DNA from: Bdellovibrionales bacterium
Lineage (GTDB): Bacteria > Bdellovibrionota > Bdellovibrionia > Bdellovibrionales > UBA1609
Length of the DNA stretch: 64,000 nt
Reading direction: 5' to 3'
Assembly (NCBI GenBank): GCA_014323935.1
Contig: JACOND010000009.1
Coordinates: 1 to 64,000, forward strand
Shown here: positions 1 to 64,000 of the stretch, piece after piece
Layout of the letters: each line of letters opens with the position of its first letter
Numbering within the stretch: position 1 is the first letter of the stretch
Position numbers and translations under genes: made by a program
Notes under the pieces: generated by a model
Databases searched by the model: none
Told to the model about the DNA's origin: nothing
What the model saw: only the letters and a program-made list of their open reading frames with translations

Positions 1-83
1 AAATAGAAAATACGACTCATTCTAGCTCTTCTACAAACACATCTTCTTTTTTAGTTCCTGATTTAATGATCATAGGAAAATAA
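1..83 (+). CDS. Possible C-terminal end of a CDS entering from the left edge (partial)
   Basis: One plus-strand frame is open from base 3 to a TAA at 81-83. It encodes a short Ser/Thr-rich tail ending in SSFLVPDLMIIGK. The other plus frames carry stops. No family can be recognised from 26 residues, and the frame may be open by chance in AT-rich DNA. Confidence 0.25.
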   Translation, partial: IENTTHSSSSTNTSSFLVPDLMIIGK

Positions 84-235
84 ATTTTTATTTTTGACTT
101 AAATCCATGTTCTAAATCAGACACAAGTCATATCAAGGAGAAAAATCTGTTTTTAAATCTAAATTGTAAACCTATAATGAAAAGCTTATAGAGGGTTAAA
201 AAAACTTAAAGAAAAAAATTGATATAAAAATAAAG

Positions 236-277
236 TCTTTAGCTGTCCAAGTTGTAGAACCTTTATCCAGCTAAAGA
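236..277. repeat. Inverted repeat able to form a 10-bp stem
   Basis: TCTTTAGCTG at 236-245 is the exact reverse complement of CAGCTAAAGA at 268-277, with 22 bases between. It lies just past the 3' end of the broken minus-strand ORF at 296-496 and could be a terminator-like hairpin for that strand. No clear U-tract confirms this. Confidence 0.35.
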
Positions 278-295
278 ACTTTAATTTCCTAGAGC

Positions 296-496
296 TTACT
301 TAAATTTAAATATATTTTTTTCTATATTTACATTTACTTCATTCTTTAATTTCTCATCAACTAAGTCTTCTAAAAAATTTGAACAATCTCTAATATAAGT
401 ATTTATAATATCCTTATAAATAGAGAGAAAGCCTTTTATATCTATTGCTTGATTTAAGGCTTTTTAAAAGCTCTTTTTTTTTTGATCAAAACTCAT
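296..496 (-). pseudogene. Small ORF interrupted by an in-frame stop
   Basis: The minus strand from an ATG at 494-496 reads MSFDQKKKSF, then a TAA. The same frame continues for 56 codons to a TAA at 296-298, ending in KNIFKFK. The continuation is hydrophilic and protein-like (for example SIYKDIINTYIRDCSNFLED). The family is not recognised. It could be a dead small gene or the tail of a larger decayed one. Confidence 0.3.
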
Positions 497-653
497 GATG
501 CCTTTTCAAGCTTATTATTAAAGTTTTTTTTAATAGTTTAAGCCGTGCATTAGTCGATTAAAACTCCAAGACTTTTGCTTTATTCTGTTCAATCTATTAA
601 GGATAAGTTTGCTAAAGCTATATAAATTTTACCTTTCAAGCCAAGTGTATATC

Positions 654-2729
654 TCATCTATTTTTATCCACAGCTTTTTTACTGAGACGAATTCTTCCAT
701 TGCCTTCTACATTCAATACTTTAACTTTTACCTTATCTCCCTCTTTTAAAACATCAGAAACTCTCCCAATTCTTTGTTCAGATATTTCTGAAATATGAAG
801 CAATCCCGAAGTTTTAGGTAAAATTTCAACAAAAGCTCCAAACTCTTTAATTCCTGTAACAAGTCCTTCATAAATTTTTCCTTGTTCCACTTCTTCACAA
901 ATGCCTTCAATAATTTTTTTAGCTGTTTTTAAACCTTTTAAATTCGGAGAAGAAATAAATAAAGTTCCATCATCTTCAATGTCAATTTTTACCCCTGTTT
1001 CTTCTGTAATAGAGTTAATTGTTTTTCCTCCACTTCCAATCACTTCACGAATTTTATCAGGATTAATTTTTAACATCTCTATTCTAGGAGCATAAGTACT
1101 TAAATCTTCTTTTGGTTTTGAAATCGTTTTTTTCATTTCAGATAAAATATATTTACAGCCTTTTGAAGCCTGCTGAAGAGCTTTTTCAAGAGTTGCAAAA
1201 TCAATACTATCTATTTTAATATCCATTTGCAAAGCTGTGATTCCTTTATCAGAACCTGCAATTTTAAAATCCATATCTCCGAGATGATCTTCATCCCCTA
1301 AAATGTCAGATAAAATGACAAGTTCATCTTTTTCTTTAATCAATCCCATAGCAATTCCTGCAATTTGATCTTTTACAGGAACTCCTGCCGCCATCAATGC
1401 CATCATACCAGAACACACTGATCCCATAGAACTCGAACCATTTGATTCTAAAACCTCACTTACAATACGAATGGTATAAGGAAAATCTTTATGAGAAGGT
1501 AAGACCGCTTTTAAAGCTTTTTCGGCTAGAAAACCATGTCCAATTTCTCTACGACTTTGAAAACCCAAACGTCCCGTTTCTCCCACACAGTAAGGAGGAA
1601 AGTTATAATGAAGAAAAAACTTTTTACGATGAGAGTTCCACAAATTATCTATTATTTTTTCATCATCCCCCGTTCCTAAAGTCACAGTCCCTAAGACTTG
1701 AGTTTCTCCTCTTGTAAAAAGAGCAGAGCCATGGACTCGAGGTAATAAATCTACTTTACAATCAATAGAACGCACTTCATCTTTTTTTCGTCCGTCTATT
1801 CTTTGAGACTCTTGAAGTATTTTTTCACGAGCTTTTTCATACTTCATTTTTTCAAATTCAACAAAAGCTTTCTTTAATTCTAATTCCTCAAAATGAGTTT
1901 TTAACTCCCCTTTAATTTCATCATAAATACGATATCTTTTTATTTTTTCTCTTTCACAAAGAGCAATCTCTAGTTTAGAATCAACAAGCTCCCTAACTTT
2001 CTTAGATAAATGAGAATCTGTTTCCACATCTTTCACTTCTCTTTTCTTTAAAGAACCTGTTTTTTTTCTAAGATCCTCTTGCATTTCAAAAAGAGGTTTC
2101 ATAGATTCATGTGCAAATTTTAAAGCAGATAAAACCTTAGATTCAGAAACAAAATCAGCCGAACCTTCCACCATTAAAAGTCCCTTTGAAGTCCCCGCTA
2201 CCATCAATTCCATCGAAGATTCATTATCTTCCTCTTTAGGATTTAAAACAAACTGATTCTTACTTAAAGAAAGCTTTAAAAAACCCACAGGACCTTGAAA
2301 AGGAATATCACTCATATGAAGAGCTGAGGAAGTTCCTATACCTGATAAAACCTCTAAAGGAAAGGTCCCATCGGAACTTAACGCCATGACTACAATTTGT
2401 GTATCTGAAAGGTACCCTTCAGGAAAACAAGGACGAATAGGACGATCTATCAAGCGAGCAGATAAAATAGATTCATGACTTGGACGTCCCTCTCTTTTTA
2501 AAAAGCCTCCGGGAACTCGGCCAATGGAGTAAAATTTTTCCTGATAATCCACCGTTAAAGGAAAAAAATCTTGATCGGACTCATCTCTACTAGATACAAC
2601 TGTAACTAAAACTTTATTATCTCCGCAACTTACTAAAACCGCCGCATCAGCTTGTTTGGCTAACTCTCCTGTTTCAATTTTAATTTTTTTTCCCTGAATC
2701 ATGCATTCAGAACTGTATTTTTTATTCAT
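654..2729 (-). CDS. pnp: Polyribonucleotide nucleotidyltransferase (PNPase)
   Basis: This 691-residue protein has the full PNPase layout. Two RNase PH-like domains are joined by a helical linker, followed by a KH domain (VIGSGGKTINSITEETG, about residues 560-580) and a C-terminal S1 domain (GAFVEILPKTSGLLHISEIS). The second PH core keeps the active-site region DILGDEDHLGDMDFKIAGS. PNPase degrades RNA 3' to 5' phosphorolytically and usually works in the degradosome. Length is typical for the family. The ATG has an AAGGAA Shine-Dalgarno just upstream. It lies directly downstream of rpsO, the classic rpsO-pnp order, and is probably cotranscribed with it. Confidence 0.97.
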   Translation of the reverse strand: MNKKYSSECMIQGKKIKIETGELAKQADAAVLVSCGDNKVLVTVVSSRDESDQDFFPLTVDYQEKFYSIGRVPGGFLKREGRPSHESILSARLIDRPIRPCFPEGYLSDTQIVVMALSSDGTFPLEVLSGIGTSSALHMSDIPFQGPVGFLKLSLSKNQFVLNPKEEDNESSMELMVAGTSKGLLMVEGSADFVSESKVLSALKFAHESMKPLFEMQEDLRKKTGSLKKREVKDVETDSHLSKKVRELVDSKLEIALCEREKIKRYRIYDEIKGELKTHFEELELKKAFVEFEKMKYEKAREKILQESQRIDGRKKDEVRSIDCKVDLLPRVHGSALFTRGETQVLGTVTLGTGDDEKIIDNLWNSHRKKFFLHYNFPPYCVGETGRLGFQSRREIGHGFLAEKALKAVLPSHKDFPYTIRIVSEVLESNGSSSMGSVCSGMMALMAAGVPVKDQIAGIAMGLIKEKDELVILSDILGDEDHLGDMDFKIAGSDKGITALQMDIKIDSIDFATLEKALQQASKGCKYILSEMKKTISKPKEDLSTYAPRIEMLKINPDKIREVIGSGGKTINSITEETGVKIDIEDDGTLFISSPNLKGLKTAKKIIEGICEEVEQGKIYEGLVTGIKEFGAFVEILPKTSGLLHISEISEQRIGRVSDVLKEGDKVKVKVLNVEGNGRIRLSKKAVDKNR

Positions 2730-2784
2730 ATTCCTTTTCCTTTCTAATTTATATGTTTTTTGAATTTAAAAATAACAATTGAGT

Positions 2785-3042
2785 TTACTTTCTTAAAGAA
2801 AGTTTCTTAACGATCTCTTGATAACTTATTTGATTTCTTCTTTTTATAGAAGAAAGTAATTTTTTTCTTTGACTGACCATTTTCATCAAACCTCTCATAG
2901 AATGATAATCTTTTTTATGAATACTAAAATGTTTTGTTAAATTTTTTATCTTTTGTGTTAAAAAAGCGATCTGTAATCCCGCACTTCCTGTATCAGAAGG
3001 AGTTTTTTTAAACTCTTGAATCATTTTTTCCTTATCTGTCAT
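2785..3042 (-). CDS. rpsO: 30S ribosomal protein S15
   Basis: The 85-residue protein carries the S15 signature: DTGSAGLQIAFLTQKI, then HFSIHKKDYHSMRGLMKMV and a QRKKLL tail region. S15 binds 16S rRNA early in small-subunit assembly. It is slightly shorter than the usual 89 residues and has Met where most S15 proteins have Arg in the HSRRGL motif. Its position upstream of pnp matches the widely conserved rpsO-pnp operon. Confidence 0.96.
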   Translation of the reverse strand: MTDKEKMIQEFKKTPSDTGSAGLQIAFLTQKIKNLTKHFSIHKKDYHSMRGLMKMVSQRKKLLSSIKRRNQISYQEIVKKLSLRK

Positions 3043-3084
3043 GCTTTTTCCTTTTCTTATATCTCAATCAAACAAAATCATATG

Positions 3085-3372
3085 TTATAACTCAGATTTA
3101 AACAAGTTTTTTTTAAACTTATTTATATCGCTTAATTCTTTTCTATCTTCTTTATCTATTTCTTCTTTGACATCTGTTGTCTCCGGTTTGTTTTTCTCCT
3201 TTGTCTCCAGATCTTTTGTCAACTTTTCTTCTGCTTTAAGATGAGAGATATCTTCCAAGCTACTTAAGTGCTTTTCATATTCTGTTTTTGTAAGAAGCTT
3301 TTGTTTTAAATTCCAATCTAACATCCTTTTATCATACTTTAGTTTTTTTAAGCTCTCTGCTAAATAAGACAC
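3085..3372 (-). CDS. Small charged hypothetical protein
   Basis: This is a 95-residue, very hydrophilic protein rich in Lys and Glu and probably helical, with no signal peptide or membrane segment. The start is GTG (CAC at 3370-3372). An unusually strong Shine-Dalgarno, AAGGAGGAGG, lies a few bases upstream and makes translation likely. It sits 42 bases upstream of rpsO on the same strand and may share its transcript. I recognise no family. Confidence 0.7.
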   Translation of the reverse strand: MSYLAESLKKLKYDKRMLDWNLKQKLLTKTEYEKHLSSLEDISHLKAEEKLTKDLETKEKNKPETTDVKEEIDKEDRKELSDINKFKKNLFKSEL

Positions 3373-3431
3373 CGTTCCTCCTCCTTGTTAATATTTTTTC
3401 CAGTAACAAAAGTTTTTCCAAATATATCCAA

Positions 3432-4160
3432 CTACTTATCCTCATTTCTTAAAATTTTCAAAAAAGTAGGTCGTCCCTGTCTTCTTCTACTTCGAATCTT
3501 GAAATTTTGTATATTTTTCCAGCTCTGTAAAAAGAAAAAACCAACGATAAAACCTGAAAGATGAGAGAGATGACTGATAGAACTTCCCATGCCATTATTA
3601 ATCAAACTTACAAACTCTATAACTCCAATAAGTAAAGTAAAATGAATTGCTTTCATAGGAAAAAGCATCATAAATAAAATCTGTCTCTCACTAAAAATCA
3701 TCCCATAAGCAAATAAAATTCCAAAGATAGAACCCGAAGCTCCAATCAAAGGAATTTTTAACTGTAAAGGATTTAAAGGATAAATTAAAGGAATTAAATT
3801 TAAAACAAGAATATAAATTAAAGCAACTCCTACCCCACATACTAAGTAATAACTTATAAAAAATTTAGATCCCCAAAATCTCTCTAATTCACTGCCAAAC
3901 ATCCAAAGAGCAAACATATTAAACAAAATGTGAAAAACACTTTCAGAATGTACAAACATATAAGTAAAAATTTGCCACAACCAAAAATGATCTAAAACCT
4001 GAAAGGGAACTAAACCTAAAAAATAATAAATAGAGTTGTTATCAAAAAATAACTTTTGCAAAAAAATAACTAAAAAAAACCAAACAGCTCCATTGATAAG
4101 CATTAAACTTTTAACAATTGGACTGAGCTGAAAATCATACATTTGAGAAACATATCTCAT
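3432..4160 (-). CDS. Rhomboid family intramembrane serine protease
   Basis: The 242-residue polytopic membrane protein has the rhomboid core. The HILFN motif lies at about residues 77-81 in the second membrane helix. The catalytic serine lies in GASGSIFGILFAYG (Ser142), and the catalytic histidine lies in SHLSHLSGFIVG (about His200). Rhomboids cleave transmembrane substrates inside the bilayer. The start codon follows the sppA stop by two bases, so the two protease genes are translationally close. The substrate is unknown. Confidence 0.93.
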   Translation of the reverse strand: MRYVSQMYDFQLSPIVKSLMLINGAVWFFLVIFLQKLFFDNNSIYYFLGLVPFQVLDHFWLWQIFTYMFVHSESVFHILFNMFALWMFGSELERFWGSKFFISYYLVCGVGVALIYILVLNLIPLIYPLNPLQLKIPLIGASGSIFGILFAYGMIFSERQILFMMLFPMKAIHFTLLIGVIEFVSLINNGMGSSISHLSHLSGFIVGFFFLQSWKNIQNFKIRSRRRQGRPTFLKILRNEDK

Positions 4161-4162
4161 AG

Positions 4163-5071
4163 TTAATGAGTCACATAAGTTTGCAAAAGATAAAGGGGCT
4201 TGCCAGATAAGGATTCTAACTCATTCCATTTAGAAAAAAAACTTGAAAAAACTTTACCTTTACTTGAAAAATTTTCAAAAAAACGTTCAAAACTTGTTTT
4301 TTCATCAGGATCAAACAAGGTAGGATTAGAACCTAAACCTGTTTTTTCCCCAATTTCTCTAATAGCATCATTAAAAGTTCCCACCTGATCTGCTAAACCA
4401 AATTCAACTCCTTCTGCTCCAGAAAAAATACGACCATCTGCAAAAAACTCAACGGCTTCGGGATCTAATTTTCGACCGGTTATAACAGCTTGTTTAAATT
4501 GATCATGAACTGTTTCTAAAAGATTTTCAAAAAGCTCTCTTTCCCTAAAAGTCATTTTACGAAAAGAATTCCCTGCATCTTTAAATTCACCGGCTTTTAA
4601 ATTATAAATTTCCACTTTAGCCCAACGAGCTAGTTCACTTAAATTTCTAAAAGTTGAAATAACTCCAATAGAACCAAACAAAGTTCCCGCATTCACAAAA
4701 ATCTTACTTGCACTCATTATGGAATAAACACCCCCACTTGCTACAACGTCCCCTCCACTGACATAAACCGGTTTTTTATAACGATCTACAATCTCAAAAA
4801 TAGCCGAGTTAATCTCCTGACTTGCAGCCACAGATCCTCCGGGACTATCGACTCTTATTAAAACACCTTTGACCCTTTCTTGAGAGGCATATTTTCTAAC
4901 ATGTTTTGCAAAATTTTGAGACAGATCACTCAAAATAAGTCCTTTGATTTGTAGCAAAAGAATGGAGGAATCTTTAATCTCTTTACTTTTTTCCAGTTGA
5001 CTCATATCTAAACAAGACGTAAGAGATAAAAAACACACTGTATTAAAAATAAATTTAAATGATACTTTCAT
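4163..5071 (-). CDS. sppA: Signal peptide peptidase SppA, lipoprotein-like form
   Basis: This is a single-repeat (302-residue) S49 peptidase. The substrate-groove motif VDSPGGSVAASQEI is followed by the nucleophile in VVASGGVYSIMS (Ser112), the GTLFGSIGVI segment, and the likely catalytic lysine in AGEFKDAG (Lys164). The N-terminus is hydrophobic and ends in LTSC, a good lipobox, so the protein is probably membrane-anchored through Cys20. SppA removes leftover signal peptides. It lies between rpsA and a rhomboid gene with gaps of only a few bases, so one transcript is likely. Confidence 0.93.
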   Translation of the reverse strand: MKVSFKFIFNTVCFLSLTSCLDMSQLEKSKEIKDSSILLLQIKGLILSDLSQNFAKHVRKYASQERVKGVLIRVDSPGGSVAASQEINSAIFEIVDRYKKPVYVSGGDVVASGGVYSIMSASKIFVNAGTLFGSIGVISTFRNLSELARWAKVEIYNLKAGEFKDAGNSFRKMTFRERELFENLLETVHDQFKQAVITGRKLDPEAVEFFADGRIFSGAEGVEFGLADQVGTFNDAIREIGEKTGLGSNPTLFDPDEKTSFERFFENFSSKGKVFSSFFSKWNELESLSGKPLYLLQTYVTH

Positions 5072-5074
5072 AAT

Positions 5075-6877
5075 TTAACTTTCTTTTTGAGATTCTGTCT
5101 TTTTAATTGATTTTTTAAGTGCTTTAGCAAAGAAATTCTCCATCATACCTGTTTTATTTTTTCCTTTAACTTCTTCCTTAGAAATCTCCTTACTTTCATT
5201 AGATTCGACCAAACGAATACTCAAACCTATTTTTTTAGCTGATTCATCAATATTTAAAATTTCCGCCTTGACCTTATCTCCTACTTTTACAACATCTGAG
5301 ATTTCATTCACTCTTTTTTTACTCAACTCACTGACATGAATTAAACCTTCAATTCCGTATTTTAATTTAACAAACACTCCAAAATCAACGATTTTAACAA
5401 CTTCCACCTCATGTTGTGAACCTATCGGAAATTCTTTTTCTAACTTTTTCCAAGGATCTTCTTCAAGTTGTTTGATTCCTAAACTAAATTTTTCTCCTTC
5501 CACATCAATATCTAAAACTTTAGCCTTCACTTTATCACCTATTTTATACTTTGCAGAAGGATTTATATTTTTTGACCAAGATAAGTCACCAAATCGAATC
5601 AAACCATCTAACTCATCTGTGATTTTAACGAATATGCCAAAATCACTTATAGATGTAATTTCAAATTCCCCTTCTTGATCTTTTTTATATAAGTCTTTGA
5701 TAGAAAGCCAAGGACTGATTCGGGTCTGCTTGATACTTAAACTCAACTTTCTCTTATCTGGTTTAATGTCAATAATTTTAGCATCCACTTCATCTCCTAC
5801 TTTAAACATTTCAGAAGAGATATTATGCCTCCTTTTCCAAGATAGTTCATTAAAATGAATCAAACCATCTATTTCCTCATCAAGCTGAACAAAAACCCCA
5901 TAATCTACAATAGAAGAAATTTTAACTTTTAAAATTTGACCTAACTCATATTTAGAAATACCAGCTTTCCATTTTTCCTCACTCATTTGCTTAAGACCTA
6001 AAGACACACGATTTTTTTCTGAATCAAATTTTAAAACTTTTAATTTTAATTTTTGTCCTAATTTTAAGATTTCATTAGGATGTTCAATACGAGACCAACT
6101 CATATCTGTAATATGAAGGAGACCATCTCTATTTCCTAAATCAACAAAAGCCCCATAAGAAGTAATATTTTTGACAATCCCTTCGACAACATCACCTTCT
6201 TTCACTTTATCAATGACCGTTAAATTTTCTTTATCTTTTTCTAAAACAAAACGTCGAGATAAAACAAGGTTCCCTCTTTTATGACTTATCTTAATAATTT
6301 TAAATTCTAAAGTTTGTCCCACATAGTCAGCTAAATTCCTGACAGGACGAATATCAAATTGACTGCCTGGTAAAAAAGCTTTAATTCCAACATCTACAGT
6401 GAGTCCTCCTTTGACAGTTGCAATCACTTTACCTTTAATCACTTCATTATTTTCATAAGCTTTTATAATATTTTGCCAAACTTTTTTTATATTAGCTTTA
6501 TCTTTAGATAGCACAACGAGTCCATTTTTATCTTCTATCTTCTCAATGTAAACATCAACTTTTTCACCTTTTTTCATTTCTTCTTGAGTGTCAAGATTAA
6601 AATGAGAAAACTCAGAAATAGGAATTTTTCCTTCACTTTTATAGTTAATATCTACAAACACATAATCATCGGTGACCTTTATAATCTCTCCTTGAATGAT
6701 TTGTCCTGGTTTAAAAACCCTTTTATACATTTGCTTGTTAAAAAAATTCTCAAATTCCTTACTCTCCTCTTTGTTAGATAACAAACCAGAATCTTCTGAA
6801 AAATTTTTATCTAGAGCATCTAAAGCAACTAAAACCTCTTCTTTTGTTTTTTTCATTCCATTTTTTACTTCATTCAT
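5075..6877 (-). CDS. rpsA: 30S ribosomal protein S1
   Basis: The protein of about 600 residues contains six tandem S1 (OB-fold) domains, seen as repeated GVFVQL / GLIHFNELSW-type units. S1 binds mRNA on the small subunit and helps initiation. A longer frame starts at TTG (6893-6895). I place the start at the ATG at 6875-6877 (MNEVKNGMKKTKEE) because the Shine-Dalgarno GAGGGTG lies inside the first codons of the longer version, nine bases before this ATG. It lies downstream of cmk, the usual cmk-rpsA order. Confidence 0.95.
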   Translation of the reverse strand: MNEVKNGMKKTKEEVLVALDALDKNFSEDSGLLSNKEESKEFENFFNKQMYKRVFKPGQIIQGEIIKVTDDYVFVDINYKSEGKIPISEFSHFNLDTQEEMKKGEKVDVYIEKIEDKNGLVVLSKDKANIKKVWQNIIKAYENNEVIKGKVIATVKGGLTVDVGIKAFLPGSQFDIRPVRNLADYVGQTLEFKIIKISHKRGNLVLSRRFVLEKDKENLTVIDKVKEGDVVEGIVKNITSYGAFVDLGNRDGLLHITDMSWSRIEHPNEILKLGQKLKLKVLKFDSEKNRVSLGLKQMSEEKWKAGISKYELGQILKVKISSIVDYGVFVQLDEEIDGLIHFNELSWKRRHNISSEMFKVGDEVDAKIIDIKPDKRKLSLSIKQTRISPWLSIKDLYKKDQEGEFEITSISDFGIFVKITDELDGLIRFGDLSWSKNINPSAKYKIGDKVKAKVLDIDVEGEKFSLGIKQLEEDPWKKLEKEFPIGSQHEVEVVKIVDFGVFVKLKYGIEGLIHVSELSKKRVNEISDVVKVGDKVKAEILNIDESAKKIGLSIRLVESNESKEISKEEVKGKNKTGMMENFFAKALKKSIKKTESQKES

Positions 6878-6886
6878 AATAAAAAA

Positions 6887-6893
6887 CACCCTC
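6887..6893 (-). promoter_or_regulatory. Shine-Dalgarno site fixing the rpsA start
   Basis: On the minus strand this reads GAGGGTG and ends nine bases before the ATG at 6875-6877. It overlaps an upstream in-frame TTG, so that TTG is unlikely to be the main start. Confidence 0.65.
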
Positions 6894-7023
6894 AATTTAT
6901 TTAAATCTTTTTAAACTTTTCTTAAAAAAAAGTCAAAGCTTTTAATAAAAATGCTATTATAGAGTAAAAAATTCATATTTCAAGCTCTTAATTTCTTTAA
7001 ACCTACAAAATAACAAATTTATC

Positions 7024-7677
7024 TTACTTTTTGAAAAAAATCTCTTGGGCTTTTTCATAAACAATTTGAACTAAATTATCTATTGTATGAGAGCTAGAAT
7101 CCAAACACAAAGCCTCTTGAGCTTGAATTAAGGGAGCAAAATATCTTCCTTGATCCCGTTCATCTCTTTGTCTTTGAGCTTTTAAAATAGAAGAAAGAGA
7201 TTTTGTTCTTTCTTTTTTTCTCCTTTCGGCTCGTTTTTTTTCAGGAGCTGTTAAAAAAACTTTTAAAGGAGCTGAAGGAAATAAAATGGTTCCACAATCT
7301 CTACCTTCTAAAATAAGCCCTTTTTCTGCACTGTAAAAATCTCTTTGAAAAGGAATCAAAGCCTTCCTATAAGAAGGAGAAGCACTCAAAAAACTAGCTT
7401 TTTCATCTATTTCTTCACAGTAAAGCTGAGAACTGATATCTATGTCTTTGTAAAAAAAAAGACTTTTAAAAGGAGTCAATTCAATTCTCCAATCTTTAGA
7501 TTTAAAAAAAGGCAGATAATCCTTTTCTTTAAATTTTTCTTTTAAAGCAACATAAGCCATTCCTCTGTATAAAACTCCTGTAGAAAACCAAGGCCAACGT
7601 AACCTTTTAGAAAGCCTATAAGATAAAGTACTTTTTCCAGAAGAAGCTAAACCATCAACTGTAATAATTTTTTCCAT
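7024..7677 (-). CDS. cmk: Cytidylate kinase
   Basis: This 217-residue NMP kinase opens with the P-loop GLASSGKST and carries the CMP-kinase motif GRDCGTILFPSAPLKVFLTA, followed by an Arg-rich lid (EKKRAERRKKER). It phosphorylates CMP and dCMP with ATP. Length fits the family. It lies about 150 bases upstream of rpsA, an order seen in many proteobacteria. Confidence 0.94.
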   Translation of the reverse strand: MEKIITVDGLASSGKSTLSYRLSKRLRWPWFSTGVLYRGMAYVALKEKFKEKDYLPFFKSKDWRIELTPFKSLFFYKDIDISSQLYCEEIDEKASFLSASPSYRKALIPFQRDFYSAEKGLILEGRDCGTILFPSAPLKVFLTAPEKKRAERRKKERTKSLSSILKAQRQRDERDQGRYFAPLIQAQEALCLDSSSHTIDNLVQIVYEKAQEIFFKK

Positions 7678-7719
7678 CCTTATACAATTTTATCCTCTTT
7701 AAAGTTAAAAAACTAAATA

Positions 7720-8703
7720 TCAGAGCAAACTTAAGAAAACATCTTCATCAATATTAGCCCCTGAAATCAAAACGCAACAGGTCTTTCCTAAATCCCAATC
7801 TTTCTGGTATTTTAAAGCCCCTACCAAAGCAGTGGCTCCCGAACCTTCTACTTTTTGACCTGTCTGCTCTTTTATTTCTACAATAGCCTCTGAGATTTCT
7901 TTTTCACTCACACAACAAATACCATCTACATATTGAAAACAAAAATCAAGAATTTCTGGGGAACTTTTTTTAACAGCAATCCCATCTGTCAAACCACTTT
8001 TTGAAGATCTCATGAAAAGATTTTTTTCACATAAACAATTTTGTCCCTCTCTTATTTTATTGAATTTTTTACAAAAATCAGGAGTCCCCTCCCAAGTCAC
8101 TCCATAAATTTTTAAAGAAGGTTTAAGATGTTTAAGAGCTAAAGAGACTCCTGAAAGCAAGCCTCCTCCTCCAACAGGAATAACAACAGAGTCTAAATCA
8201 GGTAGCTCCTCAAAAAGTTCAAGTCCTATGGTCCCTTGTCCTGCAATTACATGAGTATCTGCAAAAGGGTGAATAAAAATAGAATCTCCTCCTATAGACA
8301 AAGCATATTCATAACTTTCATCATAAGTTTTTCCTTTTAAAATAATTTCAGCTCCTAGTTTTTTTGTCTCTAAAATTTTAACTTTAGAAGCCGTTTCCAT
8401 CATAACCACACGAAATTTAATATTGAAAAGCTGAGCCGCTAAGGCAACTCCTTGAGCATGATTTCCTGCAGAAGCAGCGATTAAACCACGAGCTTTTTCC
8501 TCTTTTGTAAGAGAGAGAATTTTATTTAAAGCTCCACGAATTTTAAAACTCTTAGTTTTCTGTTCACTTTCCCACTTCAAAAAAAGAGAAAGACCTAATT
8601 GCCGGCTCCCATAATTATAGGAAGACAAACGGGTTTTTTTAATATAAGGACTTAAACGTTTTTTTGCTAATTGAATATCTTGAAAACATGTTTGTATCTT
8701 CAT
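7720..8703 (-). CDS. PLP-dependent threonine dehydratase / serine racemase family enzyme
   Basis: The 327-residue fold-type II PLP enzyme carries the Schiff-base lysine in KSFKIRGALNKIL, the phosphate-binding glycine loop in PVGGGGLLSG, and the late GSGATALVGALK segment. It is the short form: the C-terminal ACT-like regulatory domain of biosynthetic IlvA is absent. It therefore resembles catabolic TdcB or serine racemase more than feedback-regulated IlvA. The likely reaction is deamination of threonine or serine to the 2-oxoacid. It lies between cmk and tpiA with short gaps. Confidence 0.88.
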   Translation of the reverse strand: MKIQTCFQDIQLAKKRLSPYIKKTRLSSYNYGSRQLGLSLFLKWESEQKTKSFKIRGALNKILSLTKEEKARGLIAASAGNHAQGVALAAQLFNIKFRVVMMETASKVKILETKKLGAEIILKGKTYDESYEYALSIGGDSIFIHPFADTHVIAGQGTIGLELFEELPDLDSVVIPVGGGGLLSGVSLALKHLKPSLKIYGVTWEGTPDFCKKFNKIREGQNCLCEKNLFMRSSKSGLTDGIAVKKSSPEILDFCFQYVDGICCVSEKEISEAIVEIKEQTGQKVEGSGATALVGALKYQKDWDLGKTCCVLISGANIDEDVFLSLL

Positions 8704-8714
8704 AATAAACTTTT

Positions 8715-9458
8715 TTAACAGCTTTTAATTTGTTTATAAATTCCATAAAAAGAATGAGGATTTACAGATTCAGAACCTATTAAAAAACCATCTAATTTAT
8801 CACAAGATAAACTCAAAGCATTTTCTAAAGACACACTTCCTCCATAAAAAACTTTAACTGTAGGAAAGTCTTCCTTAATTAAGCTAATAACATCTTCTAA
8901 TTCACTTACAGAGGGAATTTCCCCTGTGCCAATAGACCAAAGAGGTTCATAAGCAACAATGAAAGAGAGATCTTTAAAATCGGGAGGTAGCTTTTCGGGG
9001 TGAAAAGGAAGTTTTTCATACTTATTGTATTGTTTAATCCAAGACAGTTTTTTAATCAAAACCTTATTTTTTTGAAATCGCTCCGATAAAGATTCCCCTA
9101 TACAAAGCACAGGAATTAAAGCCTGCTCTTGAACGAGAGAAAATTTTTTTTCAATATCCACATCTGTCTCACCAAAAATATATCTTCTCTCACTATGTCC
9201 TAACAAACAAAAAGTGGCTCCCATTTCTTTAAAGAGCTGAACAGAATTTTCCCCTGTTAAAGCTCCTTTTATTTTCTGATAAATATTTTGAGATCCCCAA
9301 TAAAACTTTTCTTTCTCAAAAATTAAAGATAAAGGAGCGGGAGGAAAAAAAATAAAGCTATCTTTATCTTCTTTTTTAACAAGTTTATTAAATTCCAAAA
9401 GAAAAGAAAGGGCTTGTTGATAACCCATATTCATTTTCCAGTTTCCTGCTATCAACAT
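8715..9458 (-). CDS. tpiA: Triosephosphate isomerase
   Basis: This 247-residue TIM barrel begins AGNWKMN (catalytic Lys). It has the catalytic His in LLGHSERRYIFGE, the catalytic Glu in AYEPLWSIGTG and the phosphate-binding FYGGSVSLENA segment. It interconverts dihydroxyacetone phosphate and glyceraldehyde 3-phosphate. Other glycolytic genes in this window (pgk, eno) are scattered rather than clustered with it. Confidence 0.97.
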   Translation of the reverse strand: MLIAGNWKMNMGYQQALSFLLEFNKLVKKEDKDSFIFFPPAPLSLIFEKEKFYWGSQNIYQKIKGALTGENSVQLFKEMGATFCLLGHSERRYIFGETDVDIEKKFSLVQEQALIPVLCIGESLSERFQKNKVLIKKLSWIKQYNKYEKLPFHPEKLPPDFKDLSFIVAYEPLWSIGTGEIPSVSELEDVISLIKEDFPTVKVFYGGSVSLENALSLSCDKLDGFLIGSESVNPHSFYGIYKQIKSC

Positions 9459-9518
9459 ATTATCTAAAAATTATCATAAAGTTTTTTTTTGTCAAATTGA
9501 ACCATCTCTTAAAAAGCC

Positions 9519-11255
9519 TTAATTTAAAAACTTAGTTAAAAAAAAATTAGATTCTAAATCTGATAAATTCACTTTATGTTTTTCTCCGGTTTTACGAACA
9601 AAAATTTCTATCTGATTGTTTTCTAAATCTCTTAGTCCTAAATTGACTCTTAAAGGTAAACCTATTAAATCGGCATCTTTAAATTTAACACCGGGTCTTT
9701 CTTTTCTATTATCAATAAAATAATCTAAAGACTGCTTATCTAAAATAGAAATCAGCTTTTCTTGAGCTTTTGAAATCCTAGAATTTTCTTCTCCATCAAT
9801 CAAACAGATGTGGACAGCAAAAGGAGCTATACAAAAAGGCCATAGGATTCCCTTGTCATCATGTTTTTGTTCAATAATAGCTTGTAAAGTCCTTGTGACA
9901 CCCAGGCCATAACAACCCATTTTTACAAATTGCTTTTTTCCTTTTTTATCTAAATAACTTAAACCCATCTTTTTAGAATACTCATCCCCGAGATAAAATA
10001 AATGTCCCACTTCAATTCCTCTGTACTTTTTAAAGGAAAAGCCTTGAGGACTCAGATCTCTTTCCCTTGCAAAACAAAAGTCTCCAAAAGCCTTGACCTT
10101 GAAATCTCTATCTATGTTCACATTCTTAAAATGAAACCCCTCTTCATTGGCTCCTGTTATAAAATTTCTTTTTCCTTTTAAATAATTGTCTAAATAAATA
10201 GGAACTTCTATTTTTAACTTATGAGGTCCGCAACTTCCCGGCTCCACTCCTGTTATCTTATAAACAGCTTCTTTATCTGCTAAAATCGGTTGTTCTTTTA
10301 AACAAAGTTCTTTTTTCACTTTAAAAAGACTCACTTCATCATCCCCCAAGCATAACACAGCAAAAGCTTTATTTTTTAAGCTCGCTTGATTTTGATCTTG
10401 ATTTATAAAAAATAAAATTTTTATGAGTTCCTTACTTTCAATAGATAAAAAATGAGCCAACTGATCAATGGTTTTAATATGAGGGGTTGCAAACTTTTCC
10501 ATTTTTTTTAACTCAGGAGTTGAACTTTGAGTTTTTTTTGCATCTTGACGAGGGCAAATTTCAATATTTGCAGACATATCTTGACTCACTAAAAGTTCAT
10601 CTTCACCAGCTTTTGCTAAAATATGGAATTCTTCTGAATGATTTCCTCCGATAGCTCCTGAATCGGCTTTGACGACAACATAATCCACTTCGAGTTGATT
10701 AAAAATATTTTGATAAGCTTGAAACATTTTTTGATAAGATTGAAAAGCCGTCTCAAAACAAGTATCAAAACTGTAGGCATCCTTCATTAAAAATTCCCTC
10801 GCTCTCATTAAACCAAAACGAGGACGAATTTCATCTCTGTATTTTGTTTGTATTTGATACAAATTCAAAGGCATATCTCTCCAACTGCTTAATCCCGGTT
10901 TAACAAAATTAATAATCAGTTCTTCATGAGTGGGTCCTAAACACAGCTTTGCCCCTGTACGACTTTCCATTTTTAAAAGCAAACCTTCAAATTTATTCCA
11001 ACGTCCTGACTCCTCCCAAATCTCTTTACTTTGAACCATCGGCATCAATATCTCTCTTGCCTGATTTTTTTCTAACTCTTTTTTAATAAGATTTGAGAGC
11101 TTTTGAAGGGAACGTAAAAACAAAGTATTATACACATAAATCCCTTGACTGCTCATAGAGATCAAGCCAGATCTTAATAGTAAAATATGACTTGAAATGT
11201 GAGCTCCTGAGGGAACTTCTTTAAGAGTTTTTAAATAAATTTCAGACCACTTCAT
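9519..11255 (-). CDS. proS: Prolyl-tRNA synthetase
   Basis: This is a bacterial-type class II synthetase of about 578 residues. Motif 2 is YRDEIRPRFGLMRAREFLMK and motif 3 is GCYGLGVTRTLQAI. Between them lies an insertion (about residues 240-390) in the position of the YbaK-like editing domain, which clears Ala-tRNAPro. A longer frame starts at TTG (11268-11270). I prefer the ATG at 11253-11255 because MKWSEIYLKTLKEVPSGA matches the usual ProS N-terminus. It lies just downstream of ribH. Confidence 0.95.
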   Translation of the reverse strand: MKWSEIYLKTLKEVPSGAHISSHILLLRSGLISMSSQGIYVYNTLFLRSLQKLSNLIKKELEKNQAREILMPMVQSKEIWEESGRWNKFEGLLLKMESRTGAKLCLGPTHEELIINFVKPGLSSWRDMPLNLYQIQTKYRDEIRPRFGLMRAREFLMKDAYSFDTCFETAFQSYQKMFQAYQNIFNQLEVDYVVVKADSGAIGGNHSEEFHILAKAGEDELLVSQDMSANIEICPRQDAKKTQSSTPELKKMEKFATPHIKTIDQLAHFLSIESKELIKILFFINQDQNQASLKNKAFAVLCLGDDEVSLFKVKKELCLKEQPILADKEAVYKITGVEPGSCGPHKLKIEVPIYLDNYLKGKRNFITGANEEGFHFKNVNIDRDFKVKAFGDFCFARERDLSPQGFSFKKYRGIEVGHLFYLGDEYSKKMGLSYLDKKGKKQFVKMGCYGLGVTRTLQAIIEQKHDDKGILWPFCIAPFAVHICLIDGEENSRISKAQEKLISILDKQSLDYFIDNRKERPGVKFKDADLIGLPLRVNLGLRDLENNQIEIFVRKTGEKHKVNLSDLESNFFLTKFLN

Positions 11256-11278
11256 AATTCTTTCAAACAAAAAAAGCT

Positions 11279-11713
11279 TTATTTTTTTATACCCTTCCTG
11301 TTTTTTTGGTAAAAAGCGTTGAAGTCTAACATTTTTAAAATCGCACCCACTCCTTGTTTAGCTCTTAAAATTCGATCTTGAAATTGATCTCTTTTTTCTA
11401 AAAGTAATACAGAAAACACAATGGGAACAAAGTAAGTTTTTTGTAAATCCCATAAAGCGATTTGTAAAAAATTTTGGAGAAAATTAAAATGGGCCGTTTT
11501 CCCTCTAATAATCACTCCTAAAGCTAAAACCGCATCTGCCTGTTTTTGATCTAAAATTAAATTTATAGCTTGAGGAATTTCACAAGCTCCCGGAACCGAC
11601 AAACTAAAAAATTTAGGCCCTTGAACACGCTTTTTTAATTCTTTGAGAGCAGATTGATACAGCTGTTCAACTAAATCTTTATTAAATTCTGATTTAACAA
11701 TACAAATTGTCAC
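11279..11713 (-). CDS. ribH: 6,7-dimethyl-8-ribityllumazine synthase, divergent
   Basis: The 144-residue protein keeps the lumazine synthase landmarks: EFN near the N-terminus, VPGACEIPQAI, and LGVIIRGKTAHFNFL with the catalytic His75. The segment usually reading PVxFGVLT reads PIVFSVLLLEKRDQ here, so the phosphate-binding side is diverged. The protein is about ten residues shorter than typical. It condenses the RibB product with the aminouracil intermediate in riboflavin synthesis. The matching RibB is encoded at 18427-19536. Confidence 0.85.
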   Translation of the reverse strand: MTICIVKSEFNKDLVEQLYQSALKELKKRVQGPKFFSLSVPGACEIPQAINLILDQKQADAVLALGVIIRGKTAHFNFLQNFLQIALWDLQKTYFVPIVFSVLLLEKRDQFQDRILRAKQGVGAILKMLDFNAFYQKNRKGIKK

Positions 11714-11739
11714 ATTTTAACCCTAACTAAAAATACAGT

Positions 11740-13179
11740 TCAATAGGATAGGCGAGTTTGTTTTAATTCCTGTAAAACCAATTCTGTAGAATCAATCCAC
11801 TGGTAAGCATTTAAAAAAGTATCATCAACTTCAATGGCTTTTTTAAAATAAGTTAAGGCCGAAGCATAATCCTTTTGATTATAAAGAGCAATCCCTAAAT
11901 TCAAATAAACGTTTTCTAATTGATTGCTAAAGGGAGCTTTCAACTTTTCCTCTTCCTCAGAGATTGTATGAAAATTAGCCTCAAAGTCTTTCTTTTGCTG
12001 AGCTAAGAGTTTTTTATATTTTTCAATACTTTCTATGGTTTCTTTAATGTCTTTGAATGTTAGAATTTTTTTTAAAACCTCTTCTGCCTCTTTCCATTTT
12101 TCTTCTTGTAAAAGTCTTTGCCCATATCTAATAAAAAAATTCGAATCTTTAGCGAGTTTAGAAGCTTTTTTAAAATACTCTAAAGCTTTGTCTCCTTCTC
12201 TTGCTTGGTAAAAAACTTCAGCTAAAAACTCCAAATACTTTTTCTTAAAGGGAACTTGTTTTGTGTTTATTTTTTCTTCTAAAAAACGAGCGGATTGATA
12301 AGGCAGTCCCTGATCAACGTAAAGAGAGGCTAAATTAAAGAACTCCGTTTCCTTATTTAAATGTCCCATTTTGTAAGCCATCTCTAAAGTGATAAAAGCT
12401 TTTTTATAATCATTTAAATGCAAATAAATTCCCACAAGCTGTCTCCAATGATTCGCCTTTTGAGGGAACAAAGCGACTAACTTTTCTAAATACGGCTGGG
12501 CTTTTTTATACTTATTTTTTTTAACATAAATAGATATCACAAAATTTAACCAATTTTCCTTTGGTTTTAAACTCAAAGACAAAACATATTCCACATATTT
12601 TAAAGCTTGATTTAACTGGTTTCTGTTATAATAAATATAGGCTAACAACACATAAGCTGGAAGATGAGGATTTTCATTAATAGAAAACCATTCCATTAAA
12701 ACAGACTCTCCTTTTCTAATCTTATTTTCATCAATGTAAATTTCAGCTAACAGGAATAAAAGAGAAAGATGCTTGTTATAAGCTAAAACTTCAAAATCTA
12801 AGGCTTTTTGCAAAAATTCTAAAGCTTTTCTATTATTTCCTTTCAATTTATAAGTTGTAGCTAAATGGAAAGCTAAATCTGCTCTTTCGATTTGACTGAG
12901 TCGATCAGCTCTATCATAATGATATTTTAAAAAATCAATCGCTTCGTCATATTTCTTATTTTCAGATAAAGATTCAGCTCTCAAAATATAATCTCCTATT
13001 TTGTCCGAAATTAAAAAACCCCCTCTTTTTTTAATTTTTTCCATTAATTCTAGGTTTAATTTGACAGGTCGGAGATCTTTAACAGTCTTTTGAGAATTTT
13101 CCTTTTTAGCAAAAGAATCTAAAACAAACATTGAATTTGATAGAAGAAGAAAAGTGATTTGTAAAAATTTTAATTTCAT
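11740..13179 (-). CDS. Secreted tetratricopeptide-repeat protein of the TonB2-type locus
   Basis: A signal peptide of about 24 residues (ending SFAKK) precedes at least eight TPR-like helix pairs covering most of the 479 residues, including ALEYFKKASKLA and a late unit ALTYFKKAIEVDDTFLNAY. The predicted location is periplasmic. It is the last gene of a run DUF3450, TtpC-like, ExbB, ExbD, TonB, TPR. A TPR gene in that position is typical of TonB2-type loci and may have a scaffolding role. A gap of about 140 bases separates it from tonB. Confidence 0.8.
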   Translation of the reverse strand: MKLKFLQITFLLLSNSMFVLDSFAKKENSQKTVKDLRPVKLNLELMEKIKKRGGFLISDKIGDYILRAESLSENKKYDEAIDFLKYHYDRADRLSQIERADLAFHLATTYKLKGNNRKALEFLQKALDFEVLAYNKHLSLLFLLAEIYIDENKIRKGESVLMEWFSINENPHLPAYVLLAYIYYNRNQLNQALKYVEYVLSLSLKPKENWLNFVISIYVKKNKYKKAQPYLEKLVALFPQKANHWRQLVGIYLHLNDYKKAFITLEMAYKMGHLNKETEFFNLASLYVDQGLPYQSARFLEEKINTKQVPFKKKYLEFLAEVFYQAREGDKALEYFKKASKLAKDSNFFIRYGQRLLQEEKWKEAEEVLKKILTFKDIKETIESIEKYKKLLAQQKKDFEANFHTISEEEEKLKAPFSNQLENVYLNLGIALYNQKDYASALTYFKKAIEVDDTFLNAYQWIDSTELVLQELKQTRLSY

Positions 13180-13318
13180 CTTTAAAGATGATACACTATT
13201 TAAAAAAAAATAAAAACAAAAAAGATCATTTAGTGAAAATAAGTTCAGTTATAAGCTTGAAGGTTTTGAAATCATAGTTTTTTAGCCTTATCTTATAGAT
13301 AGAAAAGATAAATTTTTA

Positions 13319-13990
13319 TCAATCATCTACCAAACTGAAATCTAGTCTTACTTTCAAATCATACTGAGCAATAGGTTTTCCATTTTCTAATTTAGGTTTA
13401 TACTTCCATTTTTTTAAAGCTTGAATCGCACTGGAATTAAAAATTTGAAGAGGATTCGCCTCTAAAATAGAAATATTATCCGTTTCACCCGTTTTAGTAA
13501 TATCAAATTGTAAAAGAACAAAACCTTCGATATTTTGCATAGCGGCTCTGCGAGGATAGATAGGATTCACTCTAAAAACAGGAGTCGCTGACTTATTTTT
13601 ACTTCCCATGTCAGAAACACCTGCTCCTGTTTGATCCGATTGAAAATCATCTGGTAAATCTAATTCCGGAAGCTCAGAAGACATATCGGGCTTTTGAATT
13701 TCAGTTTGCTTTATTTTTAACTTAGGAATTTCAGGGGGAGTTTTTGAATCTTTTGGTTTTTCTGGTCTTCGACGAGAACGAAGTTCTAGGTCATCAAGAG
13801 ATTCATTTAATAAAAAATTAATACTCACATCTCCCTCTTTGTTATCATGTAAATTGGTTCCACTAGAAATTAAAATAGACATAAAGTAAAAAACAAAAAC
13901 ACTTATCAAAACAGAAAAACAAAAAAGAACAAATATATTTTTTTTTGAAGAAAAAAACTTAAAAGATAAGTAGGATTTTTCTTTTTTCAT
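13319..13990 (-). CDS. tonB: TonB energy transducer
   Basis: The 223-residue protein has one N-terminal membrane anchor (about residues 18-42), a Pro/Lys-rich periplasmic spacer (PKDSKTPPEIPKLKIKQ), and a C-terminal TonB domain. That domain includes NPIYPRRAAMQNIEGFVLL and ALKKWKYKPKLENGKP. It couples the proton motive force from ExbB/ExbD to outer-membrane receptors. It lies four bases downstream of exbD. Confidence 0.92.
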   Translation of the reverse strand: MKKEKSYLSFKFFSSKKNIFVLFCFSVLISVFVFYFMSILISSGTNLHDNKEGDVSINFLLNESLDDLELRSRRRPEKPKDSKTPPEIPKLKIKQTEIQKPDMSSELPELDLPDDFQSDQTGAGVSDMGSKNKSATPVFRVNPIYPRRAAMQNIEGFVLLQFDITKTGETDNISILEANPLQIFNSSAIQALKKWKYKPKLENGKPIAQYDLKVRLDFSLVDD

Positions 13991-13993
13991 ATC

Positions 13994-14410
13994 TTAATTG
14001 CTATGAGAAGTGGCAACTGAAATATTTTTTACACCCGCTGAGCGAATCTGATCCATCACTTGAATCAAAAGTCCCGTTTCTGAAGCTTTATCGGCTTGAA
14101 TCACAACAGAACCTTCAGGGCTTTCTGCGTGAAGTTTCTCAATGTTAGGTCTAACAGACTCTAATTCAATTCTTCTTCTTTGTAAAAAGATTTGCCCTTT
14201 GTTATTTATAGCTATAAAAATACTCGCTCTTTCTTGCTTTGTAGCTGTCATTGCATTAGGACGACTCACTTCTATTCCTGATTCTTTAACAAAAGAAGTT
14301 GTCACAATAAAGAAAATAAGCATTATAAAAATCACATCTAACATAGGAGTTAGATTAATCTCATTTTCTTGTTCTACCGATTTTGTATTTAATCTCTGTT
14401 TCATAGACAC
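13994..14410 (-). CDS. exbD: ExbD/TolR family proton-channel subunit
   Basis: The 138-residue protein has one membrane helix with the essential aspartate in NLTPMLDVIFIMLIFFIVT (Asp25), followed by a periplasmic domain. With ExbB it forms the proton-driven motor for TonB. It abuts exbB directly (14410/14411) and lies four bases before tonB, so the genes are almost certainly cotranscribed. Confidence 0.93.
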   Translation of the reverse strand: MSMKQRLNTKSVEQENEINLTPMLDVIFIMLIFFIVTTSFVKESGIEVSRPNAMTATKQERASIFIAINNKGQIFLQRRRIELESVRPNIEKLHAESPEGSVVIQADKASETGLLIQVMDQIRSAGVKNISVATSHSN

Positions 14411-14914
14411 CTAAAATTTAAGAGAAGAAACTATTTTTTCTTTTTCTCTCTTTCCTTTTTTTTCAAAATAAGAACTAAAATACATGCCAATCAAAGCTGT
14501 CACCAAACCTGCCATAGTAGGTATAACAGCTAAGGATATCCCACTTGCCATCAGTCTTGGATTCCCTGTTCCTGAAAAAGAGAGGATATCAAAAATAGAA
14601 ATCATACCTGTCACAGTTCCAAGCAAACCCAAAAGAGGCGAAATTAAGACGATTGTTTTAATAGAAGACACAAAACGAAACATATCCCTTGTGAGTTTAG
14701 AAAGTTCTTCGTCCCTTATTTTTAAAGCAAACCAACTTTTCTTATCTTCTCTGTTTAACCAAGAGGATTGAACCTTCCTTTTTTTCTCAGGAAAAATCCT
14801 ATAAAAATAATAAAACCTTTCCAAAACCAAATAGCAAAGGCTTATAAGGCTGAAAAAAATAAACCATAAAACTTTTCCCCCAGAAGATAAAAAATCACTG
14901 ACTTGCTCTAACAT
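14411..14914 (-). CDS. exbB: MotA/TolQ/ExbB family proton-channel subunit
   Basis: At 167 residues this is a compact ExbB. Three membrane segments are visible: near residues 13-33, ISPLLGLLGTVTGMISIFDI, and AVIPTMAGLVTALIGMYF. The conserved Gly/Pro-rich GLLGTVTGM motif of the family is intact. It is preceded by a second, longer ExbB-family gene, as in TonB2-type systems where TtpC and ExbB2 occur together. Confidence 0.92.
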   Translation of the reverse strand: MLEQVSDFLSSGGKVLWFIFFSLISLCYLVLERFYYFYRIFPEKKRKVQSSWLNREDKKSWFALKIRDEELSKLTRDMFRFVSSIKTIVLISPLLGLLGTVTGMISIFDILSFSGTGNPRLMASGISLAVIPTMAGLVTALIGMYFSSYFEKKGKREKEKIVSSLKF

Positions 14915-14918
14915 ATTT

Positions 14919-16415
14919 TCACTGGGATTTGTTGTATTTCCTTGATAACAAACCTAAGGATTCTTCTTCAAAAATTTGAATCAAACGGTTCGCTTTTATT
15001 AATAAAAAATTATGTATAAAAATAAGAGGGATAGCTACAACTAAACCTAAAGCTGTTGTAACTAAAGCCTGAGAAATACCCCCTGCCATCAATTTAGGAT
15101 CTCCTGTCCCAAATAAAGTAATGCTTTGAAAAGTTGTAATCATACCTATGACTGTTCCTAAAAGACCTAGTAAAGGAGCTAAGCTAGAGAGCAATTTAAT
15201 AGTACCAAGACCTTTTTTAGTAGAAGAGCTTTGTTGTAAGATAGCCTCTTCCATTTTAAGCTCTAAAATATCTTGTTTCTCCTCTTTAAAATTTACAAAA
15301 GTTTGCATGATCTCACCTAAAGGATTATTTTTTAAAGTCTGTTTAGATTGTTTTTGCAAATTCAAAAGCTTTTCTTGATGGAATAAATACCAATACTTTT
15401 TACCACATAAAAAAAGACCACAAAGAAGAAGAAATACAATAAGGTATCCTACAAAGCCTCCTTGAGCCAGTCGCTCTAAAGGGGAAGGAGTTTGTATAAG
15501 TAAAGAAAGTAAACTTCCTCTTGAAGGATCGATTCCAAATTTATAGATACTATCTTTTGAAGCTTTTTCTAGTTTTTTAGCTAAAGACAAAAAACGCCGG
15601 CGAGGCTGTTTTACCAGCTCCACAACTCTTTGTGTATCACTATCAAAAACAAAATACTTCCCCTTAGAAATTAAATTAAAACTTCCAATACGAATCAGCT
15701 CTTCTTCCCTAGATTCTCCGTCTGCAAAAACAAGCTCTTGTTTAAAACGAGTCACTTGACCTGACTCTGTCATTTCCTGTTGCATTAAAAACCAAAGTTT
15801 TTCTAGATCCTGCGTATCTGGTAAATTCTTTTTATCATTTATTTTTTTTATAAACTTATGTCGACCGGGATATTCTGCAGAAATCACAGAATTCATAAAT
15901 AAAGACCTCAATTCTCCTGAGCTTTGTTTAACGACGCCAAAGAGTTCTCCTAAAGCTCCTATCACAAGGGCAAGTTTATCTTCTAACTGCTTTAAATCTT
16001 GATCGTTTTTTTCAAATTGATTTTGTAAAAGAACTAAACGTTTTTCTTCTTCTTGTAAATCTTGATTGGCTTTGAGTAAAAGAGCTTTTTGTTGACTTCG
16101 AGCTTTTAAAAACAACTCTTCTCTTCGTCTCAATTCAGGAGAATTTTCCACCTGATCCTTTTTAACTTTTTGCAGTAATTCTTCTAAACTGCTAACTTGA
16201 TAAGAGGACTTATCTTCTAAACTTTCTTTTTGTTGTTCTTTTGTTTTTTTAGAGTTATTAGAAGATTCCTCCTGGTTTTTCTTTGCTTTTTTTTCATTTT
16301 GACTAGCTACTTTAAAAGTTTTTTTTACAGGAGAAAAAGAATTAATAAAAGGCTTAACCTGCTCTATCAGAGATAAAAAAAGAAATACAAAAAAAACATA
16401 TAAAAAATGGTTCAT
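14919..16415 (-). CDS. TtpC-like MotA/TolQ/ExbB protein with long periplasmic coiled coil
   Basis: The 498-residue protein starts with a signal/anchor segment. A long charged coiled coil (about residues 40-155) and a periplasmic region follow. The C-terminal third is a typical ExbB module with three membrane helices, including LAPLLGLLGTVIGMITTF and TTALGLVVAIPLIFIHNF. This layout matches TtpC, an extra ExbB-like subunit of Vibrio-type TonB2 systems. It lies 13 bases downstream of the DUF3450 gene and four bases upstream of exbB. Confidence 0.85.
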   Translation of the reverse strand: MNHFLYVFFVFLFLSLIEQVKPFINSFSPVKKTFKVASQNEKKAKKNQEESSNNSKKTKEQQKESLEDKSSYQVSSLEELLQKVKKDQVENSPELRRREELFLKARSQQKALLLKANQDLQEEEKRLVLLQNQFEKNDQDLKQLEDKLALVIGALGELFGVVKQSSGELRSLFMNSVISAEYPGRHKFIKKINDKKNLPDTQDLEKLWFLMQQEMTESGQVTRFKQELVFADGESREEELIRIGSFNLISKGKYFVFDSDTQRVVELVKQPRRRFLSLAKKLEKASKDSIYKFGIDPSRGSLLSLLIQTPSPLERLAQGGFVGYLIVFLLLCGLFLCGKKYWYLFHQEKLLNLQKQSKQTLKNNPLGEIMQTFVNFKEEKQDILELKMEEAILQQSSSTKKGLGTIKLLSSLAPLLGLLGTVIGMITTFQSITLFGTGDPKLMAGGISQALVTTALGLVVAIPLIFIHNFLLIKANRLIQIFEEESLGLLSRKYNKSQ

Positions 16416-16427
16416 CTCTACCTTTTT

Positions 16428-17219
16428 TTAACTCTTTGATAAGAGGTTTGCAGGAAAGAAAATGGGCATTTTTATCAAATCCGGAGGCACTTGTTTTTTA
16501 GCTATTTTAATAGCTTTTAAAATTGATTTTTTATAAGATTTTGGTAGCTTTTTCCACTGTTTTGTTTTTTTATCCCAATACCCCATATAACGACCATCTA
16601 AACTGATATAAATAAAAGCCAAACGTCCTAAACGAAGATAATTGACAGTTAATTCTTTTCCCTCCTCCATTTTTCTTAGTTCCCTATAAGTTTGTAAAGT
16701 CCTACCATAATCTTGCTCGAGCTTATAAGCTGAAATAATTTGACGGTATTTTTCACTCACAGAAACATCTGATCTCCTTAAAATTTGCTTCAAATCATAA
16801 ATTCGTCGCTTTCTTTCAGTAAGCAAAAAAGGAACATCTAAATTAATAAACTGTTCAAGAGCATCCAACATTTTAAGCATAAGAGGAACAATGTCTTGAC
16901 GGGTGTCTTTAACTTGCTCTATTTTTCTTCTTATATCTAACATTTCTTCTTGCTGAGATTCAATGTAAGAAGCCAATTGCTCATTGTAAATTTTTAAGCT
17001 CTCCGTTTTTTTTAAAGCTCTTCGATACTGATTGAGCATCTGTTTCGTCTCATCATCCCATTGATTGATTTTTTTCTGAGAATTTCTAGATTCTTGATGG
17101 ATTTGATTTGTAATTTCTTTAACCTGATTTAGTTTTTCAAGGGTTTTATCTGCAAAACTTATTTTAATACTTAATAAAAAAGAAAAAAGAAAAAAGAAAA
17201 TTTTTGTTTGAAATAACAT
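16428..17219 (-). CDS. DUF3450 family secreted protein, first gene of the TonB2-type operon
   Basis: The 263-residue protein has a signal peptide ending near SFADK, then a coiled-coil half (about residues 25-115). The region VPFLLTERKRRIYDLK, VSVSEKYRQIISAYKLEQDY and YLRLGRLAFIYISLDG follows, which I recognise as DUF3450. DUF3450 proteins commonly precede TtpC-type exbB genes. The molecular role is not established. The divergent aminopeptidase gene starts 130 bases away, so the promoter probably lies between. Confidence 0.82.
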   Translation of the reverse strand: MLFQTKIFFFLFSFLLSIKISFADKTLEKLNQVKEITNQIHQESRNSQKKINQWDDETKQMLNQYRRALKKTESLKIYNEQLASYIESQQEEMLDIRRKIEQVKDTRQDIVPLMLKMLDALEQFINLDVPFLLTERKRRIYDLKQILRRSDVSVSEKYRQIISAYKLEQDYGRTLQTYRELRKMEEGKELTVNYLRLGRLAFIYISLDGRYMGYWDKKTKQWKKLPKSYKKSILKAIKIAKKQVPPDLIKMPIFFPANLLSKS

Positions 17220-17264
17220 AGCAACTAAGACGAATAGTAAATTTTATTTAGAAAGTCAATTCTT

Positions 17265-17295
17265 TTAAGATAAAAAAGCTTTTTTTTATCTTAAA
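17265..17295. repeat. A/T-rich palindrome in the divergent intergenic region
   Basis: AAGATAAAAAAGC at 17267-17279 faces a T-rich arm ending in ATCTT, forming an inverted repeat centred on an AAGCTT. It lies between the divergent DUF3450 and aminopeptidase starts. It could be an operator or a simple AT-rich palindrome; no binding protein can be named. Confidence 0.3.
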
Positions 17296-17349
17296 AATAA
17301 GAAAAAATCTGGACGAATCTTACTTTATAAACTATATTGTAATTTATTT

Positions 17350-18402
17350 ATGAAAAAGATTTTTATTTTTGCAATCTTATCTTCTTTTGTTTCTTGTTCT
17401 AATTTTAGCTACTTACTGACGTCTGGAAAAGAGCAGTTAAAAATAAATTTCAATAAAATTCCTATTGAAAAAGCTCTACAAGAATACGATTTTACTGAAG
17501 AAGAAAAAAAGAAATTAAACTTGGTTTCTGAAATAAAAGATTATGCAAAAAACACTCTAGAAATGGATATTGACGAGACTATCTATTCTTCTTATTTAGA
17601 ACTCAATGACATTTATGTCACTTATCTTTTAAGAGTCTCTCTCGCTTATGAATTAAAAGCTTATACTTGGTATTTTCCTATTACAGGCTCTGTTCCCTAT
17701 AAAGGTTTTTTTGATAAAAAAGAGGCTCTCAAAGAAGCTAAAAGTTTTCCTGAAGAAAAATACGATATTTATATAAGAGGTGTCACAGCCTACAGCACTT
17801 TAGGATGGTTTGAAGACCCTATTTTATCAAGCATGCTCAGATATGAGGAAGTAGATTTTACAACAATGATTTTTCATGAATTAGCTCACACGGTTTTATT
17901 TTTTAAAAACAACGTCAACTTTAACGAAAGATTTGCAGAATTTATAGGAAGAAAAGCCAGTCTTCTCTTTTATACAAAAAAAGAAGGAGAAAATTCTGAA
18001 AAAGTTAAAGACATGTTAATCTCTTGGAAAGAGGAATTGCTTTTTTCTAGTTTTATGGTTAAGGAATATGAAAATCTAAATAAATGGTATAAAAAAAACA
18101 AAGGTCAAATCACAAAGGAAAAAAAACAAAAAAGAATTCAAGAGATTCAAACACGTTTTTTAACTCAAATTCAACCTCAATTTCAAACCAACAAGTATGA
18201 TTATTTCCCAAAAATCAAATTAAATAATGCCAAACTTTTATCTTACAGATCTTACAATTTTAATATGGAAGAATTTGAAAAGCTTTTTAACTCCCCTGAA
18301 ATCAATCAAAACATTAAAGCTTTTATCGACTATTGTTTTAAATTTAAGTCCGAAGAGAATCCAGAAAAAGCCTTAAGTCAAGAAATTAACAAGCTCTCTT
18401 AA
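17350..18402 (+). CDS. Lipoprotein aminopeptidase (zinc peptidase, COG4324-like)
   Basis: The 350-residue protein begins with a lipoprotein signal peptide (lipobox FVSC, Cys16). It carries the metalloprotease motif HELAHTVLFF followed by FNERFAEFIGRKASLLFY, giving the third ligand region, and the upstream segment AYSTLGWFEDPILSSM. This matches the predicted aminopeptidase family of proteobacterial lipoproteins (length about 350). It is likely to act in the periplasm on peptides. It is a single gene, divergent from the TonB2-type operon and convergent with ribB. Confidence 0.85.
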   Translation: MKKIFIFAILSSFVSCSNFSYLLTSGKEQLKINFNKIPIEKALQEYDFTEEEKKKLNLVSEIKDYAKNTLEMDIDETIYSSYLELNDIYVTYLLRVSLAYELKAYTWYFPITGSVPYKGFFDKKEALKEAKSFPEEKYDIYIRGVTAYSTLGWFEDPILSSMLRYEEVDFTTMIFHELAHTVLFFKNNVNFNERFAEFIGRKASLLFYTKKEGENSEKVKDMLISWKEELLFSSFMVKEYENLNKWYKKNKGQITKEKKQKRIQEIQTRFLTQIQPQFQTNKYDYFPKIKLNNAKLLSYRSYNFNMEEFEKLFNSPEINQNIKAFIDYCFKFKSEENPEKALSQEINKLS

Positions 18403-18426
18403 AAAAGTTAAAACCAGCAAAAGTCT

Positions 18427-19536
18427 TTATTTTATATCTAAAGATACATTTTCTACAATACTGAGACCATAGCCTTTTAAACCCACCTTTTTAGAAGCCT
18501 TATTTGTAATTAACTTGATCTTTTTGATTCCAAGAGCTCTTAAAATCTGAGCTCCAATTCCATAATCTCTTTCATCTGATTTTAAAAACAAAGAGTTATT
18601 TTTTTTATTTTTGTGATAATCTACATATTTAGATAAGTTGTTTTGCATTCTGAGATAAACCAAAACCCCTGAACCTTCTTGATTGATAAGAGAGATAGAT
18701 TTTCTTAAATAATCTCCGGTTGGTAAAAGTTGATCTTTAAACAAATCTCCCGTTAAACAAGATATCTGCATGCGAACTAAAACTGTTTTTTCAGAACTGA
18801 TATCTCCTTTTATACAAACTAAATGTTCTTTGTTATTGACAGAATCGTAAAAAACAGCTAATTTCCAGTCTTTTCCCAGTCCTGTTTGAAAAGGGGCATA
18901 AGCTTTTTGTTCAACAAGAGAGTCATGAGCCATTCTATATTGAATCAAAGATTCAATAGTCCCTATTTTAAATTTATGCTTTTTAGAAAAATCTATAAGT
19001 TCTTTAATCCGTGCCATAGTTCCATCTGAATTGACAATTTCACATATAATAGCTGAAGGAGTTAAGCCTGCTAATTTACAAAAATCAACACTTGCTTCGG
19101 TATGTCCCGCTCTTTTTAAAACGCCCCCTTCTTGAGCTTTTATAGGGAAAATATGACCAGGACTAATGATATCTTCGGGCTTAGAATGAGGATGACATAA
19201 AATTTGAATCGTTTGAGCTCTATCCCTAGCAGAAATCCCTGTTGAAACCCCTCGAGCCGCTTCTACACTTACTGTAAAAGCTGTTTTATGAGGAGAAAAA
19301 TTATCTTCCGGTCTCACCATTAAGGGGAGAGAAAGTTTTTTGGCTTGAGCTTGAGTTATAGAAACACAAATTAATCCCCTTGCAAACTTGCTCATAAAAT
19401 TAATCGCTTCAGGACTTACAAAATCAGAGGCAATGATAAGATCTCCTTCGTTTTCACGAGCTTCATCATCTACAAGAATAACAAAATGACCTTGCTTCAG
19501 TTCTTCTACAATCTCTTCAACAGAATGAAAACACAT
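18427..19536 (-). CDS. ribB: 3,4-dihydroxy-2-butanone 4-phosphate synthase with degenerate GTP cyclohydrolase II domain (RibBX type)
   Basis: Residues 1-205 form an intact RibB domain: DDEARENEGDLIIAS, AARGVSTGISARDRA, PGHIFPIKAQEGGVLKRAGH and EIVNSDGTMAR. The C-terminal part (about 210-369) aligns with GTP cyclohydrolase II but has lost key residues. SCLTGDLF keeps only the first zinc cysteine (Cys260). The usual RCDCG reads LLPTGD, and the EGRGIGL loop is gone. RibB activity is expected and RibA activity is not. Fusions of this kind are known as RibBX, so a separate GTP cyclohydrolase II should exist elsewhere. Confidence 0.9.
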   Translation of the reverse strand: MCFHSVEEIVEELKQGHFVILVDDEARENEGDLIIASDFVSPEAINFMSKFARGLICVSITQAQAKKLSLPLMVRPEDNFSPHKTAFTVSVEAARGVSTGISARDRAQTIQILCHPHSKPEDIISPGHIFPIKAQEGGVLKRAGHTEASVDFCKLAGLTPSAIICEIVNSDGTMARIKELIDFSKKHKFKIGTIESLIQYRMAHDSLVEQKAYAPFQTGLGKDWKLAVFYDSVNNKEHLVCIKGDISSEKTVLVRMQISCLTGDLFKDQLLPTGDYLRKSISLINQEGSGVLVYLRMQNNLSKYVDYHKNKKNNSLFLKSDERDYGIGAQILRALGIKKIKLITNKASKKVGLKGYGLSIVENVSLDIK

Positions 19537-19582
19537 AATCTTAACAATTGCTTCTTAAACTTGAATTTCAAAATCTCCGGGC

Positions 19583-20032
19583 TTAACTTGAAATATTTAA
19601 TTTCTTTTTTAATTCCAATTCCCTTAAAATATGATAAAATAAAGCAGTCTCTTCTAGATAATCGGAAGGAAGCTCTTCTTTTTTAGAAATGAATCCTTTT
19701 TGTCTATAAATTTTTTTAGAAATTGTAACAGTTGAAATAGGTTCTTTATAATTTAAATGAGCTTTAATGATATAACTATAACCATAAAAGTTCTGATCTT
19801 CTTCATGAGGAGCTTTCCAAAATCTATCCCCTTTCATTTCCTCTGTTTCAATATAAGCCAAATGAGGATCTATTGTTTTTAAAGGATAAGCTTTAAAAAC
19901 TTTAACCATAGTTTTCCATGCAATATCTTCATTCACCACAAAAGACATTCTATCTTCTTCTTTTTTTAAATTCGAACAAGAAAAAAAGAGGAAGCAAACT
20001 AAAAGAAAGCTTACATTTTTTTTGAAATTCAT
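19583..20032 (-). CDS. Small hypothetical lipoprotein
   Basis: This protein of about 149 residues starts MNFKKNVSFLL with a lipobox at FFSC. The rest is hydrophilic with aromatic patches (WKAPHEEDQNFYGYSYII). I recognise no family. An in-frame ATG seven codons upstream (20051-20053) is possible, but the ATG at 20030-20032 gives a cleaner signal peptide. Neither has a strong Shine-Dalgarno. The start lies inside a perfect 16-bp palindrome (20013-20046) that could form a hairpin in the mRNA. Confidence 0.65.
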   Translation of the reverse strand: MNFKKNVSFLLVCFLFFSCSNLKKEEDRMSFVVNEDIAWKTMVKVFKAYPLKTIDPHLAYIETEEMKGDRFWKAPHEEDQNFYGYSYIIKAHLNYKEPISTVTISKKIYRQKGFISKKEELPSDYLEETALFYHILRELELKKKLNISS

Positions 20033-20046
20033 TTCAAAAAAAATGT
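20013..20046. repeat. Perfect 16-bp inverted repeat across a lipoprotein start codon
   Basis: ACA-T8-GAAAT at 20013-20028 is the exact reverse complement of ATTTC-A8-TGT at 20031-20046, with only TC between. The lipoprotein ATG (20030-20032) sits in the turn. In mRNA the arms would form a long A-U hairpin around the start codon. On DNA it could be an operator. Confidence 0.55.
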
Positions 20047-20183
20047 AATACATTTATCTAAAAATGTCCAGATAAAGAAAAACTTTAGTTTTAAATAGAT
20101 TTCTATTAAAAATTTTGTTAAGTTTTTTAGTAAAAGATTTAACTCGTAGAAAAGATATGTGTCAATTGTTAAAAAAGTATTAC

Positions 20184-20260
20184 GGCGGGGTAGCTCAGTT
20201 GGTTAGAGCAGTGGAATCATAATCCATGTGTCGGGGGTTCAAATCCCTCCCTCGCTACCA
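20184..20260 (+). tRNA. tRNA-Met (anticodon CAU), elongator type
   Basis: A full 77-nt cloverleaf is visible. The acceptor stem GGCGGGG pairs with CCTCGCT using two G-U pairs. The D-stem is GCTC/GAGC, and the anticodon stem GTGGA/TCCAT holds loop ATCATAA with anticodon CAT at 20218-20220. The T-arm is GGGGG-TTCAAAT-CCCTC, and CCA is encoded. A CAU anticodon could also mean tRNA-Ile2, which is modified to lysidine, or initiator. The G-U acceptor end and overall sequence look like elongator Met. truB begins 26 bases downstream on the same strand. Confidence 0.93.
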
Positions 20261-20285
20261 TTTTACAAAGTAAGGATTTAAAAAC

Positions 20286-21239
20286 ATGAGTTCTTTTCAT
20301 TTCCACGGAATTCTTCTTATTAACAAAGAGAGAGAGTGTTCGAGTCACGACGTGGTTTATGAGGTTCGAAAAATTTTAAAACAAAAATCCATAGGCCATA
20401 CAGGAACCTTAGATCCTATGGCAAGGGGACTTCTGGTTTTACTCTGTGGTTCCGCTACAAAATTAAGTTCTTTTTTCCTGAATCAAAACAAAAGATATCT
20501 GCTGAGTTTGAAATTTGGGCTGGAAACAAACAGCTTTGATCTCAAAGGTCAGATTCTCAAATCAGAAGCTGTATCCCTAAAAAAAGAAACAATCATTTCC
20601 GTTATAACTCAAGAGACAAAAGATCTAGAACTTCCTGTTCCTATTTTCTCAGCTGTAAAAATAAAAGGCCGTCCCCTTTATAAATATGCTTTAAAAAAAC
20701 AAACACATCTAGCTCTTCCTGTTAAAAAAATGTCTTTTTGGAATCTCGATATCCATGAAGTTCAAAAAGACAGTGTGAGTTTAAGTGTTTCTTGTTCAAA
20801 GGGATCTTATATCAGATCTTGGGTTCATCACTTAGGTCAGAAAATTCAAACAGGGGCTTGTCTTACAAAACTTTATCGAGTCCGTTCAGGAGACTTTCAA
20901 TTAAAAAATAGTATAAAACTCCCCGATTTAAAAAAAACTCTCTCAAAGAATTCTCCTAAAAATGAACAGGAATTAAAACAGCTTCTAGGAAACAGTTTTT
21001 TATTTTCTCATCCCGCACTCAAACAGATGCCTTATATTGAACTGACAAAAAAACATCTTCAACTTTTAAAACAGGGACGACTCGATTCTTATCTTATTAC
21101 AGAAAGTCAAATCCATCAGATTCAAACCAATAAAAAAGGTCAAAAACAAATTATAAAAGCGGTAAGAGACAACAGGGTGTTTGCACTTTTAGAACTTAGA
21201 CCTTTTAAAAAAATAAGAATCTTAAGAAATCTCTATTAA
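20286..21239 (+). CDS. truB: tRNA pseudouridine-55 synthase
   Basis: The 317-residue protein has the TruB catalytic loop GHTGTLDPMARGLLVL with Asp43, then RYLLSLKFGLETNSFD and the late SKGSYIRSWVHHLG motif. It converts U55 to pseudouridine in the T-loop of tRNAs. The usual neighbours rbfA and rpsO are not adjacent here. Instead the gene follows a tRNA gene by 26 bases and may be read from the tRNA transcript. Its TAA stop overlaps the stop of the convergent radical SAM gene in a shared TTAA. Confidence 0.94.
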   Translation: MSSFHFHGILLINKERECSSHDVVYEVRKILKQKSIGHTGTLDPMARGLLVLLCGSATKLSSFFLNQNKRYLLSLKFGLETNSFDLKGQILKSEAVSLKKETIISVITQETKDLELPVPIFSAVKIKGRPLYKYALKKQTHLALPVKKMSFWNLDIHEVQKDSVSLSVSCSKGSYIRSWVHHLGQKIQTGACLTKLYRVRSGDFQLKNSIKLPDLKKTLSKNSPKNEQELKQLLGNSFLFSHPALKQMPYIELTKKHLQLLKQGRLDSYLITESQIHQIQTNKKGQKQIIKAVRDNRVFALLELRPFKKIRILRNLY

Positions 21240-22681
21240 AGTTTCCTCCAACTTAAAGTACTGACATAGAGTTCAGGTAAAACTTCAGACCAGTTTGTAT
21301 TTCTTATTTTATCCAAGCTATCCATATATAAAATAAAGTATTTCCTCTGGATTTTTAACTCTTCTTTTGAAAAAGAAATTTTATAAAGATATCTTTTATA
21401 ATGACTCAAAACCTGATTGACCCTTTTCACCTTAATCTTCCAAACATAACCGTAACTTTTCCCATATTTTTCTGACCAGTTAAATTCAGATATTTTTTTA
21501 TTAAAAATATCAAACCTCTTGGTTAATTTTTCTTTAAATTCATCCTCTAAAATATTTATATTCAAATAAATAGGTTTATGAACGGGGTGAGACGTCACGA
21601 GAGCAGTATAGTTTTGATCGGATCTTTTAAAATTCCATTCCATGAGTTTTTGAAGAAAAAAAGGAAAGTGCCAAATATTTAAAACACTTATAGAAGAAGC
21701 AAAGGTAACACTAAAGGGAGCTTCTATAGAGTTAAACCGATTTAAATTTTTTTTAATTGAACTCCACTTGCTAGGATAACGAATAAAGTCATTTATTTTT
21801 CCAAAGCCATCTACACTAGCTAAGACCTTAACAAGTTTAAAGTGTTTCCATATCTCCCAAGCTCTCTTAGGGATTTGTGTTACATTACTATTGTATTCTA
21901 ATTCTATTTTGTAAGAAACAGATTCTTCAATACATTTTTGAAGAAAATCAAAATGAGCTTTTATTAAAAAAGGCTCTCCCCCTACGATATATAATCTTCT
22001 TATAGTCTTTATATGCTTTTCCATTTGTGACCAAAAATGAGAATTTTCACTCCAATTGTAAATATCTTTTTTTATCTTCCAAACCTTTCCTTTTTTATAA
22101 AGTTGATTTTTGATTCCAGAATCATAGAAATAATTCTGTTTGTCTAAAAAAGAAATATCTTCATACCATTTATTACTCTCTGTAGGACCACACATAATAC
22201 ATTTTAAATTACACAAGTTTCCAAAACGGATATCTAAAAAAGAAGCTGGAAAATCGCTAATTGAAAGACTGCCATCTTTTTTTGTTTTATTTTTAGCTTT
22301 AAGGTAGGAAGGATAATCTTCTAAGGACTCAATATTAGTCGCCAAGTTTTTTCTTTCATATATATTTCGTGATTTCATCCCTAATTCATACTCTCTTTGA
22401 CACCGGATGCACTCTTTAGACCACTTCCCTTGCAACATATTTTTACGAATCTTTTTCATTTTCGAACTGTTCATAAGCTCGCTCCAATGAGCCGATGAGA
22501 CGTGAAACGCTTTTTTCTTTTCATCTTTTAAAATTCCTTCCCCTTCACTGACATTACTATGACAGCAAACTCTATAAAAACCATTATTCCTAATACTAAT
22601 ATGCGACCAAGGCAAAGGACACCAAGAGGCAGGAGCTCCTTTATTGGATTTCATTTTCTCATCAAAGCTATTTTTTAGCAT
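21236..22681 (-). CDS. N-twitch radical SAM protein (paralogue A)
   Basis: The protein has an N-terminal cysteine module (WCPLPWSH, VCCHSN, then CIRCQREYE). The radical SAM core follows, with the cluster motif CNLKCIMC and the SAM-binding GGEPFLI. This N-terminal twitch/SPASM-like arrangement is shared with three paralogues at 24004-27884. Such enzymes use [4Fe-4S]-cleaved SAM radicals. The substrate is unknown, and peptide or small-molecule modification are both possible. A longer frame starts at TTG (22715-22717) without a Shine-Dalgarno. I prefer the ATG at 22679-22681 behind ATAAGGAT, though the spacing is short. Confidence 0.85.
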   Translation of the reverse strand: MLKNSFDEKMKSNKGAPASWCPLPWSHISIRNNGFYRVCCHSNVSEGEGILKDEKKKAFHVSSAHWSELMNSSKMKKIRKNMLQGKWSKECIRCQREYELGMKSRNIYERKNLATNIESLEDYPSYLKAKNKTKKDGSLSISDFPASFLDIRFGNLCNLKCIMCGPTESNKWYEDISFLDKQNYFYDSGIKNQLYKKGKVWKIKKDIYNWSENSHFWSQMEKHIKTIRRLYIVGGEPFLIKAHFDFLQKCIEESVSYKIELEYNSNVTQIPKRAWEIWKHFKLVKVLASVDGFGKINDFIRYPSKWSSIKKNLNRFNSIEAPFSVTFASSISVLNIWHFPFFLQKLMEWNFKRSDQNYTALVTSHPVHKPIYLNINILEDEFKEKLTKRFDIFNKKISEFNWSEKYGKSYGYVWKIKVKRVNQVLSHYKRYLYKISFSKEELKIQRKYFILYMDSLDKIRNTNWSEVLPELYVSTLSWRKL

Positions 22682-22817
22682 ATCCTTATAACTTACATTT
22701 TTTTCTTGTAAAGACAATAAAAAAACAATTCTAAAGAACTTTTAAAAATGTTATTTTTATCTACATTCAAAATATTTTTTTCTTGAATCCCCTAAAAAAT
22801 ATTTTTATAAAAAAGAT

Positions 22818-23999
22818 ATGTCTGTTTATATTCTTTCTGCAAAAAGAACAGCCCTTGGTAAATTTAAAGGCTCCTTATCTCAAATTCCTGCAACAAAACT
22901 CGGTTCCTTAACTATAAAATCTATTTTAAAAGAACAAAAAGATAAAATTCATCCTAAGGACATAGGAGAATGTATTGTAGGACAGGTTTTAACGGCAGGA
23001 TCGGGTCAAGCCCCGGCCCGGCAAACCGCTTTAGGAGCTGATTTAGAATCTTCAACACACTGTCTAACTATTAATAAAGTCTGTGGTTCTGGTCTCAAAG
23101 CGGTCCAGATGGCCTCTGATTCCATTGAACTCAATCGCTCTCATTTAGCTCTTGCCGGGGGACAAGAAAATATGAGTCTTGCACCTCATATTTTAAAAAA
23201 CTCTCGGTTAGGAATGATTCATTTAGGAGATTGCTTTTTGACCGACAGTCTTTTAGAAGACGGCTTAATCAATCCTTTTGATCATAAACATATGGGATAT
23301 CTGGCTGAACTCTGTGTTAAAAAATACTGTTTGAGTAAAGGTCAACAAGATCATTTTGCAAAACAAAGTTTTAAAAAAGCTCTGCAAGCTCAAGGCAAAG
23401 GAGCTTTTAAAAATGAGATCACTCCTATTTTTTTAAAAACAAAAAAAGAAGAAATTATCTTCAATCAAGACGAACAAGTCTGTCAAAAAGATCTAGACCG
23501 AATTGACACCGCTCGAGCCGTTTTTAAAAAAGAAGGTAGCATCACAGCAGGTAATGCCAGTAAAATTAATGATGGAGCTTCTTTTTTACTTTTAGCAAGT
23601 GAAAAAATTGTAAAAGAAAAAAAATTAAAACCTATAGCTCGCATTTTAGGTCAAAGTGTATTTGCTCATGACCCCCATTGGTTTACAACCGCTCCCATTC
23701 ATTCCATTCGTAAACTCTTAAAAAGCACGGGCTTAAAAGTAGAAGATGTAGATTTATTTGAAGTGAATGAAGCTTTTAGTGCTGTGGCTTTAGCCATCGC
23801 TCAAGAAATTCCCATTCCTTTAGAAAAACTTAACGTCCATGGAGGAGCTGTGGCTTTAGGACATCCTATTGGAGCAAGTGGTGCTAGAATTTTAACAACC
23901 CTCTTACATGCTTTAAAAACTCATAGCAAAAAAATAGGTTTAGCCTCTATCTGTTTAGGAGGAGGAGAAGCCTGCTCTCTAGCTGTTGAAAGACTCTAA
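22818..23999 (+). CDS. Acetyl-CoA acetyltransferase (thiolase)
   Basis: The 393-residue thiolase has the nucleophilic cysteine in NKVCGSGLKAV (Cys89), the GGAVALGHPIGASGARIL loop with catalytic His, and the C-terminal active-site cysteine in SICLGGGEA. It probably condenses or cleaves acetoacetyl-CoA (AtoB/PhaA type). No other beta-oxidation or polyhydroxybutyrate genes are nearby. It is flanked on both sides by minus-strand radical SAM paralogues. Confidence 0.93.
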   Translation: MSVYILSAKRTALGKFKGSLSQIPATKLGSLTIKSILKEQKDKIHPKDIGECIVGQVLTAGSGQAPARQTALGADLESSTHCLTINKVCGSGLKAVQMASDSIELNRSHLALAGGQENMSLAPHILKNSRLGMIHLGDCFLTDSLLEDGLINPFDHKHMGYLAELCVKKYCLSKGQQDHFAKQSFKKALQAQGKGAFKNEITPIFLKTKKEEIIFNQDEQVCQKDLDRIDTARAVFKKEGSITAGNASKINDGASFLLLASEKIVKEKKLKPIARILGQSVFAHDPHWFTTAPIHSIRKLLKSTGLKVEDVDLFEVNEAFSAVALAIAQEIPIPLEKLNVHGGAVALGHPIGASGARILTTLLHALKTHSKKIGLASICLGGGEACSLAVERL

Positions 24000-24003
24000 T
24001 GTC

Positions 24004-25281
24004 TTAAACAAATAAAGTTTCAAGCTCTGGTAGAACCTTTAAAACCGATTGATTTCTCAACAAATCATGTTTTTTTGTCATTTTCACAAAGTCTTTCAAT
24101 TTATCCTCATCAGAAACCGTTGTAATCATTTTACAAAAATCTTTTAAAGATTGTATACTTCGTTTTGTCCAATTTTCATGAGAAGAATTGTAGTTTAGAA
24201 AAAAATCTTCATTTTTGTAAATGTTATCTAAAATTCTCTCAGAAGCTAACTCCCTTAATTTCTGAGGCAGGATAGAAGGAGAACACCACTCAGGAATCTT
24301 AACCCAGATAAAAAAAGGAAAACGAGTTAAGGTCTTAAATTTTTCAAACCTTAGAAAATCTAAGAGATCGGGAAGTTTAAGAATATTATAAGCTTGTAAA
24401 GTCGTATGAATATAAAGCTCTAAATTCTTTCCCTCATTAGCTAAATTATCAAGAAAATAAATATTTTTTACTTGTTTCTCCCACCGAGAAGGATAACGAA
24501 TATAATTATTCAAATCTCCATAAGCTTCCACAGAACAGTTAAAACAAATTTTTTGAAAGTGCTTCCAAATTTGAACCAATTTTTTAGGAATAAATGTTTG
24601 ATTTGAGTTATAACTGAGTTGAATATGCCCTGCATGTCCTTCTTCTACAATCATTTCTAAAATATTGATATGCTCTTTAACTAACATAGGTTCTCCCCCT
24701 GTTAGAAAAATATTACGAACATGGGGTAAAGCCTCTCGAATCATTTTAAAAGTACTTTTATAAGAAAAATATCTGTCTTCAAATATTCTTTGAGAGGTCC
24801 TTTCAGAAAAAGAGATTCCCATTTTTTTCCAATCGGAACTGATAAGATAGGAAGAATAAGGACTGCACATACGACATTTAAGATTACAGTGATTTCCTAG
24901 AGCCATATCTATATAAGTAATTTTAGGATGAGAAATAAAACCGTCTTTGTCTGTATTTCGAATCATATCATCAATTTCACTTTCATACTCTTTAAGAAAT
25001 TGATTTCTTATACTTTGCACTCCATTTTCTTCTTGTTGAAAACAGTACTTACAGTGAGAGACTTTTTCTCCTTTTAACATTTTTAATCTCACTTCTCTAT
25101 AGGACTTTGAATTAAAATATTCATAAAGGCTTTTAGAATTTTTCCAAGTAAGATTGTCTCCTGTTTTGTCCTCTTTTAAAAGTTCATAGCCATCACAACA
25201 AATCCGCCCTAGACCTTTTTGATTCGAACTGATATGAGTAAAAGGCAAAGGACAAAAAGTTTTAAGTTTATTAAATCTCAT
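24004..25281 (-). CDS. N-twitch radical SAM protein (paralogue B)
   Basis: The 425-residue paralogue carries the N-terminal module FCPLPFTHIS, ICCDGYE and HCKYCFQQEE. The core follows, with cluster motif CNLKCRMC, SAM motif GGEPMLV and a late NYIRYPSRW segment shared by all four paralogues. The start is supported by AAGGAG six bases upstream. It is the last of three adjacent radical SAM genes and follows paralogue C by nine bases, so cotranscription is likely. Confidence 0.88.
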   Translation of the reverse strand: MRFNKLKTFCPLPFTHISSNQKGLGRICCDGYELLKEDKTGDNLTWKNSKSLYEYFNSKSYREVRLKMLKGEKVSHCKYCFQQEENGVQSIRNQFLKEYESEIDDMIRNTDKDGFISHPKITYIDMALGNHCNLKCRMCSPYSSYLISSDWKKMGISFSERTSQRIFEDRYFSYKSTFKMIREALPHVRNIFLTGGEPMLVKEHINILEMIVEEGHAGHIQLSYNSNQTFIPKKLVQIWKHFQKICFNCSVEAYGDLNNYIRYPSRWEKQVKNIYFLDNLANEGKNLELYIHTTLQAYNILKLPDLLDFLRFEKFKTLTRFPFFIWVKIPEWCSPSILPQKLRELASERILDNIYKNEDFFLNYNSSHENWTKRSIQSLKDFCKMITTVSDEDKLKDFVKMTKKHDLLRNQSVLKVLPELETLFV

Positions 25282-25290
25282 ATAAGCTCC

Positions 25291-26574
25291 TTAATTTAAC
25301 CATGTTTTATCTTCATTGAGTAATCTTGTGAGTTCTGGAAAAGTTTTAGAAAAATCAGTGCCTCTCGATTGATCTAAACTTTGAATATAATCATAAAAGA
25401 CAGGTAACTGATGACTTTTATCTTGTTGATTCATAAAATCAACAATAGTTTTAAATCGATTGCTTTTTGAAGGAAAAGTGTTACAAATATTTTCAAATTT
25501 TTTAGTTACAAGGTCCTTAACTTTTAAAGGAAGAAGCTGACAAGATAAAAAATAAGGATGATGAACCACTTCTGTATGAACCAAGTCCTCATAATAAGCA
25601 TGAACTTTCTTAAATTTCTTATTCATGATATAGTTGATAAATTCCTCAAAATAAAAAATATTTTTTATCTGTAGAGTACACAAAATCATAGGATGCACAT
25701 TTGGATGAGACTTTTTATCAATCAATTCTAAATTCTTTTCAATCCGGCTCCAAGAACAAGGATATCTAATATAGTAATTCTTATCTCCTAAAGCATCTAA
25801 ACTAATAAAGACCATAACGGATTCAAAATATTTCCACTTATCAAACAAATTTCTATCGAGTAAAGTCCCATTGGTATGATAATGAAGAGAGATATGATGA
25901 GCTTGTTTCTTTTTAATACATTCTTCTAAAAACCAATGATGCTCTTTAATTAAAAGAGGCTCTCCTCCCGCAATGGTCACTCTTTTTAAAAAAGGAATTT
26001 TTGAAGACAGATCTTTTTTAATGTCTTCTCTTTCATACCAAAACAGAGATTCTTTTTTTAAAGAGTTCTTTTTCATTTCAATCCAAGCCTTTAAATCTAA
26101 TGTTTTGACATGTTTATCTATGTTATAAAGAGAATTTTCCCAGCGAATCGATTCTTGAGGACCACACATACTGCACTCTAAGTTACATTTATTTCCAAGT
26201 CTAAGATCTAAATAAATAGGCTCTGAAGAAAAGTATCCTCTTTTATCGGTCTTATTTTTAAATTCAGAAAAAGAATAATAATCTTTCCAATACTTATTAG
26301 AACGAACTCTATGAGAGGCTATATTCACCTTCTCTTCCTCATAGCATCTTTTACAAACAGAAGACGACTTTCCTTGAAGCATCTTTTTTCTTAATCCTCT
26401 TAAAGCTTTGGAATTCCAAACCTTTGAAAAGTTTGTGACATTGAGATTCTCACCCAATCCTTCCCCCACACAACAAGGAGTCACCTCTCCTCCCGCTCTT
26501 GTAGCTATATGAATCCAAGGTAAAACACAAAATGTAGAAGAAATCTCTTGTTTTATACTTTTTAACTTTTCCAT
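25291..26574 (-). CDS. N-twitch radical SAM protein (paralogue C)
   Basis: The 427-residue paralogue has FCVLPWIHIA, PCCVGEG and VCKRCYEEEK in the N-terminal cysteine module. The cluster motif CNLECSMC, the SAM motif GGEPLLI and YYIRYPCSW follow. The start ATG has AAGGATGGAAG upstream and overlaps the end of paralogue D by 13 bases, which implies translational coupling. It is as divergent from its neighbours as they are from each other, so each may act on a different target or step. Confidence 0.88.
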   Translation of the reverse strand: MEKLKSIKQEISSTFCVLPWIHIATRAGGEVTPCCVGEGLGENLNVTNFSKVWNSKALRGLRKKMLQGKSSSVCKRCYEEEKVNIASHRVRSNKYWKDYYSFSEFKNKTDKRGYFSSEPIYLDLRLGNKCNLECSMCGPQESIRWENSLYNIDKHVKTLDLKAWIEMKKNSLKKESLFWYEREDIKKDLSSKIPFLKRVTIAGGEPLLIKEHHWFLEECIKKKQAHHISLHYHTNGTLLDRNLFDKWKYFESVMVFISLDALGDKNYYIRYPCSWSRIEKNLELIDKKSHPNVHPMILCTLQIKNIFYFEEFINYIMNKKFKKVHAYYEDLVHTEVVHHPYFLSCQLLPLKVKDLVTKKFENICNTFPSKSNRFKTIVDFMNQQDKSHQLPVFYDYIQSLDQSRGTDFSKTFPELTRLLNEDKTWLN

Positions 26575-27884
26575 CTTCCATCCTTATTTAATAATTCATT
26601 CAGCTCCCCAAAGCTTTTTGAAAAATCATTAGACCTCTTTCGATCTAAAATCGATGTGTACCTGAAAAAATTTCTTAAATGTTTACTTAAATCCTTTTTT
26701 TCTTCCTTTCTTAAAACATTCTTTATAGAACTAAGAGTATTAAAGAAAAAATCATTTTTTTTCTTATACTTTCTTTCATAAGAAGTGATTCTTGATAAAG
26801 CTTGTTCTTTTATACTCGATGGTAAATTTTCAATATCAAAATACTCAGGCCCTGTACACATAATCAAACTCATGTCTATATTTACTTTATAGTTTTTTTC
26901 TATCCGGTCTCTCCAATCAAAAATATCAACTAAATTTAAGATATTGTAAACTTGAACAACGGGACTCAAGTAAAAAAGGCATTTCCTGGTTCGATTCTTT
27001 ACCAATTTTATAACATTATTTTCGATTTCCTTCCATTTAGAAGGGTATCTTATGTACTCCTGAACTTCTTTATAACCATCAATACTTAAAGTGATGGTTA
27101 CTGATTTAAAATGAGAAAAAGTGTTTATCAGTTTATCAGGAACTTGAGTGCAGTTAAGATTAAATATTAAATCAATATTTTTTGCAAAATCTTTTTCTTG
27201 CAAATAATTAATAAATTTCCAATTCTCTTTAATTAAAGTAGGTTCTCCTCCTGTAAAATAAAGTTGTCTGAGTGAAGGAGTCCAATCTAAAATACTTTTC
27301 CAAAGGGATTCCTTTTTATACCAATTATGAAACTCTTTTTCATCCCCTTTAAAAAAATCCTCATTAATTAAATCTTTAAAACCAGAATCCGTTTTCAATA
27401 ACTCTTTTTGCTCTTTATAGATTTTTGAGCTATTTCCTGGATTACACATACGGCAAGATAAATTACATAAATTGCCAGGACGAATATCTAAATACAAAGG
27501 ATTTTCTTCAACTCTATAATCGTTTTGACGACTTTGATTGACCCTTTTTAAAATTTCTTTTCCATAGTTTGAAAAAAGCCATTGCTTATTAAAAGACTGT
27601 CTATAGGAAATGCGACCTATGCTCTCTTGGTAATAGCAGTGATCACAAGATGAGATCGACTCTCCTTGAAGCATTTTTTTTCTAACTTCTCTAAGACCTT
27701 CACTGTTCCAATAGTCTTTCAAATTATCTTTAGAACAGTCATAAGCGACTCCTTTACTGTCAAGAACTGCCGAACTCGCAATACAACAAAGCTTCAAATG
27801 TTTCGTAGGTCCTACAATGAGTTCTATCCAAGGATAAACACAAAAGGTCCGAGAAATTTCTTTATTTTCCATTTCCCTTCTCAT
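26562..27884 (-). CDS. N-twitch radical SAM protein (paralogue D)
   Basis: This paralogue has FCVYPWIELI, LCCIASS and SCDHCYYQES, then cluster motif CNLSCRMC, SAM motif GGEPTLI and EYIRYPSKW. The open frame extends to 27959 and would overlap the upstream small gene. By comparison with the paralogues the start should be just before ENKEISRTFCVYPW, so I use the ATG at 27882-27884, which has a weak AAGTGA upstream. The ATG at 27870-27872 is an alternative. Confidence 0.86.
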   Translation of the reverse strand: MRREMENKEISRTFCVYPWIELIVGPTKHLKLCCIASSAVLDSKGVAYDCSKDNLKDYWNSEGLREVRKKMLQGESISSCDHCYYQESIGRISYRQSFNKQWLFSNYGKEILKRVNQSRQNDYRVEENPLYLDIRPGNLCNLSCRMCNPGNSSKIYKEQKELLKTDSGFKDLINEDFFKGDEKEFHNWYKKESLWKSILDWTPSLRQLYFTGGEPTLIKENWKFINYLQEKDFAKNIDLIFNLNCTQVPDKLINTFSHFKSVTITLSIDGYKEVQEYIRYPSKWKEIENNVIKLVKNRTRKCLFYLSPVVQVYNILNLVDIFDWRDRIEKNYKVNIDMSLIMCTGPEYFDIENLPSSIKEQALSRITSYERKYKKKNDFFFNTLSSIKNVLRKEEKKDLSKHLRNFFRYTSILDRKRSNDFSKSFGELNELLNKDGRWKS

Positions 27885-27930
27885 TTCATATTCACTTAAA
27901 TTATACATAGACTTACAAGTCAAACAGATT

Positions 27931-28182
27931 TTAGAAATACATTTTTTCCAATTTATCAATAAGCAGAGCTCTCAATAACTCAATATTTTTCATCTGATCT
28001 TCATATTTCAAATCCTTATAAAGGATTTCATTTTTTAAACTATGAAGCCATTTTTTTTCTCCCTGATGGGATTTTGCTTCTATAAAACGATTGAGATACA
28101 AACCAACTTTTCGTTTAAAATCTCCTACATCAGTTTCATATAAATATTTAATATTTTCTATGAATTCTTCTTTTTTAATCAT
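27931..28182 (-). CDS. Small helical protein between prpD-like and radical SAM genes
   Basis: The 83-residue, charged and probably all-helical protein has no signal peptide or cysteine. The ATG at 28180-28182 has GGTGA about seven bases upstream. It starts 13 bases after the prpD-like stop and ends just before radical SAM paralogue D, so it sits inside the operon. I recognise no family. It could be a partner or a substrate of the enzymes, but it lacks the obvious leader/core layout or Gly-Gly cleavage site of a peptide precursor. Confidence 0.65.
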   Translation of the reverse strand: MIKKEEFIENIKYLYETDVGDFKRKVGLYLNRFIEAKSHQGEKKWLHSLKNEILYKDLKYEDQMKNIELLRALLIDKLEKMYF

Positions 28183-28195
28183 AAAATTTCACCGC

Positions 28196-29692
28196 TTAAA
28201 AAATCCCCTTTTTTCTACTTACATGAGACAAACCGGCTTGAACATTTAGTTCTTTCAAATCCCTTTTTGACAGTTCCTCTAGATTCTGAGCTAAATCTAA
28301 AAAACGACGAGCTTCTTGATGAGAAATAAAATTTTCTGTCAGATTTAAAAATTTATTGATGTAATCTTGACGAACAAAAGGGTTTAAACCAAAAGGATGA
28401 GCATGAGCTCTTTTTTTTTCTCCTTGAATCACTTTTCCATTTTTCATTTTAATTTCTACTCGCCCTCCAAAAGCCCTTTGATTCGGATCTAAATGTTTGT
28501 AAAGTTTTGTCCACTTTTCTTCTTCAAAAGTACTAATTTTATGCCAAAGACGAATGGTTTCAGGACGGTTGGATCGATGTTTTGTGTAAGATTTTTCATG
28601 GTGCCAGGAGGCATCTTCTAAGGCAACTGCAAAAATATACATGAGACTGTGATCTAAAGTTTCACGGCTCGCTTTCGGAGACATTTTTTGAGGATCTCCA
28701 GAACCTGTTCCAATCACATAGTGTGTATGATGAGAGGTGTAAATATTAATTTTTTGAATATCTGCGATTTCTTTAATTTGTTCCCGCATTTCAAAAGCCA
28801 AATCAATAAAAGCTTGGGCTTGATATTCTGCAGAATGGGCTTTCGTATAAGTTTCAAGAATGCTGTTTTTTTCCTCTCCCTTTTCTAAGATAGGGATTTG
28901 ATACTCTGCTGAAGGACCATCTAAGAGACAAGCCATCACAGAATCTTCTCCTTCATAAATAGGGGAAGGAGATTTCTCTCCTCTAAAAGCTCGATCTATG
29001 GCTTCAATAGCCATTTTACCTGAAAAAGCAGGAGCATAAGCTTTCCAACTAGAAATTTCAGCTTTACGAGATTGTCTTGTTGTAAAACAAACATGGACAA
29101 CTTGCTGGAGAGCTTGATAAGTTTGTTCGACACTCATGCCTAATAAAACTCCTAAACCCGCGGTTTGAGCCGGACCTAGATGAGCAATATGATCAATTTT
29201 ATGTTTATGAAGACAAATTCCTTTTACCAAGCTAATATGAACTTCATAAGCTGACAAACAAGCTTTTAAAAGCTCTTCTCCTGTCTTTTCTGTGTGCTGG
29301 GCAAGAGCTAAAATAGGAGGAATATTATCTGCGGGATGAGAATAATCTTCCGCTAAATAAGTGTCATGAAAATCTAATTCACGAACAGCAACTCCATTGG
29401 CCCAAGCCACCCATTCTGGGCTAAAACCATATTTGTTAGAAAGACCAAAAACGCGCCCTCCTTTAGAAAAAGGATGTTCAAGAGCCTGCTCTCTAGCATT
29501 CCTAACAGAGCTTCTTTGTAAGCTAGCAATAGCCACTCCGGCATTATCAATGATACGATTGATAAGCATCTCTTTAGCTCTCTGAGAAAGGGGAGCAGGA
29601 TCTAAAGCCATTTCAGCTAACTTCCATGCCAGTTGATCTTGTTTTTTTAACTTAAATTGAGAAGGATAAACTTTTAGAAGAAAATTTTTCAT
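28196..29692 (-). CDS. prpD: MmgE/PrpD family protein, 2-methylcitrate dehydratase-like
   Basis: The 498-residue protein matches bacterial PrpD in length and in segments such as REQALEHPFSKGGRVFGL, ELDFHDTYLAEDYSHPADNI, and the late RAFGGRVEIKMKNGKVI. PrpD dehydrates 2-methylcitrate in propionate breakdown. The partner genes prpB, prpC and acnD are not in this window. The genes that follow on the same strand are an unknown small gene and three radical SAM genes, so its role here may differ from the classical cycle. Confidence 0.88.
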   Translation of the reverse strand: MKNFLLKVYPSQFKLKKQDQLAWKLAEMALDPAPLSQRAKEMLINRIIDNAGVAIASLQRSSVRNAREQALEHPFSKGGRVFGLSNKYGFSPEWVAWANGVAVRELDFHDTYLAEDYSHPADNIPPILALAQHTEKTGEELLKACLSAYEVHISLVKGICLHKHKIDHIAHLGPAQTAGLGVLLGMSVEQTYQALQQVVHVCFTTRQSRKAEISSWKAYAPAFSGKMAIEAIDRAFRGEKSPSPIYEGEDSVMACLLDGPSAEYQIPILEKGEEKNSILETYTKAHSAEYQAQAFIDLAFEMREQIKEIADIQKINIYTSHHTHYVIGTGSGDPQKMSPKASRETLDHSLMYIFAVALEDASWHHEKSYTKHRSNRPETIRLWHKISTFEEEKWTKLYKHLDPNQRAFGGRVEIKMKNGKVIQGEKKRAHAHPFGLNPFVRQDYINKFLNLTENFISHQEARRFLDLAQNLEELSKRDLKELNVQAGLSHVSRKKGIF

Positions 29693-29860
29693 TTACATCT
29701 TTAATAAATTTTTATTTTAAAGAATGTTAACAAAAAAAAAAAAATTTGACAAATAAATAAACTCTTTATTTTAAATGATTCACTCCCTTTAAAAAACTAA
29801 ATAAGAAAACACTTCATTTTTTTCTCTTTTTCTAAATTTAAATTTTACATCTCTTGATGT

Positions 29861-31573
29861 TTACATCGCTTGAGGTCTAGGAATATTTAAAAGTTCTAAA
29901 CCTCTAAACAAAACCCGGTAAGTGAGTTTTGTAAGAAAAAGACGATCTTGCTGTCTAGAATGTCCTATGATTTTTTCTGAATTATAAAAACGATTAAAAC
30001 TTTTAGACAGATCTAATAAATACCTAGCTAAGAAATGGGGCTTTAACTTGTCCAGAGATTGAAAACAAATGGACTCAAAGAGAATGAGAAGCCAAGCAAG
30101 ATGTTGTTCCTGTTTATCTTGATAAGGAAATTGAAAATTTTCCTCTGCAATAAAGCCTGATTTTTTTAAAAGACTTCTAGCTCGAACCAAACTGTACTGA
30201 ACAAAAGGACCAGAATTCCCTTCAAAATCTAAAATTTTATTCCAATCAAAATCTACATCTTTAATTCTATCTTGCATCAAATCATTAAAAATTAAAGCTC
30301 CTAAAGCGATTTGCTTAGAAATATTTTTTTTATCTTCTAAAAAAGGGTTCCTTGTTTCAATAATTTTTTCAACTCTTGCAAGGGTTTGTTTTAAAATATC
30401 TTTAATATAAACAGCTTTTCCCCTTCTCGTAGACATTTTCCCATGCCCTTTAAAGCGATACATTCCAAACTGAAGATGCAAGTTTTTCCAATGAGAATTC
30501 AAATGCTGACTCACTTCAAAAATCTGTTTAAAATGTAAATTCTGATCTGAACCTGTGATATAAATATTTAAATCGGCTTTTAATTTTTCAAAACGATAAA
30601 TGATACTACATAAATCTCTTGAAGGGTACGTAGAAGTTCCATCACTTTTAGAAATCAAACAAGGAATTTCGCTGTTTTTTAAAAATACAACCTGAGCTCC
30701 TTCACTTGGTTTTAAAAGATTTTTTTCCCTCAAACGAGTTTTAAGGTCTTCCATAAAAGGAACATAAAAAGATTCCCCTAAAACCAAGTCATGTTGAACT
30801 TTTAAGAAATCCCAATACTTTTTATAGTTTTTAACAGACAGTTCCACAAAAAATTGCCAAAGTTCTTTTAAATCTTGATCTCCTTCTTCTAATTTCTTAA
30901 ACATCTCCTTTGCTGACTTTAACTTTTGTTTATCCGATTCAGCTGATTCATAAAATCTTATATAAAGCTTTACTAAAGAATCAAAAGCTTTATCTTTAAA
31001 ATCATACTCTTTTCCCCATTCTTTATAAGCCCATAAGAGCTTTCCAAACTGACTTCCCCAATCCCCTAAATGATTGAGAGCGGTCACTTTAAAACCAAAG
31101 GCCCTTGCTAAATTCACTAAGACTTGTCCTAAAAGAGTGGCTCTTAAATGTCCAACATTCATGTGTTTTGCAACATTAGGAGAGGCAAAATCTAAAACCA
31201 AGTGTTCTGGTTTTTCTAAATTAAAAACACTTAACTCTTTCTTATGAAATAAGCTCTTTAAATGATTTTGAATATACAAATCTTTAAATTTAAAATTGAC
31301 AAAACCAGCTAAAGATTCACAAGAGTTTAAAAAAGAAGGAGGAGAAGCTGATATACTTTGAGAGAATTCGTCTGCAAGTTTCTGAGGAGATTTTTTTTGT
31401 TGTTTTGCTAAATTAAAAACAGGCCAAGCTAAATGTCCTAGATCAAAGTGACGAGGCTGTTCTAAAATAATCTTTTGAGTTAAATTTTTTAGTTTAAAAT
31501 GTTCTTTCAAATAGTTCATCAGATCTTGTTTGATCTGCATGAAAGAGCTTTGTTCTTTTATAGAAAGTAACAT
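29861..31573 (-). CDS. argS: Arginyl-tRNA synthetase
   Basis: This is a class I synthetase with the HIGH-type motif HMNVGHLRATLLGQ, the KMSKS-type loop KMSTRRGKAVYIKD, an ArgS N-terminal domain, and a C-terminal anticodon-binding helical domain (GPFVQYSLVRARSLL). The frame extends to a TTG at 31607-31609, which gives an implausible Phe-rich start. I use the ATG at 31571-31573. The next ATG (31538-31540, MQIKQDLMNYL) gives the most typical ArgS N-terminus and may be the true start. None has a good Shine-Dalgarno. Confidence 0.94.
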   Translation of the reverse strand: MLLSIKEQSSFMQIKQDLMNYLKEHFKLKNLTQKIILEQPRHFDLGHLAWPVFNLAKQQKKSPQKLADEFSQSISASPPSFLNSCESLAGFVNFKFKDLYIQNHLKSLFHKKELSVFNLEKPEHLVLDFASPNVAKHMNVGHLRATLLGQVLVNLARAFGFKVTALNHLGDWGSQFGKLLWAYKEWGKEYDFKDKAFDSLVKLYIRFYESAESDKQKLKSAKEMFKKLEEGDQDLKELWQFFVELSVKNYKKYWDFLKVQHDLVLGESFYVPFMEDLKTRLREKNLLKPSEGAQVVFLKNSEIPCLISKSDGTSTYPSRDLCSIIYRFEKLKADLNIYITGSDQNLHFKQIFEVSQHLNSHWKNLHLQFGMYRFKGHGKMSTRRGKAVYIKDILKQTLARVEKIIETRNPFLEDKKNISKQIALGALIFNDLMQDRIKDVDFDWNKILDFEGNSGPFVQYSLVRARSLLKKSGFIAEENFQFPYQDKQEQHLAWLLILFESICFQSLDKLKPHFLARYLLDLSKSFNRFYNSEKIIGHSRQQDRLFLTKLTYRVLFRGLELLNIPRPQAM

Positions 31574-31765
31574 TCTCTTTTTATAACTAAAAAAAAAGCA
31601 AGCTTGCAAGCTCTGCTTTGAAAATAAAGAATCTTCTTAAATTAAGACCTCTGTCTTTACAATTAAAAGCCAGATGATTTTTTAAAAATGACTTTTTGAC
31701 TAAATATATCAATATTTAAGATTTTTTCTTTGCTTTTTTTTTATGAAAAAGGCACTATTTAGTTT

Positions 31766-32929
31766 ATGAAAAAATTACTTTTCCTATCCTTTTTCTTTGT
31801 TGTCCTATCTTGTTTAGCTCATTTTTACTTAGCATCGAGGGCTTATAAGCTTTCAGCCGGTTTCTTTGAACCGAGTGCTATCTGTAATATCAACAAAACA
31901 GTCAACTGTGATCAGGCTTTACTATCTCCTTATGCTAAAATTTTTGACTTCTCTATTTCTGACTTTGGGCTTTCCCTTCATCTCATCTTAGCTGTGCTTT
32001 TGATAGGTCTTATAAAATTTCCTCTAAAGGACTTTTGGAAAAACACTGCCTTTTACCTTTCTATCTTAATAAGTCTTAGCTCCCTTGTAATGATTGGGAT
32101 ATCTTTGACTGACTCTTTATACTGTCCAATCTGCTGGAGTTTATATATCCTTTCTTTTCTTACAAGTGGAGGATTATTTTGGTTTTTAAGAAAAGACCTT
32201 TTAGCTCCTTGGATTTTCTTAGGGCAAGCTTTTTCTAATATAAATTCTTATATTTTAGGAGCTTCTTTTATTGTACTTAGTATTTTTATCCACAGTACTT
32301 TTATAAATATCTACGATTTAAAAGACCAAAAAGAAATCCTTGTTGCGATTTTAAGAGACTGGCAAACGGAACCTGCTCTTGAACTCAAACAAACGGCCTT
32401 AAGAGAAGAAAATAAAGGAGATATCTTAGTTGCAGAGTTTGTTGATTTTTTATGTCCCAGTTGTAAAAAAGTTCAACCGGCTTTAAAAAAATTCTTAGAC
32501 AATTTCCCAAAGGTATCTTTTCACTTCTACGTCTATCCTTTAGACGCTTCTTGTAATCCCTCTTTGTCTTCTAAAGGCTCTGGCTTGAGCTGTGAATTAA
32601 GTAAAGCGACCTTCTGTGCAAAAGAAAAATTTTGGGAATTCCATGATTTCTTTTTTGAAAAGCAATCCCAATTTTTATCAGCCAGAGGCAATCAAAAAGA
32701 GATACAAAAGCTTTTTGATGAGATTTTAAATCAAACCCAGTTAGATAAACAAATCTTTTCATCTTGCATGAAAAAAGAAAGTACTTTAGAAAAAGTCATA
32801 CAATCAGCTCAAGCGGGAAACTTAGCAAAAATTCAAGGCACTCCTACTTTTTTTATTAATGGAAAAAAAGTAAGACATCAATCTTACAAGCTTTTAATTT
32901 TTAACAAAATTTATCAAAGTTTACAATGA
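31766..32929 (+). CDS. VKOR-DsbA fusion (disulfide-bond forming membrane protein)
   Basis: The 387-residue two-part protein begins with a vitamin K epoxide reductase-like domain of several membrane helices with Cys40, Cys48 and a CPIC redox motif (120-123). A DsbA-like thioredoxin domain follows, with CPSC at 230-233 and the cis-proline loop GTPTFFING. VKOR reoxidises DsbA with quinone, so the fusion is a self-contained disulfide-forming machine for the periplasm. It overlaps purN by four bases (ATGA). Confidence 0.92.
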   Translation: MKKLLFLSFFFVVLSCLAHFYLASRAYKLSAGFFEPSAICNINKTVNCDQALLSPYAKIFDFSISDFGLSLHLILAVLLIGLIKFPLKDFWKNTAFYLSILISLSSLVMIGISLTDSLYCPICWSLYILSFLTSGGLFWFLRKDLLAPWIFLGQAFSNINSYILGASFIVLSIFIHSTFINIYDLKDQKEILVAILRDWQTEPALELKQTALREENKGDILVAEFVDFLCPSCKKVQPALKKFLDNFPKVSFHFYVYPLDASCNPSLSSKGSGLSCELSKATFCAKEKFWEFHDFFFEKQSQFLSARGNQKEIQKLFDEILNQTQLDKQIFSSCMKKESTLEKVIQSAQAGNLAKIQGTPTFFINGKKVRHQSYKLLIFNKIYQSLQ

Positions 32930-33513
32930 AATCCCTTGTCGCTTTAGGATCAGGTCAAGGTTCTACGATTGAGTTCTTTTGTCAAAAGATCAAAAAATCA
33001 AAAAAGCCTTTTATTTTAAAAGCCATTGTTACAGATAATGTAAAATCAAATCTTTTTAAAGTTGCTGAAAACTTTCAAATTCCCTATCATAAACTTCCCT
33101 ATAATAAACACAATCCTCAGTTATGGAATCAACAGCTGTGTCAGCTTTTATGTTCCTATAAACCCTCTTTAATTGTTTTAGCTGGATTTTTAAAGAAAAT
33201 AGGTCCGGAAATTATTAAAACTTTTCCAAAGAAAATTATCAATTCTCACCCGTCCTTACTTCCCGAATTTGGAGGCAAAGGTTTTTATGGTTTAAAAATT
33301 CATAAAGCTGTTTTAAAAGAAAGAAAAAGACAAACAGGAATTAGCATCCATTGGGTTGATTTGGATTATGATAAAGGAAAGATCATAGCTCAAACAAGTC
33401 TTCCTGTTAAAAAAGAAGATACAGAAAAAACATTAGAAAAAAGAGTGAAACAAAAAGAAAAGAACTTTTATTTTGAAATCATTCAAAAGGTCTTACAAAA
33501 ACAGAAAAATTAA
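32926..33513 (+). CDS. purN: Phosphoribosylglycinamide formyltransferase
   Basis: The 195-residue PurN begins VALGSGQGST, has LAGFLKKIGPEIIKTF, the catalytic region INSHPSLLPEFGGKGFYG (Asn/His), and GISIHWVDLDYDKGKIIAQ with the catalytic Asp. It transfers formyl from 10-formyl-THF to GAR in purine synthesis. The start overlaps the VKOR-DsbA stop (ATGA). The stop shares TTAA with the convergent YHS gene. purE is far away at 56155, so the purine genes are dispersed. Confidence 0.93.
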   Translation: MKSLVALGSGQGSTIEFFCQKIKKSKKPFILKAIVTDNVKSNLFKVAENFQIPYHKLPYNKHNPQLWNQQLCQLLCSYKPSLIVLAGFLKKIGPEIIKTFPKKIINSHPSLLPEFGGKGFYGLKIHKAVLKERKRQTGISIHWVDLDYDKGKIIAQTSLPVKKEDTEKTLEKRVKQKEKNFYFEIIQKVLQKQKN

Positions 33514-33977
33514 AATGTTTTTTCAGATTTTTCCCAGGTTTTATCCGCTTTTTTTAACTGTTCTCTATGATTTTCTTTTTCCCATTTTCTTAATGTCCCA
33601 GTAAAAAATAAAAAAAGCCTTTCTTTTCCACTGCTATCTTTTTTGATAAAAAATTCATTATAATCGACAGGAACTCCTATTTTTCCATAAGACACTGCCC
33701 AAGAACACCATCCTCCATAAATAGGAACATAAGAAGAAGGGTCTTTATCAAAAAGCTCTTGATTTTCTTTACTAGAAAAATAATACTGGTGATTTTGATA
33801 AACAGAAGACCATTTTTTTAAACCTTTAACAGCTTTCTGGGATTTAAAATAAGCGACCACGTCGTAGCCCCCTAAAGCAACTCCCTGAGTATCATTAACC
33901 AGATCTACAGACATTTTAGCTTTTAAAGGACATCCAAAAGATAAAATAAAAAATAAGAGACTGAGATTGTATTTCAT
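33510..33977 (-). CDS. Secreted YHS-domain protein
   Basis: The 155-residue protein has a signal peptide (cleavage near PLKAK) and then a YHS-like domain: VALGGYDVVAYFKSQKAVKG, YYFSSKENQELFDKDPSSYVP, YGGWCSWAVS. Secreted YHS proteins of this size are common in proteobacteria and are suspected to bind metal, but the function is not settled. The gene is convergent with purN and its stop codon overlaps that of purN. Confidence 0.85.
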   Translation of the reverse strand: MKYNLSLLFFILSFGCPLKAKMSVDLVNDTQGVALGGYDVVAYFKSQKAVKGLKKWSSVYQNHQYYFSSKENQELFDKDPSSYVPIYGGWCSWAVSYGKIGVPVDYNEFFIKKDSSGKERLFLFFTGTLRKWEKENHREQLKKADKTWEKSEKTF

Positions 33978-34084
33978 AAAAAATCCTATTTCCTTTATGA
34001 AGGTCTAATTTAACAAATTATTCCTAAAAAGTCAATTTTATTTTTATCTTGAAAAGTCATTTACAAAAAGGAATAAATAAACTT

Positions 34085-34978
34085 ATGAAATTTTTTATTC
34101 TTATTGTGAAAGGTTTTTTTCTAGGTTTATCTATGGTTTTGCCGGGTGTTTCTGGAGGGACACTTGCTTTTATTATGGGGATTTATGAAAAATTAATTCA
34201 AGAAATATCTCTTTTTAAAAGCTCCCATATTAGAAATATCTTAAAGTGTTTTTCTTTTAATAAAAAACAAATTCATTTTCATTTTTCTAAATTACAAAAC
34301 ACCTGGGACTGGTCTTTTTTAATACCTCTTATGTTTGGTGTTCTCTCAGCTCCCATTGGATTTATCCTCTTTACTTTAGAATGGATCGAAAAAAATAATT
34401 TTATTTTTTACTCTCTGATCTGTGGACTGGTTCTAGCTAGCATGATTTCTCCTTTCAAACAGATGAAAAAATCCCTGCAAACTTTTTTATTTTTTTTTGT
34501 TTCTCTTATTTTTAATTTAGCTATTTTTTTCTATGGAAAAGAATTTTTTATTCTTTCAAAAGAAATCCCTTCTTTTTTATTTTTTCCTATTGGTTTTATT
34601 GTTTCAATAGCTTTCCTTGTACCTGGTCTTTCAGGTTCTTATTTGCTCCTCATTTTAGGTCTTTATGAAAAAACTCTTTTAGCCTTTAAAAACCTTGATT
34701 TTTTTATTATAGGTTTTTTCTTATTAGGTGGAATTTCAGGCTTTATTTTATCAGCTAAGGGAATTCAAAAGCTTTTGCAAAATTACTGGAATCAAAGTTT
34801 AGCCTGCATCTTAGGACTTATACTAGGGAGTTTATACTCTCTTTACCCTCTCAAAACCCATCCTTTTATTTGGGATAGAGAACAAAAACTTTTCCTGTTT
34901 TATATGACGGTAGGTTTTTTACTTTTTTTACTTTTTCATTTTTATCTAGGGAAAAAAAATAAAAAAACTCTGTCTTAG
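34085..34978 (+). CDS. DUF368 family membrane protein (PopT-like polyprenyl-phosphate transporter)
   Basis: This protein of about 297 residues has eight or more membrane helices and the two family signatures: SMVLPGVSGGTLAFIMGIYE near the N-terminus and FLVPGLSGSYLLLILGLYE in the second half, an inverted-repeat pair. DUF368 proteins have been linked to recycling of undecaprenyl phosphate across the membrane. The frame extends to a TTG at 34049. I use the ATG at 34085, which has AAAGGAAT about 11 bases upstream and starts right before the first helix. Confidence 0.9.
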   Translation: MKFFILIVKGFFLGLSMVLPGVSGGTLAFIMGIYEKLIQEISLFKSSHIRNILKCFSFNKKQIHFHFSKLQNTWDWSFLIPLMFGVLSAPIGFILFTLEWIEKNNFIFYSLICGLVLASMISPFKQMKKSLQTFLFFFVSLIFNLAIFFYGKEFFILSKEIPSFLFFPIGFIVSIAFLVPGLSGSYLLLILGLYEKTLLAFKNLDFFIIGFFLLGGISGFILSAKGIQKLLQNYWNQSLACILGLILGSLYSLYPLKTHPFIWDREQKLFLFYMTVGFLLFLLFHFYLGKKNKKTLS

Positions 34979-35051
34979 CTCTTTCTTTAAATCCATCCTA
35001 ATTTCTTCGAATCTTAATTTAAGATTTTTTTCAAACTAAAACAAAGAAGAC

Positions 35052-36944
35052 TTGCAGAAAATCAAAAAATCTATTAAATTATTCTTTGTGTATTTTAGTG
35101 GAAAAATCACCAATTCTTTTTTTACTTTTTTAAATCGCTATGAACTAGATACAAGTCGTTTTTTTGAAATAACTGCTTTAGAAATTGATTTTATAAAAGA
35201 TCCTTATTCCCTCATGTCAGCTGATCAAGTTGAACTTTTATTAAGAAATATTCAAAGAGCTTACCAAGATAAATTTATGGATAAAGACTTGGTCACAACT
35301 GTAGGACATAATGCTCCTGACTTAAAAGCATGGGGAGGATTGGAATCAGCTCTTTCTACTTTTTTTGAAAATCCTACGGCTATGTATCAAAAAATAGATA
35401 AGTTTTTTAGTTTTTTTATATCTCCTGCCCCTGGAATTTATAATAAACACAATCAAAAGGATTTTTTCTCTTTTGAAATGGATTTTAATTTTAATAAGTA
35501 TCCGACTGTGAAACAGTATTTTCTATCTGCTTTAGAAATTTTACCTGTTTTTCTAAAAAAAGAACAAACCGAAGCAAAATGGGAGAACAATTTAGTTAAA
35601 ATCTATCACTGTCAAGAAGAAACCCTTCCTCTTCCTTTAAAATCTTTTAAAAATAAAGTAGAAGCTAAATATTTGATTTCACAAATCAAAGCTCGGGAAA
35701 TTATTGACAGTCGTGGACAACCGACCCTGGAAGTTGACCTCTTTTGCGATGGAAAGAAGGTAGCAAAAGGACTGGTTCCTAGTGGAGCTTCTAAGGGTCA
35801 ATTTGAAGCAAGAGAGTTAAGGGATAAGAACCCTCGTTATTTTTTTTCAAAAGGCTTAAAAAAAGCTTGCAGTCATGTTCAAAAACTCTCAGATCTTTTA
35901 AAAAAACAAAATGTTCTAGAGCAAGAAAACATTGACAAACTTCTTTTAAAAGCAGATGGAAGTCCTTATAAAGAAAATCTAGGAGCTAATACTCTCTTAG
36001 CTGTTTCTTTAGCTTGTTTAAGAGCGAGTGCTAGACTATCTAGAAAGCCCCTTTATGAATATGCTCGTTTAAAGAATCAAAAATTTTCTCTTCCTGTTCC
36101 TCTTATAAATATTATCAATGGAGGAGTTCATGGCAGTAACTCCTTAGATATTCAAGAATTTATGATTGTTCCTTTAGATTTTCCTTCTTTCAAAGAAGCT
36201 CTGAGAGCCGGCTGTGAAATTTTTCACTGTTTAAAGCAAGATCTTCGTTCTCAAAATTTTTCCATTGCTGTAGGAGATGAAGGAGGATTCACTCCTCAGT
36301 TTTCATCTTCGACACAAGCTTTTGATTTTATTTTATCTGCTATAGAGAAATCTTCCTATACAGGAAAAGTGGCTTTAGCTCTAGACTGTGCGTCTTGTGA
36401 ATTTTATAAAAAAGATCATTATCTTTTTGAAGGGAAAAAAAGATTCTCAGACGAAATGATTTCTATCTATGAAAAATGGGTCAAAGATTATCCTCTCATT
36501 AGCATTGAAGATGGCTTAGATGAAAATGACTGGGCCGGATGGAAGAAGATGACTCAAAAGTTAGGACATAAAATTCAGCTGGTTGGAGATGACCTCTTTG
36601 TCACGCAAAGGGATCGGATTCAAAAAGGCATTCAAAACAAAGCAGCAAATGCTTTACTTGTGAAATACAATCAAGTAGGAACTCTTACAGAAAGTCTCTC
36701 AGCAGTTCAAACCGCTCAAGCTGGAAATTTTGCATGTATTTTTTCTCATAGAAGCGGTGAAACAGAGGATACAAGTATTGCAGATTTATCGGTCGCTTGG
36801 GGAACGGAACAAATCAAAACCGGTAGCGTGACACGAGGGGAAAGAACGGCTAAATACAACCGTCTGATTAGAATTGAAGAAGAGTTAGGAACTTCTGGAT
36901 TTTACAAAGGAAGTCAAGCTTTTAAAAATTTATCTCAGAGTTAA
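35052..36944 (+). CDS. eno: Enolase with a 205-residue N-terminal extension
   Basis: Residues about 206-630 are a complete enolase: REIIDSRGQPTLEV, VGDEGGFTPQ, the metal ligands in ALDCAS and ISIEDGLDE and VGDDLF, the catalytic Lys in LVKYNQVG, and SHRSGETED. It makes phosphoenolpyruvate. Residues 1-205 are extra and include TTVGHNAPDLKAWGGLESAL and FFISPAPG. From memory this resembles a sensor-like domain of deltaproteobacterial and Bdellovibrio histidine kinases; that is an inference. The start is TTG (35052-35054); the first in-frame Met is residue 55. ftsB follows by one base. Confidence 0.9.
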   Translation: MQKIKKSIKLFFVYFSGKITNSFFTFLNRYELDTSRFFEITALEIDFIKDPYSLMSADQVELLLRNIQRAYQDKFMDKDLVTTVGHNAPDLKAWGGLESALSTFFENPTAMYQKIDKFFSFFISPAPGIYNKHNQKDFFSFEMDFNFNKYPTVKQYFLSALEILPVFLKKEQTEAKWENNLVKIYHCQEETLPLPLKSFKNKVEAKYLISQIKAREIIDSRGQPTLEVDLFCDGKKVAKGLVPSGASKGQFEARELRDKNPRYFFSKGLKKACSHVQKLSDLLKKQNVLEQENIDKLLLKADGSPYKENLGANTLLAVSLACLRASARLSRKPLYEYARLKNQKFSLPVPLINIINGGVHGSNSLDIQEFMIVPLDFPSFKEALRAGCEIFHCLKQDLRSQNFSIAVGDEGGFTPQFSSSTQAFDFILSAIEKSSYTGKVALALDCASCEFYKKDHYLFEGKKRFSDEMISIYEKWVKDYPLISIEDGLDENDWAGWKKMTQKLGHKIQLVGDDLFVTQRDRIQKGIQNKAANALLVKYNQVGTLTESLSAVQTAQAGNFACIFSHRSGETEDTSIADLSVAWGTEQIKTGSVTRGERTAKYNRLIRIEEELGTSGFYKGSQAFKNLSQS

Positions 36945-36945
36945 A

Positions 36946-37236
36946 ATGAAAGCTCTTATTGGAATTTTATATAAACCTTATCTTACCTTTTTATTATGTC
37001 TTGTTTTTTTAACTATCAATTTAATTTTTAGAGGAACTTTATTTCAAGTTTTTAAATTAAACCAAGATTTAAAAATTGTAAAAAACAGAATTGTATTTCT
37101 TGAAAAACAAAATAAAAAAATAAAAGAAAAAATCAAGCTTTCACAAGATCTTGATTTTATAGAAAAAGAATTGAGAGATCGATTGGACTACACCGAAGAA
37201 GATGATTTGATTTTTATTTTTCCAGAAAAAATTTAA
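36946..37236 (+). CDS. FtsB/DivIC-like septum formation initiator
   Basis: The 96-residue bitopic protein has one N-terminal membrane helix (about residues 12-30). A short coiled coil (NQDLKIVKNRIVFLEKQNKKIKEK, about 40-65) and the end ELRDRLDYTEEDDLIFIFP follow, typical of FtsB. Its position right after enolase matches the frequent eno-ftsB order in proteobacteria. It would act in the FtsBLQ divisome complex. Its TAA shares TTAA with the stop of the convergent dacB. Confidence 0.85.
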   Translation: MKALIGILYKPYLTFLLCLVFLTINLIFRGTLFQVFKLNQDLKIVKNRIVFLEKQNKKIKEKIKLSQDLDFIEKELRDRLDYTEEDDLIFIFPEKI

Positions 37237-38693
37237 TTAATTAAAAGCAAAAGAGTTTCATCAAAAAGGTCTTTGGCTTTTTGCATTTTTTCAGGACTCC
37301 CATTAAAAATAAAAACAAAGACATATTGTTTTGTTTCAGAACCTGCCCAACCTGCTAAACCTAAAACCCCTGAGAGGGAACCAGTTTTAGCTCTTACAAA
37401 AGATTTAGGAGGAAGATTTTCAAAACGTTTTTCTAAAGTACCTTCACCCCTTGCGAGAGGATAAGAGGACAAAAACTCTGGTTTGTAATATTGATTTTCA
37501 ATAAGTAACAAAGATTTCTTTATGTCTCTTGGACTCAATTTATTATTACGACTTAGACCCGAAGGTTCTTCAAGTGTCAAGTCTCGAAATCCTTTCTGAT
37601 TGAGATAAGTTTGAATTTTTTTCATTCCTAAATCAAGATCTCCTTTCTTTGCCCCTTCTAACAAAGGGAGATGACTCACCAACATTCGAGTTACAAAGTT
37701 ACTAGAATACTTCATCATATTGTAACTGTGAAAAGGAAAAGCTCGACTTTTCCACTCCGCTAAAACAAAACAAGAGCTTTGACAAGAACCTTCTTTAACC
37801 CCCTTTGAAATTTGAATTCCTCTTTGCTTTAAAAAAGCTAAAGCATTGTATCCTAACCACAGAGCAGGTTTTTTAATGCTTCTATATTTTACAATTTCTG
37901 TTTCTTTTAAATCAATTTCTCCTCGAATTTCAAAAACTTCTTTATTTTTAAAAAGCTTTTTTCTTTTAATAACAATCTTATTTTTAGTTCCTGTTTTAAC
38001 TTTATTAAGAACTTCTATATAGAGATTTTGAGGATTGGCATAAACAAAGGCCGGATCTTTTAACTTCGTTCCAGGACGAATATAAAAGGCTACGGAATTC
38101 CAGTTAAAAGAACTTGCCCCTGAAGGAGCTAAATAACTTCTTTCTGATTCTTCTAAATCCGTTTCTGTTTGATACAAACTAGAATCTATTAAAAGATGTC
38201 CTTCAACTTGTTTCAGATTTGATCGAGTTAAAACATTTACAAGTTTCCATAAAGATTCTGAAGTAAAACTAGAATCTCCCCCTCCTTTTAAAATCAAATC
38301 TCCTTTTAAAATTCCTTTTTCAACAAGAGAGGAAGATATAAAACTTGTTTTAAAAGTATAAGAGAGAGGATAAAAATGATAGAGAGATAACAAGGTGGGA
38401 ATTTTTGCTAAGGAAGCAGGAATAAACAGTTTGTCGGCATGAAGAGAATAAATACTTTCTGTTTTTTCTTCCAAAGAAGAGATAATTAAACCTAAGGAAC
38501 TCAGCTTTAAACCTTTCGCTTTTACTTTTTGTTTAATAGAGTCAGCAAGCTGTTTTTCTTTTAAATTTTCTAAATCAGATGTTCTTTTAAAAGCTCCCCC
38601 ATAAACAAAAGAGACTTTAAGCAAAAATAAAAACAAAAAATTCTTAGAATTTTTAAAAGCCTTTTTTCTTAAAATTTTTATCAAATCAAACAT
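37233..38693 (-). CDS. dacB: D-alanyl-D-alanine carboxypeptidase/endopeptidase (PBP4, DacB)
   Basis: The 486-residue S13 penicillin-binding protein has the SxxK motif in IPASLAKIPT (Ser94, Lys97), SxN in YSSNFVTRM, and KTG in VRAKTGSLSGVLGLAG. The large insertion between the first two motifs is typical of PBP4. A hydrophobic N-terminus (about residues 17-31) serves as signal peptide. It trims cell-wall peptides in the periplasm. It is convergent with ftsB. Confidence 0.92.
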   Translation of the reverse strand: MFDLIKILRKKAFKNSKNFLFLFLLKVSFVYGGAFKRTSDLENLKEKQLADSIKQKVKAKGLKLSSLGLIISSLEEKTESIYSLHADKLFIPASLAKIPTLLSLYHFYPLSYTFKTSFISSSLVEKGILKGDLILKGGGDSSFTSESLWKLVNVLTRSNLKQVEGHLLIDSSLYQTETDLEESERSYLAPSGASSFNWNSVAFYIRPGTKLKDPAFVYANPQNLYIEVLNKVKTGTKNKIVIKRKKLFKNKEVFEIRGEIDLKETEIVKYRSIKKPALWLGYNALAFLKQRGIQISKGVKEGSCQSSCFVLAEWKSRAFPFHSYNMMKYSSNFVTRMLVSHLPLLEGAKKGDLDLGMKKIQTYLNQKGFRDLTLEEPSGLSRNNKLSPRDIKKSLLLIENQYYKPEFLSSYPLARGEGTLEKRFENLPPKSFVRAKTGSLSGVLGLAGWAGSETKQYVFVFIFNGSPEKMQKAKDLFDETLLLLIN

Positions 38694-38746
38694 TTTATAA
38701 TTTTTTTAATTTTATCAAACTTTCTTTTTATTCCCTCTAAAAACTC

Positions 38747-38797
38747 TATACTACAAATAAAAGGAGAGGGATGGGAAGTTTTTTTTCACTCTCCTTT
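38747..38797 (+). promoter_or_regulatory. Candidate promoter -10 and leader hairpin before the peptide-binding protein gene
   Basis: TATACT at 38747-38752 is a good -10, but no clear -35 is visible. Just after it AAAGGAGAG (38760-38768) is the exact reverse complement of CTCTCCTTT (38789-38797), giving a 9-bp stem in the mRNA leader about 33 bases before the ATG at 38830. The 5' arm looks like an extra Shine-Dalgarno. Confidence 0.35.
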
Positions 38798-38829
38798 GAT
38801 TATTTAAAATTTTATAGTAAGTTTCTTTT

Positions 38830-40311
38830 ATGAAAAAGATTTTATATGTCTCTTTTTTATTTTTTACTCTCAATGGATTTTCAAAAAAAGAAACTTCTAA
38901 AGACACTCTTTTTGTCATCTTAGATTCCCGTCCAGAAACTTTAGATCCAAGAAAATCGGTTTCTGCAAATGGCATGCGAATGGTAGATTTAATTTTCGAC
39001 TCTTTTATCAATTTTGATCAAAAAGGTCAATTAAAACCAGGGCTTGCTGAAAGTTGGAAACTAGAAGGACTGACATGGATTTTGAAATTGAAGGCGAATT
39101 TAAAATTTTCAAACGGACGCCCTGTAACTAAAGAAGATATCTTATTTAGTTTTAAAGAATTTAAAAACAATTCTCATTTTAAGCATGCTTTTAAAAATAT
39201 TGAATCTGTTGAAATTTTAGAAAATCCTAAAAATCAATGGACTGTAAAAGTCACTTTAAAAAAATTCCAAGCCCCTTTTATCTCCTCTGATTTACCTGTT
39301 CTTAAAATTTTACCTCAAAAAGAAAGTCAGTTAAAAAACTTTAACAAATTTCCCATAGGTTTAGGATCTTGGTCTGTTGTAAAAAATAATTTTAGACAAA
39401 TCACATTGAAGAGAAATTCTCCCGTTTTCCTTTCAAAACCTCAGTTTTTATCTTTTCAAATCATAAGAGATAGTTTCACTCGAACTCAAAAAATGCTCTC
39501 TCAAGAAATGGATATTGCCCCTTCGGTTCTTCCCTTAATTTATTTGCAAAAATTTAAAGATAAAAATTTTAATATTTATTCGACAGCTGGATTTTCTACA
39601 ACTTATTTACTTCTCAATTTAAAAAATAACGTACTCAATCAAAAAGAAGTTCGTCAAGCTTTAGCTTTAGCTATCAATTCAAAAGAAATCATAAAACACA
39701 AACTCTATGACTATGCTGTACCCGCTTTTTCCTTTATCCATCCGGAGAGTTTTTTCTTTCACCCCAGTTTAAAAGCTTCCTCTTTTGATTTAGAAAAAGC
39801 AAAACAAATTATTCAAAAGTTAAATTTAAAAAAGACTCCTCTAAAATTAAGTTGTTCGAATAACTCTAACACAAGGGTTAAAGCGAAAGTCTTAGCTAGT
39901 CAAATCAGTCAAACAGGACTCAAAATCTCTGTAGAATCCGCTGATTGGGGAACTTTTTATAAAGACGTAGGTCAAGGAGCTTATGATATAGCTTTAATGA
40001 GATGGGTGGGGGTCAAAGATCCAGATATTTACCGCATAGCTTTTCATAGTGAAAACCAAGCCCCTAAAGGCCGAAATAGAAGTTTTTACAGCAATAAAAA
40101 TTTAGATACTTTGTTAGAAAAAGCTTTAAGACAAAGAGATCCTCTCAAAAGGAAATTGATTTACAATAAAATACAAGAGATCATTGCAGAAAATAAGATT
40201 GTTATTCCTTTATGGCATGACATGGAAATATCTGTTGTAAAAAAGGATATTGAAAATTATAAAATCCGAGCTAACGGAGATTTTTTATCTCTTCCTTTTG
40301 TCAAAAAGTAA
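38830..40311 (+). CDS. ABC transporter substrate-binding protein, peptide/nickel family 5
   Basis: The 493-residue protein has a signal peptide ending near NGFSK, then the family-5 hallmark PETLDPRKSVSANGMRMV and ESWKLEGLTWILKLKANLKF. The late region QASTG-like L-SQISQTGLKISVESADW and PDIYRIAFHS follow. Such proteins bind oligopeptides or similar solutes in the periplasm. No permease or ATPase genes are adjacent, so it either pairs with a remote transporter or acts alone. Confidence 0.9.
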   Translation: MKKILYVSFLFFTLNGFSKKETSKDTLFVILDSRPETLDPRKSVSANGMRMVDLIFDSFINFDQKGQLKPGLAESWKLEGLTWILKLKANLKFSNGRPVTKEDILFSFKEFKNNSHFKHAFKNIESVEILENPKNQWTVKVTLKKFQAPFISSDLPVLKILPQKESQLKNFNKFPIGLGSWSVVKNNFRQITLKRNSPVFLSKPQFLSFQIIRDSFTRTQKMLSQEMDIAPSVLPLIYLQKFKDKNFNIYSTAGFSTTYLLLNLKNNVLNQKEVRQALALAINSKEIIKHKLYDYAVPAFSFIHPESFFFHPSLKASSFDLEKAKQIIQKLNLKKTPLKLSCSNNSNTRVKAKVLASQISQTGLKISVESADWGTFYKDVGQGAYDIALMRWVGVKDPDIYRIAFHSENQAPKGRNRSFYSNKNLDTLLEKALRQRDPLKRKLIYNKIQEIIAENKIVIPLWHDMEISVVKKDIENYKIRANGDFLSLPFVKK

Positions 40312-40845
40312 AAATAAAGATTAACAATTTTAGAAAGAAACAACTATGGATTTTAATATTAAATCAGCCAGAGAATTTCTCTCATAACCTTAAATCATGT
40401 TAAAACAAGAGTTATTACAATCCAAGATAAAATTTGGAAAAAGTCTATATTGAAAAAACTTCAAGCTATAAGGAAACTTGTGAGGGCTGTTATTAGTAAA
40501 GATTTTTTTCGTTTTAACAGAGCAACAAGTTTATAATTTCCTATTTTTTCTTATATTTATACATTGTCTAAAATAAATAAAGCTTCTTCTTCATAAGGGT
40601 TTACATTATCGAAAAAACTTGATACTTTGAGTTCATATTTTTCCAGGAGGATTTATTTTATTTTCAACAGAAGGTTTCCCTTAACAACAATTTTTTCTTT
40701 TGGTATTTTGGTCTGAAATATAAATTGATTTGATAAATGCCCTCAGGAGAATAAAGACGAGAGTAAGGAATTTAAAAAAAAGATTGCTCGAAGTATTATA
40801 AAAAAGGTTTTTTATTATATTTTTTATATTGTAAGCCAGTGATTT
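40312..40845 (+). other. Intergenic stretch with a stop-free remnant
   Basis: About 530 bases lack an intact gene. One plus-strand frame is free of stops from about 40364 to a TAA at 40534-40536 and has protein-like content (HVKTRVITIQDKIWKKSI, then KLVRAVISKDFFRFNR). It has no usable start; an ATG at 40345 is in another frame. It may be the remains of a dead gene of unknown family. The rest shows nothing recognisable. Confidence 0.35.
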
Positions 40846-40848
40846 TTG

Positions 40849-42012
40849 ATGTCTTTAAGTAAAAAAATTAAGAGTCTTTTATTTTTATCCCTATTTTTGT
40901 TTATTTTTGCTTTTTATATTTTAAAACAAAATACTTTACACTTTTTTAGTAAAGACAAAAAAGTTACAGCAAAATGTTGGAATGAGATTAACTTTAAAAA
41001 AACAGAGAAATTGCTATTAGAATCTCCCATTAAATCAAAAATTCCTTTTTATGAATATTATAAACAGGAACAGCTTTCTAAAGGAAAAACGAGCCAGGAA
41101 ATTGATAAGGAATATTTTTACAAAGATAGAAGAAAGAAACATTATACCAAAACAAATCTTTTTGTTTTATTTTATGATAACGGTCTAAAAGCTATTTTTA
41201 GAGTATTTCATAATAGTTTCTCAGAGAGTTTATCTAAAAGTATATCAGCTTATAAAATTTCAGAATTTCTTAATATGAAAATAGTTCCTCCTACTTTGTT
41301 GAGAGAAGTAGACGGTAAAACAGGAACTGTGCAGTTGTTTGTGGAAAATATTTTAAATTTAAATTATTCTTCAAAATATTTGAAGAATTTAAGCTTAACT
41401 CAAAAAAACAATCTTTATCTTTTTTTGTTTTTAACAGGTCAATATGACGTTCATTATGAGAATATTTTGATTTCCAAAAAGTGTTTTTTGCCAGTTTTTG
41501 TAGATCATGATAAATTATCACCTGAGATTCAAGTACAATGGGGAAAGATTCCTTTTCAGTATTATCCTATAAAAGAAAATTATATTAATTTTGATAAAAA
41601 ATATTATGAATCAGTCCCCTTTGAAGAGGCAGAAATTTTAAAAAACCCATCATTTGAAGTTTTAAAAAAAACTTTTTCAGGTTTAAGTCTTTATCGTATC
41701 AATCAATTAGAAAAACTTATAAATCACGACTTTAAACTTGAAAGTATCTCTTACTTTAAATATAAAGATGCTTATTTTATACAAGAACCAAGAAGTATAT
41801 ACAAACATCTTTTACCCTCCCCCACAGTCAAAACTTATTCTAAAAAAACGGTCAAAAAACTGGAGCGAATGGATGAGAAGATTCTAAAAGATCTAGTGGT
41901 AGGATATTTAAAACAAGATCAAGCCTTTATAAATGGTTTTCTTCATAGAAGAGATCTTTTTCTTAAAGAATTAAAACTTAAATCGGATGTAAACACAATT
42001 TATATTAGCTAA
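40849..42012 (+). CDS. Membrane-anchored protein with kinase-fold-like motifs, function unknown
   Basis: The protein of about 387 residues has one N-terminal hydrophobic helix (about residues 9-25) and a large hydrophilic part, probably outside the cytoplasm. The order AYKISEFLNMKIVPPTLLRE, GKTGTVQLFVEN, FLTGQYDVHYENILIS and PVFVDHDKLS recalls HipA/Fam20/PI4K-type kinases, with Asp200 and Asp219/221 in the catalytic and metal positions. The usual ATP-binding Lys reads Arg (IFRV) and the helix-C Glu is not obvious, so it may be a pseudokinase. The ATG at 40849 follows a TTG at 40846. It stands alone at the edge of an eroded island. Confidence 0.6.
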   Translation: MSLSKKIKSLLFLSLFLFIFAFYILKQNTLHFFSKDKKVTAKCWNEINFKKTEKLLLESPIKSKIPFYEYYKQEQLSKGKTSQEIDKEYFYKDRRKKHYTKTNLFVLFYDNGLKAIFRVFHNSFSESLSKSISAYKISEFLNMKIVPPTLLREVDGKTGTVQLFVENILNLNYSSKYLKNLSLTQKNNLYLFLFLTGQYDVHYENILISKKCFLPVFVDHDKLSPEIQVQWGKIPFQYYPIKENYINFDKKYYESVPFEEAEILKNPSFEVLKKTFSGLSLYRINQLEKLINHDFKLESISYFKYKDAYFIQEPRSIYKHLLPSPTVKTYSKKTVKKLERMDEKILKDLVVGYLKQDQAFINGFLHRRDLFLKELKLKSDVNTIYIS

Positions 42013-43129
42013 TTATATATCTTTATTAAAAGCTTTCATTTTTCTACTTTGATATAAAGGAAACCTGTTAGCTATAGGATATCTCCAAGATTCTTTTAAA
42101 TATTATCTTTTGAAAAACCTAAAAAATCTTTTCAATTTTTCAATTTACATTTAATGCAGTTTAGCTCTGAGCCATCCCTTAATATATCTTTCTACTTCAT
42201 TTTGAAGAAATGGTAAAAAATTTGTGTGTATTATTCACTAAGTAAATAACTTGATTAGCTATCTCTTTTGAGTTTTCCTGCTTCAAAGAAGCCTTATCTA
42301 AAATTTCATTTACAATGAGTTGCCTTTTATAAAGCAAAAGAGACGATTTTACTTCTTTCATCTCGTCTTTGTTGAATTTGCTCATTAAGCTTATCATACT
42401 TAGAGAAGTTTTCTAAATTCTTAATTTGTTTTTCTATAGCAAAATATCCTTAAGATTGTTTTTTATGAGTCTTTTTCTATTGGTTCTTTATAATAATTTT
42501 TTTTCATTACTTATAGAAAATCCTCTAATTTCCTTCCCTCCAAGTTTCATTCCAAGGGCTTCCCTTTTCATAGATAATAAAACATAATTGCCAAGCATTT
42601 AAAGCTCCATATTTCTCAAAAAACAATTTTCATAATTTTTCTTTCATTATCATCAAAATCAGAACTAAAATCTTACTAAAAATTTCCTAGCTTTTGTTAA
42701 TCTTTGAGCTTTTTTCTTTATTCGTTTTCATACTTAAACTCGTGATATATACTAGGAAACACACCATGCTTCTACATATTCATTAGCTAATCCTTTATTA
42801 AAAATAGCTAATTGAATCCATGAGAAATGGTAAGACAACTTAAGGAGCTGCATTAAAGTTAAACCCCTTTTCATGATTCAATCCTATAAATTCACTTGCA
42901 ATAGCTACAAGGTCATGACCTCTATTTGAGATTGTTCAAACCCCTTTACAATAACTTTAACCTAAAAGATATATTTTGTTATTATTTGATTAGAATTCTA
43001 GGTACACATTCGACCGTAATTTGAAGTTCCTATAATTCAAAGAATCACAACATCTCTAGCATATATAATAAAGAGTATCTTAATTATTTCCACCTGTCAC
43101 TTATTCACCTCCTACAGTCAAATATATAA

Positions 43130-43400
43130 TTCCTAAAAAAAGCCTTAAGTAAAAAATGATACTCTAAGAGTTGGTTATAAAATTTCTTATCATAAGAACT
43201 TTTATGTTCTAAAAGTATAAAAACTCTTTAGCTGATTTTAAGAAAACCTTTAAAGGAAAGGGATAAAATAAGATTCACTCTTCTATCTTCAAAAATATCT
43301 TTTTGTATTTCTAGTTTTTTTAAATCACAGCTTTAAAGTTCTTTTTTAGAAAAGATGAGCTGAAGTAATTTTTTACTTAGTTTAGGATATGAGTAAAAGT
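43130..43400 (-). pseudogene. Remnant of an Rpn-family PD-(D/E)XK nuclease/transposase gene
   Basis: The minus strand reads LKKLEIQKDIFEDRRVNLIL, then LSLSFKGF, an in-frame stop, and FILLEHKSSYDKKFYNQLLE at 43157-43215. The LLEHKS and QLLEY pattern is the hallmark of Rpn (YhgA-like) recombination-promoting nucleases. Several stops and frame breaks show that the gene is dead. A second remnant in opposite orientation lies at about 44758-44900. Confidence 0.6.
43232..43275 (+). repeat. Long inverted repeat, left arm
   Basis: These 44 bases match the reverse complement of 44854-44897 with three mismatches; the inner 27 bases (43249-43275) are identical. Weaker similarity continues beyond the perfect core, through the Rpn coding remnants. 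It is best explained by two copies of one gene in opposite orientation. Confidence 0.85.
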
Positions 43401-43705
43401 TTCTTAAAGAATTTATCATAACTGAAAGAGGTTTTTTTGTTTTTGGAATAATCTTTTTAATAAATTAAGCTTGTTATTTTTTTCAAGAATCCTAAAAAAA
43501 TTTAAAAAAAATAAAAGCTCTTTTTTAGTATTATTCTTATAATTTTTTTAAGAGAACATTTCTTTTCTTCCAATTGAATAAAATGTAAAAAAACTGAATT
43601 TAGTGTTAATTCCTAAACTCTCATAATCTCAACTACATCCTCAACCTAAATAATAAATCTCTTTAATACTTTCATAACTCTCTAAATTCTTTTTAATCTT
43701 TAGAA

Positions 43706-43937
43706 AAATGTATTTCTCTACATAAATCCAAGATGAGAATATAAAATCAAATTGTCTCAATTTCTAAAATTAGACGTTATTATTAAACTTTTATTTGTAA
43801 TAATAAAATTATATGTCATACAAAGTTTCAAAAATTAAATAAAGTTTATTCTCTTAATAGAGCGTTTGCTATTATTTAGGTTTTAGTAGCGGGGGAGATT
43901 TCAGCTTACAACAAATACAGAACCAATGCAAAAGCTT
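43706..43937 (+). repeat. Long imperfect direct repeat, copy 1
   Basis: This stretch aligns in the same orientation with 44922-45148, starting AAATGTATTTCTCTA and ending GCAAAAGCTT in both. Copy 2 still has an open frame over its second half, while copy 1 has stops and is more decayed. It is probably a duplicated, dying gene of unknown family. Confidence 0.75.
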
Positions 43938-44013
43938 GTAAGATTCACTCTTACTTTTGTTCGGTATCCGGTTGTTCAATCTAACTTGGTGAGTTATTAT
44001 TATAAATAATAAA
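43938..44013 (+). repeat. 75-bp direct repeat, copy 1
   Basis: This copy starts GTAAGATTCACTCTTA and contains TTCGGTATCCGG and CTTGGTGAGTTATT. It differs from copy 2 (44683-44757) at only a few positions. The two copies bracket the intact nuclease-like gene at 44016-44576. In copy 2 the repeat runs directly into the N-terminal coding remnant of an Rpn gene, so it may be that gene's upstream region. Confidence 0.85.
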
Positions 44014-44015
44014 TT

Positions 44016-44576
44016 TTAAGAAAAAACTTTTGGTTTAAAACCCTTCTTGTTGACTAGACTCGCACTGCTACCCGTCGCTCTAATCACAAATAAACCCTTC
44101 CTTTCAGCATAGACACTGGCTTTCTCTTCCGATTTTAAGTAAGCTATCGCCCCATAAATCCTCTTCTCTTTAAAAATAGGAATACGAACAGGAAACTTTT
44201 TTAAATCTTCTAAAAAATACTTCACATGCTTAACCCTTAAAGTCGTTTTTACTTCCACTACAACCATTTCCTTACCATTACTTGCCACAATGTCATACTC
44301 ATATTGATCCTTTTCACTTCTGTGTTTGATATTGGGGTAGGTGTTTATAACTTTAATACCTTGTTCATTAAGAATGTTTATAAGATCTCCTTCAACAAGA
44401 CTTTCCATAAATTTACCCCATTGGGTCTCAAAAAGAGATCTCGTCTCTTTTATTTTCTCACCCGTTTCTTTCATTTGCTTACTTGTTTGTTTTTGAATTT
44501 CACGGATTTCTTTTAAACCTTTTTGATTCTCCCTGATAAGATCCCAAATTTCTTTAGCTTGTGGTGAAACTGACAT
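44016..44576 (-). CDS. PD-(D/E)XK nuclease-like protein (DUF3782-type)
   Basis: The 186-residue protein has an N-terminal coiled coil (about residues 15-50). A nuclease-fold domain follows with YEYDIVASNGKEMVVVEVK, giving Asp95, Glu108 and Lys110 in the PD-(D/E)XK pattern. Proteins of this build are usually annotated DUF3782 and are scattered in many copies in some genomes; their role is unknown. A perfect AAGGAG lies upstream of the ATG, and the frame is intact although everything around it is decayed. It is bracketed by 75-bp direct repeats. Confidence 0.78.
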   Translation of the reverse strand: MSVSPQAKEIWDLIRENQKGLKEIREIQKQTSKQMKETGEKIKETRSLFETQWGKFMESLVEGDLINILNEQGIKVINTYPNIKHRSEKDQYEYDIVASNGKEMVVVEVKTTLRVKHVKYFLEDLKKFPVRIPIFKEKRIYGAIAYLKSEEKASVYAERKGLFVIRATGSSASLVNKKGFKPKVFS

Positions 44577-44682
44577 AAAATCTCCTTAATTTAAAAACTA
44601 TAATACTACAAACAATTAAAAAAATCTATATAAAAAGAGCTTTTTAGTATTTTATTAAGTAAAGAGTTTCAAGGCTTTTTTT

Positions 44683-44757
44683 GTAAGATTCACTCTTATT
44701 TTTGTTCGGTATCCGGTCGTTCAATCTGACTTGGTGAGTTATTTTATAAATGATAAA
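44683..44757 (+). repeat. 75-bp direct repeat, copy 2
   Basis: This is nearly identical to 43938-44013 in the same orientation. It ends at the ATG-like start of a decayed Rpn reading frame (MIKTKEYLPLIF), which suggests the repeat is the 5' flank of a mobile or multicopy Rpn gene. Confidence 0.85.
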
Positions 44758-44900
44758 AACTAAGGAATACCTTCCTCTCATCTTTTTAAAAAAAGAACTT
44801 GAAAGCTATGATTTAAAAAAATAGAAAAAGACACTTCGGAAGCTAAAAGAGCAAATCTTATTTTATCCCTTTCCTTTAAATCTTTTCCTAAAATCAGATG
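44758..44900 (+). pseudogene. N-terminal remnant of a second Rpn-family nuclease gene
   Basis: The plus strand reads KEYLPLIFLKKELESYDLKK, a stop, then KDTSEAKRANLILSLSFKSF. This matches the first remnant at 43130-43400 and the YLP...L.....DL.. pattern of Rpn N-termini. The frame is interrupted, and the rest of the gene (catalytic and C-terminal parts) is missing after about 44900. Confidence 0.55.
44854..44897 (-). repeat. Long inverted repeat, right arm
   Basis: This is the reverse complement of 43232-43275 with three mismatches; the 27 bases at 44854-44880 are an exact match. It lies inside the second Rpn remnant. Confidence 0.85.
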
Positions 44901-44921
44901 AAGAAATTATCATGTCTAAAC

Positions 44922-45148
44922 AAATGTATTTCTCTATATAAATCCAAGAGAAGAATATAAACTCAAAAACCTCAAATTCTAAAACTAGTTTTTATTCCTA
45001 AATTTTTATTTGTAATAATAAAATTATTATAATACAAAGTTTCAAAACTTAAATAAAGGTTTTTCTCTTACTAAAGCGTTTGATTATTGGGCTTTTAGCA
45101 AACGTTACCATTCCAGCTTTAACAAATACAAAAATGATGCAAAAGCTT
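44922..45148 (+). repeat. Long imperfect direct repeat, copy 2
   Basis: This aligns with 43706-43937 in the same orientation. Its second half is part of an open frame reading KAFDYWAFSKRYHSSFNKY, whose counterpart in copy 1 is disrupted. The 75-bp repeat that follows copy 1 directly does not follow this copy. Confidence 0.75.
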
Positions 45149-45400
45149 CAGCCATGATAAAGTTCAATCAACAATATAAACAAAACCTTTAGCTTGTTTT
45201 ACTATAAAGGGTAAGTTAGAGATAAAATCAAAAGCTTGCACAATTTGTTTTGATGCTAAGTTAGACAGGTAAATAAAAGAACAGAAAGTTTGTATAGCCT
45301 TTGTTAATGATGGTTTAATAAGTAATGGTCCAATTTTTGAAACTGATTTGACGATGTCTATTAAAAAAGATACATTTAAAGCTGATGGGACATGTGAATA
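45022..45400 (+). pseudogene. Broken gene of unknown family
   Basis: One frame is open from 45022 to a TAG near 45192 (ending MIKFNQQYKQNL). A second frame continues with KGKLEIKSKACTICFDAKLD, one in-frame TAA, and KEQKVCIAFVNDGLISNGPI to a TAA near 45400. Both parts look like real protein and probably belonged to one gene, now with a frameshift and a nonsense change. No family is recognised. Confidence 0.4.
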
Positions 45401-45729
45401 AATCTAAAAATAAAGTAAAAAAAATCTAGTAGCTAACTCAAAGTTAGTCCTCTTTTTTTTAAGCTTTTTAGACTTTAAAGTTTAATCTAATTTTTTAAAG
45501 CTGTTTAAATTTTCTAAAAAATGTAGTATCTTTCTAAATTAGAATACTCGTTTTTTAAGAATTATTTTTTAATTGCTAATTTAGAAAGCCTTGTAAATTT
45601 AGTAATAAAACCAATATCTGTTTTTTTAGCATATTTAAAAAATTTTTTGCATTCTTTTCCAAATCTCTTGTAGTTTTAAAAAAACACAAAATGAAGACTT
45701 TTAAGATTCCATGCAAGCTGTTTTATAAA

Positions 45730-46998
45730 CTACTCAAATAAACTCTGCCTTATAATGTCATAGACTTTTGTGTTATCTAAAGTTCCTTGAATTTTATGGG
45801 CCTTCCATCCTTCTGATTTTATAACAAGTCCTGTTCCTGTGTCCATTTTTGTTGGCCATGCAATGGCAAAAGGCAGTTTGAGGTTCTCTTTATCCGGCTG
45901 TGATAAAAAAGGTAGACCATTACTTTTTCTATCTAAAGGACTTCCATTCTTTGTTTTTTTTGGCAGTAAAGTTGTACTTTTAAATAAGGTCTTAGAGCTA
46001 AAGCGATCGATTAAAGCTGGGCTAGAAGCATTACTGTCTGAGGCGACAAGAAACAAAGTGTTTTTGTTTTTTTTTATAAAATTTCTAAAGAGCTCAATGG
46101 CTTTTAAACTTCTTTTCATAGCTTCAAATAAAGCTTCTGCATTGTTTTTATTTGAAAAATTATCTGTTCCCTCTTCTTCGACAACTAAAAAAAAATTCTC
46201 TCCAAAGCGGGTTAAAAACTTTAAAGCATATTTAGACATCTGAGCAATGCTGGGAGCTGTTTTATGATAAGCGGGTAAGCCCTTTTTTAACAAAACCTCC
46301 TCTGTTTCATCATTGTAAGTGTTGTCATAAGCAAAAATCCCTAAGACTTTTTTTGCAGATTGAGGAATGTTTTTTAATTCTTCTAGAGTATAAATAACAA
46401 GGTAATTTTCTTTTTTAGCTTCTTCAATCAAGTTTTTTCCATCTTTTCTTACTCCTAGACCAAAATGACCTTTTACCCCTTCTGGAAGAAGATATTTTTC
46501 TCCTCCCCCTAACAAAATACTGACATTTGAATAAATTAATTGTTTTGTGATGTGTGAAAAGTTTTTTCGACTTAAACTATGAGAAGCAAAAACAGCCGTT
46601 CCCGGTTCCATTAAAAAACCAGATTGCAACAAACCTGTTTTAAACCCTTTTTGCTGAGCTTCTTTTAAAAGCGAGGCTTTTTTAAAAGCTTTTTTATTTT
46701 TAGTTCCAAAACTATGGTAATTTACTTTTTCTCCGTAGGCATGCACAGTAGCTCCTGCTTGAGAACTTGCAACTAAATTCTCCTTTAAATGAGGTTTATA
46801 AACAGCGATATGAGGCATTTTATCCCAAGAACTTAACCCATCTGGGCCGACTGTGATAATACGAGCTAAATCCCAGTGGGAAAGAGACATTCCATCGGGA
46901 TGAAAAAAAATAAGATTACGTTGAATTTTTTTAGAACCACTCAAACAAGAACTTAAACTCAGTAGTATTAATAAGAAAAAAAGAAAGTAAAATCTCAT
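45730..46998 (-). CDS. Alkaline phosphatase superfamily lipoprotein, divergent active site
   Basis: The 422-residue protein has a lipobox at LSSC. Family landmarks are HPDGMSLSHWDLARI, SSQAGATVHAYGEKV where the nucleophile motif should be, ILLGGGEKYLLPEG, VVEEEGTDNFSNKNN and VASDSNASSPAL. Compared with E. coli PhoA, the Asp before the nucleophile and the His residues of the DxxxH and ADH metal motifs are replaced (EGTDNFSNKNN, ASDSNA). A subfamily with such changes exists in other bacteria as far as I recall, so this may be variant chemistry rather than loss. Pho-type regulation is not visible. Confidence 0.82.
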   Translation of the reverse strand: MRFYFLFFLLILLSLSSCLSGSKKIQRNLIFFHPDGMSLSHWDLARIITVGPDGLSSWDKMPHIAVYKPHLKENLVASSQAGATVHAYGEKVNYHSFGTKNKKAFKKASLLKEAQQKGFKTGLLQSGFLMEPGTAVFASHSLSRKNFSHITKQLIYSNVSILLGGGEKYLLPEGVKGHFGLGVRKDGKNLIEEAKKENYLVIYTLEELKNIPQSAKKVLGIFAYDNTYNDETEEVLLKKGLPAYHKTAPSIAQMSKYALKFLTRFGENFFLVVEEEGTDNFSNKNNAEALFEAMKRSLKAIELFRNFIKKNKNTLFLVASDSNASSPALIDRFSSKTLFKSTTLLPKKTKNGSPLDRKSNGLPFLSQPDKENLKLPFAIAWPTKMDTGTGLVIKSEGWKAHKIQGTLDNTKVYDIIRQSLFE

Positions 46999-47059
46999 TA
47001 AAAAATACTTTAATGTTATGAAACTTTTTTACCTTTTAAAGGCTCTTATGTAAAGAGAA

Positions 47060-48244
47060 TTAATTTTGTAAAGTATAAAGTTTTTTAAGTCCTATGAATT
47101 CCTTTTCTTGTAGGTAAGATAAACTGGCTCCTCCTCCTGTAGAGATATGATCTATCTCTCCTTCGTACTGTCTCACAGCTAAAGCTGAATGTCCCCCTCC
47201 TACAATGCGGTAGGCTGTTTTATGATTTGCTACAAATTGAGCGAGAGATGAAGTTCCTAAAGAATAAATTTCATTTTCAAAAAAACCCATCGGACCATTC
47301 CAAAAAATAGATTTTGCTTTTCGAATTTGATTTTGAAACATTTGAATGCTTTTTGAACCAATGTCATAGGCTGTTGCTGTTTCAGGAAAATTCTCTAAAT
47401 TCCAATTTTTTATTTGATCCTTCCATTGTCCTTTAAAATCGACAGGAAGAAAATAATCTTTATTCCTGAGTTCTAAACGATCGATAAAATTTTTAGCCAA
47501 GTTTAAAGAACTTGTTTCCACTAAAGTTTTTCCAACAAAGCAGTTTTTTGCTTTTAAGAAAGTATAAGCCATTAATCCTCCAATTAAAAAAATGTCAGCT
47601 TGATTTATTAAAGCTTCCATGAGAGGGATTTTATCTTTCAGTTTACTTCCTCCTAAAATCACACACAAAGGTTTTTCTAAGTCTTGATTGACAAGAGGAG
47701 ATAACATTTGAATTTCTTTTTCAAATTGAAAACCTACTCCTTTTTCTTTAACAAGTTCTGGTAAAAGAGAAAGGCTGGTGTGATTTCTGTGAGAGATAGA
47801 AAAAGCTTCGTTAATATAAATATCGGTATAATTCGCTAATTTTTTAGCTAGATTCTTATCTAAATTCTCTTCTCCTCTATGAAATCTTAAATTTTCTAGA
47901 AGTATAACTTGAGGAGACTTTAAACCTTTTAGCAGTTTTTTAGGAAGAAGGCTATCTGGTTCTTCGATAAATAAAACTTCCAAGTTTTTTTTTTCACTTA
48001 AATATTGAGCCACAGTTCTCAAAGATAAACTTAAATCTCTTCCTTTAGGACGACCTAAATGAGAGGCTAATAAAAGCCGTCCTCCTTGTTTTAAAATAAA
48101 TTCAATGCTTGCAAAGCTTTTTTCAATTCTATAAGGATCTTGAATGACTTGACCTTGAAGAGGGACATTAAAATCCACTCTCATAAATACGTTTTTATCT
48201 TTGAAGTCAAATTCTTTTAAAGTTTTAAGTTTTTTTTCTCGCAC
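47060..48244 (-). CDS. pgk: Phosphoglycerate kinase
   Basis: The 394-residue kinase has MRVDFNVPL, the substrate-binding LASHLGRPKG, ENLRFHRGEE, the hinge LGGSKLKDKIPL and the nucleotide loop FWNGPMGFFE, ending with GGGHSALAVRQ and STGGGASLSYL. It makes ATP from 1,3-bisphosphoglycerate. The start is GTG at 48242-48244. It is divergent from glyA, with about 116 bases between the two starts for both promoters. Confidence 0.96.
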   Translation of the reverse strand: MREKKLKTLKEFDFKDKNVFMRVDFNVPLQGQVIQDPYRIEKSFASIEFILKQGGRLLLASHLGRPKGRDLSLSLRTVAQYLSEKKNLEVLFIEEPDSLLPKKLLKGLKSPQVILLENLRFHRGEENLDKNLAKKLANYTDIYINEAFSISHRNHTSLSLLPELVKEKGVGFQFEKEIQMLSPLVNQDLEKPLCVILGGSKLKDKIPLMEALINQADIFLIGGLMAYTFLKAKNCFVGKTLVETSSLNLAKNFIDRLELRNKDYFLPVDFKGQWKDQIKNWNLENFPETATAYDIGSKSIQMFQNQIRKAKSIFWNGPMGFFENEIYSLGTSSLAQFVANHKTAYRIVGGGHSALAVRQYEGEIDHISTGGGASLSYLQEKEFIGLKKLYTLQN

Positions 48245-48346
48245 TTCATATAACTTGAGTCAAACTATAAGATAAAGTCAAGAATTAATATTTTTGAAAA
48301 AACTTGTTTTATGAGCCTAAAAAAGGTAGTTTCAAATGGTTATATC

Positions 48347-48353
48347 AAGGAGG
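48347..48353 (+). promoter_or_regulatory. Strong Shine-Dalgarno fixing the glyA start
   Basis: AAGGAGG lies seven bases before the ATG at 48361. An in-frame upstream start at 48304 would place this site inside the coding region, so the shorter protein is preferred. Confidence 0.8.
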
Positions 48354-48360
48354 AAAAGTT

Positions 48361-49635
48361 ATGTTTTTTCAGAAACATAAAAGAAAATCAAAGGATTTAA
48401 AACAAATTGACCCTGATATTTTTTATTGGATTCAACAGGAAAGAAAAAGGCAGAAAGAAGGTTTAGAGTTAATTGCTTCTGAAAACTATGCCTCTCCTGC
48501 GGTATGTAGAGTTCAAGGCTCTTTACTGACGAACAAATATGCAGAAGGTTATCCGGGAAAAAGGTACTATGGAGGTTGCAAGTATGTAGATGAATGTGAA
48601 ATTTTAGCGATTGAAAGACTCAAACAGCTGTTTCAAGTAAATCATGCTAATGTTCAAGCTCACTCTGGATCTCAAGCAAATATGGCTGTTTTTTTATCAG
48701 AATTAAAACCCGGAGATAAAATCATGGGCTTAGATTTATTTCACGGAGGGCATTTAACACATGGTTCTCCGGTTAATTTTTCTGGTTTGTTATTTCAATC
48801 TGTTTTTTACACCTTAAATTTAGAAACCGAACTTTTAGATTTTAATCAGATTGAAGATCAAGTTAAAAAAGAAAGACCAAAGCTAATGATTGCTGGTTAC
48901 AGTGCTTATCCTCGTATTATTGACTTTAAAGCTTTTAGACAGATTGCAGACCGTTATAACTGTTTACTTTTAGTGGATATGGCTCATATTGCAGGTTTGG
49001 TTGCAGGAGGAGTTCATCCCTCTCCGGTGCCTTATGCAGACTATGTTACATCTACAACACATAAAACTTTAAGAGGACCAAGAGGGGGTTTTATTTTATG
49101 TCAAGATTCTCTTAAAGAAAAAAAAATAAAATCCAAAATCTTTCCTGGAATTCAAGGAGGTCCCTTACAACATGTGATCGCAGCAAAAGCTGTTGCTTTC
49201 AAAGAAGCTTTAGATCCTTCTTTCAAAATTTATGCCCAGCAAATTATAAAAAATACGAAAGTTTTAGAAAAAGTTTTCCAAAAACAAGGAATAAAAATGA
49301 GAACAGGAGGTTCAGACAATCATCTTTTACTTTTAGATTTTTCTCAATTAGGAGTGACAGGAAAGCAAATTGAAGAGAGTTTAGAAAAAGCAGGAATCAC
49401 TGTAAATAAAAACACTGTTCCCGGTGAAAAACGTTCTCCTTTTGTGACAAGTGGAATTCGTATAGGTACAGCGGCTTTAACAACAAGAGGGATGAAAGAA
49501 ACAGAGATGGAACAGATTGGACTTTGGATATCAAAAGTTATTTACAATCCAAGTAATGAAGAAATTTTATCAAAAACTCATCAAGAAGTTAAAGAGCTGT
49601 GTCAAGGCTTTCCTCTTCCTACTGATGATTTGTAA
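48361..49635 (+). CDS. glyA: Serine hydroxymethyltransferase
   Basis: The protein of about 424 residues has GLELIASENYASPAV, TNKYAEGYPGKRYYGG, the PLP lysine in STTHKTLRGPRGG, and IFPGIQGGPLQHVIAAKA. It interconverts serine and glycine with tetrahydrofolate and supplies one-carbon units. The open frame begins at 48304, but the strong Shine-Dalgarno at 48347 and the family N-terminus support the ATG at 48361. The end overlaps the M23 peptidase start. Confidence 0.96.
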   Translation: MFFQKHKRKSKDLKQIDPDIFYWIQQERKRQKEGLELIASENYASPAVCRVQGSLLTNKYAEGYPGKRYYGGCKYVDECEILAIERLKQLFQVNHANVQAHSGSQANMAVFLSELKPGDKIMGLDLFHGGHLTHGSPVNFSGLLFQSVFYTLNLETELLDFNQIEDQVKKERPKLMIAGYSAYPRIIDFKAFRQIADRYNCLLLVDMAHIAGLVAGGVHPSPVPYADYVTSTTHKTLRGPRGGFILCQDSLKEKKIKSKIFPGIQGGPLQHVIAAKAVAFKEALDPSFKIYAQQIIKNTKVLEKVFQKQGIKMRTGGSDNHLLLLDFSQLGVTGKQIEESLEKAGITVNKNTVPGEKRSPFVTSGIRIGTAALTTRGMKETEMEQIGLWISKVIYNPSNEEILSKTHQEVKELCQGFPLPTDDL

Positions 49636-50092
49636 AGATCTAGAATTTAAATTTTTTTATAGCTTTACAGTTCTTTTCTTTTTAAGTTCCTGTCATTTGA
49701 TTCAAAAAACAAAAAAATTAAACTTTCAGTTTCCTTTAAAAAAATATCATCTCACACAAAAATACAAAGCTTTCCATAAAAAACTTCACCTCGGTATTGA
49801 TTTAAAAGCTCCCTTAGGAACTCCTGTTTTAAGTGTGGAAAGGGGTATAGTAGTTTATGTAGGAAGTCAGTTTACAGGATACGGAAAAGTTATTCTTATA
49901 GAACACAGTCCTCATTGGACAAGCCTCTATGCTCATCTCAATAGCTTTCAAGTGAAATTAGGTCAAAAGCTTCAAAAAGGACAGCAGATAGGAACAGTAG
50001 GACAAACTGGCAAAGCAACAGGAGTTCATCTACATTTTGAGCTTTTTTTTAACAAAAAAAATGTAAACCCTTTAAATTATTTTAAATACTGA
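49625..50092 (+). CDS. M23 family (LytM-like) peptidase, lipoprotein
   Basis: The protein of about 155 residues starts within the end of glyA (ATGATTTGTAA overlap). It has a signal peptide with lipobox LSSC and then an M23 domain: KLHLGIDLKAPLGTPV with the first zinc His/Asp, LYAHLNSFQV, and GVHLHFELFFN with the HxH motif. It probably cleaves peptidoglycan cross-bridges or activates an amidase. The frame is open further upstream inside glyA, but only the ATG at 49625 gives a proper signal peptide. Confidence 0.87.
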   Translation: MICKDLEFKFFYSFTVLFFLSSCHLIQKTKKLNFQFPLKKYHLTQKYKAFHKKLHLGIDLKAPLGTPVLSVERGIVVYVGSQFTGYGKVILIEHSPHWTSLYAHLNSFQVKLGQKLQKGQQIGTVGQTGKATGVHLHFELFFNKKNVNPLNYFKY

Positions 50093-50164
50093 TCACATTC
50101 TGGAGGGGGATCTTGATCTTCACATTCTTCTGGGAGAGGTGGCTTATCATTTTCAGCAATCTCA
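50077..50164 (-). pseudogene. Out-of-frame C-terminal extension of the cysteine-patterned lipoprotein
   Basis: Past the annotated stop at 50165, the minus strand in another frame reads PPIINEIAENDKPPLPEECE and DQDPPPECDQYLK to a TAA at 50077-50079. The composition (Asp/Glu, Pro, Cys) matches the upstream protein. Dropping one base from the G6 tract at 50177-50182 joins the frames. The extension would overlap the end of the convergent M23 gene by about 16 bases. Confidence 0.5.
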
Positions 50165-51004
50165 TTAATTATTGGAGGGGGGTAGACAAGAATCCTCGCA
50201 AGAAAAATCTATAAATTCTTCAATAAAACTTTCTGCTGAACTGTTATTTTCAGCAATCTCAGAAAAAGCTTGATTTCCTGCTATGGGATCTTGGTTAACA
50301 GCTCTACAAGCAGAATAACACATCATACTGTCTTCATCACCACAATAATAGGTCCTCTTCTCAGAAACACAGTTTCTTTTTTCTTCCCCTGATAGCCCGC
50401 CACATTTAAGATCATCACATCTTTCTTTTAAAATGGAATAATTATCTCTAGTTATTTCAAGAAGAAGATTAAAAACTCCTTCATAAAGATCAAAGTCTTC
50501 ATCATTTTCATAAGCTGATTCAATCGCATCAGCGATTCCTTTTTCAGAAGCAATCCACCGAAGAGTTGTTTTAGCTTCTGAAATTGTTACATCTTCAGTA
50601 AATGTTATCCATGGTTCTAAAGAGACATCTAGAAAATTTTTAAAGTTTTTTGATTCCAGATTTTTAAAAGAACTGTAAGCAGGATCATAAAAAGCATCTT
50701 CAATGTCTTGAAAATCATAAACTTCTCTATAAGATAAATCAGAACACTTTTCAACTCGTCCCTCAGCTTCATCCCTTTGACTTAAACTTAAATCATCATC
50801 ATAGATATCTTCACAGATATCTTCACAGTCTGCATTATCTCTGCAAATCCCTCTGATATCTGAGCTAAATCTTCTTCTATCTCTTGGACGACTGCCTTCT
50901 TTAGAGGGAGCTAAAATTAAAGAATCTTGATGAGAAAAACCATCTCCTCCTAAAATACAAGAGGATAATAAAAATAGATTGCTTATTAAAATGAGTTTTT
51001 TCAT
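50165..51004 (-). CDS. Cysteine-patterned lipoprotein, paralogue 1
   Basis: The 279-residue acidic protein has a lipobox at LLSSC (Cys16). It then has CRDNADCEDIC (C-x5-C-x3-C), a helical middle with TISEAKTTLRWIASEKGIAD, and a cysteine-rich end. The first two elements recur in the two genes upstream on this strand, so the three are tandem paralogues. A strong AAAGGAGA precedes the ATG. The reading frame stops just after a C6 run (minus strand), and a likely continuation lies in another frame (50077-50164). Function unknown, predicted outer-membrane or periplasmic. Confidence 0.72.
   Translation of the reverse strand: MKKLILISNLFLLSSCILGGDGFSHQDSLILAPSKEGSRPRDRRRFSSDIRGICRDNADCEDICEDIYDDDLSLSQRDEAEGRVEKCSDLSYREVYDFQDIEDAFYDPAYSSFKNLESKNFKNFLDVSLEPWITFTEDVTISEAKTTLRWIASEKGIADAIESAYENDEDFDLYEGVFNLLLEITRDNYSILKERCDDLKCGGLSGEEKRNCVSEKRTYYCGDEDSMMCYSACRAVNQDPIAGNQAFSEIAENNSSAESFIEEFIDFSCEDSCLPPSNN
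50177..50182 (-). other. Six-base C homopolymer at an apparent frame switch
   Basis: The tract is G6 on the plus strand. With six bases the lipoprotein ends CLPPSNN; with five it continues CLPPPIINEI for about 30 more residues. This could be a slippage site, a fixed frameshift or a read error. Confidence 0.5.
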
Positions 51005-51015
51005 ACTTTCTCCTT

Positions 51016-52074
51016 TTATCTTTGTTTTCTACATTTTGAGGTTTCAGATCTCGCTCCTCCACAAAACTTATTACATCTGTCAACAGTTATAGGATTGTCC
51101 TCAAAAAAGTTATCTCTTATTTCATCTTCTTCAATAAGATCATCTAAAAAAGACCAAACGTCGGCTCCATGAGTATAACAAAGCCCCCCTGAACTTCGTT
51201 GCCTTGAATCTGTAGAAGTTCTACAAGAACTGTTATCAGATCTTCTTCGACTGTATCCAAAAACTCTAGACCTTGATCTTGAAAAAGAAGTCCTATCTTC
51301 TCTGGCACAAAAAATCTCTAACTTACAGTCGTTTCCAGAACAAAAATCATCTAAAAGCTCATAAGCTAATATAAACCCATATTCATTATTATAACTTGCA
51401 GTGAGGGACAAGAAAGTATCATCGATTCCTACTAAATCAGTGTTGAAACCGGTTTGTATTTGATTTCTTGAATTTGTATTATAGTCACCTAAAATCTCAA
51501 AAGCTTCTTCTAAAATCTTAAGAGAAGCTTTTTTTTCATCTAAAAAAACTTGTGAAACATCTTCATTCACAGCGATCCAAGCTAAAAAAAACTTTACATC
51601 TCCTTCACTCATCCTTCTTGCAACTAAGTCATATAAAAGTTCCTCATCAAATTCTAAAAGAGCCTTTATAAAACCCGGAGAAATATCCGCTGAATTTAAA
51701 TCAGATATATTCACAAGTTTTATAAGATCTTTTTCTAAACTTTCTATAAAATCCACAGGAGCTCTGTAACATCTCTTATAAAAACTGACAGAAAAATTCT
51801 CCTGACATATTCTAACACAAGATTTTAAATCTCCACACTCCTGTCCCCTATAATTAATACCATATCCTGAATAACGGTCTTTTATAAAAGACCTTACTAC
51901 AGTTTTAGAAGTATTATTTCTAAGACGGTTAAGAGTATCTAAACGGTCAGAGTCCCTCACAACATCTCTTTCTTGATAAGTGTTTCTATAGTCCCTCTCT
52001 CTCCTCTCTCTTCCTTCTTTATTTCCACATGAAAAAAGAAATAAACTCATTAAAATTATTTTAAAAAATTTCAT
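51016..52074 (-). CDS. Cysteine-patterned lipoprotein, paralogue 2
   Basis: The 352-residue protein has a lipobox at LFSC (Cys16). An Arg-rich segment, CGDLKSCVRIC (C-x5-C-x3-C) and SEGDVKFFLAWIAVNEDVSQ follow, the last aligning with the middle of paralogues 1 and 3. Its second half has further cysteines (DFCSGNDCKLEIFC) and an Arg/Ser-rich stretch. It starts a few bases after the stop of paralogue 3 (TGAGTTATG) and is followed 11 bases later by paralogue 1. Function unknown. Confidence 0.72.
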   Translation of the reverse strand: MKFFKIILMSLFLFSCGNKEGRERRERDYRNTYQERDVVRDSDRLDTLNRLRNNTSKTVVRSFIKDRYSGYGINYRGQECGDLKSCVRICQENFSVSFYKRCYRAPVDFIESLEKDLIKLVNISDLNSADISPGFIKALLEFDEELLYDLVARRMSEGDVKFFLAWIAVNEDVSQVFLDEKKASLKILEEAFEILGDYNTNSRNQIQTGFNTDLVGIDDTFLSLTASYNNEYGFILAYELLDDFCSGNDCKLEIFCAREDRTSFSRSRSRVFGYSRRRSDNSSCRTSTDSRQRSSGGLCYTHGADVWSFLDDLIEEDEIRDNFFEDNPITVDRCNKFCGGARSETSKCRKQR

Positions 52075-52077
52075 AAC

Positions 52078-52911
52078 TCATCCTAAACAAAATTCCTTAA
52101 ATGAACCTGTATAGCTCGGTTCCCTTTTTAACAGCTCTGCTAAAATTTCAAATTTAACGATCTCCTTTAAAATTTCTCTCTCACTTTTCTTATTGATTTC
52201 ACAGTATCCTTTTAAAATGCACTGTCTCAATTTCTCTCCTTTTTTTTCCTTGCAATAAATTTGACTTAAATAATTATTTAACCATATAAGAGCTACATCA
52301 TTTTGTTTTAACCAAGCCAATTCTATAAAATTCCTATTTTCACTCATTTCTTCTTTCAAAGAATTTATCGGAAAATGACTTAATTTATTTAAAAATAATT
52401 GCATATAAACCAATTTTACATCTTCTTCTTTAAAAACTGTTGCAATTTTCCAATTTTCAAGAGTCCAAACTAAAAAAACTTTAATAGAACTAGGAGATAA
52501 TTGACTTAAAAAATCAAAAAATAACTTGCTACTTAATTTAAAAAAAATCTTTAAATCAAAGGGATTTATTTTTCTTAACTCTGCAATATCTTTTGTTAAA
52601 ATCAGCTGATAAAGTTTTTCAATTTGATAAATTTGTTGAGATTTTAATTTCTGACACTCTTTTCGACTCGAAGAGGTAAAAAATAATCTATTACAAATTT
52701 TAATACATTTGTTTTCTTTAGAACAAAGGGGGCTTCCTAAATAGATTATATGAGATTGCTTAAAACTTTTTTGTTTACTAGAGCTGTGTTTAGGTTCTAT
52801 AAAAGATACTTTTAAATTTTTAGATTTTAAATGAAGAGCTTTTTGAGATTGAAAATCACAAGAAATTATGAAAAAAACTATAAAACAACCTTGAATTTTT
52901 TTTTTAAACAC
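52078..52911 (-). CDS. Cysteine-patterned lipoprotein, paralogue 3
   Basis: The protein of about 277 residues has a hydrophobic N-terminus ending FIISC (lipobox). CSKENKCIKIC (C-x5-C-x3-C) and SPSSIKVFLVWTLENWKIAT follow, matching the other two paralogues, then CKEKKGEKLRQCILKGYC. The open frame begins at a TTG (52918-52920). I use the GTG at 52909-52911 because GAG lies five bases before it, but the start is uncertain. It lies just downstream of the LuxR-type regulator on the same strand. Confidence 0.68.
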   Translation of the reverse strand: MFKKKIQGCFIVFFIISCDFQSQKALHLKSKNLKVSFIEPKHSSSKQKSFKQSHIIYLGSPLCSKENKCIKICNRLFFTSSSRKECQKLKSQQIYQIEKLYQLILTKDIAELRKINPFDLKIFFKLSSKLFFDFLSQLSPSSIKVFLVWTLENWKIATVFKEEDVKLVYMQLFLNKLSHFPINSLKEEMSENRNFIELAWLKQNDVALIWLNNYLSQIYCKEKKGEKLRQCILKGYCEINKKSEREILKEIVKFEILAELLKREPSYTGSFKEFCLG

Positions 52912-52940
52912 ATATCTCAAAGACTTTTGAGTTCATTAAA

Positions 52941-53315
52941 TTACGGCTCTAGTTCAGTGTTATTTGCCATTTCTTCTACCGTTGAAATACCAGAAGGTAT
53001 GAGATCTTCTGAAAATTCAGACGATTCATTTAGATTTGATTTTGAATGCTTATTTGACTTATTAGCAATGCTTACAAATTCAGCCAGAGGAATCGTCCAT
53101 ATCAATTGATTTCTTCTAGAGATATTAAGTTTTTTATAAGAGTTTCCAAGATGAAATTTAATTGTTTTTTCTGCAACACAGAGTCGATTAGCGACTTCTT
53201 TATTTATCAATCCCTGTAAGACTAAAATGACAACCTCTATTTCTGAACGAGACAGGTTCTTTTTTTGAAAATAATCTCTTAAAAAAGCTTTATGTTCTTG
53301 ACTTAGACTCTGCAT
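52941..53315 (-). CDS. LuxR-type helix-turn-helix regulator
   Basis: The 124-residue protein is mostly a GerE/LuxR DNA-binding domain: LSRSEIEVVILVLQGLINKE, VANRLCVAEKTIKFHLGNSY and KKLNISRRNQLIW. A short acidic tail rich in Ser/Asn follows. It has no receiver or ligand domain. AAGGAGGG just before the ATG indicates strong translation. The three cysteine-patterned lipoprotein genes follow on the same strand after about 30 bases, so it probably regulates or is cotranscribed with them. Confidence 0.85.
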   Translation of the reverse strand: MQSLSQEHKAFLRDYFQKKNLSRSEIEVVILVLQGLINKEVANRLCVAEKTIKFHLGNSYKKLNISRRNQLIWTIPLAEFVSIANKSNKHSKSNLNESSEFSEDLIPSGISTVEEMANNTELEP

Positions 53316-53484
53316 ATATTCCCTCCTTGGATTAATATATCTAAATTTTTTAAATATGAATTTTATTATTAAGTAAAAAGACTAAAATAATCAAGTTTTT
53401 TTTTTATTTTTTAAAAAAAAACCTAGACTTTAATTGAGTAAAGTTCTTAAAAAATTTTTCTGAGAATTCTCAAAAAGCTTGGTT

Positions 53485-56013
53485 TTATAAAGTCTTTTCA
53501 GCCTCTACTCTCTCTTTTCTAAGCTTTAATTCCTCCTGCCATTTTTGTATTTGATTCAATGCATCTATAGGGCTTTGAGTCATTAAAGGATAGTTTAAAA
53601 CTTTTTTTTCAAAACTGTCTAACTTAAATTGAGATTCTTGTTCTTTTTTGTCATGAAACAAGTCTTGATCTTTTGTATTTAAAAAATTCTTTTCTTTTTT
53701 TTTTAACAAACTGTCATGTTGAGAGAGTAATTCTTCAGCTCTTTTTAAGACTGAAAAAGGAAGACCTGCTAAACGAGCCACAGGAATACCATAAGATTTA
53801 CTTGCTGGTCCTAGTTTTAATAAATAAGAAAAATGGATTTTTCCATCGAGTTCTTTAATTTTCATAGAAAAGTTACGAATAGATGAATTTTTTTCAGCAA
53901 GCCGAGTGAGTTCTTGATAATGAGTTGCTGAAAATAATAAAGCTTTTTTTTCTATCGTTAAAAATTCTAGGATAGCTTGAGCTAAACTCATTCCATCAAA
54001 AGTCGCAGTTCCCCTTCCTAATTCATCTAACAAAATGAAACTTTTAGAATCAGATTGTTCTAAAATTTCCGCGGTTTCTTTCATCTCAACCATAAAAGTA
54101 GAGAGACCTTTAGATAAAAAGTCACTCGCTCCCATGCGAGTGAACATTTTATGAAAGATAGGAAGCTCTGCTTGATCGGCAGGCACAAAACAACCAGTTT
54201 GAGCCATCAGTACAGTTAAAGCAAATTGTCTCATAAGAGTACTTTTTCCTGCCATGTTAGGTCCTGTTAAAATGACCGTTTGATGAGAAGGTAATTCAAT
54301 GGTATTAGAAACAAATTCATGAGGAACTTTTTGTTCTAAAACAGGATGGCGAGAGGCTTTTAATTTAAAATCTTTTCCTAATTGAGGTCTGACATATTTA
54401 TTTTCAAGACTTAAATAAGCAAGGGAACTAGAAACATCAACCTCACTACAAGCTTCACATAAAGAAAGTAAAGAAGAGAGATCTTCTAAAATTTCAGTTT
54501 TGAGGTCATTAAAAATTTGAATCTCACATTCAATCTGTTTTGATTTTGCAGATAAAATTTTTTGCTCTAATTCATAAAGCTCCTCTGTCATATATCGCTC
54601 GGCTTGAACTAAAGTTTGCTTTCTTTTGTAATAAGAGGGAACTTTAGAACTATAAGCTTTACGGATTTCTATATAATATCCAGAGATAGAATTGTATCGG
54701 ATTTTTAAAGAAGGTATTTTTAACTTTTTTTGTTCTTTCTGTTCCATTTCTAAAATCAGAGCCTGGGAATTTTTAGAAATCTTCATCCATTCATCTAATT
54801 GAGGATTCACTCCAAAATTAATCGTGCCTCCTTGTTTTAAATCAGAAGGACAGGATAAAGATATCACATGTTTAATTTTATCGACCAACTGCTGGGAGTT
54901 TTTTAAAAAACTTTCCGCAGAACACCAAGGATAAGATTCTTTTTTTAAAAGCTTTTCTACTTTTAAAGAAGCTTCTAAAAAATCACTGACAGCCAAAAGA
55001 TCTTTTCCTTTGACTTGAGGTTGAACCAACTTGCCTATTTTTCTTTCTCCATCTCCTTGAAAAGATAAAAGACGACGTACGTCTTCTAAAAGTTTCAAAT
55101 GAGATAACCACCAATCTAAAACATCCCATCTTTTTTCTATCTCTTGTTTATCAATGAGAGGACTTTGAAGTCTTTTTTTTAAAAGACGAGCTCCATGAGG
55201 AGTCTTTGTTCGATTCATAGATGTAAACAAAGTATCTTTCGTCGATCCTTCATAATTTTTAAAAATTTCTAGATGAGAATAAAGTTGACTTGAATAATAC
55301 ATTTCCTGATTTAAGCTTCTTTTTTCAAACAGACCAATATTTTTTAAACTGTTCTCTCCCTGCATAGAGTAAACATAATACAAAAGCCTTTTTGTGCTTT
55401 TAGGATGTTTGTGGTACTTATCTAAGAAAGAAGCCGATTGAGGAAGGGGTTTATCAAAAAGACTTAAATTAAAATGAGAAGAAAAAAACATTTTATTCCT
55501 TTGAACTTGAGTCAGTACAATTTCTTTAGGTTGAAATTGATTTAAAAGCTTAAAAAAATCATTTTTATCAGAAAATAAATAATAAAAAGAAGAACCCGTT
55601 GAAATATCTAAAAAACTAATAGAGTTTTGATCAAAGGCCGTAAGATAATTAGGACTTAAACTATCTAAGCTGTCCAAATCATACACCATACCAGGACTTA
55701 AAATTCTCGTCACAGCTCTTTTTACAAGTCCTGAACTATCACTTAAACCTTCTATTTGATCACAAATAGCAACATGCAAACCCTCGGCTAAAAGCTTAGA
55801 AATAGGACTTGAAATACTATGATGAGGCACTCCACACATTTTTGTTTTTACACCAGATTTTTTATTTCTGTAAGTTAAAGCTATATTTAAAATAGGAGCT
55901 GCTTTAATGGCATCTTCATTAAACATTTCAAAAAAATCTCCCATCCTAAAAAAGAGAATTTTATCTTTGTGCTGATTTTTAATCTCATAATACTGTGTCA
56001 TTAAAGGAGTCAT
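53485..56013 (-). CDS. mutS: DNA mismatch repair protein MutS
   Basis: The 842-residue protein has the mismatch-binding motif in RMGDFFEMF, where the usual Phe-x-Glu (F-Y-E) reads F-F-E. The connector, lever and clamp domains precede the ATPase with Walker A TGPNMAGKSTLMRQ, Walker B FILLDELGRGTATFDG and the SATHYQEL switch. It recognises mispairs and recruits MutL. Its length is typical of MutS1. GAAGG lies eight bases before the ATG. Confidence 0.96.
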   Translation of the reverse strand: MTPLMTQYYEIKNQHKDKILFFRMGDFFEMFNEDAIKAAPILNIALTYRNKKSGVKTKMCGVPHHSISSPISKLLAEGLHVAICDQIEGLSDSSGLVKRAVTRILSPGMVYDLDSLDSLSPNYLTAFDQNSISFLDISTGSSFYYLFSDKNDFFKLLNQFQPKEIVLTQVQRNKMFFSSHFNLSLFDKPLPQSASFLDKYHKHPKSTKRLLYYVYSMQGENSLKNIGLFEKRSLNQEMYYSSQLYSHLEIFKNYEGSTKDTLFTSMNRTKTPHGARLLKKRLQSPLIDKQEIEKRWDVLDWWLSHLKLLEDVRRLLSFQGDGERKIGKLVQPQVKGKDLLAVSDFLEASLKVEKLLKKESYPWCSAESFLKNSQQLVDKIKHVISLSCPSDLKQGGTINFGVNPQLDEWMKISKNSQALILEMEQKEQKKLKIPSLKIRYNSISGYYIEIRKAYSSKVPSYYKRKQTLVQAERYMTEELYELEQKILSAKSKQIECEIQIFNDLKTEILEDLSSLLSLCEACSEVDVSSSLAYLSLENKYVRPQLGKDFKLKASRHPVLEQKVPHEFVSNTIELPSHQTVILTGPNMAGKSTLMRQFALTVLMAQTGCFVPADQAELPIFHKMFTRMGASDFLSKGLSTFMVEMKETAEILEQSDSKSFILLDELGRGTATFDGMSLAQAILEFLTIEKKALLFSATHYQELTRLAEKNSSIRNFSMKIKELDGKIHFSYLLKLGPASKSYGIPVARLAGLPFSVLKRAEELLSQHDSLLKKKEKNFLNTKDQDLFHDKKEQESQFKLDSFEKKVLNYPLMTQSPIDALNQIQKWQEELKLRKERVEAEKTL

Positions 56014-56154
56014 CGAAAAACCTTCATTTAAAAATTAGCTATTAAATTTTCTGTTTTAAACAAATTCTTATTTTTTCATAAATAAATAAATATTACAAAA
56101 ATTGAAGCAAAGCATAAAACAGTTCTTTTTTATAAAAAAGAATTCCGGATGTTT

Positions 56155-56652
56155 TTAGAGAAGTTTTTTTAAATCTGTACTTGATTTTAAAGATTTTATC
56201 TTTTGTTTTTTTTGAAAGATATCTAATTTTTTTTCTAAAGTTTTATTTTGAAGAGCTAATATTCTAATTGCTAGAAGAGCTGCATTATAGCTATTATCTA
56301 TAGCAACAGTAGAAACAGGAACTCCTTTAGGCATCTGAACAATAGATAATAAGGAATCTAAACCTTTAAGTTTTTTTAAAGAAATAGGAACTCCGATAAC
56401 AGGTAAAGATGTTAAACTTGCCACCATGCCTGGTAAATGAGCAGCTCCTCCCGCTCCGGCTATAATAACCTGAAGACCTCTTTGTTTTGCTTTGAGAGAG
56501 TACTCCTGCATAAATTCAGGAGATCGATGAGCAGATACAACTTTTAACTCTGAGGCTATTTTCCAGTCTTTCAATAAATGAACAGCATCCTTCATGACTT
56601 TCATATCAGAAGGGCTTCCCATAATGACAGCAACCTTACATTTCTCTTTCAT
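56155..56652 (-). CDS. purE: 5-(carboxyamino)imidazole ribonucleotide mutase
   Basis: The 165-residue class I PurE has [16 protein letters not shown], the catalytic His in [14 protein letters not shown], and [20 protein letters not shown]. It converts N5-CAIR to CAIR in purine synthesis and normally needs PurK, which is not in this window. A hydrophilic tail of about ten residues ([17 protein letters not shown]) follows the core. Confidence 0.94.
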
Positions 56653-56724
56653 TTTATAAAGGAAGCATATTTTAATATTGAATTCAATCCATTTCTATTG
56701 ACAAAAAGTAAAATCAACTTTTTT

Positions 56725-57414
56725 ATGAGCTATATGTTTTTAAAAATTTTATCTTTGTTAATCATTTTGTTTTCTTATTCAGAGAAAACAAAAATTCCAA
56801 ATGTCTCTTTAAACAAAGATTTTAAATTAAATCAAAGCTCTTTCAAAAATGAAGAAAAACTTAAATCTTTTTCTTTAAATAAAATAAGGGATTTAAATAA
56901 TTTTTTTAAAAGCAATACTCCTCTTATCATTCATAATAAAGCGATAGAATTGTTACAAAAAGAAAAGCGAGATATTGCTCTTCTTTTATTAAAAAAAAAT
57001 ATCTATCAAAATCTTTTTATCCCTTCTTATTTTACCCTTATAAAATCTGAAGAAACTGTCTTTTTACCTCCTCTTTTCCTTTTATTTGCTCTTTTTGTAA
57101 TAAGTCTTATTATTTTTATTTATGCTTTGATAGATTTAAAATCTAAAAAAATATCTTCTTTTAAAAAGTATGGAAGTTTTTTATTTGTTTTTATGTGTTT
57201 ATTAAGCAGTTCTTTTTTTTTTAAAAAAAGAATCAGTTTTCTTGAAGAAAAAGACATAAGAACTCTTCCTTTTTTATCCTTAAAACCAAAAGATAAGGTA
57301 GGTTTAGGGGAAGAGTTGATTTTATTAGAAAAAAACTCAAACTGGCTCTATGTTGAAACCAGCAACAAAAAGAAAGTTTGGATTCAAAAAGAAGAATTTT
57401 TTGAATTGTTTTAA
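56725..57414 (+). CDS. Membrane protein with C-terminal SH3-like domain
   Basis: The protein of about 230 residues has a signal-like N-terminus, a hydrophilic segment, two membrane helices (FLLFALFVISLIIFIYALI and FLFVFMCLLSSSFFF), and a C-terminal SH3b-like domain (KVGLGEELILLEKNSNWLYV, KKVWIQKEEFFEL). The layout recalls BatE-type proteins, but I cannot confirm this. The frame is open further upstream, overlapping purE on the other strand. I use the ATG at 56725 because it begins the signal segment. Confidence 0.72.
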   Translation: MSYMFLKILSLLIILFSYSEKTKIPNVSLNKDFKLNQSSFKNEEKLKSFSLNKIRDLNNFFKSNTPLIIHNKAIELLQKEKRDIALLLLKKNIYQNLFIPSYFTLIKSEETVFLPPLFLLFALFVISLIIFIYALIDLKSKKISSFKKYGSFLFVFMCLLSSSFFFKKRISFLEEKDIRTLPFLSLKPKDKVGLGEELILLEKNSNWLYVETSNKKKVWIQKEEFFELF

Positions 57415-57603
57415 CCCCTTTTCTTCCTTATCAAAAGAGAGATTTTATATTTTTTTAGAAGTAAAAAGAAGCTATATCAATTTATTCTTTAAAACCGCTT
57501 TGAATTTAAACTTTTCTCTAATAAAATCATTTGACATCATCTAACAATGAATTAAATATAAAAGATAAATTGATATGTTTTTATTGAATTCAATAAGGAT
57601 CTC

Positions 57604-58104
57604 ATGTTAGAAGTTTTTTTTGAAAATTTTTTTAAAAAAGAAATAGATAGTGAAATTAAAATAATCAAAAAATGTCCTCTCTTTTCTAAACTCACACGAA
57701 AAGAGCTTTCCTTTGTAAAAAGTCTTTTACACAGTAGAATTTATGTAGATGGAGAAACAGTTTTTAAATCTTCTGTTGGAACAGGAATGTATATTATACT
57801 GAAAGGAGAAGTCAGTATATTAAAAGGGAATCCTAATTCAGAAAATACAACTCTTATATCAACTTTAAAGACCGGTCAATTTTTTGGGGAACTTGCTTTA
57901 GTTGATAAAGAAGCTTATAAAAATATGTTTGCTCAATCTGCAGGAAACTCTAAATTGTTAGCTTTTTTTCAATCCGATTTCTCCTTGATTTTAGACAATC
58001 ACCCTAAAATAGGGGTTAAAATTTTAAGTCAAATTTGTGAGATTTTAAGTCATAGGTTAAAAAAAGCAGAACATCACATTTTACAAATAGATTCCAATAA
58101 ATGA
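57604..58104 (+). CDS. Cyclic nucleotide-binding-fold protein
   Basis: The 166-residue protein is one CRP/CNMP-binding beta-barrel (about residues 20-150) with GMYIILKGEVSILKGNP and GQFFGELALVDKEAYKN. No helix-turn-helix follows, so it is not a CRP-type regulator. The phosphate-binding Arg of the usual PRAA motif is absent (NMFAQSAGNS), so it may not bind a cyclic nucleotide. AAGGA precedes the ATG. It overlaps the following permease gene by four bases (ATGA), which suggests functional coupling. Confidence 0.83.
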   Translation: MLEVFFENFFKKEIDSEIKIIKKCPLFSKLTRKELSFVKSLLHSRIYVDGETVFKSSVGTGMYIILKGEVSILKGNPNSENTTLISTLKTGQFFGELALVDKEAYKNMFAQSAGNSKLLAFFQSDFSLILDNHPKIGVKILSQICEILSHRLKKAEHHILQIDSNK

Positions 58105-59159
58105 CTTCTTCTATTCAAATACAAAAACGAATCAAACGATTGATTTTTTTTCGTTTAGCTTTTTTTTCAATTATTTTTACTTCTTTAATAGCAAGTCTTT
58201 TTATCATTAAGGGGCTTTTTATTACATTGCTTCTTGCTTTTGTTTTAAGTTTTATTCTCAATCCTCCGGTTAATTTTTTATCTCGCTGGATACCTAGAAA
58301 CTATGCAACTCCTCTTGTTTTTATCTCTTTTTTAGGAGGACTCAGCTTTCTGCTTTATAGGTCTTTACCTCTTTTATCCGAACAGTTTAATAAACTGCAA
58401 ACTGAATTTCCTAATTACATAGAACAATTTTCAATATTACTTAACAATTGGCAAAATCATTTAGAAAACAATTTCTTTTTTTTAAAGAATCTGAATTTAT
58501 CTACTAAGCTCATAGAGTTTTTATCTTCCTTTGGAGAGACTTTTCTACAAGAGCTACCTTCGACTCTTACACAATCTTTTACTATTCTTTTATTGGCTCC
58601 TTTTTTTGCTTTTTATATTACAAAAAGTCGTTTAGGCTTAATTCGTAACTTTTATCCTTTAGTTCCCAATCAAGTTTTTGAAATGTTTCTAACATTACAC
58701 CATAAAATCAACAAACAAATAGGAGTTTTTGTTAGAGGACGAATTTTAGAAGCCTGCATTGTAGGTACCATTATAGGAGTCGGTCTTTTGATATTAAATT
58801 TTCCTTTTGCTATTTTATTAGGAATTTTTGCAAGTTTTACGAATTTAATTCCTTATCTTGGACCAATTATTGGAAGTCTACCTGTTTTATTAGTTGCTTT
58901 AGTTAATGACTATGAAATATCTCAAATCCTCATTGTCATGGGGCTTTTCTTTTTTACACAAGTCATTGATTCCATGGTTTTAGTTCCGATTCTTTTAGCT
59001 CGCATTGTCAACCTTCATCCTTTAACTGTTATAATTATCATTATTGCGGGAGCTCAATTTATGGGAATTATTGGAATGATTATAAGTATCCCTTTAGTAA
59101 ATGCCTTAAAAGTATCTATCACTGCTATTTATCAACATATCTCTGATAATATTTATTAA
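58101..59159 (+). CDS. AI-2E/PerM family permease
   Basis: The 352-residue membrane protein has about eight helices, the conserved GIFASFTNLIPYLGPIIGSL loop and IDSMVLVPILLARIVNLHPL near the C-terminus. These are typical of the PerM/YdiK/TqsA family. The family is proposed to export small molecules or ions, and the substrate is not predictable here. The gene overlaps a cyclic nucleotide-binding-fold gene, and a structured RNA candidate follows 23 bases after its stop. Confidence 0.88.
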   Translation: MTSSIQIQKRIKRLIFFRLAFFSIIFTSLIASLFIIKGLFITLLLAFVLSFILNPPVNFLSRWIPRNYATPLVFISFLGGLSFLLYRSLPLLSEQFNKLQTEFPNYIEQFSILLNNWQNHLENNFFFLKNLNLSTKLIEFLSSFGETFLQELPSTLTQSFTILLLAPFFAFYITKSRLGLIRNFYPLVPNQVFEMFLTLHHKINKQIGVFVRGRILEACIVGTIIGVGLLILNFPFAILLGIFASFTNLIPYLGPIIGSLPVLLVALVNDYEISQILIVMGLFFFTQVIDSMVLVPILLARIVNLHPLTVIIIIIAGAQFMGIIGMIISIPLVNALKVSITAIYQHISDNIY

Positions 59160-59181
59160 GAAAAAAACTTGAGTAAGAGAT

Positions 59182-59345
59182 AGGGGATAGCTAAAACTAA
59201 GACAAAATGAACCCGAAAGACCAGGTGAGCGAAAGCGGTAACAGCTTTAGGTTTCCGACTCAAGAGGACGGCTTACACACCGCTGACAGAGACTTCCCTC
59301 TTTAATATAATTGTAGGGTTCATTTGCATTCTTAGAGCTACCCCT
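59182..59345 (+). ncRNA. Structured RNA candidate, possibly 6S-like
   Basis: Nested helices span about 165 nt. AGGGGATAGCT (59182-59192) pairs with AGCTACCCCT (59336-59345) with one bulged A. AAATGAACCC (59205-59214) pairs perfectly with GGGTTCATTT (59316-59325). AGCGGT (59234-59239) pairs with ACCGCT (59279-59284). The size, closing stem and the GCGAAAGCGG / CCGCTGACAG elements recall 6S RNA. Its G+C content is clearly above its surroundings. It does not match tmRNA, RNase P or SRP RNA signatures. The folding is visible; the 6S name is tentative. Confidence 0.6.
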
Positions 59346-59725
59346 TATATACCCCTACTTTTTCAAGTCTTACCTAAGAGACTTTCTTTTTTCAAGATTT
59401 AATTAAAATAAAAAAATTAGCTTTATTTTAAACTACTTTTGACAGAAAATTTATTGCATAGTGTTAAAAACATGTCAAGAATTTCTCTCAACAAAGTGAA
59501 TAAAAAAAATTATAAAACAACTTTTAAAGTTGGTGGATGTAGATTCAATTTCTACATTATGTAACAAGGAGTCAGATATTAAGAAAAAAAACTTGAAATG
59601 TTTTGAGAAAATTCACTGGAAAAATAAAGCTACCTACTTTGAAAGATGAAAAATATTAAAAGAAGTACAGCTCAGAAAATATATAAAGAAAAAAAAAGAG
59701 TTGTCCTTAAGGAAATAAGTTTATC
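59346..59725. other. Non-coding stretch between the RNA candidate and the ankyrin pseudogene
   Basis: I find no gene of credible length here. TTGACA near 59440, with TGTTAA 17 bases further, is a possible promoter but nothing clear follows it. Short inverted repeats occur near 59520-59560 (CAACTTTTAAAGTTG and GTAGATTCAATTTCTAC). Confidence 0.4.
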
Positions 59726-60090
59726 TTAATTTAAAATAAGATATTCAAGACCTATTCCCTCTATATCCTGGGCTGTTTTACCATTTTTGTCTTTTGCCTT
59801 TGAATCTGCTCCTAGTTCTAATAAAAAGCTTATAGCTTTGTCACAAGACAAAGCAGTTGCATAATGTAGAGCTGTTCTTCCATTTATATCTACATGATTT
59901 ACTTATTTTCATACTGATAGAATTCTCTAAAATAATCCATATTTCTATAATCTATAGGACAATAAAAAGCTCTTATGTGCAGTTCTGTTGCTCCAAATTT
60001 ATTTCTAAGAGTAAAATCAGCATTCCCATGAAAGCTTATTAAAAGTAGTAATATAGCACTAATCTTAAATATTTTTTGTTTAAAAAACAC
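59726..60090 (-). pseudogene. Secreted ankyrin-repeat protein, frameshifted
   Basis: The first part (59899-60090) encodes a signal peptide (ILLLLISFHGNA) and the start of a repeat (NKFGATELHIRA), then stops. In a neighbouring frame the minus strand continues with DINGRTALHYATALSCDKAI, SFLLELGADSKAKDKNGKTA and QDIEGIGLEYLILN to a TAA at 59726-59728. GRTALHYAT and LLELGADSKAKDKNGKTA are unmistakable ankyrin motifs. A single-base indel around 59900 separates the two parts, so the gene is probably inactive unless recoded or misread. Confidence 0.7.
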
Positions 60091-60197
60091 ATTAAACTCC
60101 TTTTTTTATAGTTTAACATACAATATAAAATAGTTTTATTTAAGAAAAAAATTCTTAAAATCTGTGATATTTTAAAAAATTCAATTCTTTAAGGGCT

Positions 60198-60433
60198 ATG
60201 AATTCATGGAAAAACTTGATTCAAAAAAAAACCATCAATTTTTATGAAAAATCCCTAGCTGTTACTTATCTGAATTACAAATTAAAAAGAATTTCTGAAA
60301 ACAAAAAAATAGTTTAGCTTTTTATCTTTTGCAAAGACTAAAGGGAAATTCAAGCTTTCAACTTTTAAAATGTCTAGCTCTGTAAGAGCAAACAAGATTT
60401 TCTTTAGAAATCAAGCTAAGTATAAAAAACTAA
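60198..60433 (+). pseudogene. Small broken ORF of unknown family
   Basis: After AAGGG, the ATG at 60198-60200 opens MNSWKNLIQKKTINFYEKS for 38 codons to a TAG after an A7 run. In the next frame the coding-like text continues with NSLAFYLLQRLKGNSSFQLL, then KCLAL, a stop, EQTRFSLEIKLSIKN and a TAA at 60431-60433. A frameshift and a nonsense change would explain this. No family is recognised. Confidence 0.35.
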
Positions 60434-60566
60434 AAAAATTTATGTTACTGATAAGATTCTATAAGACAACTTTTAAAGTCAGTTTTTAGGATTGAGTTTT
60501 CTTACTTATGAACATTTCTATTTTTAGTTATTTTTTTTAGAAAAAATAAAGATTTTTATATTAAGT

Positions 60567-61841
60567 TTAAGGAGATTGTATTTTAACTTCAGCTCCTAGA
60601 TATCTTAATTTAAAAACTAAATTCTCATAACCTCTTTCAAGATGTTGTAAACCATAAAGTTTTGTAATTCCTTTTGAGGTCAAAGCCGCTAAAATTAATC
60701 CTGCTCCCGCTCTTAAATCATGAGCGGTTATAGATTTAGCTTTTAAAACGGCAGGTCCTTTGACATAAACTTTAGAAGACCCTTGAAATTGAATGCCTGC
60801 ACCTAAGTTGTTAAGTTGTTCAATATAACGAAAACGTTTTTCAAAAATAGTTTCTTTTAAAGAAGATTCTCCTTTTAAAGTTAACATTAAAGCCATAAAC
60901 TGAGCCTGTAAATCTGTAGGAAAAGAAGGATACACCCCTGTTTTAATAGAGATTCCAGGATAGTTTTTATTAGATTTTTTTAATAAAATTTGATCTGATT
61001 GACTTTCAATTTTAAACCCTAAAGATTTTAGTTTTTTTAATAAAAAAGATAAGTGTTTGGGATTACATTTTTTAATACAAATCTGTCCTCTCGTACAAGC
61101 ACCTGCAAGTAACCAAGTTCCCGCTTCAATTCGATCGGGAATGATAGAGTAGCTTTTTTTCAAAGCTTTTAATTTCTTCACACCTGTAATTTTAAGAGTT
61201 CTTTTTTTTCTCTCTATTTTAGCTCCCATTTTTTTTAAATAAGTGATAAGATCTAAAATCTCGGGTTCGTAAGCTATGTTTTCTAAATAACTTGTTCCTT
61301 TAGCTAAAACACAAGCCATGATTAAATTCTCTGTTGCACCCACACTAGGAAAAGGCAACTTAAAATGACAGGCTTTTAAACCCTTAGCAGGAGGAATTGC
61401 TAAAATCTTTTTTTTTTGAATAGAAATAGAAACTCCCATTTTCCTAAGACCTTCTAAATGCAAATCAATAGGACGAGAACCTATCTGACAGCCTCCTGGT
61501 AGGGGAAGCTTCAGTCTATAAGATAAAGCCATTAAAGGTCCTAAACATAAAATACTCGCTCGAAAAGAAGAGGCCTTCTTAAAAGCAGGATTCTTTTCGA
61601 AAGAATAGGAGTTATCAATAAAAAGTTGATTTTGGAGTTGTTTTGTTTTTAATCCTAAATCTTTTAACATTTCTAAGGCATCTTCAACATCCTTAAGCTT
61701 TGGAACATTCGTAAAGAAATGATGACCTTTAACTAATAAACTAGAAAAGAGGATAGGTAAAATAGCATTTTTAGACCCCGAAACTTCCACGTCACCTGAT
61801 AAACAAGCCTCTCCTTTAATTTTTAAATACTTTAATTTCAT
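60567..61841 (-). CDS. murA: UDP-N-acetylglucosamine 1-carboxyvinyltransferase
   Basis: The 424-residue MurA has the substrate lysine in VSGSKNAILP (Lys24) and the catalytic cysteine in LPGGCQIGSRPIDLHLEG (Cys118). Because Cys is retained, the enzyme should be the fosfomycin-sensitive type. It adds enolpyruvate from PEP to UDP-GlcNAc, the first committed step of peptidoglycan synthesis. Length and motif order are typical. Confidence 0.96.
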   Translation of the reverse strand: MKLKYLKIKGEACLSGDVEVSGSKNAILPILFSSLLVKGHHFFTNVPKLKDVEDALEMLKDLGLKTKQLQNQLFIDNSYSFEKNPAFKKASSFRASILCLGPLMALSYRLKLPLPGGCQIGSRPIDLHLEGLRKMGVSISIQKKKILAIPPAKGLKACHFKLPFPSVGATENLIMACVLAKGTSYLENIAYEPEILDLITYLKKMGAKIERKKRTLKITGVKKLKALKKSYSIIPDRIEAGTWLLAGACTRGQICIKKCNPKHLSFLLKKLKSLGFKIESQSDQILLKKSNKNYPGISIKTGVYPSFPTDLQAQFMALMLTLKGESSLKETIFEKRFRYIEQLNNLGAGIQFQGSSKVYVKGPAVLKAKSITAHDLRAGAGLILAALTSKGITKLYGLQHLERGYENLVFKLRYLGAEVKIQSP

Positions 61842-61951
61842 TTTTTAAAGTATGTCTTTTTAATTTCATGAAAAGCAAGTCTTATTTTAAAGTAAAAATT
61901 TAAACCTTTTTACAAACAGCTCAAAGCTTAAAGGAAAAAAAAGATTTTTTT

Positions 61952-63361
61952 TTAAGAGGCCAGATTTAAAGTTTTATTTTTAGAAAATATTTCTAAAATA
62001 TCTCTTTGAACATCCTGTATTTCTTGTTTAGAAAAAGTCTTTAAACTTATACCGAAGAAAATTTGATCGAGTTTATTAGAACTATTTTTAACCGGAAGAG
62101 CTGTAACATATTGAGGGTATTCAGACCAACCTAAAGACTCAAAAAACTTTTTATTTGCCTTAGAATCTATAACAAAACCATTATAAGCTTTTTCTTTTTC
62201 ATACACTATTTTAAATAAAGAATGCTCTTTTAAATCCATACAAAAATTATCTTTATCACTTAATTTATTAAGTGTACCTATAAAAAACTTAAGATAAGCT
62301 TTATCTTCTTTCACATCAAAGACCAAAGAACAACAGTAATGTTTTTTTGCATAATTCCATAACTTATTATAATCCACTTCATCGATTACTATTTTAGAAA
62401 AACTAGTAGTTTCTTTAGATAATTCTTTTTTTTCATCTTCTAACTTTATACCTGAATGACCTTTTTTCATAAAAAAGTCTCCCTCTTCATCATTGAGAGA
62501 ACGATTAGGAAAAGTTTGATTCGATTCTGAGTCTGTTCTTCTTGCATTTGTAATTTCTTCAGGAAATTTTGTTTGGGAGACAACATGATTCTTCTTATAT
62601 TCATCTGTTGTTGAAAGCTTAAGAGGCGAGGAAGTTGGCTCTTCTTTTTTCACTGGAATATCTGGATTAAAAATGTTTTGCTTTACATCTTGTTTATAGT
62701 TAGTCGTTGAAAGCTTAAGAGGCGAGGAAGTTGGCTCTTCTTTTTTACTTGGAATATCTGGATTAAAAGTGTTTTGTTTTACATCTTGTTTATAGTTAGT
62801 CGTTGAAAGCTTAAGAGGTGAGGAACTTGGTTCTTCTTTTTTACTTGGAATATCTACGTTTTCTTTAACTTGTGAAGATTCCTTTTCTTTCTGATGATTT
62901 TCTTCTAAATAAATATTATGACTTGCATGTGTTTTTTCTATGATAGAAGATAAAGTGCTAATAAAATTCCAAGTGGTTTCTAAACTCTTTTGGCTGACTA
63001 AAACCACCCGAACTTCATAATCTAATAGTTTTTTTGGAATTTTATCACTTAATTCAACACAGCCAACAAAAATAGTTCCTTTCCAAATAGATATGGGTAA
63101 AATTTCCTCTGTCCAATCATAAAGGTCTTTAATATCATTCCACTCTTTTTTTTTCATTAAACTGTGTTCAAAATACATATCATTCACAGAGGGAATTTGA
63201 TAATAATCTTTAGCCCAATTAAAATATTTCTTTTTATCTAAGATACGTTTTTTCAAACAATAAAAAGTTAAACTTGATTTAGGTTTTTTATTCCACAATT
63301 CAATTTTCTCTTTTGGAATTTTAAATTGACTTAACCAAGGATATTTTTCTACTATATTCAC
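61952..63361 (-). CDS. Hypothetical protein with internal tandem repeats
   Basis: The 469-residue soluble protein has no signal peptide. An N-terminal domain (about residues 1-140, with WAKDYYQIPSVNDMYFEHSL and WKGTIFVGCVELSDKIPK) is followed by a low-complexity linker. That linker holds about two and a half copies of a 32-residue repeat (PSKKEEPTSSPLKLSTTNYK). A C-terminal domain (about 340-469) follows. The ends look like globular domains joined by a repeat linker, but I recognise neither. It is divergent from the cysteine desulfurase gene. Confidence 0.72.
   Translation of the reverse strand: MNIVEKYPWLSQFKIPKEKIELWNKKPKSSLTFYCLKKRILDKKKYFNWAKDYYQIPSVNDMYFEHSLMKKKEWNDIKDLYDWTEEILPISIWKGTIFVGCVELSDKIPKKLLDYEVRVVLVSQKSLETTWNFISTLSSIIEKTHASHNIYLEENHQKEKESSQVKENVDIPSKKEEPSSSPLKLSTTNYKQDVKQNTFNPDIPSKKEEPTSSPLKLSTTNYKQDVKQNIFNPDIPVKKEEPTSSPLKLSTTDEYKKNHVVSQTKFPEEITNARRTDSESNQTFPNRSLNDEEGDFFMKKGHSGIKLEDEKKELSKETTSFSKIVIDEVDYNKLWNYAKKHYCCSLVFDVKEDKAYLKFFIGTLNKLSDKDNFCMDLKEHSLFKIVYEKEKAYNGFVIDSKANKKFFESLGWSEYPQYVTALPVKNSSNKLDQIFFGISLKTFSKQEIQDVQRDILEIFSKNKTLNLAS
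62610..62857 (-). repeat. 96-bp tandem repeat inside the hypothetical protein gene
   Basis: GTTGAAAGCTTAAGAGG recurs at 62610, 62706 and 62802, exactly 96 bases apart. The first two units (62610-62705 and 62706-62801) differ at only a few bases, and the third is partial. Each full unit encodes 32 residues, so copy-number change would keep the frame. Confidence 0.9.
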
Positions 63362-63411
63362 AAATTACTCATCGGATTTTAAAATGAATGACTTTAAATT
63401 ATTTATCTTTT

Positions 63412-64000
63412 ATGAATCTATCCCTTAAAAGACGAATTTATCTTGATAATAATGCTACAACAAAGCCTAGATCTTCAGCCCTAGAAGGAGTGAAAAAAGC
63501 TCTTAAATCTTGGGGAAACCCGAGTTCCACTCATCAAAACGCCAGTCAATCTAAGGCTCTTTTATGGTCAGCTCGGGAAAATCTAAGTTCTTTTTTAAAT
63601 TGTCACCCTTTAGAAATTATTTTTACAAGCGGGGCCAGTGAATCCAACAATCATGCTATCAAAGCTTTATTTCAAAATTTAGAAACTCAAAGCCATAGAC
63701 AGGAACTGATTCTCTCTGCGGTCGAACATCCAAGTGTTTTAACTACCGGAGATTTTTTAAAAAAACAAGGAAAAACAGTCCATTACATTCCTGTTTCTAG
63801 AAAAGGTTTCTTAGATGAAGATTTTTTAGAAAAGCATCTCAGTGATAAAACTCTTTTGGTTTCCATTATGAAAGCTAATAATGAAACAGGGATTTTATTT
63901 CCTATTGAAAAATGGATTCAAAAAGCACATGAAAAAGGAGCTTTATTTCATAGTGATATGGTTCAAGCCTTAGGAAAAGAAAAAATAGATTTAAAAAAGC
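63412..64000 (+). CDS. Cysteine desulfurase (NifS/IscS-like), partial at right edge
   Basis: The frame runs open from the ATG at 63412-63414 to the end of the window. It encodes RIYLDNNATTKPRSSALEGV, SWGNPSSTHQNASQSKA, EIIFTSGASESNNHAIKAL, AVEHPSVL and MKANNETGILFPIEKW, then FHSDMVQALGK. These are the N-terminal signatures of class V aminotransferase-fold cysteine desulfurases, which release sulfur from cysteine for Fe-S clusters or tRNA thiolation. The PLP lysine and catalytic cysteine lie beyond the window. Confidence 0.9.
   Translation, partial: MNLSLKRRIYLDNNATTKPRSSALEGVKKALKSWGNPSSTHQNASQSKALLWSARENLSSFLNCHPLEIIFTSGASESNNHAIKALFQNLETQSHRQELILSAVEHPSVLTTGDFLKKQGKTVHYIPVSRKGFLDEDFLEKHLSDKTLLVSIMKANNETGILFPIEKWIQKAHEKGALFHSDMVQALGKEKIDLKK

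Follow-up and report, generated by a model that had tools for sequence, protein, structure and literature searches.

Enolase ranks among the most conserved enzymes, and fusions of it to other domains are rare. In a relative of the predator Bdellovibrio with a small genome, the only enolase found carries, as read from the DNA sequence, an N-terminal sensor-type domain that is part of a separate signalling protein in nearly all relatives. The gene lies in the window, the 64,000-nucleotide stretch of contig JACOND010000009.1 that was analysed here, and belongs to a genome of 1.59 Mb in 57 contigs that is 88% complete. We found no account of an enolase fused in this way in the open-access literature searched, the coverage of which is incomplete. 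On balance, we favour a reading in which the extension is a non-heme sensor or binding domain of the H-NOX fold that came from a histidine kinase whose gene adjoined eno. On this reading, the lasting role of the domain lies with enolase, to which it is here fused in cis.

Positions 35052-36944 of the forward strand form one open frame of 634 codons from stop to stop, with no internal stop. The initial annotation had described this frame as an enolase with an extra N-terminal domain, and so it is: the enolase models match its C-terminal part, and both of the motifs that had been picked out, GHNAPDLKAWG and FFISPAPG, are found in the extension. The extension thus stands, and its proposed start at TTG 35052 and length of 205 residues probably do not. 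Homologous domains begin with MxFSGKIT, which aligns to GTG 35088, and this GTG is therefore the probable start, so that the extension is about 12 residues shorter and the natural protein probably has 618 aa, compared with 630 aa if the TTG were used (Table 1). A promoter scan found sites no more numerous than in shuffled sequences. The fusion is not an assembly slip, given that the same continuous frame occurs in two other metagenome-assembled genomes (MAGs) of the genus, G002 (617 aa, complete) and G003 (405 aa up to the contig end), at an identity to the window of ~74–75%, and in G004, a genome of another genus, at 46% identity. In G003 the enolase is split between the end of contig C308 and the start of C195, and the overlapping contigs differ there (EGGFTPR versus EGGFTPH), which possibly reflects a strain mixture.

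Table 1 Coordinates of the fused gene, its parts and its neighbours in the window.
Feature	Position	Strand	Remarks
Fused gene, H-NOX-fold (predicted) sensor-type domain and enolase	35088..36944	+	Single ORF; start from homologue alignment
N-terminal domain, residues 1-173	35088..35606	+	Homologous to the N-terminal domain of histidine kinases and kinase-less proteins upstream of eno; H-NOX-like fold predicted
Linker, residues 174-196	35607..35675	+	Poorly conserved; predicted disordered around 178-190
Enolase, N-terminal and TIM-barrel domains, residues 197-618	35676..36941	+	TIGR01060, Pfam, catalytic motifs aligned to PDB enolases
FtsB/DivIC-like gene	36946..37236	+	PF04977, E 1.4e-11; directly downstream of eno, neighbour conserved across the order
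Undecaprenyl phosphate translocase-like gene (PF04018)	34049..34978	+	E 3.7e-45; upstream, not in the ancestral eno neighbourhood

By sequence, the last ~420 residues are a complete enolase, the sole one found in this 88% complete draft. Residues 209-626 (numbered from the TTG) match TIGR01060 eno with an E value of 2.5e-163 and 543.7 bits, compared with a cut-off of 300, over positions 1-424 of the 425 in the model, and both Enolase_N and Enolase_C of Pfam match the same part of the protein, which places it in the TIGR01060 family as a predicted phosphopyruvate hydratase. The motifs QEFM, GDEGG, ALD, SIEDGL, GDDLFVT, VKYNQ, SHRSGET and QIKTGS are all intact when aligned to 4rop and 9no2; their catalytic and Mg-binding roles are those that we assume for enolases in general. 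In its full-length match, intact catalytic motifs and single copy found, the protein is like known enolases (TIGR01060; PDB 4rop, 1e9i), from which it differs by the N-terminal sensor-type domain of ~173 residues. Two unusual changes were seen near the active-site loops: HGSN[SE] in the fused enolases of the genus (GGVHGSNS in the window, 36100-36160) stands in place of the HADNN or similar sequence of other enolases, and in the window's enolase SGASKG replaces SGASTG at ~35790.

The front domain has no match in Pfam or NCBIfam. When the family was searched member by member, Pfam returned only a weak Arabinose_bd match in 2 of 39 members (E 0.02), and the domain profile found nothing credible among PDB sequences. 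The initial annotation had allowed that the extension might have no homologues at all; they are abundant. The window's extension matches unfused relatives with E values down to 8e-40, with 35% identity to several, and in relatives the homologous region makes up the first ~190 residues of a separate protein, the gene for which directly precedes eno. A profile of the 39 family members (A1), used to search the genomes of the class and phylum, has matches in 138 of 144 genomes of the class, one per genome except for one genome with a fragmented copy, and in 13 further genomes of the phylum outside the class. In one genome, G054 (an 83% complete draft), eno was present and the domain was not found.

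At the 75 unfused loci with eno on the stretch read, domain gene and eno always lie on the same strand, and at 73 of them the gap is -92 to 157 bp, often an overlap; the exceptions measure 976 and 1930 bp. At a locus of the sister genus (L045 in G016, 8695-10624), 1.9 kb with three extra ORFs separates the two genes. The domain gene is also directly upstream of eno in a second group of the phylum (f15, f16), and three loci of one group (L137-L139, from G297, G298 and G296) encode full kinases with the domain and have no eno on the stretch read; a ParA-like gene adjoins one of these kinases. Adjacency in nearly all relatives suggests that domain and enolase have long worked together. A conserved neighbourhood can also be inherited as an operon without any interaction, which weighs against reading it as a partnership.

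The initial annotation had likened the extension to the N termini of histidine kinases in Bdellovibrio-like bacteria, and this is borne out: across the order, the domain heads eno-linked kinases and their kinase-less descendants, and the identification of the window's front domain as a kinase sensor region is supported. In the deep lineages the upstream protein is a soluble histidine kinase of 457–519 aa with H-box and HATPase, and HATPase_c matches the intact kinases tested with E values of 4e-27 to 2e-22 (L060 4e-27, L118 1.7e-26, L130 2e-25). Scanned for architecture, the loci comprise 19 kinases with an H-box (AHExxNP-type by motif scan, with Pfam confirming the kinases tested), 13 long proteins without an H-box, 44 short proteins of 239–424 aa in which the kinase half is missing, and 4 enolase fusions; L055 and L054 have no HATPase match in Pfam. 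Neither HisKA/H-box nor HATPase_c was found by Pfam in the window protein. The eno-adjacent soluble histidine kinases of Bdellovibrionota (L060, L118, L130) share with it the homologous N-terminal domain and the association with eno, which in their case is the gene next door, but they keep HisKA and HATPase, whereas the window's fusion has enolase in the kinase's place.

An AlphaFold2 model of the domain, made with 39 natural homologues, has a pLDDT of 92.5 and a pTM of 0.87. Searched against the PDB with Foldseek, it gave only five matches at E<=0.001, all of them H-NOX (best E 2.3e-5 with TM ~0.57; probability 1.00 and TM 0.57–0.62 for the best matches, 6bde and 2o09 among them), and the weaker matches that came next were more H-NOX, TRAPP/Bet3 subunits and the MopR V4R sensor. 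Against a viral fold library the domain model had no match at E<=0.001. The model thus predicts an H-NOX-like fold for the domain, which resembles H-NOX (HNOB, PF07700) gas sensors, often paired with histidine kinases, in predicted fold and size, but differs from them in conserved residues and in sequence profile. Compared with 12 true H-NOX proteins of the same order, the domain shows no profile-profile similarity (hhalign probability 0.2%), and Pfam gives no HNOB PF07700 match. YxSxR occurs in 0 of the 39 domain members, whereas Y.S.[RK] occurs in 12 of 12 true H-NOX of the order, and no His is conserved at positions 96-111, where the proximal site was placed by spacing and not by superposition. 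Given that both the conserved proximal His and YxSxR are missing, canonical heme binding by the domain is unlikely. V4R (the MopR sensor) and TRAPP/Bet3, which share the H-NOX-like fold superfamily, are weaker structural matches with no sequence match and are themselves not enolase-linked. The AlphaFold2 model of the full fusion (pLDDT 93, pTM 0.72) has a linker with pLDDT <50 at residues 178-190; it points to two parts that each fold well, joined by a flexible tether and not confidently docked. Allosteric control or localisation of the enolase by the domain, as initially envisaged, is conceivable, and what the model shows is a flexible tether and no fixed docking.

The homologous enolases of G002, G003 and G004 share the extension, and the genes are separate in G001; three species of the window's genus have the fusion, as does a single genome from a neighbouring genus. 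In a concatenated tree built with FastTree, the window's genome (G000), G002 and G003 form one fused clade (support 1.0) with the unfused G001 as sister (support for the genus 1.0); G004 falls outside the window's genus, with a support of only 0.38 for a position next to it. The tree calls for either two fusions or a single fusion with one or more fissions. G001 encodes a domain protein of 239 aa, followed by a spacer of 157 bp and an eno with an AGGAGG ribosome site. The tail of this protein was considered as a relic of an ancestral coiled coil, which is unsupported since it scores below the best shuffles, and one fusion with one fission thus stays in contention with two fusions. Fusion is an easy step: in G014 the TAG of the upstream gene directly precedes the in-frame ATG of eno, and in G055, from the sister genus, domain gene and eno share a frame and are parted by one TAG ahead of the enolase start, so that the loss of a single stop can fuse them. 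Long open frames gave the appearance of further fusions in G046, G055, G104, G107, G120 and G062, all of which are separate, abutting or overlapping ORFs.

Purifying selection acts on the domain about as strongly as on the enolase, and the domain is coding in frame with it; the linker is loose. By NG86 (in most comparisons dS is about 1 or higher and close to saturation), dN between G002 and G003 is 0.048 for the domain, 0.087 for the enolase and 0.33 for the linker (dS 0.7–2.9), and between G000 and G002 it is 0.164, 0.178 and 0.353, respectively; across comparisons, the dN of the linker is 0.33–0.48. The ratio of domain to enolase distance is 0.6–1.0 in the fused trio, within the range of unfused same-genus pairs. 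The idea that the fusion tightened selection on the domain is rejected on this ground, as no shift in rate is seen.

On the reading that we favour, the extension is a former kinase domain whose lasting role would be tied to enolase and not to phosphotransfer: it would bind the enzyme or, on sensing a small ligand, change how active the enzyme is or where it resides. The kinase half would then have been dispensable, and its loss would have left the domain in place. The homologues do include all four forms, namely full kinases, long proteins that lack the kinase motifs, short proteins with no kinase half and enolase fusions. Loss of the stop and start between the genes would finally turn a partner in trans into a cis domain, held on a flexible tether at 1:1 with the enzyme. 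This graded series, from kinase through degenerate kinase and naked domain to enzyme fusion, would illustrate how a sensor can leave two-component signalling, and a Rosetta-stone-type fusion to a class-wide neighbour of eno hints that a signalling or regulatory protein linked to enolase has so far gone unstudied. Weighing against the favoured reading are the lack of a fixed docking in the fusion model, a domain that evolves no more slowly after fusion than in unfused same-genus pairs, the kinases of L137-L139 with no eno on the stretch read, and the draft genome G054, in which eno was present and the domain was not found. We propose more tentatively, as a possibility that we ourselves doubt, that the heme-less H-NOX-fold domain is a metabolic sensor dedicated to enolase across Bdellovibrionota, which reads a ligand or the state of the enolase, first with a kinase output, then acting in trans on enolase in most lineages, and here as an intramolecular regulator. 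If true, an evolutionary series from two-component signalling to the direct control of a glycolytic or gluconeogenic enzyme would have been preserved. In Bdellovibrio-type laboratory relatives, the domain and eno genes are separate.

The strongest competitor, which we consider rather unlikely, is a neutral fusion, in which genome reduction removed the stop and spacer between adjacent, nearly in-frame genes, the domain keeps its own job and the enolase is a passenger. The single stop loss that suffices in G014 and G055, the flexible linker of the model and the lack of a rate shift after fusion all agree with it, as does the small size of all of the fused genomes (1.4–2.0 Mb), but the domain is linked to eno at nearly every locus read, the distant phylum group included, and fused forms occur in two genera. 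It is improbable that the true partner of the domain is another system, for example the T2SSE/CpaF-type ATPase encoded directly upstream of the domain gene in most of the class (PF00437 E 2e-58; e.g. L047:5760-6884), with the tie to eno a matter of operon inheritance. Although T2SS_HK is the NCBIfam model that the intact kinases match best, with scores under its cut-off, no such ATPase gene adjoins the domain in the f15/f16 group or in the fused genomes, where eno is still beside it, and the link to eno thus outlasts that to the ATPase gene. Least probable, by a small margin, is that internal initiation makes mostly free enolase, with little of the long protein: in the window Leu208 is encoded by TTG, and G004 has an ATG in frame 16 codons ahead of the RE motif, but G002 and G003 have TTA at that codon and no ATG, the window has no clear ribosome site (in contrast to the AGGAGG of G001) and domain and enolase are similarly constrained, so that the translation from near residue 200 that the initial annotation had raised finds no conserved start codon at the enolase boundary.

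As for the setting in which the fused enzyme works, pyruvate kinase (PF00224) was found in 0 of 8 genomes of the clade made up of the fused genera and the sister genus (drafts 83–94% complete) and in 33 of 39 other genomes of the family, and the N-domain of the PPDK/PEP-synthase type (PPDK_N) was found in 12 of 12 genomes tested. With PPDK_N kept and pyruvate kinase not found in these 83–94% complete drafts, the enolase of that clade may serve a rearranged lower glycolysis or gluconeogenesis. The close relatives of the window's genome are the Bdellovibrionales/Oligoflexia MAGs RHO2_bin_34 (G003), CAR1_bin_21 (G002) and APA_bin_46 (G001), the prefixes of which fit the sponge hosts Rhopaloeides, Carteriospongia and Aplysina of PMC8163846; judged from these name prefixes, the genus is likely to be sponge-associated.
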